Shown: positions 1 through 64,000 of the stretch, piece by piece
Position numbering within the stretch: the first letter of the stretch is position 1
How the letters are laid out: each line of letters opens with the position of its first letter
Assembly (NCBI GenBank): GCA_029717555.1
Contig: JAMDHS010000012.1
Span: forward strand, 186,001-250,000
Direction of reading: 5' to 3'
Source: Peribolospora baueri
Lineage: Eukaryota > Basidiomycota > Peribolosporomycetes > Peribolosporales > Peribolosporaceae
Length of the DNA: 64,000 bases
Translations under genes and position numbers: made by a program
The notes under the pieces: model-generated
Databases searched by the model: none
Seen by the model: the letters and a program-made list of their open reading frames with translations, nothing else
Told to the model about the DNA's origin: nothing

Positions 1-1009
1 CGGTGGAGGAAGAGGGTTTGAGTAAGCGAGTGGCGGAGAGGATGGAGGAGGCGGGGAAGGGTTTGAGTAGGCGAGCGGAGAAGAGGTTGAAGAAGGTGAC
101 GCGCTGGCCATTGCATCCCGGTTGGGGGGTGAGTCTTGACTTGCCACACTGGACTGGACTTGTCCGTCCGTCCGTCCTTCCTTCGCCATCTCCAAAGTCA
201 TAAACATTCCCTCATCCGCCCTCGTCTCCTTCCGCCGCTCCCGACGGACGGCGTCTCCTTTTCTCTCTCTCACGCAGCGCATGACCTCCCTCATGGACGC
301 CGACTTTGTCGTCCCAGAGGATCAGCAACGATTGCTCGCCGAAGCTGGTGGGTCATTCCTCGGTGTCGTGACGTCGTCCACAGGCGGCCAGGTGCAGGTG
401 CAGGCCGCAGGCCACAAGCTTACTTTATCGACCGGGACCCCGCTTTCTCATCTCGTTTGGGATGGTGCAGACTGGTACGATTGTCGTGTAAAATCGTCGT
501 CGCCGACAGGGTTGCAGGGGCCAAACCCTTCCCGACAGCACGACGGAGCGGACAAAGGTAAAGGTGCCACCATTCGATGCGACGACCCGCTCTCGTTGGC
601 CGAGTTTCGTTCCCAGCCGTCGAGCTCTGAGGCGCCGTCTGGATCTCGGAAGCGCAAGGTCTCTCCCGATGTGGAGGTGGCGGACGGAGGTGAGGAGGAA
701 GAGGCGGACGGAAGTGGGGAGGAAGGGACGGATGGAAGTGGGGAGGAAGGGACGGACGTGGACGACGCGAGCGAGAGTGGGCTTTCCGACTACGAGCGGG
801 CACAGAGGCAGACTCGAGGGGTGAAAAGGGCCAAAGGTGACGCGAACGAACCTTCTCCGAACGCGCGCGCCACCAGCGGCGGCGGCCGACGAGAATCGAA
901 AGAATCGACGCGGAGGACGGTGACGACGACGTCGTTCTACCCCCTCGACTCGTCCTCCTCGCCTCCGCCCATGCAGCCCGGCTCGTCCGGAGCGAGCTCC
1001 TCCGGCTAA
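1..1009 (+). CDS. Partial hypothetical acidic protein (3' part)
   Basis: The 3' part of a gene whose start lies left of the window. The frame is open from base 3. A GTGAGT donor at 129 and a CACGCAG acceptor ending at 277 define a phase-0 intron (129-277), so the exon at 278 continues the same protein across the ATG at 281. About 85 residues of mixed composition follow, then a long Ser/Glu/Asp-rich tail with short repeats of the type DGSGEEGT and basic patches (KRK, KRAKG). The stop is TAA at 1007-1009. I recognise no domain; composition suggests a disordered nuclear-type protein. The ATG at 281 could instead be the true start if the upstream exon is untranslated. The same frame stays open after the stop to 1144. 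Confidence 0.45.
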
Positions 1010-2345
1010 ATCTCCCCCTCCGGTGGTCATCACATCACGTCCCCAGACGGCTCTGAAAACGACAACTCGGGAGGCGGAAGCGAAAATGGTGGCCATATGC
1101 AGGACGACGACGACGACGAGCGCGCTTGTCCTGTAATGCGCTAACTAATCTCTTGGGTCGGGTCGTGTCATCTTCTGACGAAAGCATGAGCCGTTTTGGA
1201 AATCGGCAGGAAGCAGCACACCACGTCTTGACTCGCTTTCTTCTCCATCACGTCCGTCTTCGAACGTTGCAGCTGCAGGTGTACGCGCGCGACGCTCGTC
1301 GACCGATGCCAATGCGAGTTCCGCCCGCTCTCGCTCGGACCGGCCAGCCGGCGCGGGAGGAACGATAGTGTATTAGAAGGAAAACCTTGGGGCGGCGTTG
1401 GCGGACAAGAGGAGGAGGAAAGAAGGAGCGAGTCGCCGTTTTCGTCACGCCCTGCTCATCACGGCGGAGCGTTTGCCCCCGTGCAAATATTCGCGAACGA
1501 GGCCGTTCTCAGGGGCCGAGGTCCGTGAGCGAGGGGGAGAAGGAGGCGGCGACGACGAGGCGCGCGTTGAGGCGCAGCGCGACGGTGGCTGACGAGCCAA
1601 GAGGGGGGGACTGCGAAGACGACATAGGTAGGTAGCGGGACGGGCGCACGTCGACTTTTTGTCGTCTGTACGATCTTGAGGGTCTCGTGTATGTGTGTTA
1701 CGGCGCCGTATAGATACAATCCCAAGCGCCGCCGCGCAACATTACCGCCTCGGAGGGACACCGCGGAGCCAAGTCGCACAGCGTCGCAGCCGGAGGTCCC
1801 ATTGAGAAGACCAGCAAAGTGCCTCGGGGGGAAAGCGCCAATTTGCCAAGGAAGTGGGGAGCGGAAAGGCTGGGACGACACAAAGTCTCAAGAGTGCAGC
1901 AGTGATGGATTAAACAGGCGAAGACGAGAGCGGGAGGAAGAAGAAGACAAATGACGAGACGACGCAAGGAGGACGAAGGACGAAACGACATAGGAGGACG
2001 AAGGTGTGGCGGGCAGAGATGAGTAGGTACGTTACGCTCGAGGATAGGGTTCGGCTGAGAGGAAACAGAACGGAGCGAGCGGGCAAGGGTATGGACGATT
2101 GCGAGATCTGGGGTCTGGTTTTGGTCTTAAAGCAGCGAGTCGACGAGGCGAGGGAAAAGAACGGACGAGTAGGTCTACAGAACGAAGCAAGCCTCCCGTC
2201 ATTCCGATGGGTGGGGATAAGAAGAAAAAAGAAGACGTCGGATGTCTTGTGGATTACGTAGGCTTTCCACAAGGGTGAAGCGTGGCCGAATGGAGTCGCG
2301 AGATAGCGCAAGAAGGGGGAGGCGTACGGTCGAAGGGGAAGAACT
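1010..2345. other. Intergenic region, no convincing gene
   Basis: About 1.3 kb between the unknown left-hand gene and the 3' end of the tubulin gene. Only short frames occur on both strands, Arg/Pro-rich and without splice or domain logic. It probably holds the two 3' UTRs. Confidence 0.5.
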
Positions 2346-4838
2346 TTACTCCTCAGTGACCTCCTCTTCGTAGACGCCTTCCTCCTCGACGTACTCTTCT
2401 TCGGCCGTAGCGGCTTCGTACTACGTGCGAGCACACCAAAACCAAAAGCTGTCAATATATATATCCGAAAAGACTGACGATGGCAGAAGGAGACCGATCG
2501 CTCACCTGCTGGTACTCGCTAATAAGGTCGTTGAGGTTGGACTCGGCCTCGGTGAACTCCATCTCGTCCATGCCTTCCGCGGTGTACCAGTGAAGGAAAG
2601 CCTTGCGCCGGAACTGAGGAAAGGACGAGGCGTAGACAGAGCGCAGAGTTGAGCAAAGCGTGAGAATCCAAATCAATCCAGCCACGTTTCGGAACCAGAA
2701 AGCTAAGCTGAAAGAGTCATGTCGCTCGAGTCGTTCATCTCCTTCATTTCGTCTCCGACGACGTCCATCATCGTCTTCTTCTTCTTCGCTTGACCGCGAA
2801 TCAATGGCGGCCAATCGTCGTCAGGCAGTCTCCTGCCGTGTCCCGTCTCCAACGCATCTCACTCCGATCCCCATGTCCCCGTCTGCACGTCGGGCGCTCG
2901 CCCTGCCTGAATGGCCACGCAAACAAAGAAAACATAGCTAGGAAGGAAGAAAATTGGGCGGGCAAAAGTGGGACTCACCATGAGGCTGAACTGGTCATGC
3001 ACGCGCTTGAACAGGTCCTGGCAAGACGTGGTGTTGCCAATGAAAGTGGCGCTCATCCTCAGGCCGAGCGGTGGAATGTCGCAGAGCGCTACGAAGCAAC
3101 AGAGACAAGGTAAGTTTGCGATAGTTTAAAGACGGTCTATGTGAAGACCAGAAAAACCCATCAAGACCGGAAGGAAGACTCACAAGTGAGCGTGTTCTGA
3201 GGGATCCACTCAACGAACTGGTTCGAGTTCTTGGACTGGATAGAGTCCATCTCATGCTCCACGTCCCTGCTGCTTAGCTTGCCACGGAAAATGGCGGCGA
3301 CAGTGAGGTACTTGCCCAACCGTGGGTCCGTCGCAGCCATCATGTTCTTCGGGTCGAACATCTAGATTCGAAGGTGGCGGCAAGGGTAGACGGGAGCAAG
3401 CATTACGTTAGGAAGCGGCGAGACGGAAGAAGTACCCCAACTGGCTCAAGATCGCAACGGACGGAGGAAACAAGGGCCTCTTACCTGCTGCACGAGCTCG
3501 GGCACGCTGACCTGCTGGTACGCCTTGCCACCAGGAGCGACGAGCGGGGCAAAGCCGCAAATGAAGAAGTGGAGACGAGGGAAGGGAACCATGTTGACGC
3601 CAAGCTTGCGGAGGTCCGAGTTGAGTTGACCGGGGAAACGGAGGGTCGTGCTGCAGCCGGACATAGCGTAGCTGACGAGCTGGTTCAGGTCCGTATAGTT
3701 GGGGTCTTTGGTACGCAGAGTGCGTTGGCAGATGTCGTACAGGGCCTCGTTGTCCAGGCAGAAGGACAGGTCGGCGTTCTCGACCAGCTGGTGGAAAGAG
3801 AGCGTGGCGTTGTAGGGCTCGACAACAGTGTCGGAGACCTGAGAAATGGAGGTGTGCAATTAATCAGGGTCAATGAATGCCTCTGTAGCTCCCTCGGCCA
3901 AGAGAGAACAGATGGTGTATTGACCTTGGGCGAGGGAAGAATGGACCACGTGGAGATCATGCGATCGGGGTACTCCTCCCTAAGCTTGGAAAGCAAAGCA
4001 GTGCCGAGACCGGATCCAGTACCGCCACCGAGAGAGTGGAGGAGCTACAGAGAGGCGAGAGAGCACAGGGCGGCCCGGCGCGGCTCAGCGTGTTTGGCTC
4101 TTACAAGAAAAATGAGAAGGCAAGTGCGAAGCATACCTGGAAGCCCTGAAGCATGTCCGTCCTCTCCACTTCCCTCCTTGCGACGTCCATGATCGAGTCG
4201 ATGAGTTCCGCGCCTTCGGTGTAGTAGCCCTGAGATACACGACGGAGAAAGCAGACGAGGTTCATAAGCGAAGGAAGACTGGAACATAAATGAGATCGGA
4301 GGGGCCCAAGCTCAAACTCACCTTGCCGAAGTTGTTTCCGGCGCCGCTCTGCAGAGCATGTCAACGGCGCAAAATCCTTCAATAACATGTCTCATAACCA
4401 TTCCCAACCCGTTGGAAGCGCCTCACCTGACCATGGACAAAGGTATCCGGCCTAAAAAGCTGGCCCAAGGTACCGCCACGAATAGCGTCCAGGGTGTTGG
4501 GCTCGAGGTCAATCTGCAGCGAGCGGGGCACGTACTTGCCATTGTCGGCCTCGGAGAAGTAGACGCCAATGCGATCGGTCTGATAAGCGTCAGCGCCGCG
4601 GTAGTTGCCCGAGCCGTCGAGGCCGTGCTCGGCCAGGATGGTCTGCCAGAAGGAGGTACCAATCTGATTACCGGCCTGGCCGCATTGGAAGCTGGGAAGT
4701 CGGGGGTGGACGAAGGAGCGATGAGAAATTGTGAACAGAAGAGAGGGCGCGGTGAATGATCGCCACAGCCGCAGACAAAATAAACGGAGCAAAAAGCTGT
4801 GAGCGGGGTCTATCAACTCACCTGATGAGCTCGCGCAT
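2346..4838 (-). CDS. TUB2: Beta-tubulin, divergent at benzimidazole-site residues
   Basis: Beta subunit of the alpha/beta-tubulin dimer, the microtubule building block. Ten exons join in frame: 4822-4838, 4427-4691, 4322-4348, 4137-4229, 3925-4044, 3485-3838, 3184-3361, 2979-3088, 2506-2613 and 2346-2420, giving 448 residues, the normal family length. It begins MRELI (the autoregulatory MRE-I motif), has the GTP loop GGGTGSG at residues 140-146, and ends in a short acidic tail ([17 protein letters not shown]). By residue count from Met1, position 6 is Ser (usually His), 167 is Trp (usually Phe), 198 is Leu (usually Glu), while 200 is Phe as usual. The first exon is only 17 bp. The donor after exon 5 is GTCAAT, weaker than the others. 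Basidiomycetes often carry two beta-tubulins, so this may be the divergent copy; only one is in the window. Confidence 0.95.
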
Positions 4839-5201
4839 TTGGATTAAATGAGGATATTAGGGGGTCGTGGGTTTATGAAAAGAGAAAATATAAGAAGGAG
4901 GTGCAAGGTGGAGGCAGGGTAAGGGTGGACGATTGTGAGGACGGACAGCTCGGCTCGCGTGGAGGCGCGTTCGATGAGACGCACTCCAACGGCGTCTCAC
5001 TCCAAGTCCGCCTAACTCCGCAAGACTCAAAACTCCCTCCTACCAAGTGGACAAGGGTACACAAGCGAGACCTGGAATGAAGAGGAGCGCTTTGTGATAT
5101 TGCTTCTACCGGAGTAGTCATACTACAGAGAGGGTATTCAACCCGATCCCAAGCGAGGACCATCCAATCCAGCCCATTGCTTCCATCCGCAACCGACGCC
5201 C
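4839..5201. promoter_or_regulatory. Tubulin upstream region / LysM gene 3' side
   Basis: A 363 bp gap upstream of the tubulin ATG (read on the minus strand) and downstream of the LysM-protein stop. It should contain the tubulin promoter and 5' UTR. I see no clear TATA box. Confidence 0.4.
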
Positions 5202-8070
5202 TCAGACTCCCTCCCCTTGCTTTCCAGGCACCTCCCCTGCCCAAGCCCCGCCGAACAAGCTTGGCCTCGCGCGGACCTGGCCAGACGCGGATCCTGACCT
5301 GGAATGCGCTGAGCCCAGGCCTGCGCCAGCAACGGAGGGCACTTCCTCAAGGTCCATCTGAATCACTTTCCCTCCCTGCTCTTCCACATCACCTCCCCGT
5401 CGAAGGGGTGGCCGAGACCGTGGCGCTCTCGCCCTCAGGGACGACGACCTGGACGCGGACGCGGACGCAGATGCAGAGCCGGAAAGCTCGCTAGCGGTGG
5501 AGCGCCTCACGTCGTCCAATTCGTGATGCTCCTGCTGCCCGAGACGTTGAGCGTGCCACCGACCTTCTCTGTCCTCGTTCTCCCGCTCGCCATCATAGAA
5601 GGTTGGTCCCACAGCCCTCTTGCTCGACTTCGCGGAGCGGTTCCTCACTCTTATGGTGTAAGGCACCCCTGGGCCGACGCTGGAGCCTAGGAGGCCGTCT
5701 ATGCTCATCTCCTCCCCATCCGACCGCCCCACGCCCACCCATCTCCTTGTCCCACCGCCTGGGCCCGCTCCACTTTCGAGGTTCGAGGCAGCGCCCTTGA
5801 GCGATGCCTGCGCCTCAGAAAGCAACTTGGTTCCCACCCTCGAGACGGTGGCGTACGCGCTGGAAGCGGCTCGCTCGAGCTGGGAGTACGCGTCATCTTG
5901 CTGCATGGCGCCAGGGAAAGGAAGGGCCGAGCCCGGTGGACCGCCCGCACCAGTGATGGTGGTCCAGGTCGTGGTGGTGGACGAGGGGGTCGAGAGATGG
6001 TGGCGATGAGAAGGAGAGGCCGACGAAAGAGGCGTCGGTCCAGTAGACAAGAAGGCCAGCGGCGCGCTGTTAGGTGGGGGCAGAGAAGAGAGTAAAGACG
6101 ACTGCGATGGGGACGTCGGACTCGACGGATTAGCGACGGCCGCGGAGACCGAGCCGCCTCGAGCACGTCTTTGGCCTCGGCCGAGCAGCACGTCCTCTTG
6201 TGTGCCCAGCGTCCTCGGCTGGTCTTCTGAGGCGGTGCGCAAAGGACGTTGCTCGCGAGGCTGATGGGGAGGGAAATACGTGAGATGAGAAGAAGGGACG
6301 CGCTCGACATGCACGACGTGGCGGGGTATGTTGGAGGCCGAGGTGGAGGTCGCGGAGGCAGAGGCTGAGACCGAGGTGGGGGAGGTACCTCCCCGTACGT
6401 GCTTTGAACGCCCTTGGACGGACTCGTCCACGCCCACTTCCCCCGACCGGTGGCCCACTGGTGATCCGACAGCGCCAGGCGCCCCAGTGACTCCGTTGAT
6501 ATGAGAGGGAGGCGCAGGTGAAGTAGAACGGGTGTAGGCCTTGTTGGTTGTCGATAAGAATCCCGTGGCCACGTCATCCTGCTCTTTCACCCAGCTTTGC
6601 GTCGTCTGGGCCGGGGGGACCTCCCCGACCTCGGCGAGCGACCTTCCCTGCCAATCGCTCGACTCTGCTAGAGCGTCACCAGTGCCTGTCCTCGTTGCCT
6701 CGCCCTCGGCCGCCTTTGGCGTGTCCGCGGGAGGCGGGCGGGGCACAAAGACCGACTCTGTACCTTCGATCGTAATGGTCGCGTTCAAAGGCTTATGTCG
6801 GCATTCTTCAACGGGAATGAAGACGTGCTTGCGCAAATGGATAGAGTCCGAGGGCCACATCTTGTTTGCACGGCGCAGGGTGGTCACCTGCGTCGTACGG
6901 CAAAAGCGAAAGGTGACGACCCCACTTGGCGATAAGCAGCTGCAACACAAGCCAGCCAAACGTGTGCAAACGCCTTGACCGGAGCGAAAGGGCGAAAGGC
7001 TCCCTTTGGACACTCACGTCTATCCCAAATGCCAAAGCAACGCTGGCCAACGAATCGCCCTTTTGCACCTCATACACGAAGACCTGCCGCATCGTGTCTC
7101 CCAATCTCCTTTCTGGGCCATCGCCGCCCTGGAAATCTCTCTCCTTGCCCTTGCCCTTTGGCCTACCCTCGTATCCTGACTCGGATGCATACCCCACCTC
7201 CGCCGACTCTTCCCTCACCCATCCTCCGAACCCAGAAGGTCTCGGACCTCGATCCTCCGACGCCGTCGTCCTCGCCGCTGTCCATCCGTACGCGACGTCC
7301 TCCGATCGCGCAAGCGAAGGCGGCGCTTCCGTGTCGCTCCGGTTCCTCGAATGCCCCTTACCTCCCGCGAGACCATGAACGGCTGGAGGTAGCCCGCTGC
7401 CGATGCCGACTTCTCGAAAGGAGCTTGTGAGCTCCGAGAGGAAGCTCCCCAGCCCGCTGCCTAGGCGCGAGGTCGAAGAGGTGGGCCCAACGGCGTGACC
7501 ATTGATCGGCTTGCCCTTGATGTTGCTATCCACATCCCTGCCCCTGCCCCGGCTCCCGTCCGTATGTTTCTCCTGTCTGTCCGAAGGCGAAGGCCGTAAA
7601 GGATGGTGCGGGGCGTTCGACGTGTACGAGGAAAAGGAAGGGCGACCTATCTGTGGAGTGGGGGAACTCTTCCAGTCTCGCCCACCATTCGTCTCGTGAT
7701 GATCGCCGTCGTCGCCGCCGCCTCCACCACTAATGTCGAGATGGACGTTGGAACTGCTGGCGGCGCGCCGGTAAGAGAGGGTGCCCGAGCTCGTACTCGG
7801 AATGGTAGACGAGGCGATGGGTGCGATGGAAGAGGAGAGACGGCCGGCGGTGCTACCGGCGTGGCCTCCACTGCCATAGTAGGGAGAACGACGATCCGGC
7901 AAGAAGGACGAATAAGACAGGTCGTCGCCATGTGCGTGCCCGTCTCTGCTCGCCCTCGTCCTCGAGCCGTCGGCGCCGTCGCCAGCGCCAGCGTCGGAGC
8001 CAGTACCCGTGCCGGTGTTGCCGGCGCCAATGTCAGAGCTAGGCTCGGCGAGGAGCGAGCTCGGGGACAT
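5202..8070 (-). CDS. LysM-domain protein without signal peptide
   Basis: Two exons (7018-8070 and 5202-6887) join at a phase-0 intron (donor GTGAGTGT, acceptor ACGCAG), giving 912 residues. The splice rebuilds one LysM domain at about residues 333-380: VFVYEVQKGDSLASVA, then the second half with RRANKMWPSDSIHLRK and VFIPVEEC. The rest is low complexity: a Gly/Thr/Asp-rich N-terminus and a long Ser/Pro/Arg-rich C-terminus. LysM domains bind N-acetylglucosamine polymers when secreted, but here the domain is internal, no signal peptide or membrane segment is visible, and the protein looks cytosolic, like the intracellular LysM proteins of eukaryotes. A carbohydrate ligand cannot be inferred. The start at 8070 is the first ATG of the open frame. 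Confidence 0.8.
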
Positions 8071-8392
8071 GGCATGGATGTGTCAAGGGCTGGCGGCAGA
8101 GCTTGAGCCCAATAAGACATTCAAGAAAGGACGAAAGGGAAGGACGAGAGGGATGGCCGCTTAGCATGGAGGTATCCAGGTGATGGAGCCAGTCAGTATC
8201 CGGTGTCGAGGACCAACGCCGTGGTTGCCGCAGCCGGTGGAACCCGGCCCCTTCATCCATTCGGCCATTCAGCGAGCTTCAACGAGGTGAGCGCGAACGA
8301 TGACCATTGATCATTAATTGCACGTGGCGAAAGGTTTCGTGGGCGGCGAAGATGAGCACGGATGGTCACCGAAGCTTCTTGTGCAAGTACAT
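8071..8392. promoter_or_regulatory. Upstream region of the LysM gene
   Basis: About 320 bp upstream of the LysM-protein start on the minus strand. No open frame of note and no recognisable element. Confidence 0.35.
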
Positions 8393-8688
8393 CTAGCTAT
8401 CTCCGCCAGCGCCAGTGTAAAAGCGACGACGAGCGAGCGAAGAGGGCGGGTGAGCTCTGCGGCTAGCGTTCTTGCCGACCTCTTCCTCTTCAGAGCCGTC
8501 CTTGCTGCCGACGTCACTGGCGGCATGGAGGCCGGCCATGTCACGCTCTCGCACTGGCTTGTCTAAATGTGCAGTCTGCTGGACAAAGTGTTTCTTGCTC
8601 TCCAGTCGATCTGGCGAACGATGCCACCAAGGGAGGCGGAGGATGCCCACGCCGACGTGCATGATCGACCTCGACGGGCAGCCGCTGG

Positions 8689-8994
8689 TCACTCCAGTTG
8701 CCCCTCCATCCTGCCCATCGACGCCCCCTTCTCCTCCGGTCGGCACCGACGTTCTTCCTCAGCTTCGACCCGTTCTATGACCAGGCTGTAGGGGCGATTG
8801 GGCACTGCAACCTCGGACACCTTTTCCTCGGGAGGTCCCTCGGGCACAGAGGAAGAGGAGACGTCCTCCTTCACCGACGGCGAGAGAGACGCAACGGAGG
8901 CGGTCGTTTCGGTGGGAGCCTCGGATCCGGAGATGGACATCAAATTGGAGAATGCCTCGAAGAAGTAGGGTGGTGATGGTGATGGTAAAGCCAT
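8689..8994 (-). CDS. Doubtful small acidic ORF
   Basis: An uninterrupted 101-residue frame, Ser/Glu/Pro-rich (segments such as SGSEAPTETTASVASLS and EGPPEEKVSEVAV), with gene-like composition but no known domain. A second gene-like segment in another frame on the same strand (about 8395-8600, containing KPVRERDMAG and DGSEEEEVGK) could be a downstream exon, ending at a TAG at 8393-8395. I could not find a clean donor/acceptor pair joining them. Its ATG overlaps the proposed start of the plus-strand neighbour, so at least one of the two starts is probably wrong. Confidence 0.3.
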   Translation of the reverse strand: MALPSPSPPYFFEAFSNLMSISGSEAPTETTASVASLSPSVKEDVSSSSVPEGPPEEKVSEVAVPNRPYSLVIERVEAEEERRCRPEEKGASMGRMEGQLE

Positions 8995-9966
8995 GCGCGC
9001 GGCGACCGCCGTCTTACGTATCCTCGACGATGCGGGGAGTGAGGCCTTTCTCGCTGGACGCCTTGGCTATCTATTATAGATAGCTGTCAGCCAGACCGCC
9101 TCGTATAGGCGACGTTGAGATGCGCAAGTCCGTACGCTGCCTGTACCTGCCGAGAAGCCCAGGGTGTCCGAGGAACCGGCAAAGGAGCCCAAGGTGTCCA
9201 AGGAACCGTCCGAGGAGCCCAATGTGCCCGAGTCCGCGTCGACGACGAAAGAAGAGGACGCGAGCGCGAGGGCAAAACACTACACCGGTTCCCCTCTTTC
9301 CTCCCTATGCGCCTACCTCACCCTCTTCCTCAACGCCGTCCTCAACCTCCTCAAATTCTTCCTCTTCATCCTTTTCGTTTGGCCCCGCGAAATATGGGCC
9401 TTACGCGCTCCTGCTGCTCAAGTCCTTGCCGGCTCGGCTCTTCCCCGCGTTGATGTGGAGGGAGGGAAGAAGCGAGACGGTGTGGTCCAGCTGGAATTGT
9501 GGAAGGCCCGAGCGATCGTGAACCTGCTCCCGCCCGCCAAGGTAGGTGAGGAAATGGACGCGCGGCTGAAGAGGACGGTAGAGAGGTTGATGGAGTTTAA
9601 GCATCTGGAGAAGGGTGAGAAGGAGGGTCAGGGTAAAGGGGGCGGTGATGAGCAGGGAGATAAGCAGGAGGAGGAGGTTGGGGAGGACAGAAGGCGGAGA
9701 ATGGATGAGCTGGCTACGGAGTTGGAGCGAGAGCGTGAGCGTCCCATCTTCTATCCGTCCACGCCGTCCTCGACTGGTCGCGCTCATCCATCCACTCGCC
9801 CGTTCATCTCGCTCTCCTCTCTTTATCACTCTCAGCCCTTTTCAGCCTCACCCCGCTCACCATCCGTCTCCTTGGGGCGTCCACCTTCCTAGCGTCGGTA
9901 GCGCTGCTCTATGTCCAGTACGTCGTCATCAAGAACCTCGTCAGGCCGTTCTTGTCTCTTCTTTGA
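8993..9966 (+). CDS. Hypothetical membrane protein
   Basis: Proposed exons 8993-9038, 9120-9734 and 9836-9966 join in frame to 263 residues. The second intron (9735-9835, GTGAGC...CTCTCAG, phase 1) is well supported because it moves the frame from a charged helix into a hydrophobic C-terminus (LFSLTPLTIRLLGASTF, then VALLYVQYVVIKNLV). The first intron and start are tentative. Layout: a Pro/Glu/Lys-rich N-terminus with imperfect repeats of EEPAKEPKVSKEPS, a membrane segment around LCAYLTLFLNAVLNLLKFFL, a highly charged middle, then one or two more hydrophobic segments. I recognise no family; an ER or nuclear-envelope protein is possible but unproven. Confidence 0.5.
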
Positions 9967-10511
9967 GCCGATGAGACGGTTCGTCCGCCTCCACCCGCTT
10001 CCCTCGTGGGCGGACAGGCGGGTGGCTTGCTTCACTCAACGTGCGAGAACGGAGCTTGGCGGCCTTGCGCTCGACTTCGATGGCCCTGCTCGTCAGTAAT
10101 ATCATCTGCCACGCGTACGTTCGGCTCGTCGCTTTTGTACCATGTCTTCTTCAGCTCCATGCGGATTCCCTTCATCGGCGAGGAGGCACAGCCAGCCGGC
10201 CAACCTCGTCGGCTCGTCTTCGCTCCGTCTCCAATGCTGTCACGATCGATTCCATTGCTTCTCGCCTACCCCACTCTGTTACCCATGCCGACCGTTTTAC
10301 CGATCGTTTGGCCCCGTCTGTTCAATCGAATACCCAGATCCTTCTGAGTCTCTGAAGGGATGGCGCACTGTTCATGCTTTTCCTCTAAATCACTCCTGCG
10401 AGAGTATTTGCAGGGAGACCTGGCTTCCTTGCGAAAATAGACAGTGGACCGCGAAAGTCGTCCTAGGCACCGCTCCTTCCAGTCCATCCTGTCCCTCTCT
10501 GCGATAGCCTC
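9967..10511. other. Convergent 3' gap
   Basis: About 545 bp between the 3' ends of the membrane-protein gene and BCS1. Short frames only; nothing recognisable. Confidence 0.45.
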
Positions 10512-12749
10512 TCACATCGCTTCGGCTTTCCGCTGACTCCCCTTCTCCTCTCCCTCCCCTCGCCCCTCATCCACGTCCACCACGATATCCTCATCCTCTC
10601 CAAAAGTCTCAACCGCGCCCCTGGGGTCCTCCGGGTAGCGAATGAAGTGCCCCTGCAGCTCCGCCATGCTCACCGCCCTAGCCAATCCATCCATTCGGCC
10701 CAATGCTCGAAGCTCTGCTACGCGTTCCACTTTGGCCGAGAGGGACGTGGCGAGCTGGTCTAACTCGGTGCGGGTGAGGGGCCCGCCGACAGGGGTGGGA
10801 GCGCCGGTCGAGTCCCCCTCGCCAACGACGAAGGCAGAATAGAAGTTGCGCGTCAGTGTCTCGACCTGCTCCTTCGTGGCATTGCCGATCTCCTCGGTTA
10901 TGTCCACCCGACCGGGTCTGACGAGTGCTGGGTCCAGACGCTCAGGATGGTTGGTGGTCATGAAGATGATGCGCGATTCGCCAGAGGCGACGCCGTCTAG
11001 CGAATTGAGGAGGCCTGAGAAGGTCACCGCCGATTGGTAGCTGAAGAGAAGGAACGCGGATCGTTTTATCAATCAGGACGACCAGAGCGATCGGCACAGC
11101 TGTCCTCGGCGAGGTGCGCGCAAGTTACGCTTCATACTCACCCGTCCTCGCTGGTCTGAACTCTTGTATTGAAGGCCGCGTCTACGTCCTCCAACAAGAT
11201 GATGCTCCTCTCGGGCGCGTTGGCTAGCAGGTGGTTGAGCTTGTCGTCGTTGAGACCTCGCTCGGAGAGGTTGAGGACGCAGATGTTGAAGTCTAGCGAG
11301 CCGGCGAGAGCGCTGATGAAGGAGGACTTTCCTGAGCCGGGTGGACCGTGGAGAAGGTAGCCTCTACGGTAGGGGATACCTGCGGACAAGGGACGGCCGA
11401 CGGACAAAGGTTGGGGGAGTATTGGGCGATGCGACGACTCACAACGGCAAAGACTCTCTTCCGTTCCTCTCTGCACCCACCTCTCTCGGCATACCAATGT
11501 CCCCTATTCAAAAAGTTTTGCACATCCTCTACGATTTTCTCCTTGAGGCCGGGCCTAAGTACGACGCTTTTGAGGTCTCGCCTCGACCTGGGAAGCCCGA
11601 ATGGCCTCCACTCTGGCCCCCAAGCGGTGTAAATTACTGTCTTGCCCACCATGCTCCGCATGGCCAGACGTCGAGCGTCTTCAAGCAGTTGCGGAAACAG
11701 GTGCGCGTCCGAGAAAAGCGTCGTTAATGTTACCGTCTCCCATGGCGTTCCTGAAACCAAGTCCATCGTTTTGCCGTCACGTTCTCTTCGGAGCTGGAAG
11801 CGGAAATAATGAGGAGGGCGGAAGAATCGTCAACCTCACCATGTATGGGCAGCAATGCCGCCTTTTCTGTTCCGTCTCAGCATCGGCAAGACGAGGAGGA
11901 AAGGATTGTAAACACACCCGCATCCAAGCACCCTTGTACTTGAACCAATGCATTCCCAACCCAGGAACGAGGATGAACTGCGCCTCTGAGCTTCCGTTAT
12001 CATGCTGCTTGTACACCGTCTCAACGCTCAGCTCGTGGCTCTTTATTATCACGCCTTCCGGACCGGGATCGCCCCTTCCGAGCCCCATGATGCCCTTGCC
12101 TCTGGAAGGAGAGCGGGCCTGCTGGCGCGCTTGCTCGGACATCCATTGCAGAAACCAGGGGTAGCTCCGGTCTTTGGATGGGATCTCGAGAGAGATGAGC
12201 ATGCGGCGTTGGGCGGCCCCTGCGCCGAGAGTCATGACGCGGCGAAGGATGGCGAGCCCAGCTCCGACGCCCTGAATGCGTGGAAAAAGAGATCGAAGGA
12301 GGGACGCTTAGTGGAGACTCTAGAAGTGAGATACCGGTTGAAATCGCTCAGATAGCCCTTCTACTCCTCACCATCAATCCAAAACCAGCAGAAAAGTACG
12401 GGCTGCGTACATGTCGAGGAAGTCCGGACCAGAGACGAGGTGGTCAACTTGCCGTCGTGGAACGACGTGCATCTCATGAATCCAAGGGAAAGAGGTCTTC
12501 TCACTTGTCCGCCATCATACCGCCAATCCACCCTCGCACTCCGTGCGCTTGGGCCGCCTCAGCTGCTCCACCGGCGCCGGCGCCTTCACCGCCACCGCTA
12601 CTGGGCGCGGTTGCTGAGGAAGGGTCGAGGTGGGGCGTGTTGGAAGAGCTGTCGGCCATTGGCATTGTTGCGCCCTCACTCTGCTGCTGCTGTCCGCCAG
12701 AGGCGGCCGTAGGGCCTGCTGTCCTCGGTGCTCGTGCGGCAGCGAACAT
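10512..12749 (-). CDS. BCS1: Mitochondrial AAA chaperone BCS1
   Basis: AAA ATPase of the mitochondrial inner membrane that inserts the Rieske Fe-S protein into complex III. Six exons: 12505-12749, 12372-12402, 11918-12271, 11481-11793, 11142-11379 and 10512-11040, all phase-consistent, giving 569 residues. Family landmarks in order: [11 protein letters not shown] before the membrane segment; [20 protein letters not shown]; the BCS1-specific block with [43 protein letters not shown]; Walker A GPPGSGKS at residues 326-333; Walker [20 protein letters not shown]; and [18 protein letters not shown]. It exceeds the usual ~450-500 residues because of a Gly/Ala/Gln-rich N-terminus of about 80 residues and an acidic C-terminal tail. 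The start [12 protein letters not shown] resembles a mitochondrial leader. An upstream in-frame ATG at 12800 is less likely. Confidence 0.92.
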
Positions 12750-13121
12750 GGTGGGGACGAAGACGACCTTTTTCTTCCAGCGTCGTTCCGAGTCCTGCAA
12801 TTGATCGATGAGCAGCGGTCAGGGCAACAGCTGATTAGAGTTGGTTGTATTGCCGCTTGAAATCGTCCTCGTCATGCCGCGTCGTCGCCCGCCCGCGTCC
12901 TTTGCTTTGTGCGACCATCACGGGCAGATTGGGATCGCAGAGACAGCTCAGCTCGTCTTTCCGCCTTGTCCTCTCCCGTTCATCTCTCCCTCCCTTCGCC
13001 TATTTCGTCTTTTCGCACTTCGTGCAGCATCGCACGCTTCTGTCTTTCTGCGGCACTGGCTGTCCAGCGGCGACGGCCGTCGCACCGCCTTCATCCCCGC
13101 GTGGGGCACCGAGTCGTGGCC
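12750..13121. promoter_or_regulatory. Divergent promoter, BCS1 / large disordered protein
   Basis: 372 bp separate the BCS1 start (minus) from the chosen ATG at 13122 (plus). It must drive both genes. CT-rich stretches precede the plus-strand ATG; no TATA box stands out. Confidence 0.5.
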
Positions 13122-16100
13122 ATGTCCAGTTTCAGGACGCCACCCGAAGGCGTGGAAGTTCGACGTCACCAAAACACAACCTCCCACCGTGAATTGCCCC
13201 CTCCCTCATTCATCGCCGACCTGCTCAACTCGTCTTCCATCTTGGACCCGCCGCCCGCATCGAACATGGCCAACCTTCCTCGCCCCGATTCACCTCGGCG
13301 CTCACCGCTGCCCGACCCCACGACACTTACGAGAACGCTCAGCAGGCCTGGCTCCGATCCTCTTTTACCCCACCCTGACACCTTTTCCAGCCTGCCCAAC
13401 CATCTCAGCAGCCTGCAGATCGCCGCAGAGGTGGCGAGGTTCGAGTATTTCAGGGATCATCCACGACCGCGCCCAGTCGGCGACCCCGAGTCGGGCCTTG
13501 GCACCGACGAAGGTCGACGCCCTTCCAGGTTGCAGCAAGGAGAGACGCCCGGGGAGAGAGCATGGTATGCGTCCGGCTGGCTCGCTTCCTCTCTCGAACA
13601 ACCCGACTCGGAAGAGGCACAAGTTCGAACCCACGCCGATGCGTGGGATCGACTGGTCGCCGACCTCGGCTCTTCCTCGCCCTCATCTCTCTACCCGTCT
13701 TACGCCTCCCCCTTTGCGAGCTCCTTTGCGCACGTCTATCACCGCCTCCAACCACATCCCATTATGGCTCGTCGATATCCCGGCCCAGCGGGCGAATGGC
13801 TCCGTGCCGAGCTCGAGCGGAGAAGTGCTCCTCAAGCTGGGCGTAGAGAAGGGACGGATCGGAACAGACGCTGGATGAGCGGCTGGGGAGCAGGTACAAC
13901 TTTTGACCAGAACTTGGCCGAGTTTGACCTCCGCTCCTCTGAGAGGCAAGCCGAGACGGACAGGCCGGGACTTGGTCTGAGTGACTCGACTCGATTGACG
14001 GACGCGGACGCTCAACGGCGCGCTACGCTCGTCCGATTGCTGCCGCGAGTTAGATTGAGTGCGGACAACTCGATAACCGCTCCGGACGATATGATGAACC
14101 TCAGCGATACCTCTAGTGAGTCCTCCAGCAACGATCTGCCAACGCCGACAGGCGACTACTCGCGGGGAAACAACCGAGACGAGGAGGACATGGTATTAGA
14201 GGGCAGTTATCTGTTGAACGCCCGGAGGCGATTGCTCGGGACCGCAAGGGCTCTTCAGAGGGAAGAACAGGGAGCGGGGAGGGAGTGGTCAGTAGTGAGC
14301 CACCGTCGTTCCGGCCGTAGGCCTTTATCATCGGATACGTCGTCGGCGTCGACGCTCACTGGCACAGTCACGCCACAAGCGTCGCGTGAGCCCGTGCGAC
14401 CGTCGGGCGCATTTGCGCGTGCGTTCCCTCTGTCCTCGCAAGCGGAACGACGTCCTTCTTCCTCCGGTACACTTAGTAGCACCGCACCTTCTTCTTCCGT
14501 CGCTCGACCAGCTTTGCATGCAAACGCTACCGTACCCCCGCCTCCTTTGCCAGGTCAGCCAATTCCCGTCTACGCGCCCTCGGGCTTACGCCATCGACCT
14601 CTCTCTCCTCGTCCCTCTGATCCGTCTTCCACCACTGCCGCCACCGCTACCCCTCCGGTTCCTCGTATGATCCCTCGTGATCCGGTCGCCGGACGCGAGC
14701 AGCCTGCACGATCTTTCTCAGGTTTGCTCGCGCATCTCGACGCTTGGAGCGGGAGCCCTGAAGCCATGGAGACGGACGATGATCACTCGGGAAGAGGATC
14801 GCGAAGTGTTGACGGGAATGCCGACGACGACGCTGGCGCGACCGGAGGAGACAATTTCGGCTTCGGAGGCCCAAGACGCTCGCGGCTGTTGGCAATGCGT
14901 CCTTTGGATCGACAAAACCCTTCGAACGCTGACGACCATTCCACGGCGGGCGGTCGCACGGAACTGCGGGTTGGCGTTGGTCAAGCCCGTTCAACTCGAC
15001 GTAGGGATGTTTGGCAGGGCGCCAGCGAAGCGGACCGGGAGGCGGAGCAGGCTCGGAGAAACAGGAACAGGAACAGTGTGGTCACGACACGGGAGGACGG
15101 CGAGTGGACGGTGGTAGGCAGCGAAGCGGCGGACGCTCGGCGGACCCCCTCGTTTACGATCAACCCCCCAGCCGCCTCAGCGTCTGAGAACGCCGCCGTA
15201 CAAGAGGCGACGGCTGAGCTGGCTTCCACTCTGCGCACCCTTCGCGACACGTTTACTTCTTGGGATGACGAACGGCTGCGCCCTGGTCGTTTCAACGACT
15301 CTACGGAGTTGCTTATCCGCGCTCTCGCTCATCTCGATTCGCCATCCCCTCCGGCTGACGCCGGGGAGGATGAAAACGCACGCCATCAGACCGTCGACAA
15401 CGGCCGACTGAGAGAGCTGCGCGTGCCCCGTAGACAAGCCTCTCTCAGTCAGTCCGAGCTCGAAAGCTTTCAGCGGTCGTCTGATCGCTCGGTGTCGTTC
15501 ACCGACCAGCAACGGCCGTCTCAGAGCTATTCTCGCGGTGATGGAGATGGGCATGCAGCGGCGGCGGGTGGGGTTCGCATGCAAGCGCTAGGCAGCGGCG
15601 AAAGCATCGGCACCGGGGCCAACTTGGTTCGAAGACGAAGCATGCGCGAGAGTCTTGTTCCGTCGGGGCTCTCTATTCGTCGACAGCGCCACGCTGCGCT
15701 TGGAGAGCACCGCATGGGCACGGCAGCGTGGGGCGATGATGATATGTCTGTCGTGGCGACTGCCGGGTCAGAAGAGACAAGAGACCGCCGGATGGAAGTC
15801 GAGGACAGCGGTGCCCAGTCAGATGACGACAAGGACAACTCCGCCTCTTCCTCCGCCGTCGACGGTCCCTCTTCTCGTCCACTCCACTCCCTCCCTTCGC
15901 GACACACGCTGGCCTCTCGCTCCAACCTTAGGCGCGCCGGGCGCGCCGGTACCGGCACTGACACAGGCGCGTCCGTGAGAGGTTCGGCGGCATCTCGACG
16001 CGAACGGCCTCCCTTGAGGGCGGTTTATCCGCCCCAGCCACGCTTACCCTCTACGCTCTCGACAGCCACCTACCCGCTCCGATTCGAGCTCGTGGAGAGC

Positions 16101-17789
16101 AACGACGATGATCCCGTGCTCAGCACAGCCGTCAACAGCGGCGCCGAGGATGAGCATGAGAACGGCAACGAGAACGACGATCGCGACCCCCCTACGCCCA
16201 CCGCTGCCTCGTCTGCACGCGATATCTTGGGCTCGGGCACCTCCGTCGGTTCATTGCATCGTCGCTCGTCCGTTCTCAGTGGCCAAAGCGGCACAGCATT
16301 TAGCCGTGGTCAGTTGAGCCCAGCTCGCGCAGCTCGGGCGATCCGTGGCCTACGCGTGAGGCGGAGCAGCGTGGGCGATGCGAGGAACGTGTTCCGCAAC
16401 GACGAGAGCATTTACAGGACCAGACGCGGTCGCAACGTCGACCTTGTCATGCGCTTTCTCGTCGCTGTGCCGCCTCATTCGTCTTCGACTTCGTCGTCAT
16501 CGGCGCTAGCTGCAGTGGCAAATTCCAGTCAGCCTCCCTCTGTGTCCACGGCGACGGCGGAGCATAACGAGGCTGAGGGCGAGCGTGTCGCCGGATTGTC
16601 TCGTAGGGGTTTGGAGGGGAGCCATACCGAGTCGGGGTTGCAGACGGCAAGGCTGGGTGACGTAGAGGACGTAGGGATGGCGAATGTGGATGCTTCTCAG
16701 CCTGCACATGCAGAGGAGCTGGAGCAGGAAGAGGTGGAGGACCGAGGTCCCATATTCACCCTCACGAGGATGGTTCTCAAGGTGCCGGCGAGGAGAGGAG
16801 CGGCGGCGGTCAGGTGCGTGCACTTGACTGATTCGCTCGCTCTGCCATTGCCAGACGGTGGCAATATCGGAGACATGACGGGACGAAAGGGTTCGCTCAC
16901 CTCTCTGTCTTCGTCCTCGAATTCTCCTTGTGCTGGAATGCCCGGGTGTAGCGAGGGGATGGTCTTCATCAGCTTCGACCCCATCTGTCCGGAAGGTGAG
17001 CGCGTCTGCAGAGCGCTGGCAGTTGGTTGCTTCGCTGTACTGATCCAGTCCATGCGGCTGTCAGACCTCGCATACTACAATGATTTCACCGCGTCGGACG
17101 TGCAGGATCTCGTCGATCGTACCGGCATCGTCGGCCCCGGTCTTGCCCCCTCGGCGCGCACGGCCCCTCACCAGGTGGAAAGTGGTGGGAACCGGCGCCA
17201 GAGGGAGGAGGTCGAAGGAAAGGAGGAATTCGAGCAGGAAGGAGACGCCGACAGGGGAACCTTCAAGCGACGTCGGCTGAACGGGTACGGCAGTAATGGA
17301 TTGGGTACTGACGCCGACTCCGAGGCAGGCGACGCCGATGCTCGGTTCGATCCAGCGACCGTCTCCCCTAGCTTTGCCGCCCTCCGAGTCAGTTCCCCTG
17401 CCATCGCTCCTAATCCGCCCCGCCCTCCCATTCTTCCCGCAGCTTTCTTCTCGTTCCCGCCCTCAACTTATCAGACCGAGCTTAACTTCCTCGACCAGCC
17501 TCAAAGGGGCCTCGGGGGTCGCTATGTCGCCGTCAAGCTCCTTCGCGCAAGGAGGGATCCGGAGGCTCTGGTTACGTTGTCAAGGTTGACCGGGGCCGCG
17601 CGAACGGAACCGGATCGGAGCTCGCGCTCGAGGCCAGGAGGTGCTGCCGGTGGTGCAAGACCAACGAATGGAGGAGAGGAAGGGGTGGAGGACGCGGAGT
17701 TGTACTACGATGACATGGAGGTGCAGTGGGTCGGCCTCATGGGCTACACCGGCAGGAGGTCGTTCCAGAGCTCCGGCGAGCTCATTTGA
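13122..17789 (+). CDS. Large disordered protein with ordered C-terminal block
   Basis: A single exon of 1,555 residues from ATG 13122 (MSSFRTPPEGVEV) to TGA at 17787. The frame is open back to 12909, but the extra residues look like untranslated leader. Most of the protein is Ser/Arg/Asp/Pro-rich and probably disordered. Two ordered stretches lie near the C-terminus: one around PIFTLTRMVLKVPARRG followed by FISFDPICPEGERVCRAL, the other around YVAVKLLRA and then MEVQWVGLMGYTGRRSF at the very end. The last segment (beta-strand, long loop, strand, GY-G) recalls galactose-binding/DOC-type beta-sandwich folds, but this is a weak, memory-based resemblance. Function unknown. The absence of introns contrasts with its neighbours. 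Confidence 0.75.
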   Translation: MSSFRTPPEGVEVRRHQNTTSHRELPPPSFIADLLNSSSILDPPPASNMANLPRPDSPRRSPLPDPTTLTRTLSRPGSDPLLPHPDTFSSLPNHLSSLQIAAEVARFEYFRDHPRPRPVGDPESGLGTDEGRRPSRLQQGETPGERAWYASGWLASSLEQPDSEEAQVRTHADAWDRLVADLGSSSPSSLYPSYASPFASSFAHVYHRLQPHPIMARRYPGPAGEWLRAELERRSAPQAGRREGTDRNRRWMSGWGAGTTFDQNLAEFDLRSSERQAETDRPGLGLSDSTRLTDADAQRRATLVRLLPRVRLSADNSITAPDDMMNLSDTSSESSSNDLPTPTGDYSRGNNRDEEDMVLEGSYLLNARRRLLGTARALQREEQGAGREWSVVSHRRSGRRPLSSDTSSASTLTGTVTPQASREPVRPSGAFARAFPLSSQAERRPSSSGTLSSTAPSSSVARPALHANATVPPPPLPGQPIPVYAPSGLRHRPLSPRPSDPSSTTAATATPPVPRMIPRDPVAGREQPARSFSGLLAHLDAWSGSPEAMETDDDHSGRGSRSVDGNADDDAGATGGDNFGFGGPRRSRLLAMRPLDRQNPSNADDHSTAGGRTELRVGVGQARSTRRRDVWQGASEADREAEQARRNRNRNSVVTTREDGEWTVVGSEAADARRTPSFTINPPAASASENAAVQEATAELASTLRTLRDTFTSWDDERLRPGRFNDSTELLIRALAHLDSPSPPADAGEDENARHQTVDNGRLRELRVPRRQASLSQSELESFQRSSDRSVSFTDQQRPSQSYSRGDGDGHAAAAGGVRMQALGSGESIGTGANLVRRRSMRESLVPSGLSIRRQRHAALGEHRMGTAAWGDDDMSVVATAGSEETRDRRMEVEDSGAQSDDDKDNSASSSAVDGPSSRPLHSLPSRHTLASRSNLRRAGRAGTGTDTGASVRGSAASRRERPPLRAVYPPQPRLPSTLSTATYPLRFELVESNDDDPVLSTAVNSGAEDEHENGNENDDRDPPTPTAASSARDILGSGTSVGSLHRRSSVLSGQSGTAFSRGQLSPARAARAIRGLRVRRSSVGDARNVFRNDESIYRTRRGRNVDLVMRFLVAVPPHSSSTSSSSALAAVANSSQPPSVSTATAEHNEAEGERVAGLSRRGLEGSHTESGLQTARLGDVEDVGMANVDASQPAHAEELEQEEVEDRGPIFTLTRMVLKVPARRGAAAVRCVHLTDSLALPLPDGGNIGDMTGRKGSLTSLSSSSNSPCAGMPGCSEGMVFISFDPICPEGERVCRALAVGCFAVLIQSMRLSDLAYYNDFTASDVQDLVDRTGIVGPGLAPSARTAPHQVESGGNRRQREEVEGKEEFEQEGDADRGTFKRRRLNGYGSNGLGTDADSEAGDADARFDPATVSPSFAALRVSSPAIAPNPPRPPILPAAFFSFPPSTYQTELNFLDQPQRGLGGRYVAVKLLRARRDPEALVTLSRLTGAARTEPDRSSRSRPGGAAGGARPTNGGEEGVEDAELYYDDMEVQWVGLMGYTGRRSFQSSGELI

Positions 17790-18416
17790 GACCCTTCTTG
17801 TGGCGAGGGTGTTGCAGTCATCCCGCCGCTCGATGCTCGAGCGCTCGAGTTATCACACGGCCTAACCCGTCCGTGGCTCGCTCCACCTATATGCAAGGCG
17901 TCGTCTATCGTCTTGCGATTTGTTGCTTGCCAGCTTCTCTCTTGTTCCCGTCAGTCAGTATTCAGTCAGCGGATACCCTTTGCGCATTCGCAATCTCAAA
18001 AGCTCGGCGGCCTTCGTCCGGATCGGTGCCCTGTATAAGTACGTGTTCTTTGACACGATTTGTTCACACAGCCTCAAAGTCGCGATGCGCCAGTGATATG
18101 AAACCTATTCTGATTTTAAAGATGCTACATGGATACAAAGATAACGACGGATGCACCGTTGCGAACCGGGCCTCTGAAAGACCACGACCGTTCGAGAGTA
18201 CTGCGTCTCTGAATGTCTGCTGAATTCGAGTCGGATGGCGAGACAGTTGGGCATGGAAACGAAAATTGGAATAAGGGGGATTGGACTCGGGGCCGGGCGT
18301 CCCAACCGAACCTTTGAGCATGTGACAGGACTTCGTCACATGCGCGCCAGGTTGTCAAACCCTTTGGGAACCTATTGACCCGGGAGTCGAGGTTCGAGCG
18401 TAAAGTAGTGCCATCT
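17790..18416. other. Convergent 3' gap
   Basis: About 630 bp between the stop of the large plus-strand gene and the end of the PARP/E2 gene. No gene-like frame; probably two 3' UTRs. Confidence 0.45.
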
Positions 18417-21400
18417 TCAGTACCGCATCTGGACGGATAACTGCGGCAAAGAGTTGAACCAAGAAGTCATGTTACGAATGGGAGTGGAAAGGAAGGCTCA
18501 CCTTCCAACCGTGTGTGTTTGCTGCGCGTCTGTAGCCTGCAATAGCCTCTGTGATCGTGTAAGGCCTGTTATAGTCGTACGGGCGTATTGATGAGTATCA
18601 GAACGTTTGTGCGAGCTCGTTTTCCGTCAGTGACCTCCGCGCAGTCTTTGGACCACTCACCCAGTTGTACGCGAGCCTCGCCGGACGCGGCTCGCCGTCG
18701 GAGATGGCTAGCCTAATCTGCATGAGTACCGCTTCCATGGAGTAACTTTTGTCCCAGCCGCTGTCGGTGAGCTGGTTAATCAATGCAGAAGAGAACACGA
18801 AGGCGGAAGGTGCACAAATATCAACTATCGGCTTATGAGCTCAGGATGCCAGCAAGTCGGGTATCACGCCAACGCCATCCGACCTGTGCACTGACCAAGT
18901 CAATACAAATCGAACCGCCCCCGGTGATATGCCCTCCACCGCCCTCCACGAAAGGAAGGACTCGCGGTGTAATGAGCCGGACGAAGGGCGGCGTAGATTT
19001 ATAGTCGGGTGGGAAGCGGATCTCAAAGAGGAACGAGTTGATATTGCTGTATAACCGCACGTCGTAGATGTGCAGAACAATGCAACTCCATGAGTACAAG
19101 TTCCGATCGCCGCCACCAAGGGGCGGAGGAGTATGACCGCAAAAAACGCACGCACTTCTTCTTCATGTCTTCTGCTATCGGTGAGCTGGGGTCGAACGAG
19201 TGCAGTTCGACAATCCACTGGAAAAGGTTGTCCTTGTTCTTATTGAACTCGGGAGGCTGTTCGGGGGCGCCAACAGAGGAAAGACGACGTGGCAAGGAAG
19301 GAGCAACGTAAACACTGTGACCCCCGAAGACTTCTCATTCCATAAGAAAGCGGATGTAAAAACGGCTCACCAAGTAAAACCCGAGCTCCTTCAAGCTCTT
19401 CGCCTTGTTCTGCAAGTTAAGCACCGCATCGTACTCGAGCTTGACTGCCCTTGCCGCCCCCCTAGATGCTTCGTCTGGCGGCGGCAGCAGCTTGACTAAC
19501 GTATGGCTGATTTTCCCTGGTTTCTAGTTGCCAAGAAAAGATGAGCATGCGAGACGACGTCAGTCATGTATAACAATGAGGCTTCTACCTCAACGGCTTC
19601 ATAAAATCGGGCCCTTTCTCACCCAATCGTCCTTGGGGCGGATGGGCAGCACCGAGGCCGCCTTGTGCAGGCTGAAGACGCGGTGACCATCCTTAGGAGC
19701 TTTATATTTCTTTCCCTGCAGGACGGCCCGATCTTCCTCGTCATACAAGTCGTCTCTGCGTTCGCCCCGCCTCGCCTTGACCAGCTGGTCGATTTTTCCC
19801 TGCATGCTCGGGATCTGAACCAGTTCGTTTTCGTAGTAAAGCGGGTATGAAGGATCTTGGTCAATCAAGGCGGTGACTGACCAGCCTGCGGCGGAAGCTT
19901 TGAGTTTGTGGCTCGACCCATGGAACGTCTCCACGACGAGGTAACTGTAGGGAGTCGACTCCTAAGTATAAGCAGGTTTGTTGAATGGATACGACGGCGT
20001 GGATAGCAACTCACCGGGCCATGATCCAGTCGGTGTTGTCAATGACCAAGGCCGGGGCCCTGCAGACGAACCTCTTGGGCTGATTGACGATCTCGGCTAT
20101 CAATAACAATGCGCATGGGCGCAGTTGACTAGACCGCCAGAAGGTGGAAGTTGTCTTGGAGTATTTTCGCATCATCTTCCCGTCCCTCGAGAAGTAGACA
20201 CCATTTCCATGCGATCGGCCGTGCTTCATCTACGAACCGAAAAGAGGCGCCTGTCAGACAAGTCCCGATGTCCATTCAGCCGCAGGTTCTCACCATTTTG
20301 TAATGCAAACCGACGCGGATTATCTGGAAGGGAATGAGGCAAACGGGGAGCGAAGTCGGCTCACCGACCTCTCGCATAGAAGCAACAACCCAAAGGAGAG
20401 AAAGTAGACTTACTGAATGCCAGTCTTCCACGCAGCTTCCATGAAAGGCGTATATTGTAGGATACAGAACTGCGTTATGGTCCTTTGCCTTTGCGTCCTT
20501 CACCGCGCGCCGAAACCGTTCCTCTTTATTGGGCGCTCCGAACAAGAAGCGAAACTGGCGCCACTCGTTGTTATCTGAAGTCCAGTAGGCCGTAGATGGT
20601 GAGAAGTGGGGGATTAGCCATTGTCGGATACGACGGGCGAGGAGAAGACGCACGCAGAGACACGAGGTCGTCCTCGTTAGTAATATCCTCAATGTGGGCC
20701 TGACAGGAAGCGACGCACCTGTATCGAGACGTCCAAGACAATCCAGCCGTCAGCTCGGTGATCACGCGTGAACCAGGCATGGACTCAGGACCGACCAACG
20801 GAGGACTTTCCAAGCAGCAGGAGCAATCTCCTTGCCATGGGATTTATCCGCTATGGTCTCAGATTTCTACATACAGTAGAGAGGTCACGGAGTCAGTGGG
20901 TGGCCCTGATGGAGGGGGGTGAACATTCCACTCACGACCGTGAAGGGCAGCCTGTCAAAATCGACCAATCCATCCGATCCCGGCCCCACTGCGTCGCTGG
21001 GGGAGTGGTTACTCTGATGCGTGGGCTGGGAGCAATTGGGTGTCGGGACGCGAATGCCCATGCCCGTGGGCAGACTCCCGTCAGGTTGTAGACCCCCGTC
21101 CCGGGCGGCCACGTACGTCAGCGAGACGAGGAGATCGACGACCGTCGGGTTGTTGACGATCTCGCGTTCGACGGACAGGCCGAGTTTTAGCTTATAGTAC
21201 TGGTCCGCACAAACTTCGGATTCGCAGACGTGACTTCGACACAGGGACGCGCACAAGGTCAGCCTCGCATTCACCGCGATGCAAACGGGTCGAAACTAGG
21301 AACTCTTCGTCCTCACGGAATGAGCGTCTCAATATCAGTACCGGTCCTTTTGTGACATACCACGCAATACAGAGCGCTGAGCTGCATGCGCGCGAAGATG

Positions 21401-23413
21401 AAATGCCTGGGTTAAGTTCTGAGCCAGATACAGGCGCCAACCACGTTCCAAAGGTGGCGAAACGGAGAACTCACCATCAGCCTTCTGACGAGAAAGGAAT
21501 ACGCCATCCAAGGCAAGTTTTGATGCGAGGTTTTGGCCGTGTCGAGATAAAGAGAGTCGGCCGGAAGGGTGTGCCGCCATCTTACATCCAGTTCAGCCTG
21601 ATCGGCGTTGTTGATACCCTGAACGCGACGGGAACATGTGAGACGTTTGCACTGAACTTCTCTGCGTAGGATGAGAACTATTCAGTGCTTACATCTTTGA
21701 ACCTTTCAAAGACGCGATCTGGCCGTTCCTGCAGCTCAACGACCTTGGCCAGGAGCAACTCCGCGCCAGCCCACCCGATTTCAAACGAGATGCGAAGGTC
21801 GACAAGGCGCATAAATTGGTCGTTGAGGACGCCCTCGAGACTCTCGCTCAGAGAGAAGCCTTCAAAGTCTCGTTTTTCGTCTTCTCCTGACGTTCCCTGG
21901 ACTCCCTCCGCTGTCTGCAGCAAGACATTGCGACAAGGCTTGGACGATTGGCACAGACCGACGTGGAAGTTGATAGAAGTCTCAGGAGACACCGAGAAGG
22001 TGCGCTGGGTACGAGCCACTTCGTCGAGCGAGTACGGGTCCTGCAGGCCACCGATAATTAGGACGAGATGATACGACCTTTGCCAAGGCGAGGGGAGGTG
22101 GTAGGAGAGGACAGACCACCAGTTCAACGGCAGGGATGCGATAAAGCGGAGACACGCTCAACTCACTTCTCCAGCAGACGCGGATCCCGGGCTATGAGAA
22201 CTTCGGGTTCAATACCGAGATCGAGTACCCTGCAAGATACGGCGAGGGTAAAAGAGGTAGGAGAGAAGCGGGTCATGCTGGGCTGGTAGCCGGCTGAAAT
22301 CACTTGCTTGAAGTCGCTGCACGATATAAAAAGGGGAAGCGAGTTTATGTCACACAAAAGAGCCGATGGACAAGAGACGACTACAAAGACAGACGCATAT
22401 GCAAGACGCTGACCTTTGCAAAACTTTAAGCTGTTTCTTTTGGCCGCCGAAGCAGTCGTCGTCGTCATCATCATCATCCTCTTCAGAGCGATTCCCGTCC
22501 TCGCCATCGTCGCTCGGGAGGGGCGAGGAGTCGATTTTGTACGGGCTCGCGAAGAGGTGTCGGGGCAAGCTATAGACTCCGTTGGCGATCTCCTGAACGA
22601 TGAAGACAATGGTATCATGGAGAGGTCTAGGCTGAGCGGTGGATACAGATTTAACGGCGGCGGTCGCTGATAAGGGGTGAGCATGAGACGAGCGCAGACG
22701 AGCGATGTGAGATCCTTTGCAGAGCGTGCGAACAAAGAAAAAAAAAAGAAGGGTTGTAGACTCGCCATCGGCAGAACTTTCGTCATTCAACGTGGCGACG
22801 ACGGAATGAGCCTTCGGGTAGTCATTCGTGTCTGTAGAGGGGGAAGAACGAGCCGACGAGTCAATAGCCGCGCCCGGTGTCGGTCGAACGAGAACGACAA
22901 ACGCATACGAGTAATGACGAGCGTCACAGAGCAATCGATGGCAGGAGAAGGCCCTCCCTCTACGTCAATTACCACATGACATGTGCCTTCGTCCCTTCCC
23001 TTGGTGAGGCCTGCGAAAGAAAACGTCGGGCAGGCGGGAAGTGAAGACGAATGAAGGAGCTCCCTGGGCGCCCAGATAGGGGCTTGACAGAAGGGAGAGA
23101 AGGACGAGTGGCTCACGATTAACGATCGCAACCCCGTGGTCGTCGACCGCCCACGGCTTCTTTCGAGTCAGCTCATCTACATCATCCAAGAAGCCGCGAC
23201 GTCCTATCTTGGCGCGGGTGCTACCTCCTTGCCAGCCGGTCTCGCCCTTGCCGGCCGCTCGTGTGGTTATTGAAGTCGAAAGAGCCGAGCCTCCGTCGGC
23301 GCGTTTCTCCTGCGCCTTGGCCTGAGCAGCCTTGATGCGTGTACATAACCAACTGGAAGAGGTTTTCATTTCTGCTTCTTCATCACCTGGTATTCGTCGG
23401 GCGAGGGTACCAT
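18417..23413 (-). CDS. ADP-ribosyltransferase (PARP)-E2 ubiquitin-conjugating fusion
   Basis: A many-exon gene coding for a PARP catalytic domain followed by a UBE2Q-like E2 domain. Firm coding segments, N to C: VYSLPRHLFASPYKID with an Asp run (about 22.4-22.7 kb); a helical regulatory-type region (21.7-22.1 kb); the PARP core with YAFHGSCVEDWHS (about 20.43 kb), IIRVGLHYKM (20.3 kb) and HGRSHGNGVYFSRD (20.2 kb); TDWIMARYLVVE (about 20.0 kb); a linker ending KELGFYL (19.4 kb); then the E2: NLFQWIVELHSFDPSSP (19.2 kb), FEIRFPPDYKSTPPFVRL, HITGGGSICIDL with the active-site Cys (18.9 kb), LTDSGWDKSYSMEAVLMQI (18.7 kb) and TITEAIAGYRRAANTHGW (18.5 kb). Several joins are clean (GTAAGT, GTGAGT, GTCAGT donors). 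The N-terminal exons upstream of 22.7 kb, the start at 23413 and the donor near 18.67 kb are provisional. The His and Tyr of the PARP H-Y-E triad are visible, but no Glu at the third position, which suggests mono-ADP-ribosylation. Confidence 0.8.
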
Positions 23414-24789
23414 GAAGATGTTACTGGGACGAGTGAGACGTGGGGCATGTCGCACTTGCGAGAGGAAGAGCGAATCGCGGGCACGTCTTAAGAGGGGCGA
23501 AAAAGGAAGAGAGATGAAGGAGCTAACAGAGGTTCCCAGCATTGATAAACGACGAGCTCCACAAGGCAAGATGGTTTCCCCTTTTTTCGCAGTGTCTCAC
23601 GTCCCCGTCTCGTCAGCGGTCAGCGGTCTCACGCTGCCAATCACGGGCGCGCCGCCTTCCCTTTCGCCTGTCGGGGATGGGAGGAAGGAGATGATCGGAA
23701 AAGGTGAGAGCGGCGCCAACCCCATTCCTCCCGACTTTTTCCTAATTGTCTGGCTTGCGCCCGCACCGCGCCCTCGAACGGTGAGCCGTCGTGAGCGGGA
23801 CGCGAAGCTGAGCACGTCCGAGGTCGTTGTCACGCACACGACGCGGGTAAATGAACGAGGAGGGTCAACGACCGGACACTCCCTCCGACGCCATCAGACG
23901 TCCTCTCGACCAGTCGACCCACGTTGAGTGAGGAAGTCCGCCATGCTTGTGCTCCATCGATTTGCGGCGGAGGAGTTGGTGTTCCGTATGAAGGTCTGCG
24001 ATCGAAATCGGGCTCAACACGTGAGGAAAAGCAAGGGAGAGGGATGCACGTTCAGAACCGAGGGTCACCAACGTCAACTGACCCATCGTCAAGCTTTAAA
24101 AGGCTCGACGAGGATGCTGGTACATCAGTGATGTGAGACGGTGGTACGAGACTGCCCAATTCCCTCACTCCTTGGACGAGCTGGGGGAATGAACATCATT
24201 CCCTCTGCACGTGACCCGTCATCTGTGACTTCGCGTTCACGTGCTCGGCGTTAACGCGAGGGAGATCTCTCCAGTTCTCCATCATCGGAAGAGGTCGAAA
24301 AGGACCGTATATATAGACGGGAGTCCGTGGAACAGAGTAAGGGTAGAGTAAACGGACGGAGTAACTGAAGAGTCAACGAGAGACAGCCACGGCGAATATG
24401 TTGGGAGGGGGAGTCGTCAGAGTTAGGCGGGGATTGCAACACATGCAACACCTCTACACTACAGATGCCATTCCGGCGGGGCGAGATGCATGCGCGCACA
24501 GCTCACCGTTTAGGAAGACCGACGGACGACGACCAACGACACCGTTTGCCTCACTGGACCGAACGGAGCAGGAGGGGAGCACGCCAGTTGGGACATCTAA
24601 GAAACGAGATCGTTAACCTTGGATAGTAGGTAGAGTACACGGCGAAATGACGAGGGGGAATATGGACACGATCGGCAGAGGAAAAAGGACGGAGAGGAAC
24701 AGCGGTGACAGCAGAACGGCGGAGAACGCCGAGATAAGATAAAGGAAGAGTCGTCCGAGTCGTCCGTCCAAGAAGAATCGAATTATGAA
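23414..24789. other. Gap between EF3 3' end and PARP/E2 start
   Basis: About 1.4 kb. It should hold the PARP/E2 promoter and the EF3 3' UTR. Frames on both strands (for example 23412-23927 plus and 24251-24499 minus) lack domains and convincing composition. A GTATATATAG stretch lies near 24307. Upstream exons of the PARP/E2 gene could be hidden here. Confidence 0.4.
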
Positions 24790-27700
24790 TCAGAGCTCGT
24801 CGTCCGTGAAGACCTCCTCGCCGCGCTTCCTCCGCGCGATGCGGTCCTTGCGGGCCTTCCTCTGCTCGCTCGACGTGAGCTTCTTCTTCTTTTCTGCCTT
24901 GGCAACCTTGTTGCCAAGCGCGTCGAACGTGTCCTCCTCGTCGCCCTTCTTCTGGTCGATACGGGGCCCGGATCCTTGACCCTCGACCCAGTTGTGGCCG
25001 GAAGCGACGAGATGGCCCTGGTGGGGGGAATGAAAAAGGGAGGAAGAGGCGTCAGTGAACATTCATTATATATATATGATTAAACAGACTGCAGAGGGCG
25101 TCGGTCCACGCAAAGGATTGGACACTCACGTCCTTCATGCTCCAGACTTCCGTGCAGATGCTCTCGGAGAATTCGCGCGAGTGGGTGATGACGAGCACAC
25201 CACCCTCGAAGACCTTGAGGGACTCGATGAGCGCGGCGAGCGACTCACGGTCGAGGTAGTTCGTCGGCTCGTCAAGGCAGATGACGTGCGGCCTGCGCCA
25301 CGTAGCGGCGGCGAGGACGACCTTGACCTTTTGGCCTCCGGAGAGACCGCGCATGGTGTTGTGCGAGACGAACTCGGCCTCGAGACCAAAATCGGCGAAG
25401 TGCTTCTCGATCTCCTTGCGGACGAGCGGACGGAGGAGACCAAGGCGCTGGGCTTCCTTCGTGTCGATCTCCATGACCTTCTTCTCGAAACCGCGGGTGA
25501 TGAGCTCGTCACGGGACATCCAGATGTTCTCCGTGGACGAGAGACCCTTGAAGCTGATCTCGTAACGGTAGGACTGCTTCTCCTTCAGTCGGCCGACAAT
25601 GTCGTCGATGATGCGCTTCTGGCCCTCCACGATGACCGTGCCGCCTTCCTTCATCTTCTTCTCGTCCTCCTCGGTGACCTGGCGGTTGATCTTGGACAGC
25701 TCCTCGCGGTCCTCACCGGTCTGGTAACGCCAGATCATGTAGTCGAGCGGAGTCTTCTCGAGGTGGTGGTCGATGTGGTGGAAGGCGTGCTGGGCGACGT
25801 AGCCGATGACCAAGTTGGGGTGCTTCCACACCTCACCGCCCTTGTTCGGCTCCGTCTCGCCGACGAGCAGCTTGACGAGGGTCGACTTGCCGGAACCGTT
25901 GGGGCCAAGGACAGCGACACGGGAAGAGAGCGAGACCTGGAGGGTGACGTCGTACAGCTGCTGAACCTTGGACGTCGGGTACTGGAAGCCGACGTTGCGC
26001 ATCTTGAGCAATGACTTCTCCTTGGTCTTGACACCGTCAAGAAGGGGAGGGTCGGGGATCTTGAAGTGGTAGTCCTCGGCCGGCGAGAGCTCGTAGTAGG
26101 ACTTGGCCTCGGGGACGTGCTTGACGAAAGACTCGAGGTTGCCCGGGTAGCGCTTGACCTTGAAGTGGTTCAGGTGGAGCACGTCGGTGATAGTGTTGTT
26201 GAGGAAGCCAGAGTCGTGGGACACGATGATGGACGTGCATTGGGTGAGCGAGGTGAGATAATCCTCGAGCCACTTGACGTTGAGGACGTCAAGGTGGTTC
26301 GTGGGCTCGTCGAGGAGGAGAATGTCGGCCTTGAAGAGCATGGCGCGGGCGAGCGCGAGCTTCATCTTCCAACCGCCGGAGAGCGAGCCGATGGCGTGAG
26401 TTTGACGGTCGTCAGAGAAGCCGACGGACGCGAGCGTCTTGGCGACCTCTTCCTTGTCCGCCTGGATGCGCTTGTCGGAGACGACAAATTCGAAAACGGA
26501 GGTGTCCTCCTCGGAGCCGTCGATGTCGTGCTCGACGTAGAAGGTGCGGACCTCGTCGGGGGAAGGGAAACCCTCGACCTGGCCGTTGACGATGGCCCTC
26601 ATGAGCGTAGACTTGCCGGAGCCGTTGCGGCCACAGAGACCGTAGCGGTGACCACGCTTGAGGCGGAGGGTGGCCGTGTTGAGGAGAATCTTGGCGCCGT
26701 AGGCGAGGGAGAACTGGCAGTTGCAGAGGTCCTCACCCTCCTCCTCGTCATCAAAGGCCTCGACCTCGTCACCGGCGCTGCTCGCGCTCTTCTCGAGCAC
26801 CTGGCGGATGATGCCGTGGGCCTTGTGCGGGTCCTCGGGGGTGGCGAGGACGACGTACGGGCTGAGGGCCTGCTCCCACTCGGTCGCCTCGAAGTTGCGA
26901 GCCTGAGCAAGGTTGGCGGCCAAGGTGGCGATGTAGTGGACGAGGGTGGCGTCGACCTTGGAAGCGTCCAGACCGGCGTCCTTCATGGCGTTGTTGAACA
27001 GAGGGCCGGTGATCTTGGCATCGATGACCTTGGGAGGGGGGAGGTCGGTGCCGTCGCCGTCGATCTTGCCGACGGAGCGGAGGGTGGCGATGGCGCGGTT
27101 GACGACGCCACGGGCCTCGGGGTCAGCGACCGTGCTCTCAATCTTGATGAGACCGGGGAGAAGCTTGGGCAGGAAGGGGCGGACGGTGTGCTCGTTGTCG
27201 ACCAGCTTGGACATGTTGTCGATGATGACGGCGACCTTTCGCTTCGTGGCTGTCGGCCTCTCAGTAAGACCACGAGAGAGCAAGGGGGCCATGAGCGAGA
27301 GGGTGGGCGAGTCGACCTCCTGGACGAAGGTGGTAGCGGAGAGAAGCTGGATCGTCTTGGGAACCTCCTCGACGGGGTTGATGAGCGAGGAGATGAGAGC
27401 GGGGATGAACTTTTCAATGTCCTTGTTGGACACGAGAGCGCACGCCTTGGTGAGGGAGGCGCGAGCGGCCTTCTTGACGTCGGCCTTGGTGTCCCAGATG
27501 GCGTCGGAGAGAACGGGAATGATGTCGGGCATGCCGCGAGCGATCTGGTCGGCGGACGAGGTGATGAGCTGGTCGAAGACGTCGAGCGAGCCCGTCTTGA
27601 CCTGCCACTTGCCAGCCGTGGTGATCTGGTGGAGGAGCTTGGGGAGGATGGCCGGCGTGGTCCAGGGGCTGGCGATCTGAACGAAGCTGCGAACGGCGTC

Positions 27701-28093
27701 GGCGGCAGCCTGACGGGCGCCCGGCGTCTTGTCGGCGAAGGCCTCGAGGAGCTGGTCGAAGACCTTCTCGACGATGAAGGGCTCCACCTCGTGGCCGACG
27801 CCCTGCTCGCAGAGCGAGGAGATAAGCGCCGCGGCGCCCTCGCGGGCGGTGGCGTTCTTCTTGTCGTTGAGACCCTTTAGGATGGCGTCGGCGACGCCGA
27901 GGGTGGCGACGCCCGAAGGGCCGTTCACCTTGACGAAGTCGACGAGCTCCTGAACGGCGCCCTTGTCGGCCGACTCGATGATTTTGGTGACGTCGATCTG
28001 GGCCGCGGCGGCGTCGCCGCCGGCGCCAGACTTGACGTCCTTGGCGGGGACGGTGGCGGGGGTACCAGCAGAAGCGAGGGCAGCAGGGGCCAT
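24790..28093 (-). CDS. TEF3: Translation elongation factor 3 (ABC-F ATPase)
   Basis: Fungal elongation factor 3: a cytosolic ATPase that binds the ribosome and helps release E-site tRNA in each elongation cycle. Two exons, 25130-28093 and 24790-25017, join in phase 0 (AAGGAC|GTGAGT ... CACCAG|GGC), giving 1,063 residues, close to the usual ~1,045-1,055. Order: N-terminal HEAT-repeat region (to about residue 430); ABC1 with Walker A GRNGSGKST (about 485), signature LSGGWKMKLALARAM and Walker B LLLDEPTNHLD; ABC2 with Walker A GPNGSGKST (about 730), the chromodomain-like insertion (about 800-900), signature LSGGQKVKVVLAA (about 917) and ICLDEPTNYLD; then a basic Lys/Arg-rich tail in exon 2. The coding strand is strongly GC3-biased, as expected for high expression. 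The ATG at 28093 sits just after a likely 5' UTR intron. Confidence 0.97.
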
Positions 28094-28095
28094 GT

Positions 28096-28341
28096 CTGTA
28101 TTTCTGGAAGCCAGGAAGAGAGGGGAGAAGAGCAGTGGAAGGAGGTGCGGAAAAGAGAGGAAGGGAGGAAGGATGATTGGTGGCGTAGGTGAGTGAGGGT
28201 GGGGGTGGGGGGCGTGAAGGGCGAAGGCGGAAGGAGGGAAAAGGGAGAGAGAAAAAAATTCAGTCGGTGCCCTGGAGGTGCGGAAAAGAGCGGCGGGAGG
28301 CGGTCGGCGGCCAAAAAATTTGGGAGGCGTTTGCCACTCAC
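28096..28341 (-). other. Probable 5' UTR intron of EF3
   Basis: Read on the minus strand, a strong donor CACGG|GTGAGTGG lies at 28341, and an acceptor AAATACAG ends at 28096, two bases before the EF3 ATG. The 246 bp between them are pyrimidine-rich toward the acceptor. Leader introns next to the start codon are common in highly expressed fungal genes. Confidence 0.6.
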
Positions 28342-29811
28342 CCGTGTATCTAGCGGAGAGAATAAGTTTGTTCGAGACTTGTCTAGTCTAAGAGGAGCGT
28401 TACGACGAGGGTAGAGAGACGGTGGCGAAGACGAGTGGGATGCCGTGCGTGGGTAGATAGAGGACGGGTAGGTGGTGCCTGCCTGAGGAGGTCGTCGAGG
28501 GAGACCGAAAGGGAGACGGTGGCGTGGGTGGAGGGAAGAGCGAAGAGGTATGCTCTATGATCCTTTTTAAGAGTCTACTGGGTGGCGAACGAGGCCAACA
28601 AAGAAAGACGGCGACGAAAGCGGTGGGGAGGGGATGGGGATGGTGGGAGGGTGAGGAGGAGGAGATGGTGGTCCGCTCCCAAGGCCCCCTGTCTTCCGCG
28701 CGCCTTTTCTACTCCCCACCGCCTAAGCCGTGCCCTGCCCTCCGACCCGACGCCACCGCGCCCGACCGCAGTTTTTTCTCGCCTTTGGGCCTCCGTCCCT
28801 CCGTCCCTCTCGTCCCTCTCTCTGCCTATTTCCTTTCCTGGCCTCCTCTGCTTGCCCCTTTCTTGCCCTCTCTCCCTCCCCATTCGAGCCCGCCTTCGCT
28901 CCCTCCCTGCGCTTCCGTCTGAGCCTCGCCGAGTGTCCGCTCCGGGTGTGAGTGGAGGAAGGAGTGCCACACACATCTTCCACCTATACCATACCGTCTC
29001 GTCTCCTGGCGAAGCAAGCAAGCAAGCGACCGTACTTTCTTTCACTGCACCGGGTGGGGATGGGAAGCATAGCGTTCATGTTGTCCTACGCTGGCCGGCG
29101 GTACCGTCAACGCAAACGAACGGGACGGCGACCGGCTCGGGCAGGCTGTCAAGTGCCTGGGGAGGCGTCGTCTTCAAAAGCGGGGGGTGCTCTGACCGCG
29201 TTGAGACAGACCAGACAAGACAAGAAAGGAAAACGAGTTGCCTGGAGCTGTCCGTCCGCGAGGGCACGGCATGAGACTTGATGAGACTGGGGCCGCGGGC
29301 CTTCCGAGGGAGGCGGCGTGAAATTTGTCTACCGGGCCAAGATGGCGGGCGCGGCTGAGGTCGGAGGAAAGGCAATCGTTGGTTTCACTTTGGCTTTTAC
29401 TTCACTTTCACTTTCACTTTCATTGCCCCTTTTGGACACCTCAGACGCGCCCTCGGCCTCGCCCAACTGCTTACCGACCGTCGCCACCTGATCCGTCGGA
29501 ATGTCTCGACCCGACCACACGCCCGCCCATGTGCCCGCCCATGTGCCCCCTTCTTCTGACACAGCAACTGCAACATGGATCGGACGTCGCCCGACGCGCG
29601 TGCTTACCTAACCTACTCAAAAAAAAAAAACTCGGCGGCGGGCGCCACAATAGCGAGCGTTGCCGTGTCGTATCGGCTCGGCTCCTTTTACGCTGTCCCC
29701 GTCGCCGCCACCGCACCCGTACCTACAACCAGACATGTGGCGAGCTCGCTCCGCCCGCATTCGGATGGTATGGGAAGCCAGTCTTCTTTCCGTTCGTCCC
29801 CAGGTGGTGGG

Positions 29812-29850
29812 GAAGGAAGGATGGAAGGATGGATGGATGGATGGATGGAG
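29812..29850. repeat. (GGAT)n microsatellite
   Basis: About six to eight GGAT units, the first ones imperfect, in the EF3/Flc intergenic region. Confidence 0.85.
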
Positions 29851-30196
29851 TGTCCAAAGGCGAGCGGAACGAGTGGTGGCAAAGGACGACGACGAGGACG
29901 AGCGAGCAAGCGAGCGAGTGGGCGCAGTTCGTTCTTGTGTGTTCGCCATCCAAATCCAAATATCCAAATGACAGTGTAAGCAGGGTCGCCTCCAGCCAGC
30001 CCATGCGAGGCATCACACGATACAGTATCGGACTTGGATTTCGAGAATGCGAACAGACGAGCGAGCGAGCGCATCGTCAGTCAGTCTGGCAAGGCTCGAT
30101 CGAGTGCGTAGGACAATGGAAGCGGGAAAAAAGCAAAGCAAAGGGGCAAACGCCGTGCCAACATCAAATTCCAACGAACGACACATGGCGCGGGCG

Positions 30197-30226
30197 AAAG
30201 AAAGGAAGGAAGGAAGGAAGGAAAGA
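30197..30226. repeat. (GAAG)n microsatellite
   Basis: About six GAAG units with imperfect flanks, 0.7 kb downstream of the Flc-like gene. Confidence 0.85.
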
Positions 30227-30919
30227 GTGTGCACATCATACAAAGAAACGGGAGTGAAGCCGGGAGTGAAGGGAGGGGAACAACCAAAGAACCGAAGTCA
30301 GGGGCGCGGATGGATCTGAATCTAGATCGAGGGCGAATGAAGACGAAAAGATGGAGAGGGAACAGAAGGAAAAAAAAGATGCTGCGACCGATAAAAGCTT
30401 TTTAAAAGAAAAAGGAAAGAAAGCGGGGACCGGGAGGCGAGAGTCGGGAGGGAGTACGACGAGACGGGACGAGAGTGACGACACGGGACGGAAGGGCGAT
30501 GGAAAGCTACAGGTGACGGAATACGAGGGGAGAGGGACACATACACAGACACAGAGACCCGGGTTGGATGGACGGATGGAAGGAAGGGTGCGAGAAGGTC
30601 GTCTGGGACGTGTGACGATAACAAAGAAAGCGAGCCTTCGATCTCTATCTATTGCTATCGACGGGCCGAGAGAGGGAGGGAGGGAGGGGAAGGAAGACGG
30701 GGAGGGAAAAAAGATAAGGAACTTTGGAAGGGAAGGAATGTGAGGTCTCGCGAAGAGATAGAACGAACGGACAGAGGGATATGCAACGAAAGCGAGGACG
30801 AATCGAGAGAAAAGAGGGAAAAAAGACGGTAGGAGGAAGAGGAGCAAGGTAAAGGCCAATGGACGGCCCACGTCCGCACGAGCAAACGCGACTTTGGCCG
30901 TACCTCATCCCCGCTCGGC

Positions 30920-33575
30920 TCACAGCGCCTGCCCCGGAGACGGCTCATGCATCAGCGCCAGACCGTCCGAGTCCCTCCTGGGATGGGCCGACCACTCGCC
31001 CCCGCCCCCGCCCCCGCCACCATCCGCGCTTTCGCCGCCTTCGGCCGACGGGATGCGAGGGGAGGAGGAAAGATGGGAAGAGGGGACCTCGGATCTGCGC
31101 TTTTCACCGCCCGCGCCCGTGTCGGCGGCCTCGACGGCCATCTGCCCGTACGGATACGCCTCGGTATCCTTCTCGTACGCCGCCGACGCCTTCTCGGGAG
31201 CGAGGGAGCGGCGGTAGAGGAGGACGCCATAGAAGAGGTCCCAGAAGGTGTTGAAGATGATCACGACGAGCACGATGCTCTGCACCGCCAGGAGCACAAA
31301 GCCGATGATGGCGCGCGGTAGGGGGCGCACGCCGACAGTGTCGACGAAAGCGATGCAGATACCCCAGGTGGCCATGCGGGCAAAGATGAGGAAGAGCATC
31401 AACGCATCCGACCGCCTGTCTCGTCCCGGCCGGCAGACGATCCAGGCGATGAAGAGGAGCGCCTCGACGACGAGACAGCCGATCACCTGGCGCAAGGCGT
31501 ATGCCTGGGCAAAGGCGATGAAGCAGGCGCGGATGAAGGCGGCGAGGAGGAGGACGGCGACGAACCAGTAGTATTTGGGCCGGAAGGGGTGAGATAGACC
31601 ACCCCAACGCTTGACGAGCAAGCTCGACTCTGCGGGCGGGGCGACCTTCTTGTCGTGATAAAGGGCGGCGGCGCCAAACCTGTGTGCGCTGCGCACGACG
31701 GGGAAGGCGAAGAGAGCAGAGGTGGCCAACAGGAAGGCGAGCAAGACGGCGGCCAGAAAGATGGACAGCCACGAGTCGTGCACGGTGAATTGATAGAAGA
31801 TGAAGATGAGGAAGGGAGGGTAGGCGACAAGCACGAGCCGGGCGAGGTAGGTCAAGGTGAACGCGCCAAACTCTTTCGGTCTGGAGAACCTCTCGGCCCA
31901 CCGCGCCAAGTCGCCTGCCAAGCCCGGCTGGGTCCGCTTGCCTGTCGTCCCGGCGGCGATCGCACGGACAACGACGTAGATGAGGGCGAAGAGACCGACG
32001 CCGAGGGCGAGGAGCATGAGGAAGGTGATGAGCACGGTGAGGAAAGCGTTGGTGGGGGCAATATGGAGGCGGGAGGTGAAGGTGGGAATACCAGCCGGAA
32101 TGGTGCCATTCTCAGAAACGACCGGGATGGAGGACGTGTTGCCGATCAACCCGTTGGAGCCGATCCCGATCGAGTTACCCAGGCCGCTGGAAAGCGAGAG
32201 GGGCTTGTGGGGCGTGAAGGCAAACGACTTTGCCATAAAATCGACGGGATGGGAACCCCCGCCTTTGCCCTCGCTCGCCATCGCGGCGAAGCTCAACCCG
32301 GAAGGGCCGCCGGATGCGAAAGAGGGGGAAGCTCCAGAGCCTAGGTTGTAAGGGCTGAACTTGCGGTTTGAGTAGGCGTTGGGATCGTACAAGCTGGCAT
32401 CGCTGGCGTTGCCGCCGGTGGCGTTGCGCGTGGAGTCTATGGAATGTTGTATGCTGGGGATGTCGAGCAAGCCGAGGAACCAGCCAAAATTGGCAGCGAA
32501 CTCTTGGTAAACGACGGGGTAGTTGAGGGACAGCAAAGAGGTCGCGGCGACGTGTTGAAGGTACCAGAGCACGTCGACGATGCGCCATTGCGCTGCGCCG
32601 TTGGATCGAGGGAGCATGGCGTGAAGGAGAGAGGAGACGAGGGCGACGAGGGCGAGAGCGGCCATGCCCCATGACACTGCGTTCTTGCGGACGGTGTGGC
32701 CGTTGGAGAGCGTGGTCTGCATGCACGCTGCGATCTCGCCGGTGTCTGTGCGTAAGAGCTCGACCCGTGCGACGGCCTCGAGATCGGGCACAGTGTAGGC
32801 CAGCGAGGGAATCTTGTCGGCAAACTCGGCGGGCACATTGAAGTATCCGGAGCCTTGGAGAGAGAGATAGATGGATGGATGGATGGAATGAGTGCTCGAG
32901 CTGCTCGGTCCGGTCGTCACGAGGCACGCATAGAAAGAGCAGCAGCTTCGTCCCTCGTCGGCGTCGGCATGGGCGACTCACCGGCAAAGTTGGCCTGAGG
33001 CAGCGGACAGAGCGCCCCGCCGGCGACAGTGCAGAGGTCGACGGTCATGTTGACGGCATCGATGCCGTACGCGTTGAGGAAGATGTTGACATCGACGTTC
33101 AAGTTTTCTTCTACCGAGGCGGCGATGATGTCGAAGGTGACGGTCTCATTCTGGCGGTAGTAGTGCAGATCGAAGCGGTCTACGAGGATGGCCTGCTGTG
33201 GGGAGCACAAGGTGGTCGAGGAGGTGTCTGCATGGTGAGCGCGATGAGGCGATGGGACGAGAAGGGCGAGAAAGAAAAGGAAGAAGAGGGGGAGGGGGCA
33301 AAGGTGTCCGTCCGTCCGTCAACGTCACCGCACCGCGATCGGAGGGACGAGCTAGCTCGGCCGGCGGTCCAACGTGGCACGAGCCGTCGACGACAAGACT
33401 CACATAGCTGGCCGCTCTGGGACGCAGCATCGGCGAACGGCGGCAAGGAAGCGAGAAGAGCGGTAGCAGAAGCATAGGCGAGGGTCGACGTCCACGAGCG
33501 TCTTGATCTCGCCCCTGAGCCGCCACTGGCCCTTCGACGACGGAGGCCGCCGGAAGACGACCGATCGGACGGCAT
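30920..33575 (-). CDS. Flc/TRP-like multi-pass membrane protein
   Basis: A fungal TRP-like (Flc/Pkd2) protein; relatives act in ER and cell-surface membranes in flavin and calcium transport and wall maintenance. Three exons (33404-33575, 32982-33227, 30920-32853) join in phase 1, giving 783 residues. The start MPSDRSSSGG leads into a basic stretch and a hydrophobic signal segment (LAYASATALLASLPPF). The lumenal ML-like domain follows: TLCSPQQAILVDRFDL, ASVEENLNVDVNIFL, VDLCTVAGGALCPLP and the exon-2/3 joint NFAG|GSGYFNVP. Then come about eight or nine membrane segments (for example VSWGMAALALVALVSSLL, FLTVLITFLMLLALGVGLFA, YYWFVAVLLLAAFIRACF) and a Ser/Gly-rich cytosolic tail with an EKDTEAYPYGQ stretch. 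The initial ATG is followed by an unusual Arg-rich segment before the hydrophobic core, so a later functional start is possible. Confidence 0.92.
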
Positions 33576-33577
33576 GG

Positions 33578-33621
33578 GCGGCGGTGGTGGTGGTGGTGGT
33601 CGCCGGTGGTGGTGGTGGTGC
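33578..33621. repeat. (GGT)n microsatellite
   Basis: Two blocks of five to six GGT units separated by CGCC, immediately upstream of the Flc-like start codon; on the minus strand it would lie in the 5' UTR. Confidence 0.85.
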
Positions 33622-34218
33622 GGAAACAACGACCGAGCGGGAGGAGAATCGGCGACAGGAGGACGGGAAAGAGGAAGCGTAAAGTGCAGTGAATATGGTC
33701 CGTCCGAACCGAACCTTGATCGCCCGTCGTCGGGATCTCGATGGGAAGGGTGTTTCAGAAGGGGAGGACGGTAGGAGTCGCGTGGCGGGTGCCGCGCTCG
33801 CAGGGCCTCCTTCCGTTCTTTCTCTTATGGGACTGGGGCAAAGGGGAACGGGAGGGGGAGGGGGCGAGGAGAGGTGGAATGAGGAGGGGGATGGTCGTAG
33901 AAAGGAAGATGACGACGAGGGCCGAAAGGAGGGAGGGAGGAAAAAAAGGAGAGAGAGGATCAAGATCGAAAAGCTAAGAACGGCATCGATCTCCCTCTCC
34001 CGTCCTTCCGCCTGTCTTTCTCCCTTTCATTTCATCTTTCTTCCCAGTCAGTCCTCTTGTCTTGTATCTCTGTGCCCTTTGGAACATTGCTCGCAAGCGA
34101 CGACGACGACAATGGGTGGACAGCTCGCCTGCCCCTTTCATTCATCCTTTCCATTGTCCTGGTCGAGCGAGCGCGACGACGCGACGACGACGACGAGCAA
34201 CGGACGAACGAAGGGAGG

Positions 34219-34252
34219 CTCGACTCGACTCGACTCGACTCGACTCGACTCG
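34219..34252. repeat. (CTCGA)n array, copy 1
   Basis: Six to seven perfect CTCGA units. A related imperfect array lies about 470 bp downstream at 34717-34760. Confidence 0.9.
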
Positions 34253-34487
34253 TCTTGTTTGGCTCGACAGCACATCAACCGGAGGCACGTCAGGGTAAGC
34301 AAGCGCGAAGAGTGGCCAATTCCCGCCCATCCATCCAACCGACCCATCCATTCTCGAGGCAAATAGATGGCTGGCCGGAGTCGCACTACGTAGATAGCGC
34401 CCAACGTGGATTCGCGCTTGCCATCCCGGTCGTCATCATATCGACATCATCCTTGCGCTCGCGGGACCGAGCCGAACGAAGACATCG

Positions 34488-34514
34488 AGAAAGAAAGAAA
34501 GAAAGAAAGAAAGG
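34488..34514. repeat. (GAAA)n microsatellite
   Basis: About six GAAA units upstream of eL39. Confidence 0.85.
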
Positions 34515-34716
34515 CTGAGCGGAGGCACGCGATGCCGCCAAGAAGAGTGAAGACGAGGATAGATGGACGACCAACTAACAGCACCGCCGCGATCCAAGCC
34601 TCTCACCTCACGCCTATCTCCCTCCGAGCCGGCACCGTCCGTGCCACACCACGGCATCGGACACAGCACAGCACCCATCTTGCCCGCTCCCCTCCACCTC
34701 CACCACCTCGACCTAC

Positions 34717-34760
34717 TCTACTCGACTCGACTCAACTCGACTCAGACTCGACTCGACTCG
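34717..34760. repeat. (CTCGA)n array, copy 2, imperfect
   Basis: ACTCGACT-type units with interruptions (CTCAACTCGACTCAGACTCG), about 340 bp upstream of the eL39 start. Confidence 0.85.
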
Positions 34761-35099
34761 CCAAGCCGTCCCGGCCCGTCGTCGTCCGCCGGCCGAACTC
34801 GGCCCGCTCCCTAAATTCGTTCATGACGACGTCGGCTGCGGAACGAAAGCTTACGTACGCATCGATGCATCGATCAAGTTGCCGCAGCCAAGGAACTTGG
34901 GAGAGGACCCGACCCAGCTGCGCAGTGTGTTCGCGTCCGGCGACTGCGGCTCGTGGGATGACCAGACTGCAGAGATTTTCCTTCTTTCCCTCGAGCCGGT
35001 GCGCTTCAGCAGCAGCGCCCGCTCGCCCGCCCGCGCACGAGTTCTTCTCGCTCCCCCTCTCCTCCACCAAGGCTCCTTCATCTCAAGACCCTGCCGAGA

Positions 35100-35747
35100 A
35101 TGGTGAGAACGGACGCGCCGACCCTCTTTTTTTTTTCTTTACTCCCTTCTTTCGCCGGCACTGCGAGCATGGCCTCGCGGTGGGCGGCTGGGCTCCGTGG
35201 AGGTGGTCCGGAGGGTGGGAATAGATAGCTCGCGACGCCTTGATCGTGGATGGATGGATAAACGGAGCTGGCGAGGAGCGGAGCTGAGCGTGATCAAGGA
35301 TGCGGCCGCTGACATACGACCCTCTCTCGTATGCGCACTTTTTTTATTTTCTTTTCTATCCTTTCGCCTCATCCCCATCCCTTCTGTTCAGCCGTCCCAC
35401 AAGAGTTTCCGCACCAAGCAGATCTTGGCCAAGGCCCAGCGCCAGAACAGGTGAGCGGCGGCGCGGACGCCATCCGATAGTTTTTGGGCTGCACCGTCTC
35501 GTCGCCCTCGTCGATTGTGCGCTCACGACGATGTGACTTTTCTTGCCTCGTTGTCTGACAGGCCCATCCCCAACTGGTTCCGCCTGAAGACGGACACCAA
35601 GATCCAGTACAACGCGAAGAGGGTGAGCTAGCGGCGCGATTGGAGTGGTAGGAGTGGAAGGAGGTCGTCAAACGGATGCTCAGTCGTCGTCGCTCCCACC
35701 GTCTTCATCCACAGCGTCACTGGAGGCGGACTAAGCTCAACATCTAA
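35100..35747 (+). CDS. RPL39: Large-subunit ribosomal protein eL39
   Basis: A small basic protein of the 60S subunit near the peptide exit tunnel. Four exons: 35100-35102 (the ATG alone), 35392-35450, 35562-35622 and 35715-35747, giving 51 residues, the exact family length. Segments: PSHKSFRTKQILAKAQRQNR, then PIPNWFRLKTDTKIQYNAKR and RHWRRTKLNI. Donors are GTGAGA, GTGAGC and GTGAGC; acceptors are GTTCAG, CTGACAG and CCACAG. The start codon is separated from the rest by a 289 bp intron whose 3' half is very T-rich. No C/D-box snoRNA signature is obvious in the introns. Head-to-head with the Flc-like gene. Confidence 0.97.
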
Positions 35748-36422
35748 GGGTTCTCTCCCTCGATTCGGTCGTTGCGCTTTCCCACCGTTATCCTTTCCTC
35801 CCCTCCTCTCCCCGCTCCGGTCCCGGACGCCCTATGGCGACTCCCGCACGGTTATGAGCTCGAGACGCGTCATGCAACCCTCGTCCTTCCTTCCTCCCAT
35901 CCTCCATGCCGACCGTCGAGCTTTCCGCTCTAGACGTTTTTGCAAACTAAAAAACAAAAAAATTCCCCGTGTTAACGGCGTGAATGGATTCATGTTGAGC
36001 TCCAAGTCGTCTCTGTTCGTCCGTCCGTTCGTCAGCGGGTTACGAGGGAAGGAGAGAAACAGCAGGACGGGGGTGATAGATGAATTTTTCTTTTGTCGAA
36101 AATGGGAAGCGGCGGTGTGAGGCGACGAGAGGGGCGCATCTCGACTCTTCCTAACCCACAGCAGGTTGAAAAGCGCTAGCGAAAGTGAGTATGAAGAGCG
36201 CGCAAGCAAGCGGACTCTTCCTCACGAGTTAGCGGAGTCCCTAGTAAGTTAAGCATTGCTGAACCCAAATGACTACCGAGCGGGTCGAGGCATAGCCGTC
36301 TTGTAGCAACTTCCTGGTGTATTGAACAGGTGTGTGCTCGCTCGGCGTTACAATCTGGCCCGGCTAAGCATTTGACTCAGGGGGGGCACCCTATAAAAGC
36401 GTCGTCAAAAGCCTGAGCCTGG

Positions 36423-36445
36423 AAAAAAAAAAAAAAAAAAAAAAA
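36423..36445. repeat. Poly(A) tract
   Basis: 23 consecutive A's, about 30 bp downstream of a TATAAAAG motif. I saw no clear target-site duplication around it. Confidence 0.9.
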
Positions 36446-36650
36446 TTCCTAGTCAGGCTTGAACTATTCCTTCTTCTGCCTTTGCATCAGCTCGGTTTTG
36501 TGTAGCGTTTAGCGTTGTGCCAGGGGGAATGGATGTCAGATGTTGTGGATGTGCATGATTGCCGATGGCTAGACGAACGAAGACGAGAGGGAAGGGCCGG
36601 GGTGTCTGTCTTGTCGGTCTGTCCGACGAACGGACCGAGTGTCGCCGCTG

Positions 36651-36697
36651 GCTTTGCTTTGCTTTGCTTTGCTTGGTTGCTTGGTTGCTTGCTTGGC
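36651..36697. repeat. GCTTT/GCTTG short repeats
   Basis: Imperfect GCTTT units followed by GGTTGCTT units. Confidence 0.7.
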
Positions 36698-37168
36698 TTT
36701 GTTGCTATTTGGGTCCTCGAGAGGTGCGTCCGTGGCTCGAAGGGACCGATGGAGATATTTCAGACTGGCGCGGACAGACAGACAGACATCACAGACAGAC
36801 GTGACATGACGTGGCGTGACAGACATGACAGACGGGCGTCGAAGGCGCGTGCGCGCGCAAGACAGAGGAAGAGACGCCGAGGAGAAAGAAAGAAACAAGA
36901 AACAAGAAAACAAACAAGGTGGGAGTGAAAATGAAAAGAGAAAAGACGAGACGAGGCCGACGGACGGAAGTGGAAAGAAGGAAAGGAAGGAAGGAAGGAC
37001 CGACGGGGGAACGGAAAAGAACATAAAAGAACACAAAAAAGGTAAAAAAAAATAAAAAATAAAAAATAAAAAAAGGCCAAAAAGGTGGAGATGAACAAGT
37101 CTATCTAACGATCGAATCGGGCCACATCTACAAAGTCTCTGCCAAGGCAGGCTCTCTTCTCGCCGCCT

Positions 37169-40100
37169 TCAATGATGATGACCGCCAAACAAGCTCCTCC
37201 TCTTCTTCGTCCCCTCCTCGAGCCCCAGCCGCACGTGCGGGTGGTCCGCTTTCTCGCCGGGCCTGCCGTCGGATAGGATTTCGCCGCAGGAGCGGATGCT
37301 CCGGAGCCAAGGGTCTCCTTCGTCTTCGTCTTCGTCGTTGTCGTTGTCGTCCTCGTCCTCGTCCTCGTCGTCCTCCTCCTCCACCGCCTCCTCGTACACC
37401 CGCCCGTACATCTCCTCCTCCTCCACCACCTCCTCCTCCTCACCGCCATCATGGTCCCCGCGTACCACGTCGTCGTATCCGTTCACCGCGCGCCCGTTCG
37501 CCGCCTCGCCGCTTCCTCGAGCGGGCGAGCCGATGGGACGGGAGGGCAAGCCCGCCAGGTCGGCGTGGTCCGGTGGACGGGAAAGATCGGGCGAGTTGAA
37601 ATAGTCCGGCATGTTGCTCCCCGCCCCAGCCCCGTGTCCGTGTCCCGGGCCATCGGCGCCGCCGCCGCCGCCCAATGTATGGGCTGGCGTCATGGGTCTC
37701 ACGCCGTCTAGGCCGCCCCCGCCCGCGGAGGTCGGCCTCGACTTGACGCTCGACGGACGCGAATTTCTGCGACTGGACGGGGCGGACGAACCTCCGCCGT
37801 TGGTAGGCGTGCCATCGCCGGCGCCGGCTCGCGACCTGCCGCTGCTGCTGCTGTGCTTCTTGAGATCGTGCTCGCTCCCGCTTCGGCTCATCAACGGCGT
37901 CGCCAACGGGCTATCTCCGTCTTCACGCTTCTTTCCCCGCAGCAGCTCGCCGAGCGTACACCGCAGGCTGGGCTCGACGGCCATCATCCGCGTCAGCGCC
38001 GGCCGGGTCTCGCGCGGCAGGAGGCGGAAGATGCTATCGGCAGCGCCGGAGATGAACGTCGCTTGGGACGAGATGGAAGATACGGACGGCGTGCGCTCCT
38101 GCCGGCCTGCCGGCGGAGGGGGACGACCGGGCGGCGGCGGCGGGCTCGACGTGGAGGCGACGGCCGAGTCTGCACTGTTGACCACGCCGTTGATCGCGGG
38201 GCGCGACGATGACGACGTCGATGTCGAAGTGGAAAGCGCCCTCGAAGGCGATCTCGTCCGTCCGTCCAGCTCGGCCACCTTATCGCGCTGCTCGCGCTCC
38301 TCCTCCGCTGTCGGCAGCTCGGCAGGGGACGCTCGCGGAGTCGGCAAGACCTCGCCGTGCTGTCGTTGCCGCCGTTCGGCCCACTCGTCGTCCTCCTCTC
38401 CCAACGTTCGAGACTGCTGGACGGAGAGATAACCGGCTTCCTTGGCCGTCGGGATGGTGGGCGAGACCTGGCCTGGGCTCGCGGTGCGCATGAGGCCCTC
38501 GATGGCCAGCCTCGCGCCGCCACCGGCGCCTCCACCGGCGCCTTGCGGACGCTGCAGGGACTGCGCAACCGCGCCGTCAGAGCCGGGTCGAGAGGTGAGC
38601 GTGCTCTTCCGGCTCACGGCTGCCGAGCTGGAGACGCTGCTCGGGCATGTCGAGCTGGCGGCCGAGTCGACGTCGCCGCCGGTCGGCGGCTTGACGCAGA
38701 GCTCCGGGTGACTGGTGACGTAGAGCCGGAAGCTGGCGTCCGTCTTGACGTCCGGTAGCTTCCAGGGAAATCGACGGAGGACCATGCACATGAAGATGAT
38801 CGCCACGCTCCACACGTCTGTTAGGCGCGGATCGTACGTGGACTGGGTGAGGACCTCGGGAGCGAGGTAAGGGTCGGAGCCGACGACGCCAGAGGCGACG
38901 ACCTTGGACTTTCCGGGAGAGTGAAAAACGGTGGCGGTGCCAAAGTCGATGATCTTGACAATGTTGTCCTTGGTCATGACGCAGTTGTCGAGTTTAAGGT
39001 CGCGGTGGGCGAGGCCCATGGAGTGGAGGTAGTCGACGCCGCAGACGATCTGCTTGAAGACGCAGTAGATCTCCTGGCGGGTCATTTTGCCGCTCATGAC
39101 GACGCTGAAGAGGTCGTAAGGGGCGTATTCCATCACCTCGTAGGTGTGGCCGTGGTCGGAGATGATGTCGATGGTCTCGATGATGTTGACGTGGTGGAGC
39201 GTAGAGCCGATGCAGAACTCGGCGGTGACCTTTTTCATGTACTCCTTCTCGCTCTCGCCTGGACGGCGCTGGCGGAACTCTTTGACGGCAAACGTGGTGT
39301 GGTCCTTGCTGCGCTTGATGAGACGGACGGTGCCGCCGGCGCCGCTGCCGAGGACCTTGCCCCACTTGCCGTACTTTTTGGCCAGGTGGGCGTGGTCATC
39401 GCCTAGGGGCGGTGAATGCCGGCCGTGGTGGTGGTGGTGGAGGTGGTCTCTGTGCTTGGGTGTTGGGGCGGCGGAGACGAGTTTGGAGGAGGTGGCGGTG
39501 GCGGTGGAGGCGGAGGCGGAGGCGGTGGGGGAGGAAGAGTCGCTGGCGTGATGGCTGTGGTGACCGATGTGATGATGAAGGAAGCGGCGAAGGTCGTGGA
39601 GCGGGTTATGATGGTGCTTGTCCTTCGTCCCTCCGGGCGTGCTGGTGCCGCTGGTCGCGCTGCCGTCGTTATTGTGGCGGGAGGACTGTCGAAGGCCGTG
39701 GCCGGAGGAATGGGCGTCGGACACCCTCCTCGAGCCGAGCTTGGGGAAGACGAACTGGGGTGGTGTGGCTTGTCCGGCGGCGCGAGAGTCGTTTGCCTGG
39801 TCGGAGGACTGCTTCAAGTCGGCGACGACGGCGGGAGGCAAGACGGCGTTCGGGGCGGTCTTGCCGACGGTCGTCTTGCCCTCCGTTGAGCCGACGGTGG
39901 CGCTGTGGATGGGGGAAGCGGGCACGGACTGAGCGACGGCGCGAGGCGGTTGGGGAGCGAGGACCTTGCTGGTGTGGATGGGAGAGGTGGGCGTGGTGGC
40001 CTCGCTGGCGGCGCCCTTGGCGGTCGCTGTGCGAGGGCGAGGGCGAGTGGTGGCGACGGCCATGGGCTTGGCGACGACGGCGTCATCGCGATTTTCGCTG

Positions 40101-40369
40101 AGGGAGCGCCTCAAGGGGGGTGCGGACGGCGGGGCTACGGATGCGATGCGGTGCTGCTGTTGTTGGTCGTGGCCGACGGGGGGAGTGGGAGGGGGGGTGG
40201 CGGCGACGTAGCCGGGCGCGTGCTCGTTCTCGCGGAGGCGGTAGGCAGTGTGGGCGGTGTGGACGTGTAGGTTAGGGGAATTGGGCGAGTTGGGGTCATG
40301 ATCCGGGTCTGTGCCCAGGTGGACGATGCGCTGCATCGGGTTGGCGGAGAGCATGGCGGGCTGGGGCAA
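37169..40369 (-). CDS. Sat4/Hal4-like Ser/Thr protein kinase
   Basis: A kinase of the fungal HAL family (Sat4/Hal4, Hal5, Hrk1), whose relatives regulate plasma-membrane transporters and ion balance. Single exon, 1,066 residues. An N-terminal ~330 residues are Thr/Pro/His-rich with His clusters. The kinase domain starts at about residue 333 ([18 protein letters not shown]), with the ATP lysine in FAVKEF (K363), HRDLKLDN at 455-462, IIDFGTA at 473-479 and [10 protein letters not shown] at 498-507. At about residue 559, after [17 protein letters not shown], a Ser/Pro/Gln-rich stretch of about 215 residues interrupts the domain. The final C-lobe part ([28 protein letters not shown]) resumes at about 776-810. 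A long disordered, very acidic tail ([28 protein letters not shown]) follows and ends in KKRRSLFGG. All core catalytic residues are present. Confidence 0.92.
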
Positions 40370-40529
40370 GGCGAGGGGGGAGGCGGTGGTGGGTGTGGGT
40401 TGTTGTCGCGGTCGCAGTCGCGGGGATCACGGGAGCGAGAGGGCAGCAGGGCGGGTGATGAGGAGGAGAGGAGCGGCGGTCATGGGCTGGCTGGCGGGAG
40501 GAGGAAGCGGGGTAGGGAGTGGGCGGCGG

Positions 40530-40575
40530 AGGTGGAGAGGGAGGTGGAGAGGGAGGTGGAGAGGGAGGTGGAGAT
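40530..40575. repeat. 12-bp tandem repeat (GGTGGAGAGGGA)n
   Basis: Nearly four perfect units, about 160 bp upstream of the kinase start on the minus strand, probably in its 5' UTR or promoter. Confidence 0.85.
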
Positions 40576-41010
40576 GGCAATGGGAGATCGAGATGGACGT
40601 GGGAGGTAGAGAAGGGAGAAGGAGATGGATGGATGGTCGACGGCGTACGGAAGGCGGCTGGCTACGTCGTCGTCGGCGTCGAGAGGAAGGAAGGAAGAAA
40701 GCGCAATAACAACCGCAACAAGAAGCGACAAGCCGCGTCCGTCCGCTCGTCTGTTCGTTTCCTCGCGGTGGCTGGCCGGCCGGCTTGGCCTGGGCTTGGG
40801 TCGCGGGTGGGTGGGTGGGTGGATGTGGTGTGGCGGAGGTAATGAGGGAGAGACGAACGAGGGCGAGATATCTAGATGGCTTAGCTGGCTACAGTATGGT
40901 ATATTCTCCTCGGCCGTTCCTTGACGAATCGGCCGGCGCTGGGTGCAGATAGACAGCGAGCGCTGAGTGGAGTGCGCTCGGACGAGACAAGGAAAAGGGA
41001 GTTAAGAGGG

Positions 41011-41052
41011 AAAGAAAGAAAGAAAGAAAGAAAGAAAGAAAAAAAGAAAAAA
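41011..41052. repeat. (GAAA)n microsatellite
   Basis: About eight GAAA units passing into A-rich sequence. Confidence 0.9.
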
Positions 41053-41091
41053 AGTCGGCCGGCGTCGTCCGTCGGTCATCGAACCGAGCGG

Positions 41092-41116
41092 GCCGTGCCG
41101 TGCCGTGCCGTGCCGT
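41092..41116. repeat. (GTGCC)n microsatellite
   Basis: Four to five GTGCC units. Confidence 0.85.
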
Positions 41117-41792
41117 TCCTTCCTGCGCTCGCTTGCTCGCTCGCTCGGCCGTCGCCGCCGATTCTTGCCGACGGGGAAGGAGAAACAAGAAAAGAAGACA
41201 GCCAAGGAAGGACGCACGCGGAGAACCAACGCTTACGCTCGCACCGATTCATCCTCCTCGACGCCACGCCCCGCTGCTCGAGCGCTCCTCTCCGCACACG
41301 ACCGACCGACGGGCCCCGATACGATACGCTCGAGTCGACTCGGTGGGTCGTGGTGCGCGTGCTTAAAACGGACGCCGACCGTCGTCGTCCATCCCGCCCG
41401 CCCGTCCGACCGAGGCGGAGAGACACAGACACAGTCCGCAGACACAGTCCGAGTTGGTCATCGATCCTTATCCGCCGTCGCCACCGTCCACCCATCTTCC
41501 CCCGCGCCGCGCCCTCCGGCCACCGACCGGCCCGGGCCCCACGCCGGCCCGCCCTAGCCCGCCTCGTCGCTCGGCGAATGGACAGGACGGGTCACGCATC
41601 CGTCATCTCCGTGCTCGCGTGGCCGGAGATGACGTCAGTCACGCCCCAAGCCGCAGCCAGTTGTCTGTCTGTCCGCGACGACCAACTGGAAACTGTTGAC
41701 TGACTCACTCACTCGCCCGGTGCTGCTAAGCAGGCTGTTAGGCGTGAGTGAGGGTGAGGGAGGAGGAAGCAGACGTCTTCCGCCCCGTCCAA

Positions 41793-41823
41793 ATGAACGA
41801 ACGAACGAACGAACGAACGAACG
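41793..41823. repeat. (GAAC)n microsatellite
   Basis: Seven to eight GAAC units. Confidence 0.9.
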
Positions 41824-42419
41824 ACCTCGAGCTCGCGTTCGAATCGGATCCAATCCAATCCAGTCTGAAGGCTAAATCCATGTTCGGAGCCATCCATGAT
41901 TCGATTCGTGACGATAATAAAGAAGCTGGCCTTGGGATCTCGGATCTTCGATCTTGGTCCATAGCTTATATATTGTAATCGGGTATTTATATATTAATTA
42001 ATATTAATTGTTTTTTCGGTTCCGCCTAATCCTAATGAGTGAGAAGATCCGAGTGGGGCCAGTTGAAGAAGCAAGTTGACAGGAAATGATCCAAGGTGTA
42101 CGTAAGAAAGCCTGAAGCCTGCTCTGGATGATCCAGTAAGCCAGGTTCCGGGGGTGGCAGGTGGCAGAGGATGAAGAAACTCTTTCTTTTGTGTGATGAG
42201 CGATGTAGGTGCCGTTGCATAATAGTCCTAGTCCTTCAAAGCCTTAACTGCGAAACAGACGCTGGACCAGCGAACGAACTTGGCATTGTTTCCATTGCCC
42301 TTTCCACACGAAAAAACTCACTTTCTCTGAGTTACAGTATACCCTTCCAGTACAGATAGATGCACATCATCTCAAGAAAAAACCTCTCTCTTTGCTTCGC
42401 TTCCCCCACCGCATCTCAT

Positions 42420-42464
42420 TAGTCATATAGTCATATAGTCATATAGTCATATAGTCATATGTAT
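42420..42464. repeat. 9-bp tandem repeat (TCATATAGT)n
   Basis: About five units of TCATATAGT, followed by GTATATATA; unusually AT-rich for this window. Confidence 0.9.
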
Positions 42465-42777
42465 ATATATTTATGAGAGACCGGTCGCTATGCCATCGTA
42501 TCCGAGAGGTACGTCCATCTGAACATGAATAAAATAGAACAGGACAGAATAGAATGGGATGGGACGCGTTGGGACTGGACTGGACGGAAGCCAAGAAGCC
42601 GAGAAAAAAAAAAGGCAAAGCAAAGCAAAGCGTAACGACGCCGACACCAAAGCGGAGTACGAGTGAAAAGAAGAGAAAAGAAAGGAAAGAAAGCAAGAGA
42701 GAGGGACGGACGGACGGAGATGGCGATCGATGGATAGATGGCCCATTGCGCGCACGTTCGTTCATTCCACAAGACAG

Positions 42778-42827
42778 GACAGGACAGGTTAGGTTAGGTT
42801 AGGTTGGACGGACGGACGGACGGACAG
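42778..42827. repeat. GGACA, GGTTA and GGAC short repeats
   Basis: ACAGG units, three to four GGTTA units and five GGAC units in tandem. Confidence 0.8.
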
Positions 42828-42854
42828 GGTCCACTCGAAAAATTAAGTGAGATT

Positions 42855-45800
42855 TCAACGGTCACGCCGCTCCTCCTCCTCCTTCTCCTCCTCCTTCTCC
42901 TCTTTCTCCTTCTCCTTCTCTTCGGTCGCCTCGTCCTTCTCCGCCTCCTCCGCCTCCTTCTCTTCGGTCGCCTCCTTCTCTTCCGCCGCCTCCTCCTTCT
43001 CCGCCTCCGCCGCCTCCTTCTCTTCCGCCGCCTCCTCCTTCTCGACCTTATGGTCCACGTCCTCGCCCGCCTCGTCATCTTCTCCTTCCCAATCGCTCTC
43101 AACACCGATCCCTTCGGTTTCCTCTTTCTTTTTCTCCTCTTCCTCTTCTTCCTCCTCTTCCTTTTCCTCTTCCTCCTCCTCCTCCTCCGCCTCGGGCTCA
43201 GGCTCAGAGAAACTCTCCAAAGCTGGGTCAAAGTCGTCGTCCGTCGCCCACTTGGGAGGCGCGTCCGCAATGGAGAAGATCGCCTTGTGCTTCTGCCCGA
43301 GCTGGTCCACGTAAGGAGATTCGAAAGCCGTTCAGCTCTCTCGACCGTCCAACAGAAAAAAAGCCAACGCGTCTCACCTCTTTCACCCTCCCGCACAAAT
43401 CCGTAAAGTCATCCTCCGTCTTGCACAAGAACCCGACGAGCATGCTAGGGTCCAGGCTCCGGATTGGCATACGTCGCACCTTCTCGCAGTGGAACGTGCT
43501 CAACTGCTGTTCCGTGTACGCCGTGCTGTACCACAGGTCGACAGGATCGACGGCGTGGTGCGCCACGTCCGCTCGTTGCTCCGACAGAGGAGTCGGCAGA
43601 TGCACGTGCGCCCCCGTCCTCGCGCTCCTTCCCGAAGACTCGGCACTATGACGCGAAGGAGGACAGCCTGCGGCCTGGGGCGACGGACTCGTCGGCTGGC
43701 GGACCGATTCAACGTCGGGAGGGTGTTGGAACGGCACCGTCGGACGGCAATTGTGTGGATCGAGATAAAACAGCGAGTTGCCTTGGACGCCAATAAAGTA
43801 GTAAGACGATGACGGCCGTCCACCGGCCACTCCTACCGACTGAGGCCAAGAGAAGATGGCCTGTGAGGATACGGGGACAAGGTGATTCATGTTCCGTCAG
43901 AATACACCAATACACCGTTGAAACCAAAAGAGAGTGAACTGACCTTGATGCTGTTGTGGTATACCGGGTTCACCCCATCGAGGCCCAACCGGATGCCGAT
44001 GAGGACGAGAACCGGCTTTTCCCACTGCCGCTCGCTTCCCTCCTCTTCCGATCCTCCCGCTCTGAGGGTAGATCGATTCGGACGCCGCTGCGAGCACGAT
44101 GCCGAGTAGACATCCGACCGGTACACCACGCCGTCCACGGCTACCGAGACAGTGAGTCCTGCGGCGGCAAAATTGTTGGCCAGCTCTCTGGTGGATGGGA
44201 ACACGGGGGAAAAAGGTCAGCAGTCATGAACTTGGAGCTCGTCTGCCCCTAATCAAACAGCACTCCGCTTGCAACTCACTTGATAGCCCCAGCTGCAGTA
44301 CTCGGACCGAACCACTCTCCGACTTCCTTTCCAAGCCTCTTTCCCTCCCGTGCCATCCTATGCACGGAGAAAGCGCAGTGGGGAGCAGGATCATCGAAGA
44401 ACCAGGTAAGGATCTCCACGTAACGAGCGTAGTCGTGCAGAGCGCGCGCTGATGCCGGGGAGGTGGGTGCGAGCGCGGGTGGGGACTGCGGTCGGCGCCA
44501 GCCTGTTTGGTGTGCAGAAGAATTCGATTCAGGACGCCGCCAGAACAATCAGTCTCCAAGTCGATTCAAGCAACTCTCTTCGCAGCTCACCTCTTCCAAG
44601 ATGCACGTTGACCAGCGCATTCGCTAGCAGACTTTGCCCCGTCCTCAACATACACCCCCATCCGCTATCGGTAGAGAGGCCCTTGCTCTTATCCCTTCCC
44701 CAAACGCCGATGCCCATCTTCTCGCTCAGCGACGTACCCCCTCCGCCTCCGCTCGAAGTGCCAATGGAGCCCGTCGCAGAGCTCGCCTCTGGCGAATGCG
44801 ACAACATGCCCTGAGATGCGGCACCAGGTCCAAGCTTACGCGTAAACGACGCGGCGAAGCCACTCCAATGCCGACCCGACGAAGTGCTCTCGGCGGTTGG
44901 GTGCGTCGCAGTCGTTGTGGAAACGATCGACGCTGCAGGACTGCTTCCGCTCGTTGCGGCGCTGTGTCTCGAGGTGCTCGCTGTGTAGTCGCTGAGATGC
45001 GAGCCGACCGAAGGCACGCCGTTCAGTCGATCCGCTGCAGACACCGAGGTGTGGTCGACGGCGGAAGGGCCAACAGACACCGGAGGCGGCACGTAATGGA
45101 TGTCTCCGTCCCGGGAGATAGGAGTGAACTGGCTCCTGTAAGTGCACCAGATCCGACTGCTAAAGTCCGGTTGGAACGTCGGCGGCCAACCGCTCTCCGC
45201 CGTGCCAGTGCCCGTCGCAGTTGCTTTGGACGGACGCTTGTCCTTGTCCTTTTGCGGCGTGGGGGGATTGCGAGCAAGAGAGGCAGAGACACGGGGTCTC
45301 GAAGGAGAGGAGGGCGCCGGCGCCGGCGGTAAAGTTCGGGTTGAGGACGACAAGGGCGAAGATCCCTCTTTGAAAGGAGCCGAGGCGTTAAGTTGTCTCG
45401 AAGGTTCACTGCTTATGGTGGTATTGGACTCCGTTTTGGTCGGCATGCGTCCTCCCGATTCGATAACAACCGGTAAGTCGCCGGTCGACGGGGACGGAGA
45501 GACGGCGGGAGAAGACGTCGCAGACATAGACAGTCGGTTGTTTCCAACCGACACCCCGCTTCCACTGCCGTGCGAGACATCTCCTTCCGCATCTGCGCTG
45601 GTAATCGACAACCAATGGTCTCCCGTCGCTGCCTCATCTGCACGGTCGGGCAGATCGAGTCGAACGTCATGAAAGTCGGCTTCCATCGGCCCGGGGGAGT
45701 CTCGTGTAGCACTGGCCTCCGCCGGAGGGACCGAACTGCTTCGAGAGTCGTGTACGAACTCAGCACTGACGCTATCGCTTCTTAAGCCATCCGGCTGGAA

Positions 45801-47537
45801 AAGGAGCTCGGTAGGCTCGGACTCAGAACGTTGTATGTCTTCGTGCTCGTTATTTGTGGTTTCTGCCACCGCGACTTGCTGCTGCTGTTGTTGTTGCGCA
45901 GCTTCCACTTGCATCGCCGCCTGCAGCTCGCGCCATTCTCTCCAACTATGGTGCACGCCCATGAGCCAGATGCCCTCCTCTCGTCCTCCGCCCTCGCCAC
46001 CTCCACCGCTCACTGCATCAGTGTCGAGAAAATAGCGCAGAGCCCGGTCCAGACCACCGCTCACGCCGGCACCCTTCGCCTTCGCAGTGGAAGACAGCGA
46101 AGATAGTAAGCCGGATGCCTTAGATCGGGTGGGCGAAACGTGGCTGCTGGTACCGCTAAATTGGGGCCCTTCAGAGCCCAGCGAAGGCGAAGGAGCCAAG
46201 CCCTTGCCACCAGGGAGGACCCTTGTAGGCGACGAAGGAGACAGACCGCTGCTACCATGCTTGGGCCCAGCCTGCTGTTCTTGCTCCTCGTTTCCCAACA
46301 TATTAAGCAGCCAGCCGCTCAAACGTCTCGGCAGGCCGCCTTCTTGTCCTGATTTGATCGAGCCGGTCTCGGACGTATCTCGCGTTCTGAGCGATCGCGG
46401 TGAGGGAGGGGCGAGCGAAGCTTGCGCCGGGAGAGATGAAGGTCGGAGGTATGCAGAATCGGCTGAGGAAGTGGCCTGAGAGCTCCCGACAGAATCGATA
46501 CTGCCTCTCCGCGCGTCGCTGCTTCCAGCTGTGGCGACGGGTTCTGACATGGGCACAGAGGTGGGATGAACACTGGGGTCGATGTAGCTGTGGCGCGGCG
46601 CGAGCGAGTTGGGCCGCGAGCCGCTCAAACCGACGGCACGGCTGAGACTACCGCCTCTCATGCGTCCGACAATTGACTTCTTTTCGTTGTCCCTCGACAC
46701 CGCCTCCTCGCCAGACGGCGATCCCATCTGGGACTTCTGAGAGATGGAATGTTGAAGCGCATTGGTATGAGACGCCTCTCTATCCTTCTCCTTGTCGTGC
46801 TCCTTGTCCTTGTCCTTATCCTTGTCTTTCCCGCCGCCAAATAACCTCGAAGACGTCCGTCGCAAGACGTTGCGTCGGCTGCGAACGGATCCAGCCAGAC
46901 TGACCGGAGATACAGGCCGATCGCGAGAAGGTTGGGAAGAGGGCACGCCCGTGGAAATCCTGAGATTGAGTTGATGCATGTTGGATGCCGTCGGCGTCTG
47001 GGCGCGGGACGAGGACCCGGACAAGCTGTCCGACGAGCTCATCCCTTCCGGCCCGCCAAAGGCCGTCCGCGAGTAAGAGTGCGAGATGGAGCGGGTGTCA
47101 AAAGAGGCGGAAGAGGGAGAAGCGGGAGAACGAGAGCCAGTCGTGCCAGGTTGGCCGAAAGATGATCCGCCATGGCCCAGCAGACTAGAACTGCCTATCG
47201 ACCGCGAGCGGGCTCGGTTGACGACGGTGCGTGTGATCCAGCTGGGCCGCTTTCCGCCTGAAGAGCCGGAGTGAGAGGGCGACGGACTTCGTTGGCTGTC
47301 AGAAGAAGGACGCTCCTCACCAGGAGGGACGTTTGCCATGTCCGACGGCAGATCCAGCGGGAGGCCAAAGGTACCAGACGAAGCGGAACGCCTCTGATAA
47401 GTTGGCGGCTGATAAGATGAGGGCGGGGGCTGGAGAAACAAGCTGGATGCAGATGGTTGGTTCGCCCCCATGCGGTTGCGACGTACAGAAGAGGGGCCAC
47501 GGAAGGAGGGCCGAGGCGAAGGAGGATCGGAGGCCAT
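42855..47537 (-). CDS. ATG4: Autophagy cysteine protease ATG4 with long extensions
   Basis: Cysteine protease (peptidase C54) that trims Atg8 and releases it from membrane lipid in autophagy. Five exons: 44591-47537, 44280-44502, 43944-44187, 43378-43860 and 42855-43301, giving about 1,447 residues. Family marks: [20 protein letters not shown] with catalytic Cys at about 962; [17 protein letters not shown] and [60 protein letters not shown] with Asp 1172 and His 1174; and [18 protein letters not shown]. The first ~800 residues are Ser/Pro/Gly/Thr-rich and probably disordered. The last ~110 residues are almost only Glu, Lys and Ala ([18 protein letters not shown]). Atg4 is usually 400-500 residues, so both extensions are additions. 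The last acceptor could instead be nine bases further in, at 43292. Confidence 0.92.
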
Positions 47538-48292
47538 TTCGGCGACGTGGGGAAGGGGTCTGGGCGTACTGGCCCAAGCGTTAGCGGCGATGGTGACGGC
47601 GACAGCGACAAAGGGGTAAACCTCTGAGACAGGTGATCAAGGAGATAGGGGTATATGTGACTGTCTGGAGCTGATACGTGGAGCCTGTCCCGACGCTATC
47701 TTGTCGCCGACGCAGCGAGTGCCGACCGTTTCGACTGGCGCGCGTCTCCGCGGCTAAGTGTTGATGCCCAAGCTCACTCCATCCGACCGAGCGGACACAA
47801 GAAGCTGGCGCACCAGGCGATCGCCGGAACCCGTGATGGGAGAAACGGGTAGGCGAGAAAGGAGGAAAGAGGACAGACGCCCGTGACGATGGTGAGGACG
47901 AGAGCGTGAGTCCGCTCGATTATCGTCTCAGGTGGACGGGGCAGGGGCCGGGGCCGCCATGTAACCCTAATCGTACGCACGTGCATGGTGCTGCGGCAAC
48001 AAGGCGTCCTCAATTCGCGGCTGCGATGGAGTACGGGCATCGGCTCTTTCAGTAGGAGGATGCCATAGTAATGCGCGGTGAAGACGGGTGCTGAGGGAAC
48101 GGAAGGAAGGACGACTGCTATCTATTTCGAACGAGCGCATATTCATCTTTGCTCGTATGTACAAGCAATCCACGCGCGCGTTTATGCGGACGTTCCTTAT
48201 GCCAACTCCAAGTCCTGTTTCGAGAGAAGCGGGACGAAGAGAGAAACAAAGAGCCGGGTCAGCAAGGTCAAAGGATCGTCGAAGCCCATTCG
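47538..48292. promoter_or_regulatory. ATG4 upstream region / aminopeptidase 3' side
   Basis: About 750 bp upstream of ATG4 and downstream of the aminopeptidase stop. The aminopeptidase frame would read through to 47967 if its last intron were retained, but the spliced form ends at 48293. Nothing else recognised. Confidence 0.4.
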
Positions 48293-51002
48293 TTAGTCCA
48301 GAAGATTCTCCTGGATCTGGACATCGCCAACTCACCTTCTCGATCATTCTCCTTGCAATCGGGTGATAAAAGTCGGCGTTCTCCTTGAAGGTCCTCCTGG
48401 CGAGCTCCTTATCGACCTTGAAGAGTTCTCGGTAGACGGCGCGGCAGTATTTCATCCTGCCCTTGTCCTTCACCCACTCCGCCGCTCCCGCTTTCACCTC
48501 TTGAGCGGCCTTAGAGGCTTCTCCGCCAAACAGCGACACCTCAAACCAACGGAGGCGGATCTCGTCGTTCGTGCTCTCGCCCAGCTCGTACACCTTTCCA
48601 AGGTGGAGTACCACCTCATCAGGCAGTTTCGGGAGGCTGTGAACGCGCTCAAGGAAAAGGATGACCTGGTTCGCAGTAAATTCCTTCAAGTCCTCCTTGG
48701 AAAAGCCCGCCTTCTCTACCTCTCCGGGTCCGGCGTTCCGGAGCGCATCCCACCGCTCGGCGAGGCTCCAGGCCGCGCGTGCGAGCGTGTCGTCGTACTC
48801 CATCTTGACAGGCAGCTCGGTGCCCTCTCCGTAGAGCCAAGCATTCCAATCGACGTCTTTACACAGACGCTCAGTAATGTCGGGGCACTGCGCGTAAAAG
48901 TCAAAGAGGTGTTGCTTGAACTCCTCCGTGGAGATTGCGCGGCGATGGAAAGTGATGAGGTAGCTCTTCACAAACGGCAGGAAGATCTCCAGACCGCCGA
49001 CGGTGCGCTCGAGATGAAGGAGAAAGTTGGAGCCTTTCTCGTACGGAACGGAACTGAATGCATCGTCCGGGTCCTCTCCCTTCTCGTAGTCGATCACGAG
49101 TCGCTGGAAGCGAGGTTGCTTCTTCTCGAAATGTCGTAGTGTGTCCTGCAACGCGTTTCGGCCGATCAGGTACGCGAAGCCACGCTCGGCAGGACCGTGC
49201 AGTTTCTGCAGGATCAGGCGTTCAAGATACACCTGCAGGGAGAAAATGCGAGAGAAAGGAAAATTGCTGAGTCGTTCGGCTTCGAGCGAGCTCAGAGAAG
49301 TGTCGCATGATCATCGAATGAATACTCACACACCAGCCCTCGTTAAGCCAGAAATGGACCCAGTCACGCGTACCAGTGCCGTTGCCCATCCAGCTGTGAG
49401 CGAGCTCATGCGCCACCACGTCCGTCAGGCTCCGGTCGCCGGCGAGCAACGTCGGAGTAAGAGTCGTCAAGTTGGCGTCTGAGAAGAGTATGCCGGATAA
49501 TGAGCTGTCAGCAGGTGATGGAAAATCTTGAAGAGCGAGAAACGGAGCTCACTTTCCATGCCTCCGTAGGGGAAGCTCGGCGGCAACACAAGCACATCGT
49601 ACTTGCCCCACTCGTAAGGAGTAACGATTGACTCGGCGGCGTCCAGAAAACTTTGGGTATGGATCAGGCAGAACAGGAAAGAGAGAAGGGAAACGGTGAA
49701 ACCAACCCTGTCTCAGCGTTCGCTCTCTTCACAATGATGGGCCAGCCAGACCACACCATAATTCACCGTTCTGCGTCCTCCACAAACTCCCACCAAGACT
49801 TCTCGAGCATGGGCTTTTCGGCCCACACGCCGGTACGACGACCCATGGACTTATAGGTCACGTCGCCAGCCGCGATGGCGATGAGGTACGATGGAATTGG
49901 GACGGGCTGATGGGCGGGCGGAATCATCATTCGTGAGCTGGAACATGCCCTGGATTGACCGTCCTACACATCCAACGATGAGAGGATGACACGCACCTGC
50001 TCAAACACGTATTCCACATCTTCTTTGCCGAGCTTCTCCTCAGGAAGCACTTCGTTCGGAGGAGGAGACTGGCGAAGTGCCGAAAGAAGGACCGGAAGGG
50101 TGGACTTGACCTTGGCGGTGTAGGTCTATGGAGACAAGGGGAAAATAATGAATAAAATGAAATAAAAAGAGGACGGGGTGTGCATGGTCAGAGAACGGAA
50201 TTGGCCAGAATGATATCATGTCGTAGTTCGCCGCTATTGCTTGCCACATACCAGCTTGATGCCTGGCGAGTCTTGGCAGGGCAAAAGCGAGCGGGCGTGG
50301 ATGGCCTGGCATTGAGAGTAGAGGAAAGGATGCTTCCCCCCGGCAGTCTGTCTGCCACGGGTTAAGGTAGAGTATCAAGGCCGTCAAGACCAAACCGTCC
50401 ATGTTCAGAGGAGAGAATTGCGCTTGCAGAGGGAGATAACACTCCGGTTCAATGAAGAACTCACTCGTTCTCGAGCCAGCCAATAGCGGTGCATTCACTG
50501 GTCGTCGCATACTCGATCTTCACTTTTATCTGAGAGCCCTTGGGCAGCTCGTCCGGGAAGGGCACGCGCAGGGCGTTGCCCATGACGGGGTGGCGGTCTG
50601 AGAGGTCATACTGAGAGAAGTACGAGAAGAAAAGACGAGAGGCCGGGGCAGGATGGTGAGATGAGCACATAAGAAAGGGTCAGCACACGGTGCGACACCA
50701 CGAGCAGAAGGCGGATGACGTGGACAAGAACGCACCAGAGCCTTCGTCCCCTGGATCTGGACCTCCTTGATGTCCAAAAAGCTCGCATCGAACACGACCT
50801 CTTTCGCACCGTTCTCAGCGACGACCTCGAGCGTATGCTCGGCGCTACCTTCGATGACACGCTTCTGCCAGTCTACATGCCAGTCGAGATGGAGGTGCCG
50901 GGTCTGGACCTCGGAGAGGTTCGCCTGGGACGCTGGATCCGAAAGGGGCGGCGAGGGCGGAGCTGGAACGGTTCCGGGTGCTGGGAGATTGAAGGTAGTC
51001 AT
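48293..51002 (-). CDS. Leukotriene A4 hydrolase-type M1 aminopeptidase
   Basis: A zinc aminopeptidase/epoxide hydrolase of the LTA4H family (M1). Nine exons: 50736-51002, 50465-50610, 50252-50351, 49997-50125, 49767-49906, 49553-49650, 49330-49478, 48336-49232 and 48293-48316, all phase-consistent; 649 residues from ATG 51002. Motifs: [57 protein letters not shown], the zinc site HELAH at 317-321 with Glu 340 in WLNEGW, and [13 protein letters not shown]. The C-terminal helical domain ends RRMIEK|IQENLLD. The ATG at 51002 has an ideal context (ACC ATG A). The frame is open upstream to ATGs at 51212 and 51257; the 51212 start adds 70 Ser/Arg/Leu-rich residues with no Asp or Glu, like a mitochondrial leader, so 51002-51212 may also be coding. 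Head-to-head with the dienoyl-CoA reductase gene. Confidence 0.94.
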
Positions 51003-51212
51003 GGTACGCGATATGGGCAAGCGGTGGGAAGCGACAGAGGATGGAAGAGGACGGCGACTGGCGCGGGCAAGAGAAGACGGGAGGGGAAGGAGCGACCGAG
51101 AGTAAGGCGGCAGGAACGAGACCGGGGTGCGAGCGGTGAAAGAGCCAAGGCCAAGGCTGCGCGAAGAGAGCCTGATGTGCGAGCTTGCGAGTCTCGCTGA
51201 TGGCAGTAGCAT

Positions 51213-51829
51213 CGACGCTGTCGTCGCCTCCGGATGAACCGCCGATGATCGAGGCACGCAAACGACACGTCGGCGTGCCTGACCGTCCTGCCCTTCGCCG
51301 TGTCTTCGCGTGCTCTACACCTCGCTCGCCGTCGACGTTGACCGCAACACATATACAGTGGCGCAATTCAGTCGTACTATCTCGTCTGAAGACAAGCTCT
51401 GCCATCCAAGCGGCCGGGCGGCAGTATTTACTGAGCGGGCTTCCAAGCCGCAATGTCCAGCTTCTCAACGCACACACTTTCAGCGGCACAGCGTCCCTGC
51501 TCTTCAAAGGCTGTCCGCAAAGCGTACCCATTCCTCAGGACCAATCAGATAAAACGAAGGTACCGTGTGCGATGGCGCCAAGGAGAGAGACGTGTACGCC
51601 GACGAGGTCGTGCGTGGGCAGTTCGCGAGAAGTCGCTGGCACCACGTGACAGTGTGGCGCGGGCGGGCCGCCGGCTCAAAGCGCACCACTGGTGGACTCA
51701 TGCCTCGTGCACCGCTCGAACGGCTCGAACGTTTTCGGGCACCGAGTAAAATACACTCGAGTAAAACACAAATACCCCTAGGCACCCAGCTCGGGAGAAT
51801 ACATTCCTCCTCAGAACACTGCCATCAAC
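51213..51829. promoter_or_regulatory. Divergent promoter, aminopeptidase / SPS19-like
   Basis: About 620 bp between the longest plausible aminopeptidase leader and the reductase ATG at 51830. A tandem CTCGAACGG motif occurs near 51715-51733. No clear TATA box. Confidence 0.45.
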
Positions 51830-53396
51830 ATGGTCTCCGCCGCGCTCCCTCACAGTCCCTCTCACACCGTCTTCCGAGATGACATCTTCGTCGGAAAGGT
51901 CGCGTTTGTAACCGGCGGAGGTGTGTTCGGTGTCCCACGCCTCTCTCCTTCGATCTCTCGTCCTGATGCCGTCCTTCCCATGCTCAATTCGCCTTGTTCT
52001 CCGTCTTGCCTCTCCTCCTCTTGCCACGCTTTTCCGATCGATCATCGTCGCACTCGCACCCAGGCTCCGGCATCTGCAACCGCATGACGGCAGCGCTGAT
52101 GCGACACGGCGCCTCGTCCGTCATCCTGGGACGCAAGTTTGACAGGCTCCAGGAGGCCGCCAAGGCGCTCAAGGAGGAGACGGGGAAGGATTGTCTTCCG
52201 ATCCGGTGTGACGTTCGGAATCCGGAGGATTTGGTCAAGGCTGCTCAAGAGGTGAGTGGGACGCGACGTCCTGATGCCGATGGTTGCCGTGGACTGCGCC
52301 CCGTCCATGGGGATACTGAAGCATTTGGACGTTTCGAGAGTTGCTGTGCTCAGGTTAGACTGATCTCTTCCGCACCGCGCTTTTGCATTAGGCGGTGGCA
52401 AGGTTCGGCAGGCTTGACTTTGTGATCTGCGGTGCCGCCGGTAATTTCCTCGCGCCGGTAAGCTAACCTCCCTCGGATAACTCTGGGACGGCCAAGGCCA
52501 GGACAGTCATAGGCATCCCGTTCTGAACAATGCGGCATTTGCTGTCTGGATGAACGCACCTACGAACACAGATTGAAGGTCTTTCCACGAACGCCTTCAA
52601 GACAGTCATCGAGATCGACGTTCTCGGAACGTACAACACTGTCAAGGCTACACTGCCCTACGTCAAGAAGACGCAAGGCTCTTACATTCATGTCTCTGCC
52701 ACACTTCATTACTACGGTGAGGGGAGCAGGCAAAATCAGTCGAGCGGCGTTTGAGCCGATCACCTGACCGTCCACCTTCATCGAATGCCCTCCAAAGGCT
52801 CGCCCTACCAGGTCCACGTCTCGGCAGCGAAGGCTGCCATCGACGCTCTCAACAAGGCGCTCGCCGTCGAGATGGGGCCCTCCGGCGTGCGCACCAACGT
52901 CATTGCCCCCGGACCCATTGCCGGTACCGAGGGCATGGATCGCCTGCTCCCGAAGAATATCAAAGAGGAGATAAACAGGAAAATCCCTTTGCAGAAGATG
53001 GGAGAGAAGGTGGGTCTCCCAGTCGAACCGTGTTGATGATGGCATTGAGCATGTGCCTGAAGGCTGAGTCTTCATCTTGCACATACCATGGCGTGTCCCC
53101 AACCTCGTCATTTTTTATTGGACCGTACGACCAGGGCGACGTTGCCAACGCCGCCGTGTTCCTTTTCTCTCCCGCCGCGAGCTGGATCACTGGCGCGATT
53201 CTGGTAAGCAAGGGCTATCCGGCTTGACACTTGCCGTGTTCTTTCAACTGGTTCCTGATCGCTCCATGAAACCGCATCGGACACACAGGTCGTCGACGGC
53301 GGAGACGCTCTTCTCAAGGGCTCCTTACTTCCGTACCCTGAGAGTGTCCTGAATCCCCCGAGCGTCGCCCAGCTGATCGTGGGCAGCAAGCTCTAG
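51830..53396 (+). CDS. SPS19: Peroxisomal 2,4-dienoyl-CoA reductase
   Basis: A short-chain dehydrogenase that reduces 2,4-dienoyl-CoA with NADPH during beta-oxidation of unsaturated fatty acids in peroxisomes. Seven exons: 51830-51920, 52064-52251, 52392-52457, 52572-52716, 52798-53009, 53135-53203 and 53289-53396, giving 292 residues, normal for the family. Motifs: the nucleotide-binding VTGGGSGICNRM built across intron 1, ASSVILGRKFDRL, CDVRNPEDL, FVICGAAGNFLAP, EIDVLGTYNTVKAT, the active-site region HVSAAKAAIDALNKALAVE, and NVIAPGPIAGTEGM. It ends in VGSKL, a canonical type 1 peroxisomal targeting signal. It lacks the Tyr of the usual SDR YxxxK motif, as expected for dienoyl-CoA reductases. 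Confidence 0.95.
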
Positions 53397-53660
53397 TCAG
53401 ACACAGTCGCTAACGGCAAGCTGTCGATCTGATCTTGCATGAACCCTTGCTGAAATCTCCTCGCCCCGAGGTAAACGGTTGTATATACAAGGAGTATATT
53501 CTCCCCTTCGGTCGGTCGGTCGTGGGTCCTATCTACAAAAACACAGGCGAGGAGGGAGGGTACTAGGAGGATGGTAACTATGTTTACTGGGCGCTGCCGA
53601 CTGACAAAATGCTTTCCAGGCGCGGACTGGAATGGAGTGCACGCTTTGAACAACTTTGGT

Positions 53661-55828
53661 TCACTTGCCGGTCTCGTCCTTGATCTGCCGAGCATCCCAA
53701 AACGAGAAGCGTCAGGTCCGACTACCAACGACACAGTCGGCCTGATTTCTCTCAGACGCAACTCACCTCCGTGCTCGAAAAGCTGAGAATACCCGCCTCG
53801 TCCAATAGCTGGACCTTCTGCTCGGCCTCGTCCACGGACATCTTCCCAAGCACCTTGTTCACTTCCTCCAGCTCCTTGGTTTCCAACGCCTTGCGGAAGT
53901 CTTCGGGGAAGCTCTGGAAGATGTCCCAGCGCTTCTGAAGGAACGCGCGGACTTGCTCCACGTCCATGTTCTCCGCTCCCTCTCCCTCCAGTTGGATCTC
54001 CTCGGGCGGAGGACCGTCGGGGACCTCGAATGAGATCACCGTCGAAGGATCCTCAGCCACCAGCTGGATCTGCTCCGCCCCGGCTCCCGAGCCGGCCTCG
54101 CCTTGCTCAGCGGCGAGGACCTTTGACCGCTCGACGATGCGCTGATAAGTCTGATTCACGTCTTGGAGGAACACTTGCACAGCCTTTCCGTCACCTGCCG
54201 TCATCCTGTACGATCGAACGTAAAGAAAGAAGTACGGGTCAGCTCCAAGCTCTTGCTCGAGACGGTGATGCATGCTCCAACCCGTGACGAGCAGATATTC
54301 GAGAAAGTCGACCCTACTGACCGCTTGAAGAACAAAGACACGCCATCTTTGCCCAATTTCCTGCAATACTGCACCAGAAGCCCCTTCTCCACGCATCCTC
54401 TCGCGAGCTTCTCGTCCCCTCTCATCTGCGCGTTGAACGCTTCTAAAAGGAGAGCGTCCGTGGAGTCTTCGGTAAGGATGCCCTTATGGTCTGCGATGAA
54501 TTTGAGAGCGGGGGTAAAGCTGTCTGGGTCGTTGGGCTTGAAGAAGGGAAGGTGGGCAAAGTCGAGCATGGCTGATGACGCTACCGGGAGTTCGTCATCC
54601 GACTCTTCACCGCTGTCGGCTGACTGTTTCGGCTTTGAAGAACCGTATTGGCATCGAGGCGAACGTGGAGAGGTTTGGCAATCGGGTCAGGAGCGTTGCA
54701 GCAGACGTCCAGGAAACTCCTCAACTACGCAACAAGGACAGGTTGAACTCACCTGTGCACTCGCCCCAGGGTTGAGAGTTTCGATGGAAGTCTCCGTCGT
54801 CTTGGTCTTGCCCTTCACCTTCTTTTTCTCCACCGGCTCCGGCTCCGATTCGATCTTGGTGACGTGCTGTGGGGGGTGATTGAGTGCGAGAACATATTCC
54901 TAAGCAGACAATCCAGCAAGCACTGACAAAAGGGGACAAGTCCAGCAAACCCAAGCAGCTCACGCTTGAATCCCAGCCAACCTTAATGTCCTCGCTGGTG
55001 ATGTGCTTCTTCTGCTCCTCCTCCTCCTCTTTCAACTCCTGCTTGATTGCCGCTTGCCGCTCGGCTAGCTTCGCCTCGTGGTCTTTGAGTCTCTTCACGA
55101 GCTCTCCGCCCAACTTGGCGTCCCCGTCTCCCTCCTTGCCCTTTACCTCCTCGCGAACCTGCAACAGCAATGAGAGCACCATCTCGTCATATGTCGGCTG
55201 GCCGGGCGCGTCCGTGGGCTTGTCCCCAGCTGAACTTCCACCAGCAGCTTTCTTGTCCCTGGACGCCTGCATCTGGTCAACGGTTCGCGAGAAGAAGGAA
55301 GGCCCCTCAGAGTCCGTTTTGGCCGTCAGCTCGGACAGCCGGTCAGCCAGGACGTCGTTCATGGCGATCTCCGTCTGGAGGTTTGCAATCTTTTGCTTGC
55401 GCGCCTCGCGCTTCTCGTGGATATCGCGCTGCTTCCACCTGTAGGATGGCCATTCGTCAACCTCGGTTTTGCAGCCGTCCCGTGAATTTTTGAGTCTGGC
55501 TGGTGTGCGGCGGCCGCTCGCAGACCGGCAACCTGGCACTCACCTGATGAAGCTTTTCTTGTCGACATTGGGATGCACTCTAACGGCAAGACAGAGGTGA
55601 AACGCTTCTATTGAGCGCGGAACATTGGATACTCGCACTGCGCCAACGCTCTTCCAGGAGAACTCACTCGACGTCCGAGTCGTCAGACAGCTTGTGAGGG
55701 GAGGAAGAGCGTCAATGCACCACCGGCCGAGATGAATGTCAGCTTGACCTTGCTATGCCAGACGAATGCAGGCGTCTTGTCTAGCTCACCTCGAGGGCGT
55801 CCCACTTGGAGTAGTTGAGCCTGGACAT
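53661..55828 (-). CDS. CDC37: Hsp90 co-chaperone CDC37
   Basis: Kinase-specific Hsp90 co-chaperone. Eight exons: 55790-55828, 55668-55690, 55544-55579, 54964-55438, 54753-54866, 54322-54623, 53767-54205 and 53661-53684, giving 483 residues. The three N-terminal exons are 39, 23 and 36 bp and together encode MSRLNYSKWDALE, then LSDDSDVE and VHPNVDKKSFIR, a near-perfect Cdc37 N-terminus that includes the CK2-type DDSD site. Then WKQRDIHEKREARKQKI, a charged coiled-coil, KKHITSEDIKVGWDSS, HVTKIESEPEPVEKKK, the Hsp90-binding part VQYCRKLGKDGVSLFFKR|MTAGDGK, DVNQTYQRI, and EEVNKVLGKMSVDEAEQ near the C-terminus. Introns run from about 55 to 170 bp. Tail-to-tail with the dienoyl-CoA reductase (264 bp apart) and head-to-head with an unknown gene (195 bp). 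Confidence 0.96.
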
Positions 55829-56023
55829 GGCGAAGTAAGGGTGTGACAGTGCTGAGAATACTTTCTTGGGAATCTGGAGACGAACAGGTTGTGCGAATCT
55901 TGGGGGGGTGATCGGACGGCGGCGTTTTCCATCGCGCCGCGCCTCGAACCTTCGATCATCACTACCACCACCAATTTCGGAGCGGGCATCCTTCAACGTA
56001 GTGTCAACGACGCTTCGCCTGCG
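55829..56023. promoter_or_regulatory. Compact divergent promoter, CDC37 / unknown gene
   Basis: Only 195 bp separate the CDC37 ATG (minus) from the plus-strand ATG at 56024, so the two genes must share promoter and leader sequences. No TATA box seen. Confidence 0.55.
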
Positions 56024-57968
56024 ATGTCCTCCTCCAAACGCCCCCTTAAGCGATTTCGGAGGCGTTCTTCGAAATGCTGGAAGTCGCCATTCGTGCGGTC
56101 GGCCAGAAGGGACGTGGACCAGATCCCCCACGCAAGGTTGCTGTTTTTCCTAATCGGAATCGGGCTTTATTGCTTTCCTAAGGGCTCACTGAAGACTACC
56201 TCTAGACCTGGTTATTACTCACTTTCTCGCTTCTCCCCAGGATATCAGACTCTATTGACACGGATGACACCACGGTACATGCTTCCGACGATTTCAAACC
56301 AGGTAGCCATCCCTGAACCGGTGCGACTGATGACATTCTCGAGGCTCTGATATGTTTTTATCGGTGCTGGTTTCCCATTTTTCTTGAAGGCTACAGAAGT
56401 CAAGGACGAAAGCGCAGGGATCGCTCCACGTTTCCTTCACTCACACCCGCCTCGGTCGGCAAAGCCCAGCTGGCGTCCAGCAGCGGGCTACTATCGCGGC
56501 GTCGTGTAGGTGGCAGCAATTTTGCGATTAACGAGCTAATTAGCAATTTGCACGACTCCACAGGTTTGGCCCCGGGGAAGATCAGAATGACAATTCGGAG
56601 ATACAGCCATGGCAAGGGCAAGTCGACGTGGAGCACCGACACGTGCGACGAGACCGCCACGTTCATGGATGACGAGGCGGAGGAAGAAATGCGCATACAG
56701 GCTTCTGACTTGGATGAGCTGAGTGGATATCCGAGTGGGAGCATGGACTCGGCTCTGCTTGTTCCGAGCCGGCGCATACATCCTCAAAGTGAAGGTTATG
56801 AGCTCCGAACCATGCCAAAGGTTGCTAGAGTGAGTCTTCCCGACACGCTCAAGGAACGGAAACGCTTTAATTCATGATGACGATCACCATCTCAACTCCT
56901 TCAGAAGAGGAGCCCTCCACCAGCCTGGCTGGCGTCGATTCTATCCTCTGCCACTGCGAGCGACTGGACGAAGTCGAAATCGTCCCATCATAATCATCTA
57001 AGCGAGGTTGGCAGGACGAGCGTCAGAAGTACTCGTGATAGGTTAGACGAAGACATCGACGGGGTCTTCGCATATAGCGTCCCTCCAACTTCAACTACAG
57101 CCGATCCCATTTCGGCTGTTGTCGGCCAACTGTCTGCAGACGTCTTAAGCGGTATCTACGCTCCTCTCGCCATCCCTTTCGGGATGGAACGGCCCAACTT
57201 CCGCCCGGACGTCTTCGCGGTCGATGGAGATGTTACGACGTTCTCTTCGCCTCCTTCCGAGACTAGTGGGAGACTTTCCCGGCTGATGTCAAGCGACCTC
57301 TTCGCGAGTCGTCCCGACATATGGACCTTTCCAACTGCACATTTGGAGATTTGGCCGTCGTCAGCCGCCCGGTCGGACGGGGGTCAGATGGAGAGCGTTG
57401 TCGGAGACGCATGCGATTTTGGGGGTCTCGGGTCTTCCATTTACCAGACGAGCGCGGACTGCCGCGAGACGTGGGAGGCCGACTTTTGGAAGACGTCGAG
57501 ACAAGTGCCTAGAAAGCATCAACTTATCTTCGAGGTACATGACCTTTCATTGGGCTCACTCTTAACCTTTTGGAAAAATGGATCTACTGAAAGATCTCGT
57601 TCGAGTTGCTGCGCCGATCATCGCAGACGTTCCCTCGCACCAACATCTACGACGGTCAACTCCAATATCCGTTGGAAGACATCGGCGCCGCTCCGACGCG
57701 CGAGACGAGCCCTAGCGAGCAGTTCAGATGGAAGGATAAACACGACTTGTCAGAGGCATGGAAGAGCGCGCTCGAAAATAAGACCTTGGCAGGTTCCGAT
57801 GCAACTGGGGAAATGTCGACTGCACTGGGCTTCGCTAATGGGTTTTTCAACTTCCCGAGCACTCCGAAGAAGCACACGGACGCCAACGTCGGCGCTGACT
57901 TGGACTTTGTCATCTGGGACGACGAATGGGCTAACGCGGGAGACGAGTCGGCGCGCTGGCCAAGCTAA
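56024..57968 (+). CDS. Unknown nuclear-type protein
   Basis: Five proposed exons, 56024-56136, 56241-56302, 56405-56829, 56905-57534 and 57594-57968, join in frame to 534 residues. Exons 3-5 are well supported (donors GTGAGT and GTACAT). The first donor (GTTGCT) and the exon 3 acceptor (CAAG) are weak, so the N-terminus is tentative. It starts MSSSKRPLKRFRRRSS, a strong basic nuclear-localisation type stretch, then acidic/Ser (ISDSIDTDDTTVHASDD), a second basic patch (GRKRRDRS), a mixed region and a C-terminal segment with SEQFRWKDKHDLSEAWKSA and TALGFANGFFNFPSTPKK. No family recognised. It shares a promoter with CDC37. Confidence 0.65.
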
Positions 57969-58079
57969 GCGTGTAACCGGAATGTACGATGCGACGCATC
58001 GAGGATTTTGTCATGCCTACTAGCACCAACTCCGTATCGTACACGGGCATCAATGACGTCTCCGCAATTCGAGTCGTAC

Positions 58080-60075
58080 TTAAATGACATTCTTGTCCAT
58101 CGCCACACGAGCATCCGCGCCCAAACTGCCCGGTAAGACTGCCCTCGCAGCCTCTCCATACCTAATCTCCTGTCCGAGGCCCTGTTCGTCGACGCCGGCC
58201 AGCGCATTCGGCAACGGCTGGCTTGGGAGGTCCTCGTCCTCGTCCTCGTCCTCGTCCGCATGAATCGGTTGTCCTCGTATCGCCCCACTCGGCGTCTTCC
58301 CGTCCGCCTCTGCCGCCGTCCCTTTCTTATCCGGTGCGGCGAGCCAAGCGCCGAGCTCGTCGTCCTTCCTCCTGCTGGCCTCGATCTTCTTCCTCCTCTT
58401 CTCCGCATTACGCGTCTCCTCTTCATACCGCCTCTTGCGCCACAGTCGACTACCCGGCACCTTCTCCGGGTTTCGACATTGGCGTAGTCGTTTATCGATC
58501 GCCTTCACCATTTCCATGTTCGCCTGTGCGCGGCTAGCCGGAGGCGCGGTCGGCGTCGCGGTCCCAGAGGAAGGCGTGGACGTCCGTGGCGTCGGTGCGT
58601 ACGTGTCTCGCGCAACCGTGATGAGCGCCTCTATGTCGTCCATAACCCGATGTAACTCCGCCTTCTCGAGTCCCAGAGGCGGACCAGCAGGTTGGGCGCT
58701 CGCGTCCGCGTCCGAAGCTGGCGGTGGCGGCTTCGTGACGCCTCGGCGAGTCGTGTTGCGTGCGGCCGCCTGGGCCGCCGCTCGTGTGGCAGCCTCCTTG
58801 ACTCTTTCTCGCTCTTTGTCCTGCGCTTTGCTGCCGAGGCCCGCTTTATGGTCGAGCCATCGATCGATAACGTCCCTTCCGCTGAGCGTTTCTCCGGTAG
58901 CATTCGGAACTTGGGCCATTCGCCAGCACGTGAGGGCGATCTGGGGCGGTGTGAAAATGAGCTCCGCGTCCGTCAGTCGGGAGAGGGAGACGTTTCTGCG
59001 AGCGGAGGTGTACAGAGAGTGGAGCTGAGTGATGGATACGGGTGGCTCAATGGTCTGAGGCCCCCCAAAAAATGAGAGGTCCATGAGCGTCTGACTGGGG
59101 CATCGGTCTACCAAAGATGGCCGCTTGCCAAGTCCAGTTGTGGCCGTCGTCTCCATCGCATAAAACGGTCTTCAAAGCGTCCGCGCTCACCTGCGAGTCG
59201 AGCCAGATGCCGTGCGCGGCTCGATGGGCGCTGTGCGTCTGAAAGTCGAATCGAAGGCTCTGTCCTACGAGAAACTCCATGTCAAGGATCTCAGACTCGG
59301 TGACAGGGTTGCCAAGTGACTGGACGAACCGCTGGACGGGGACGAGACAGTCTGTCGTCTTTGCGGCCAGGAAGAGGCAAGTGAGCCTGGATAAATGGAT
59401 GAGAAGGGAGGGAGAGTGTACGGATGAGACGACTCTGTTCATGGTCGAGACAGCGACGCGCGTCCGGGAAGACTCACATGGCCACCTTGGGGTGCCAATC
59501 CATACACGTATTCTTCAAATAAAATCTCTTGATGTACGTCATCGCCGTCGCCTCGACGAGCTCTGGCAGCTGCAGTCGCTTGCAGAGGCTGTTGACCTTG
59601 GTGAGGTAGAACGTCACGAGGGCCTGTTCTTCGCCCGGAGAGAGGTAGTCTGTCGGCGCAGGCGGATGAGGCGGGGCGGAGGACTGTGGTTTGCCGGACG
59701 CGGAACCTTCATCGGGGGGGCCTTGAGAGCCCAGCTCGAAGGGGGGTGGTGAGGGGGTCTGTGACAAAAGGGATGTGGATACATACACGCCACGAACGGA
59801 CGACGTCGGTCTCCCGCAAGACCCTCACCCACCTCCATCGAGCAAGACGAGAGGAGACGCACCCTCAACTCTTCCTCCCACCCTCTCTTGATCGCCTCGA
59901 TGGCCTTGGAATTGAGTCCCTTCCTAAGATCCTCCAGCCCGCTTGGGGTGAACCGCCATCGCAAGTATTGAGAGGACGTCTCGTAAAGAGGTTTTCGGGG
60001 AGCGATGGGTGGAGAGGCGAGGCTCGGTGGATGTTGGGGTGCGGGTGAAAGGGAGGGAGAAGCAGACGGGGCCAT
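58080..60075 (-). CDS. CCL1: Cyclin H homologue (TFIIH / CAK subunit)
   Basis: Cyclin H type cyclin, partner of Cdk7/Kin28 in the CDK-activating kinase of TFIIH. Exons 59863-60075, 59478-59758, 59191-59386 and about 58080-59024 give about 544 residues. Motifs: the cyclin-H N-terminal signature LYETSSQYLRWRFTPSGLED, EEQALVTFYLTKVNSLCKRL, ATAMTYIKRFYLKNTCMDWH, the cyclin-box helix M|LTCLFLAAKTTD created by splicing, ILDMEFLVGQSLRFDF, and in the second fold SLSRLTDAELIFTPPQIAL. The last intron's acceptor (CACTCAG, exon starting at 59024) is chosen because the frame before it does not match the family; an upstream acceptor is possible. The C-terminal ~200 residues (Lys/Arg/Ala-rich, with ADEDEDEDEDL) extend beyond the usual length. 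Confidence 0.85.
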
Positions 60076-60583
60076 GGCTGTGAGCGATACAGACGGCCAC
60101 GCCCGAGCTTTCCACGCGTCGACGTTTGGAAAGAGCGAAGAAAGCGGAAGGCGCAAGAGATGCGCGAATGGTTGGAGAGCGGACGACGACCTGGTGGTGA
60201 TCGAGATCGGACGGAACGACTTGCGAAGAATGCACGGACCGCGTTTCTTAACCCTACGACACAGCACGTCGGTACAGCGAAGGATGGACGTGATATTTTC
60301 GTTGACATCATTTAAGTATTCACATACTCGCACGAGAACGGGCGAGGGTAGGGCGGGGAGATACGTGGTCTAAGTGAATGAAAGGGAAGCGAGTAGAGAC
60401 GCGGAAGTGACCGGCTAGCAAGGGGAGGGAGGGATGAGTTAGTGACGGAAGTAGAGGACCTATACCCGATTTGCAGGGTCGAACAAAAGATAAGGCGTAA
60501 AGGCCCACAGCGTGGCCGTGACAGCCCGAGAGGTAAAAGAGAGGCTCTGGAAGGAAAGGGGGGGACGACATGAGGTTCGCCCT
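60076..60583. promoter_or_regulatory. CCL1 upstream region / NAP1 3' side
   Basis: About 510 bp upstream of CCL1 and downstream of the NAP1 stop. No supported gene. Confidence 0.4.
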
Positions 60584-62569
60584 TTACTGGTTTTGACACT
60601 CTTGCGGCTGGCTGCCGACCTGGCTACCCTGCGAAGCGGCCAGAGCGCCACGTCGCCTGCTACCCTCATCGTCCGTGTCCTGAACGACAGTGAGAAAGCG
60701 GAGGGAGGAAACGACGTTCACAAAGTCAGAACACAACAGGTGAGCGAGCGGCGTGGCACGTGGCGTCGCAGGAGGTATAGTCACCAGAGTCAAGAACATC
60801 AGTCGCTAACCTCATCGTCTTCGTCGTCGTCTTCGAAGTCCTCGTCGTCATCGTCGAGATCGCCAATATCCTCGTACTGCAACGCCTTGCCGGTGAAGAA
60901 GTCGACGGCACGCGGAATAACCTGTGGCCAGCAGAATGAAGAGGAGAAACATGCGTCAGCGCAAAACCGACGGAGCCGAGGCCGAGGCGGAGTGGTGTCA
61001 AAGACGATGACGACAAAGAGAAAATGGAATACACACCCGGTCCTTCAAGTCCTCGCCGATCTGATAGTCAAGCTCGAGCCTGTCGTCGAGCTCGTCGAGA
61101 TCATCCTCGTCCTCGTCCTCCTCATCATCGTCCTTCGACGGCGGTTTGGGAGGGTTGAAAAAGTTGAAGAACGAGTCCACGGGCACCGTGCGCTTGACGG
61201 TCCGCGTCTGGTTGGTGTCTGAAGAAGGAAAGCGACAGGTACAGAAGTAAGAACCGCTATATCAAGTGCACACGTTTCGATCACACAGCCGCTAGAGGCT
61301 CGTGATGAAAAACTCACTCTTGTTTCTCTGCTTCTTCGTCTCAGTCTTATGAGTAAGGTCCTTGTCTTCCTTCCAGTCAATCTTGCAGCCTTCAGCGTGG
61401 TCATAGACGAGGTCTCCCGCGTATCCAACCTCGTCCTGATAGTAGTAGGTCTTGGTGAGCATTTTGTTCGAGAAGAACTCGTTCTTCTCATCATCGAACT
61501 CGAACTCGAGGTTGAAGCCCGCCTGGCCCTCGGGGAGGTAGGACATGCGGACGTCGATGAGGTGCTTGAGCGCCTCCTCGTCCCGATCGGTGATCAATTC
61601 GGAAAGACCGACGTGGTTCTTGAGCGCGGTGAGCCAGAACTCGGGAATACCAGGGGCCGGCGGGGGATCCGCGGCGGAGCTGACCGAGCCGACGACGACG
61701 GGCTGCTTGTTGCCCTCCTCATCCTCGTCGACATCGTCCGACGCCTCGCCCGCCTTGATCTCCTCCTCCGTCGGCTCCGTCTTGCCCTGGACGATTTCGG
61801 CACGACGCTCGTACAACGGCTTGTACTTCTCTGCATACTTCTTCTCGAGCTCAAGGATTTCCTTTTGGAACTCGGCCTCGATCTTGGAGTGTTCGACTTG
61901 GACGCCCTTCAGGCCCTCCACGCGTCGCCTGATAGGCGTTGGCAAGGACTCGATGTAGCCGGACGAGCGACCCACGAGGTTGCCGAGTTTTCCGTGGATC
62001 ATGCTGACGAGGGCAGGGTTCTGGGCGAGAATGGAGCTCATGCCTGCGAGAAGCAGACCGCCGGGGAAGGGCAAGTCAGTACACCTGGCTTCCTTCAAAG
62101 GGACCGAGAGCGCAGCCCGGAAGACGCTCACCCTCATTGCCCGCACCCGCCTCTTCGCCCTCCTCAATCGTGCCAACGGTAGGCCTCGAAAGCGCTTCCC
62201 GAGTAATGGGAGCGTTGGAGAGAGGGGTGTTTTGCGGCGTAGGTGCCGTAAGAGAGTCGAGGTTCTTGTTCCTGGACGGGCAAGGAAGCACAAAGGCGAA
62301 AGAAGGCGCCGGTCCAAGTGGCAATGAGATGGGATGGCGACGAAAAACACGGTCAGGATGGGCATGAAGAGCGAGTAAAGGAAGAGAACGTCAAACGCGG
62401 TTGTGAGGGAGGCATTCCCGAGTAGAGCAGGAAAAAAAGAAGAAAAAAACGCGGTCGGGCTCTGACAGACACTAGGCGCGGTCGATGTGTCTCGTTCGCT
62501 TGTGTGCTAGAACGTCAGAGAGAAGAGAAGAGGGCAAAGGACTCACTTGATATCGATGTTCTCGGACAT
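60584..62569 (-). CDS. NAP1: Nucleosome assembly protein NAP1
   Basis: Histone H2A/H2B chaperone acting in nucleus and cytosol. Six exons: 62547-62569, 62132-62271, 61318-62043, 61037-61218, 60811-60921 and 60584-60679, giving 425 residues, the usual length. It starts [15 protein letters not shown]. Dimerisation helix: [36 protein letters not shown]. Core: [77 protein letters not shown]. Then [17 protein letters not shown], an acidic segment ([17 protein letters not shown]), [16 protein letters not shown], a second acidic stretch, and the typical end SQPQECQNQ. The fifth intron uses a GTTAGC donor. Head-to-head with a Rho GTPase. Confidence 0.95.
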
Positions 62570-63470
62570 GATGGACGGAGGGGATGAAGGTAAGGCGAGT
62601 GGAGGGGATGGAGGGATGTGGCGACGGCCGAGGAGGTCGAGGAGGGATGGGAGGAATGGAAGGGGGCGACCGCCGGCGAAGAGGTTGCCGCAGAATTTTG
62701 GTGGGGCGGCGTCCCAGACGAGGCACGGCTCAGGCGCGAGTGAGGCGGGCACGTGACATTTACAAAGCTTCTATTCTTTCGTTACACGTCTGGTGACCCG
62801 GAAACAAGGGAGGTCGCAGGCGAACCGTATGTAGGGAGGGAAGGAGGGACGTTGGGTACCGGCGAGAAGGACAATGACTCTGGACAGACTGCGCCTTGCC
62901 GTCATTGGGGACAACAGGGTGGCCCGAAGGATCCAACAAAGAAAGGTTCAATCGATTCCGGCCGGCTTGTAATAAGATTCTATATACCGTTCACTCCGTC
63001 GAGTGAGACACCCGTCCCTTTCCGCGTCAAGCCAGCCGACAAGGGCGCTTGTGGCTCCGTACAGTAGCGAACAAGTTCGTTTCGTCCTCCAGTCGCCTCA
63101 CAAGGACCTTCGATCCGCATACACAGACGGACGCCGCTCCCTCCGATGGTGGTCAATGTCTGAGGTAGGGCAATCAGCCCAGTGGCGATGGAGAGAGGGG
63201 GTTGCTGCGGCGATTGGTCGGCGCATGTAACGCGTCGCGGCGGAACACGCGCTGTCGAAGAAGGCGACTGACAGTCACCGACTGGACGCACTCGAGCCAT
63301 CCCCAGATTTCTATCACCTCTTTCGTTTTCCCCCCTTCCGTCTTCAACGCTCCCAGCAGGCGGCAAGGAGAGACCAAGAAGGCCCCCGACCTGCTCGCGG
63401 AGGAAGGAGATTGAACCGACCGATCGACCGCCCCTCTGACTCGGCCGTGTTGTCCTGACTCGTGTTGGAG
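62570..63470. promoter_or_regulatory. Divergent region, NAP1 / Rho GTPase
   Basis: About 900 bp between the NAP1 ATG and the Rho ATG. A 260-residue frame on the minus strand (62980-63762) crosses the Rho exon and lacks domain features. No other element recognised. Confidence 0.4.
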
Positions 63471-63861
63471 ATGGTCGTGAGTACGAGCGAGCGAGTGTGA
63501 ATGGAGGGACAGGGGGTGGGGCAGGCGGGCAGACGATGGTGTTTATGGATCTGACGGAGACGTCGCGGTTTGGCTCACCGATGGTCCTCGGTCTCGGCCG
63601 CCTCTTCTCTCGTCCACTCGTGCTGCCTTTCTTTTCCCTGCTTCCGTCCCATTTCCGCAGCGCTCCCGCTCGCACTCTTATGATGCGTATTCGACCGCTC
63701 AGACACAAGCCTCGGTGCGCTCCTCGTACGGCGATTATTCGGGCAACGGTGCGGCGATACAAAGGCGACCGGATGTGAAGCGCAAGCTTGTGGTGGTCGG
63801 GGACGGAGGGTGCGGAAAAACTTGTCTGCTGATCGTGTATAGCGAGAATCGATTTCCTGAG
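63471..63861 (+). CDS. Rho-family GTPase, 5' part (runs off the window)
   Basis: The start of a Rho-type small GTPase, a membrane-bound switch for actin and cell-wall control. Exon 1 is ATGGTC (63471-63476) before a GTGAGT donor; exon 2 is 63661-63861 after a CCGCAG acceptor; the next donor is GTGAGT at 63862, and the remaining exons lie beyond base 64000. Residues 1-39 form a Ser/Tyr/Gln-rich extension. Then [20 protein letters not shown] gives the P-loop at residues 49-56, followed by [12 protein letters not shown] just before switch I. GDGGCGKT (Gly instead of the commoner Ala) and the extension recall Rho4-type proteins, but the class cannot be settled from this fragment. The two-codon first exon is plausible, not proven. 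Confidence 0.82.
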
Positions 63862-64000
63862 GTGAGTTTGTCAGCGCCCGGCGAGCAAACCGGGAGGGCG
63901 TGAGCCGTTTGGGAATCGGCCGAGGAGCGTCGCATGACGTTGTTGGTGACTTGCCTCTCTTGTCACGAGGAAACTCGTCTGGCGGCAACGCACAGGGACG

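What the first reader, a model, noticed from the sequence alone, without database searches (positions are those of the whole stretch)
18417..23413. One protein joins an ADP-ribosyltransferase to a ubiquitin-conjugating E2
Seen: PARP-type segments (AFHGS...WHS, HGNGVYFSRD) and, further along the same strand through compatible splice sites, an E2 fold with GGGSICIDL and GWDKSYSMEAVLMQI. Known: GG-(S/A)-IC-(M/I)-(E/D)-L is the UBE2Q-type active site; PARP-UBC fusions have, as I recall, been noted in filamentous ascomycetes. Inference: both activities sit on one chain, so it may ubiquitinate ADP-ribosylated targets or attach ADP-ribose to ubiquitin or its own E2. The apparent lack of the third-position Glu argues for mono-ADP-ribosylation. 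A basidiomycete copy with an intact E2 cysteine would be useful for asking how these modifications are linked.
Basis: partly seen in the sequence, partly recalled or inferred. Interest (0 to 1): 0.75.

Follow-up and report, generated by a model that had tools for sequence, protein, structure and literature searches.

The report
Fungal ADP-ribosyltransferase fused to ubiquitin E2
A fungal gene encodes one protein carrying both an enzyme domain that attaches ADP-ribose and an unusual ubiquitin-attaching enzyme domain; the fusion has been known since 2010, but this copy looks intact and its ubiquitin half is of the type that can attach ubiquitin to sugars.

Summary
Observation confirmed. On the minus strand, 23369-18417 holds a 20-exon gene (19 GT-AG introns of 61-124 nt) whose 1102-aa product joins a PARP catalytic domain (His695, Tyr726) in frame to a C-terminal E2 with its cysteine (Cys1025). 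Single-chain homologues confirm the fusion: best E 1.7e-155, 43% identity over 99% of residues 500-1102. The kind is not new: Citarelli 2010 described fungal 'Clade 6A' PARPs with a C-terminal UBCc, and Perina 2014 names Basidiomycota among carriers. What I add: the E2 is UBE2Q-type. The family keeps two of three residues (His409, Trp414) that UBE2Q1 needs to discharge ubiquitin, with His in place of Tyr343. The third PARP-triad residue is Ala here and never Glu in the 318 of 332 compared proteins aligned there, which fits mono-ADP-ribosylation. The fusion also occurs in chytrids, Glomeromycotina, a fern and a ciliate. Favoured mechanism: a two-step writer that mono-ADP-ribosylates and ubiquitylates the same target, possibly on the ADP-ribose itself. 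No activity is shown. Uncertain: start codon, part of exon 3, exon 18/19 junction.

The parts
18417..23369 (-). whole gene model, 20 exons, 1102 aa: N-terminal RWD-like domain, central region, Cys-rich motif and alpha-helical domain, PARP/ART catalytic domain, linker, UBE2Q-type E2
   Evidence: splicing; homologues; Pfam
   Evidence: N-terminus not fixed by homologues
22909..23010 (-). exon 2, RWD-like domain strands
22414..22831 (-). exon 3, RWD-like YPxxH motif and helices; holds 29-32 residues absent from the homologues measured (possible missed intron)
22167..22316 (-). exon 4, central alpha/beta region
21693..22077 (-). exon 5, central region
21475..21618 (-). exon 6
21317..21381 (-). exon 7, first pair of the Cys-rich motif (Cys490, Cys493)
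20936..21233 (-). exon 8, second pair of the Cys-rich motif (Cys509, Cys514) and alpha-helical domain
20796..20866 (-). exon 9 (the model is 28-34 residues shorter than homologues within or next to this exon)
20654..20718 (-). exon 10
20414..20574 (-). exon 11, ART catalytic domain with His695 (codon 20443-20441)
20294..20323 (-). exon 12, ART catalytic domain
20015..20229 (-). exon 13, ART catalytic domain with Tyr726 (20196-20194) and third triad position Ala774 (20052-20050)
19623..19944 (-). exon 14, end of ART domain and linker
19371..19523 (-). exon 15, linker and region of the first E2 helix
19156..19256 (-). exon 16, E2 domain
18896..19046 (-). exon 17, E2 domain with active-site Cys1025 (18907-18905) and His1017 at the UBE2Q1 Tyr343 position (18931-18929)
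18635..18771 (-). exon 18, E2 domain; 3' end uncertain
18502..18565 (-). exon 19, E2 C-terminus with His1092 (18513-18511) and Trp1094 (18507-18505), the UBE2Q1 His409 and Trp414 positions
18417..18440 (-). exon 20 with stop codon

Best explanation
The gene makes one bifunctional protein: a PARP6/8/16-type mono-ADP-ribosyltransferase followed by a UBE2Q-type E2, both with their catalytic residues. Shown by sequence and by models of homologues: one reading frame, both domains, His695/Tyr726, Cys1025, no triad Glu, no HPN motif in the E2. Inferred: the ART domain puts a single ADP-ribose on a target (or on the protein itself), and E1-charged ubiquitin on Cys1025 is passed to the same target. Because UBE2Q enzymes discharge onto hydroxyls and sugars in an assay without an E3, the acceptor may be Ser/Thr or a ribose hydroxyl of the ADP-ribose, not only lysine. 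Physical linkage would make the two marks coincide.
Against: No activity has been measured; Citarelli 2010 states that no Clade 6 PARP had then been functionally characterised. The UBE2Q1 Tyr343 position is His in the family; in UBE2Q1 only Tyr343-to-Phe kept discharge among the triad mutants tested, so hydroxyl activity may be lost or altered. Four of 299 proteins have another residue at the ART His and 17 of 304 at the Trp. This copy has Ala at the third ART position, seen in only 2 of the 332 compared proteins, and lacks 28-34 residues before the ART domain. The exon 18/19 junction, next to His1092 and Trp1094, is not settled.
Confidence: 0.5

Rival explanations
1. The ART domain regulates the E2 rather than a shared target: it ADP-ribosylates ubiquitin, the E2 domain itself or a partner (E1/E3) and so switches ubiquitin transfer on or off.
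For: Both domains are tethered, so modification in cis is easy; links between ubiquitin and ADP-ribosylation exist elsewhere (PMC9527308, passages; PMC10951314, passages).
Against: No acceptor site was looked for or found here, and nothing in the sequence points to ubiquitin as the ART substrate. For DTX3L/PARP9 the supposed ADP-ribosylation of ubiquitin was later assigned to the ligase's RING-DTC part.
Confidence: 0.2
2. Only the E2 is catalytic; the ART domain is a degenerate or binding module (for NAD+, ADP-ribose or protein), at least in this species.
For: Ala at the third triad position in the window (2 of 332 others) and 28-34 residues missing before the ART domain; human PARP9 is reported inactive (passage).
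Against: ART His and Tyr are kept in 295 of 299 and 311 of 311 proteins with a letter there; known mono-ARTs vary at the third residue (recalled).
Confidence: 0.17
3. Only the ART is catalytic; the E2-like domain is an inert ubiquitin-binding or structural module.
For: No HPN motif, and the UBE2Q1 Tyr343 position is His.
Against: The E2 Cys is kept in 315 of 317 proteins with a letter there; UBE2Q enzymes without HPN are active.
Confidence: 0.08
4. The gene model is wrong and the two halves are separate genes, or the copy is a decaying gene.
For: Two stretches and one junction do not match homologues, and six junctions lie at alignment gaps.
Against: Continuous frame through 20 exons; single-chain homologues at 43% identity over 99% of residues 500-1102; His695, Tyr726, Cys1025 and the four Cys of the Cys-rich motif are present.
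Confidence: 0.05

Closest known systems
Citarelli 2010 Clade 6A PARPs (fungal PARP with C-terminal UBCc and N-terminal FPE)
   Same: Domain order, E2 cysteine kept, triad Glu absent, long N-terminus with RWD-like FPE (PMC2964712 section 12 read).
   Different: Window copy has Ala at the third triad position and lacks 28-34 residues before the ART domain relative to four homologues. The Pfam-B domains named there could not be tested.
PARP6/8 homologues with UBCc in Ascomycota, Basidiomycota, moss and Chlamydomonas (Perina 2014)
   Same: Cys-rich motif CX2CX9-19CX4C (here CX2CX15CX4C) before the PARP domain, and an additional UBCc (PMC4245714 section 11 read).
   Different: Hits here add Chytridiomycota, Glomeromycotina, the fern Ceratopteris and the ciliate Stylonychia. 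Six names searched in the main text (Batrachochytrium, Rhizophagus, Stylonychia, Oxytricha, Selaginella, Spizellomyces) were absent; supplements were not read.
UBE2Q1/UBE2Q2 (metazoan non-canonical E2s)
   Same: Best solved relatives of the E2 part by sequence and fold; no HPN; His409 and Trp414 equivalents kept; UBE2Q1 also has an RWD domain before its UBC (PMC10951314 passage). PMC11354881 (passage) reports UBE2Q-type domains in Ascomycota and Basidiomycota; these may be the fusions (inference).
   Different: Fused to an ART; His replaces Tyr343; the C-terminal His-to-Trp spacing is shorter (HGW).
PARP16 (and human PARP6/8)
   Different: PARP16 carries no E2 (general knowledge); third triad residue Tyr254 in PARP16 (number recalled) versus Ala here and mostly His or Tyr in the family.
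DTX3L/PARP9 and other Deltex E3s making ADP-ribosyl-ubiquitin
   Same: Couples the two modifications; hydroxyl ester chemistry (passages).
   Different: Deltex is a RING-DTC E3 that works with a separate E2; here the E2 itself is tethered to the ART, and no DTC domain was listed in the protein.

Membership tests
Clade 6A fungal PARP-E2 | PARP catalytic domain and C-terminal UBCc on one chain | tested here: met
Clade 6A fungal PARP-E2 | E2 active cysteine present | tested here: met
   Cys1025
Clade 6A fungal PARP-E2 | Glu of the HYE triad absent, His and Tyr mostly kept | tested here: met
   His695, Tyr726, Ala774; Glu in none of the 318 of 332 proteins with a letter there
Clade 6A fungal PARP-E2 | PfamB_2311 domain before the PARP domain | not testable with these tools
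   Pfam-B is not held; in a homologue model an alpha-helical domain superposing on PARP16 precedes the ART
Clade 6A fungal PARP-E2 | N-terminal FPE, RWD-like | tested here: inconclusive
   Model of homologue P0002 shows helix, four strands, two helices with a YPxxH turn, pLDDT 92-97 for residues 11-120, but a profile search of solved structures listed no RWD entry and profile comparison with the E2 part found no similarity
PARP6/8/16-type mono-ART | Cys-rich motif CX2CX9-19CX4C | tested here: met
   Cys490/493/509/514, spacing CX2CX15CX4C
PARP6/8/16-type mono-ART | mono-ADP-ribosylation activity | not testable with these tools
   needs enzyme assay
UBE2Q-type E2 | E2 closest to UBE2Q, no HPN motif | tested here: met
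UBE2Q-type E2 | His409 and Trp414 (of the YHW triad) | tested here: met
   His1092 aligns with His409; Trp1094 follows at a shorter spacing, equivalence inferred; family counts 299 of 305 and 287 of 304 with a letter
UBE2Q-type E2 | Tyr343 (of the YHW triad) | tested here: not met
   His1017 in the window; Tyr in none of the 324 of 332 proteins with a letter there. So it is UBE2Q-like, not filed as a UBE2Q orthologue
Deltex-type ADPr-ubiquitin ligase | DTC domain | tested here: not met
   not among the three Pfam matches of the protein at E up to 1

The most novel reading that the evidence does not exclude
The fusion is a one-protein writer of the hybrid ADP-ribosyl-ubiquitin mark: the ART domain attaches ADP-ribose and the tethered UBE2Q-type E2 esterifies ubiquitin directly onto a hydroxyl of that ADP-ribose without a Deltex E3, with His1017 (in place of Tyr343) serving this acceptor. 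The mark would then be older and wider (fungi, ferns, ciliates) than its animal Deltex version.
Probability: 0.15. Interest if true: 0.88.

Novelty: new member of a known kind. Interest (0 to 1): 0.5.

Why it matters
ADP-ribosylation and ubiquitylation are now known to be joined on one target in animals, but the writers described in the passages read are separate proteins. Here both catalytic domains lie on one chain across fungi and beyond, and the E2 is of the family that, with UBE2J2, was found to use glucose as acceptor in a panel of 23 E2s. That makes a simple in vitro test possible: does one purified protein, given NAD+, E1, ubiquitin and ATP, make a hydroxylamine-sensitive ADP-ribose-ubiquitin conjugate? 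The family has been listed since 2010; Citarelli 2010 states that no Clade 6 PARP was functionally characterised then.

Tried and rejected
Third triad residue: I first took Tyr787 (RYLVV) as the third ART residue, and the notebook checkpoint still says so. The PARP16 alignment shows that the position is Ala774 (PARP16 Tyr254, number recalled); corrected with the counts.

Central region as a second E2 or pseudo-ART: profile comparison of residues 166-285 and 166-420 of P0002 with its E2 and PARP parts, and of 166-285 with its N-terminal part, gave probabilities under 1% each; not supported. N-terminal part against the E2 by profile: also under 1%. N-terminal profile against solved structures: six entries up to E 10, none an RWD; the best (E 0.012) is a uteroglobin-based design.

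Genome searches for PARP, PARG, DTC and PARP_reg gave nothing, but their controls were silent and the PARP model missed even this gene (split by introns), so absence is not shown. ADP_ribosyl_GH and WGR found nothing while their controls rang in 5 and 2 of 14 genomes; this is weak evidence of absence because introns hide genes. A search with the window's own E2 found only this locus (three exons) plus a weak HPN-type E2 on contig C115 (E 0.019), so no separate UBE2Q was found, with the same caveat.

The fold lists are filled by PARP and E2 entries; the N-terminal and central parts were barely tested by fold.
Full report
What was claimed. Both motif sets are there on the minus strand.

Gene model. 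I joined the open segments by hand at GT-AG sites and translated the result: 20 exons from 23369 to 18417, introns 61-124 nt, 3309 nt coding with the stop, 1102 residues, no internal stop. Unsure places: the start codon (23369 in the model; 23413 is possible with a further intron); exon 3, which carries 29-32 residues that four homologues lack; exon 18, whose GTCACT donor adds 7 residues absent from those homologues, since the stronger GTGAGT donor just before it gives the wrong frame; and a stretch after junction 8 where the model is 28-34 residues shorter. Against nine homologues, 12 of 19 junctions align without a gap within about five residues in 8 or 9 of 9, one (junction 5) in 3 of 9, and six in none, some of these only through one- or two-residue gaps.

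Is it more than chance? Pfam finds PARP (E 2.9e-8) and UQ_con (E 1.4e-6), both over cut-off. A search of about 5.8 billion proteins with residues 500-1102 gave 207 proteins at E <= 0.001 among 7997 scored candidates, of which 120 are listed. The best is E 1.7e-155 with 43% identity over 99% of the query, a single-chain protein of 1104 aa from Punctularia strigosozonata. By my count of that list, 105 of 120 carry both Pfam labels, 13 the PARP label without the E2 label and 2 the E2 label without the PARP label. The named rows are, by my reading of the names, basidiomycetes; eight rows have no name.

N-terminus. In the full-length homologue model, residues 11-135 form helix, four strands and two helices with a YPxxH turn, pLDDT 92-97 for residues 11-120, the topology I recall for an RWD domain. 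Sequence profiles do not confirm it. Citarelli 2010 reports RWD likeness for this part, and UBE2Q1 itself is RWD plus UBC (PMC10951314 passage). A tempting reading, not proven, is that the fusion is a UBE2Q-like E2 with an ART placed between its RWD and UBC parts.

Spread. Beyond Agaricomycetes, ascomycetes such as Penicillium, Trichoderma and Hypoxylon, Pucciniomycotina (Microbotryum, Rhodotorula, Meredithblackwellia), chytrids, Glomeromycotina, the fern Ceratopteris and the ciliate Stylonychia carry it. This updates Citarelli 2010, which found no PARP in the two Pucciniomycotina then available and only a Clade 1 PARP in Postia placenta (passages); a Postia fusion protein is now listed (P0007). 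The fern and ciliate copies keep the same His, Cys, His, Trp set of the E2.

Genome setting. The search with the window's own E2 finds no second copy and no separate UBE2Q. Of the 23 UQ_con matches in the genome, eight loci were fetched and all eight show HPN; L007 and L008 are overlapping pieces of one region. One macrodomain gene of MacroD-like sequence (NAANNSLLGGGG, then GAIHRAAG after a gap taken as an intron; label recalled) is present on C134. The other genome searches are not informative because introns split the matches.

How it most likely works. Both active sites are conserved over a wide range of species, which argues that both are used. The simplest use of the linkage is to put the two marks on the same target. 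Whether ubiquitin goes to the ADP-ribose itself, as Deltex ligases do in animals (PMC12687431 passages), is the bold version. The UBE2Q chemistry makes it reasonable, the Tyr343-to-His change leaves it open, and only an assay can decide. I did not find this proposal in print in the listings of the searches; most listed papers were not opened. 'UBE2Q' does not occur in the main texts of PMC12687431 and PMC12000418 (of the second I saw only the term counts). The library holds open-licence papers only.

Verdict. The value lies in the testable link to non-canonical E2 chemistry.

Noticed in passing
window 12861-17789, + strand: A 1642-residue open frame (stop to stop) convergent with the PARP-E2 gene; rich in Ser, Arg and acidic residues by eye, no Pfam match at E <= 0.01.
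   Followed up: partly
window 25055-28387, - strand: Elongation factor 3 (EF3 HEAT repeats and ABC domains by Pfam) in one long open frame upstream of the PARP-E2 gene.
   Followed up: partly
L009 (own genome, C134:388092-388250): MacroD-like macrodomain exons, a candidate eraser of mono-ADP-ribose in the same fungus.
   Followed up: partly
proteins P0026 and P0086: Two Agaricomycete PARP-E2 proteins also carry ankyrin-repeat Pfam labels; could be domain gain or an annotation fusion.
   Followed up: no
protein P0330: A 571-residue PARP-E2 from an unnamed source, 38% identical over 23% of the query, keeping the ART His and Tyr and the E2 Cys; its host is unknown.
   Followed up: no
E2 domains of P0143, P0176 (Cladophialophora), P0242 and others: Asn replaces His at the UBE2Q1 Tyr343 position in 11 of 332 proteins; a natural variation useful for testing that site.
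   Followed up: no
ART third triad position across the family: His is the commonest residue there (177 of 332 proteins), giving an unusual H-Y-H triad in just over half of the proteins compared.
   Followed up: partly
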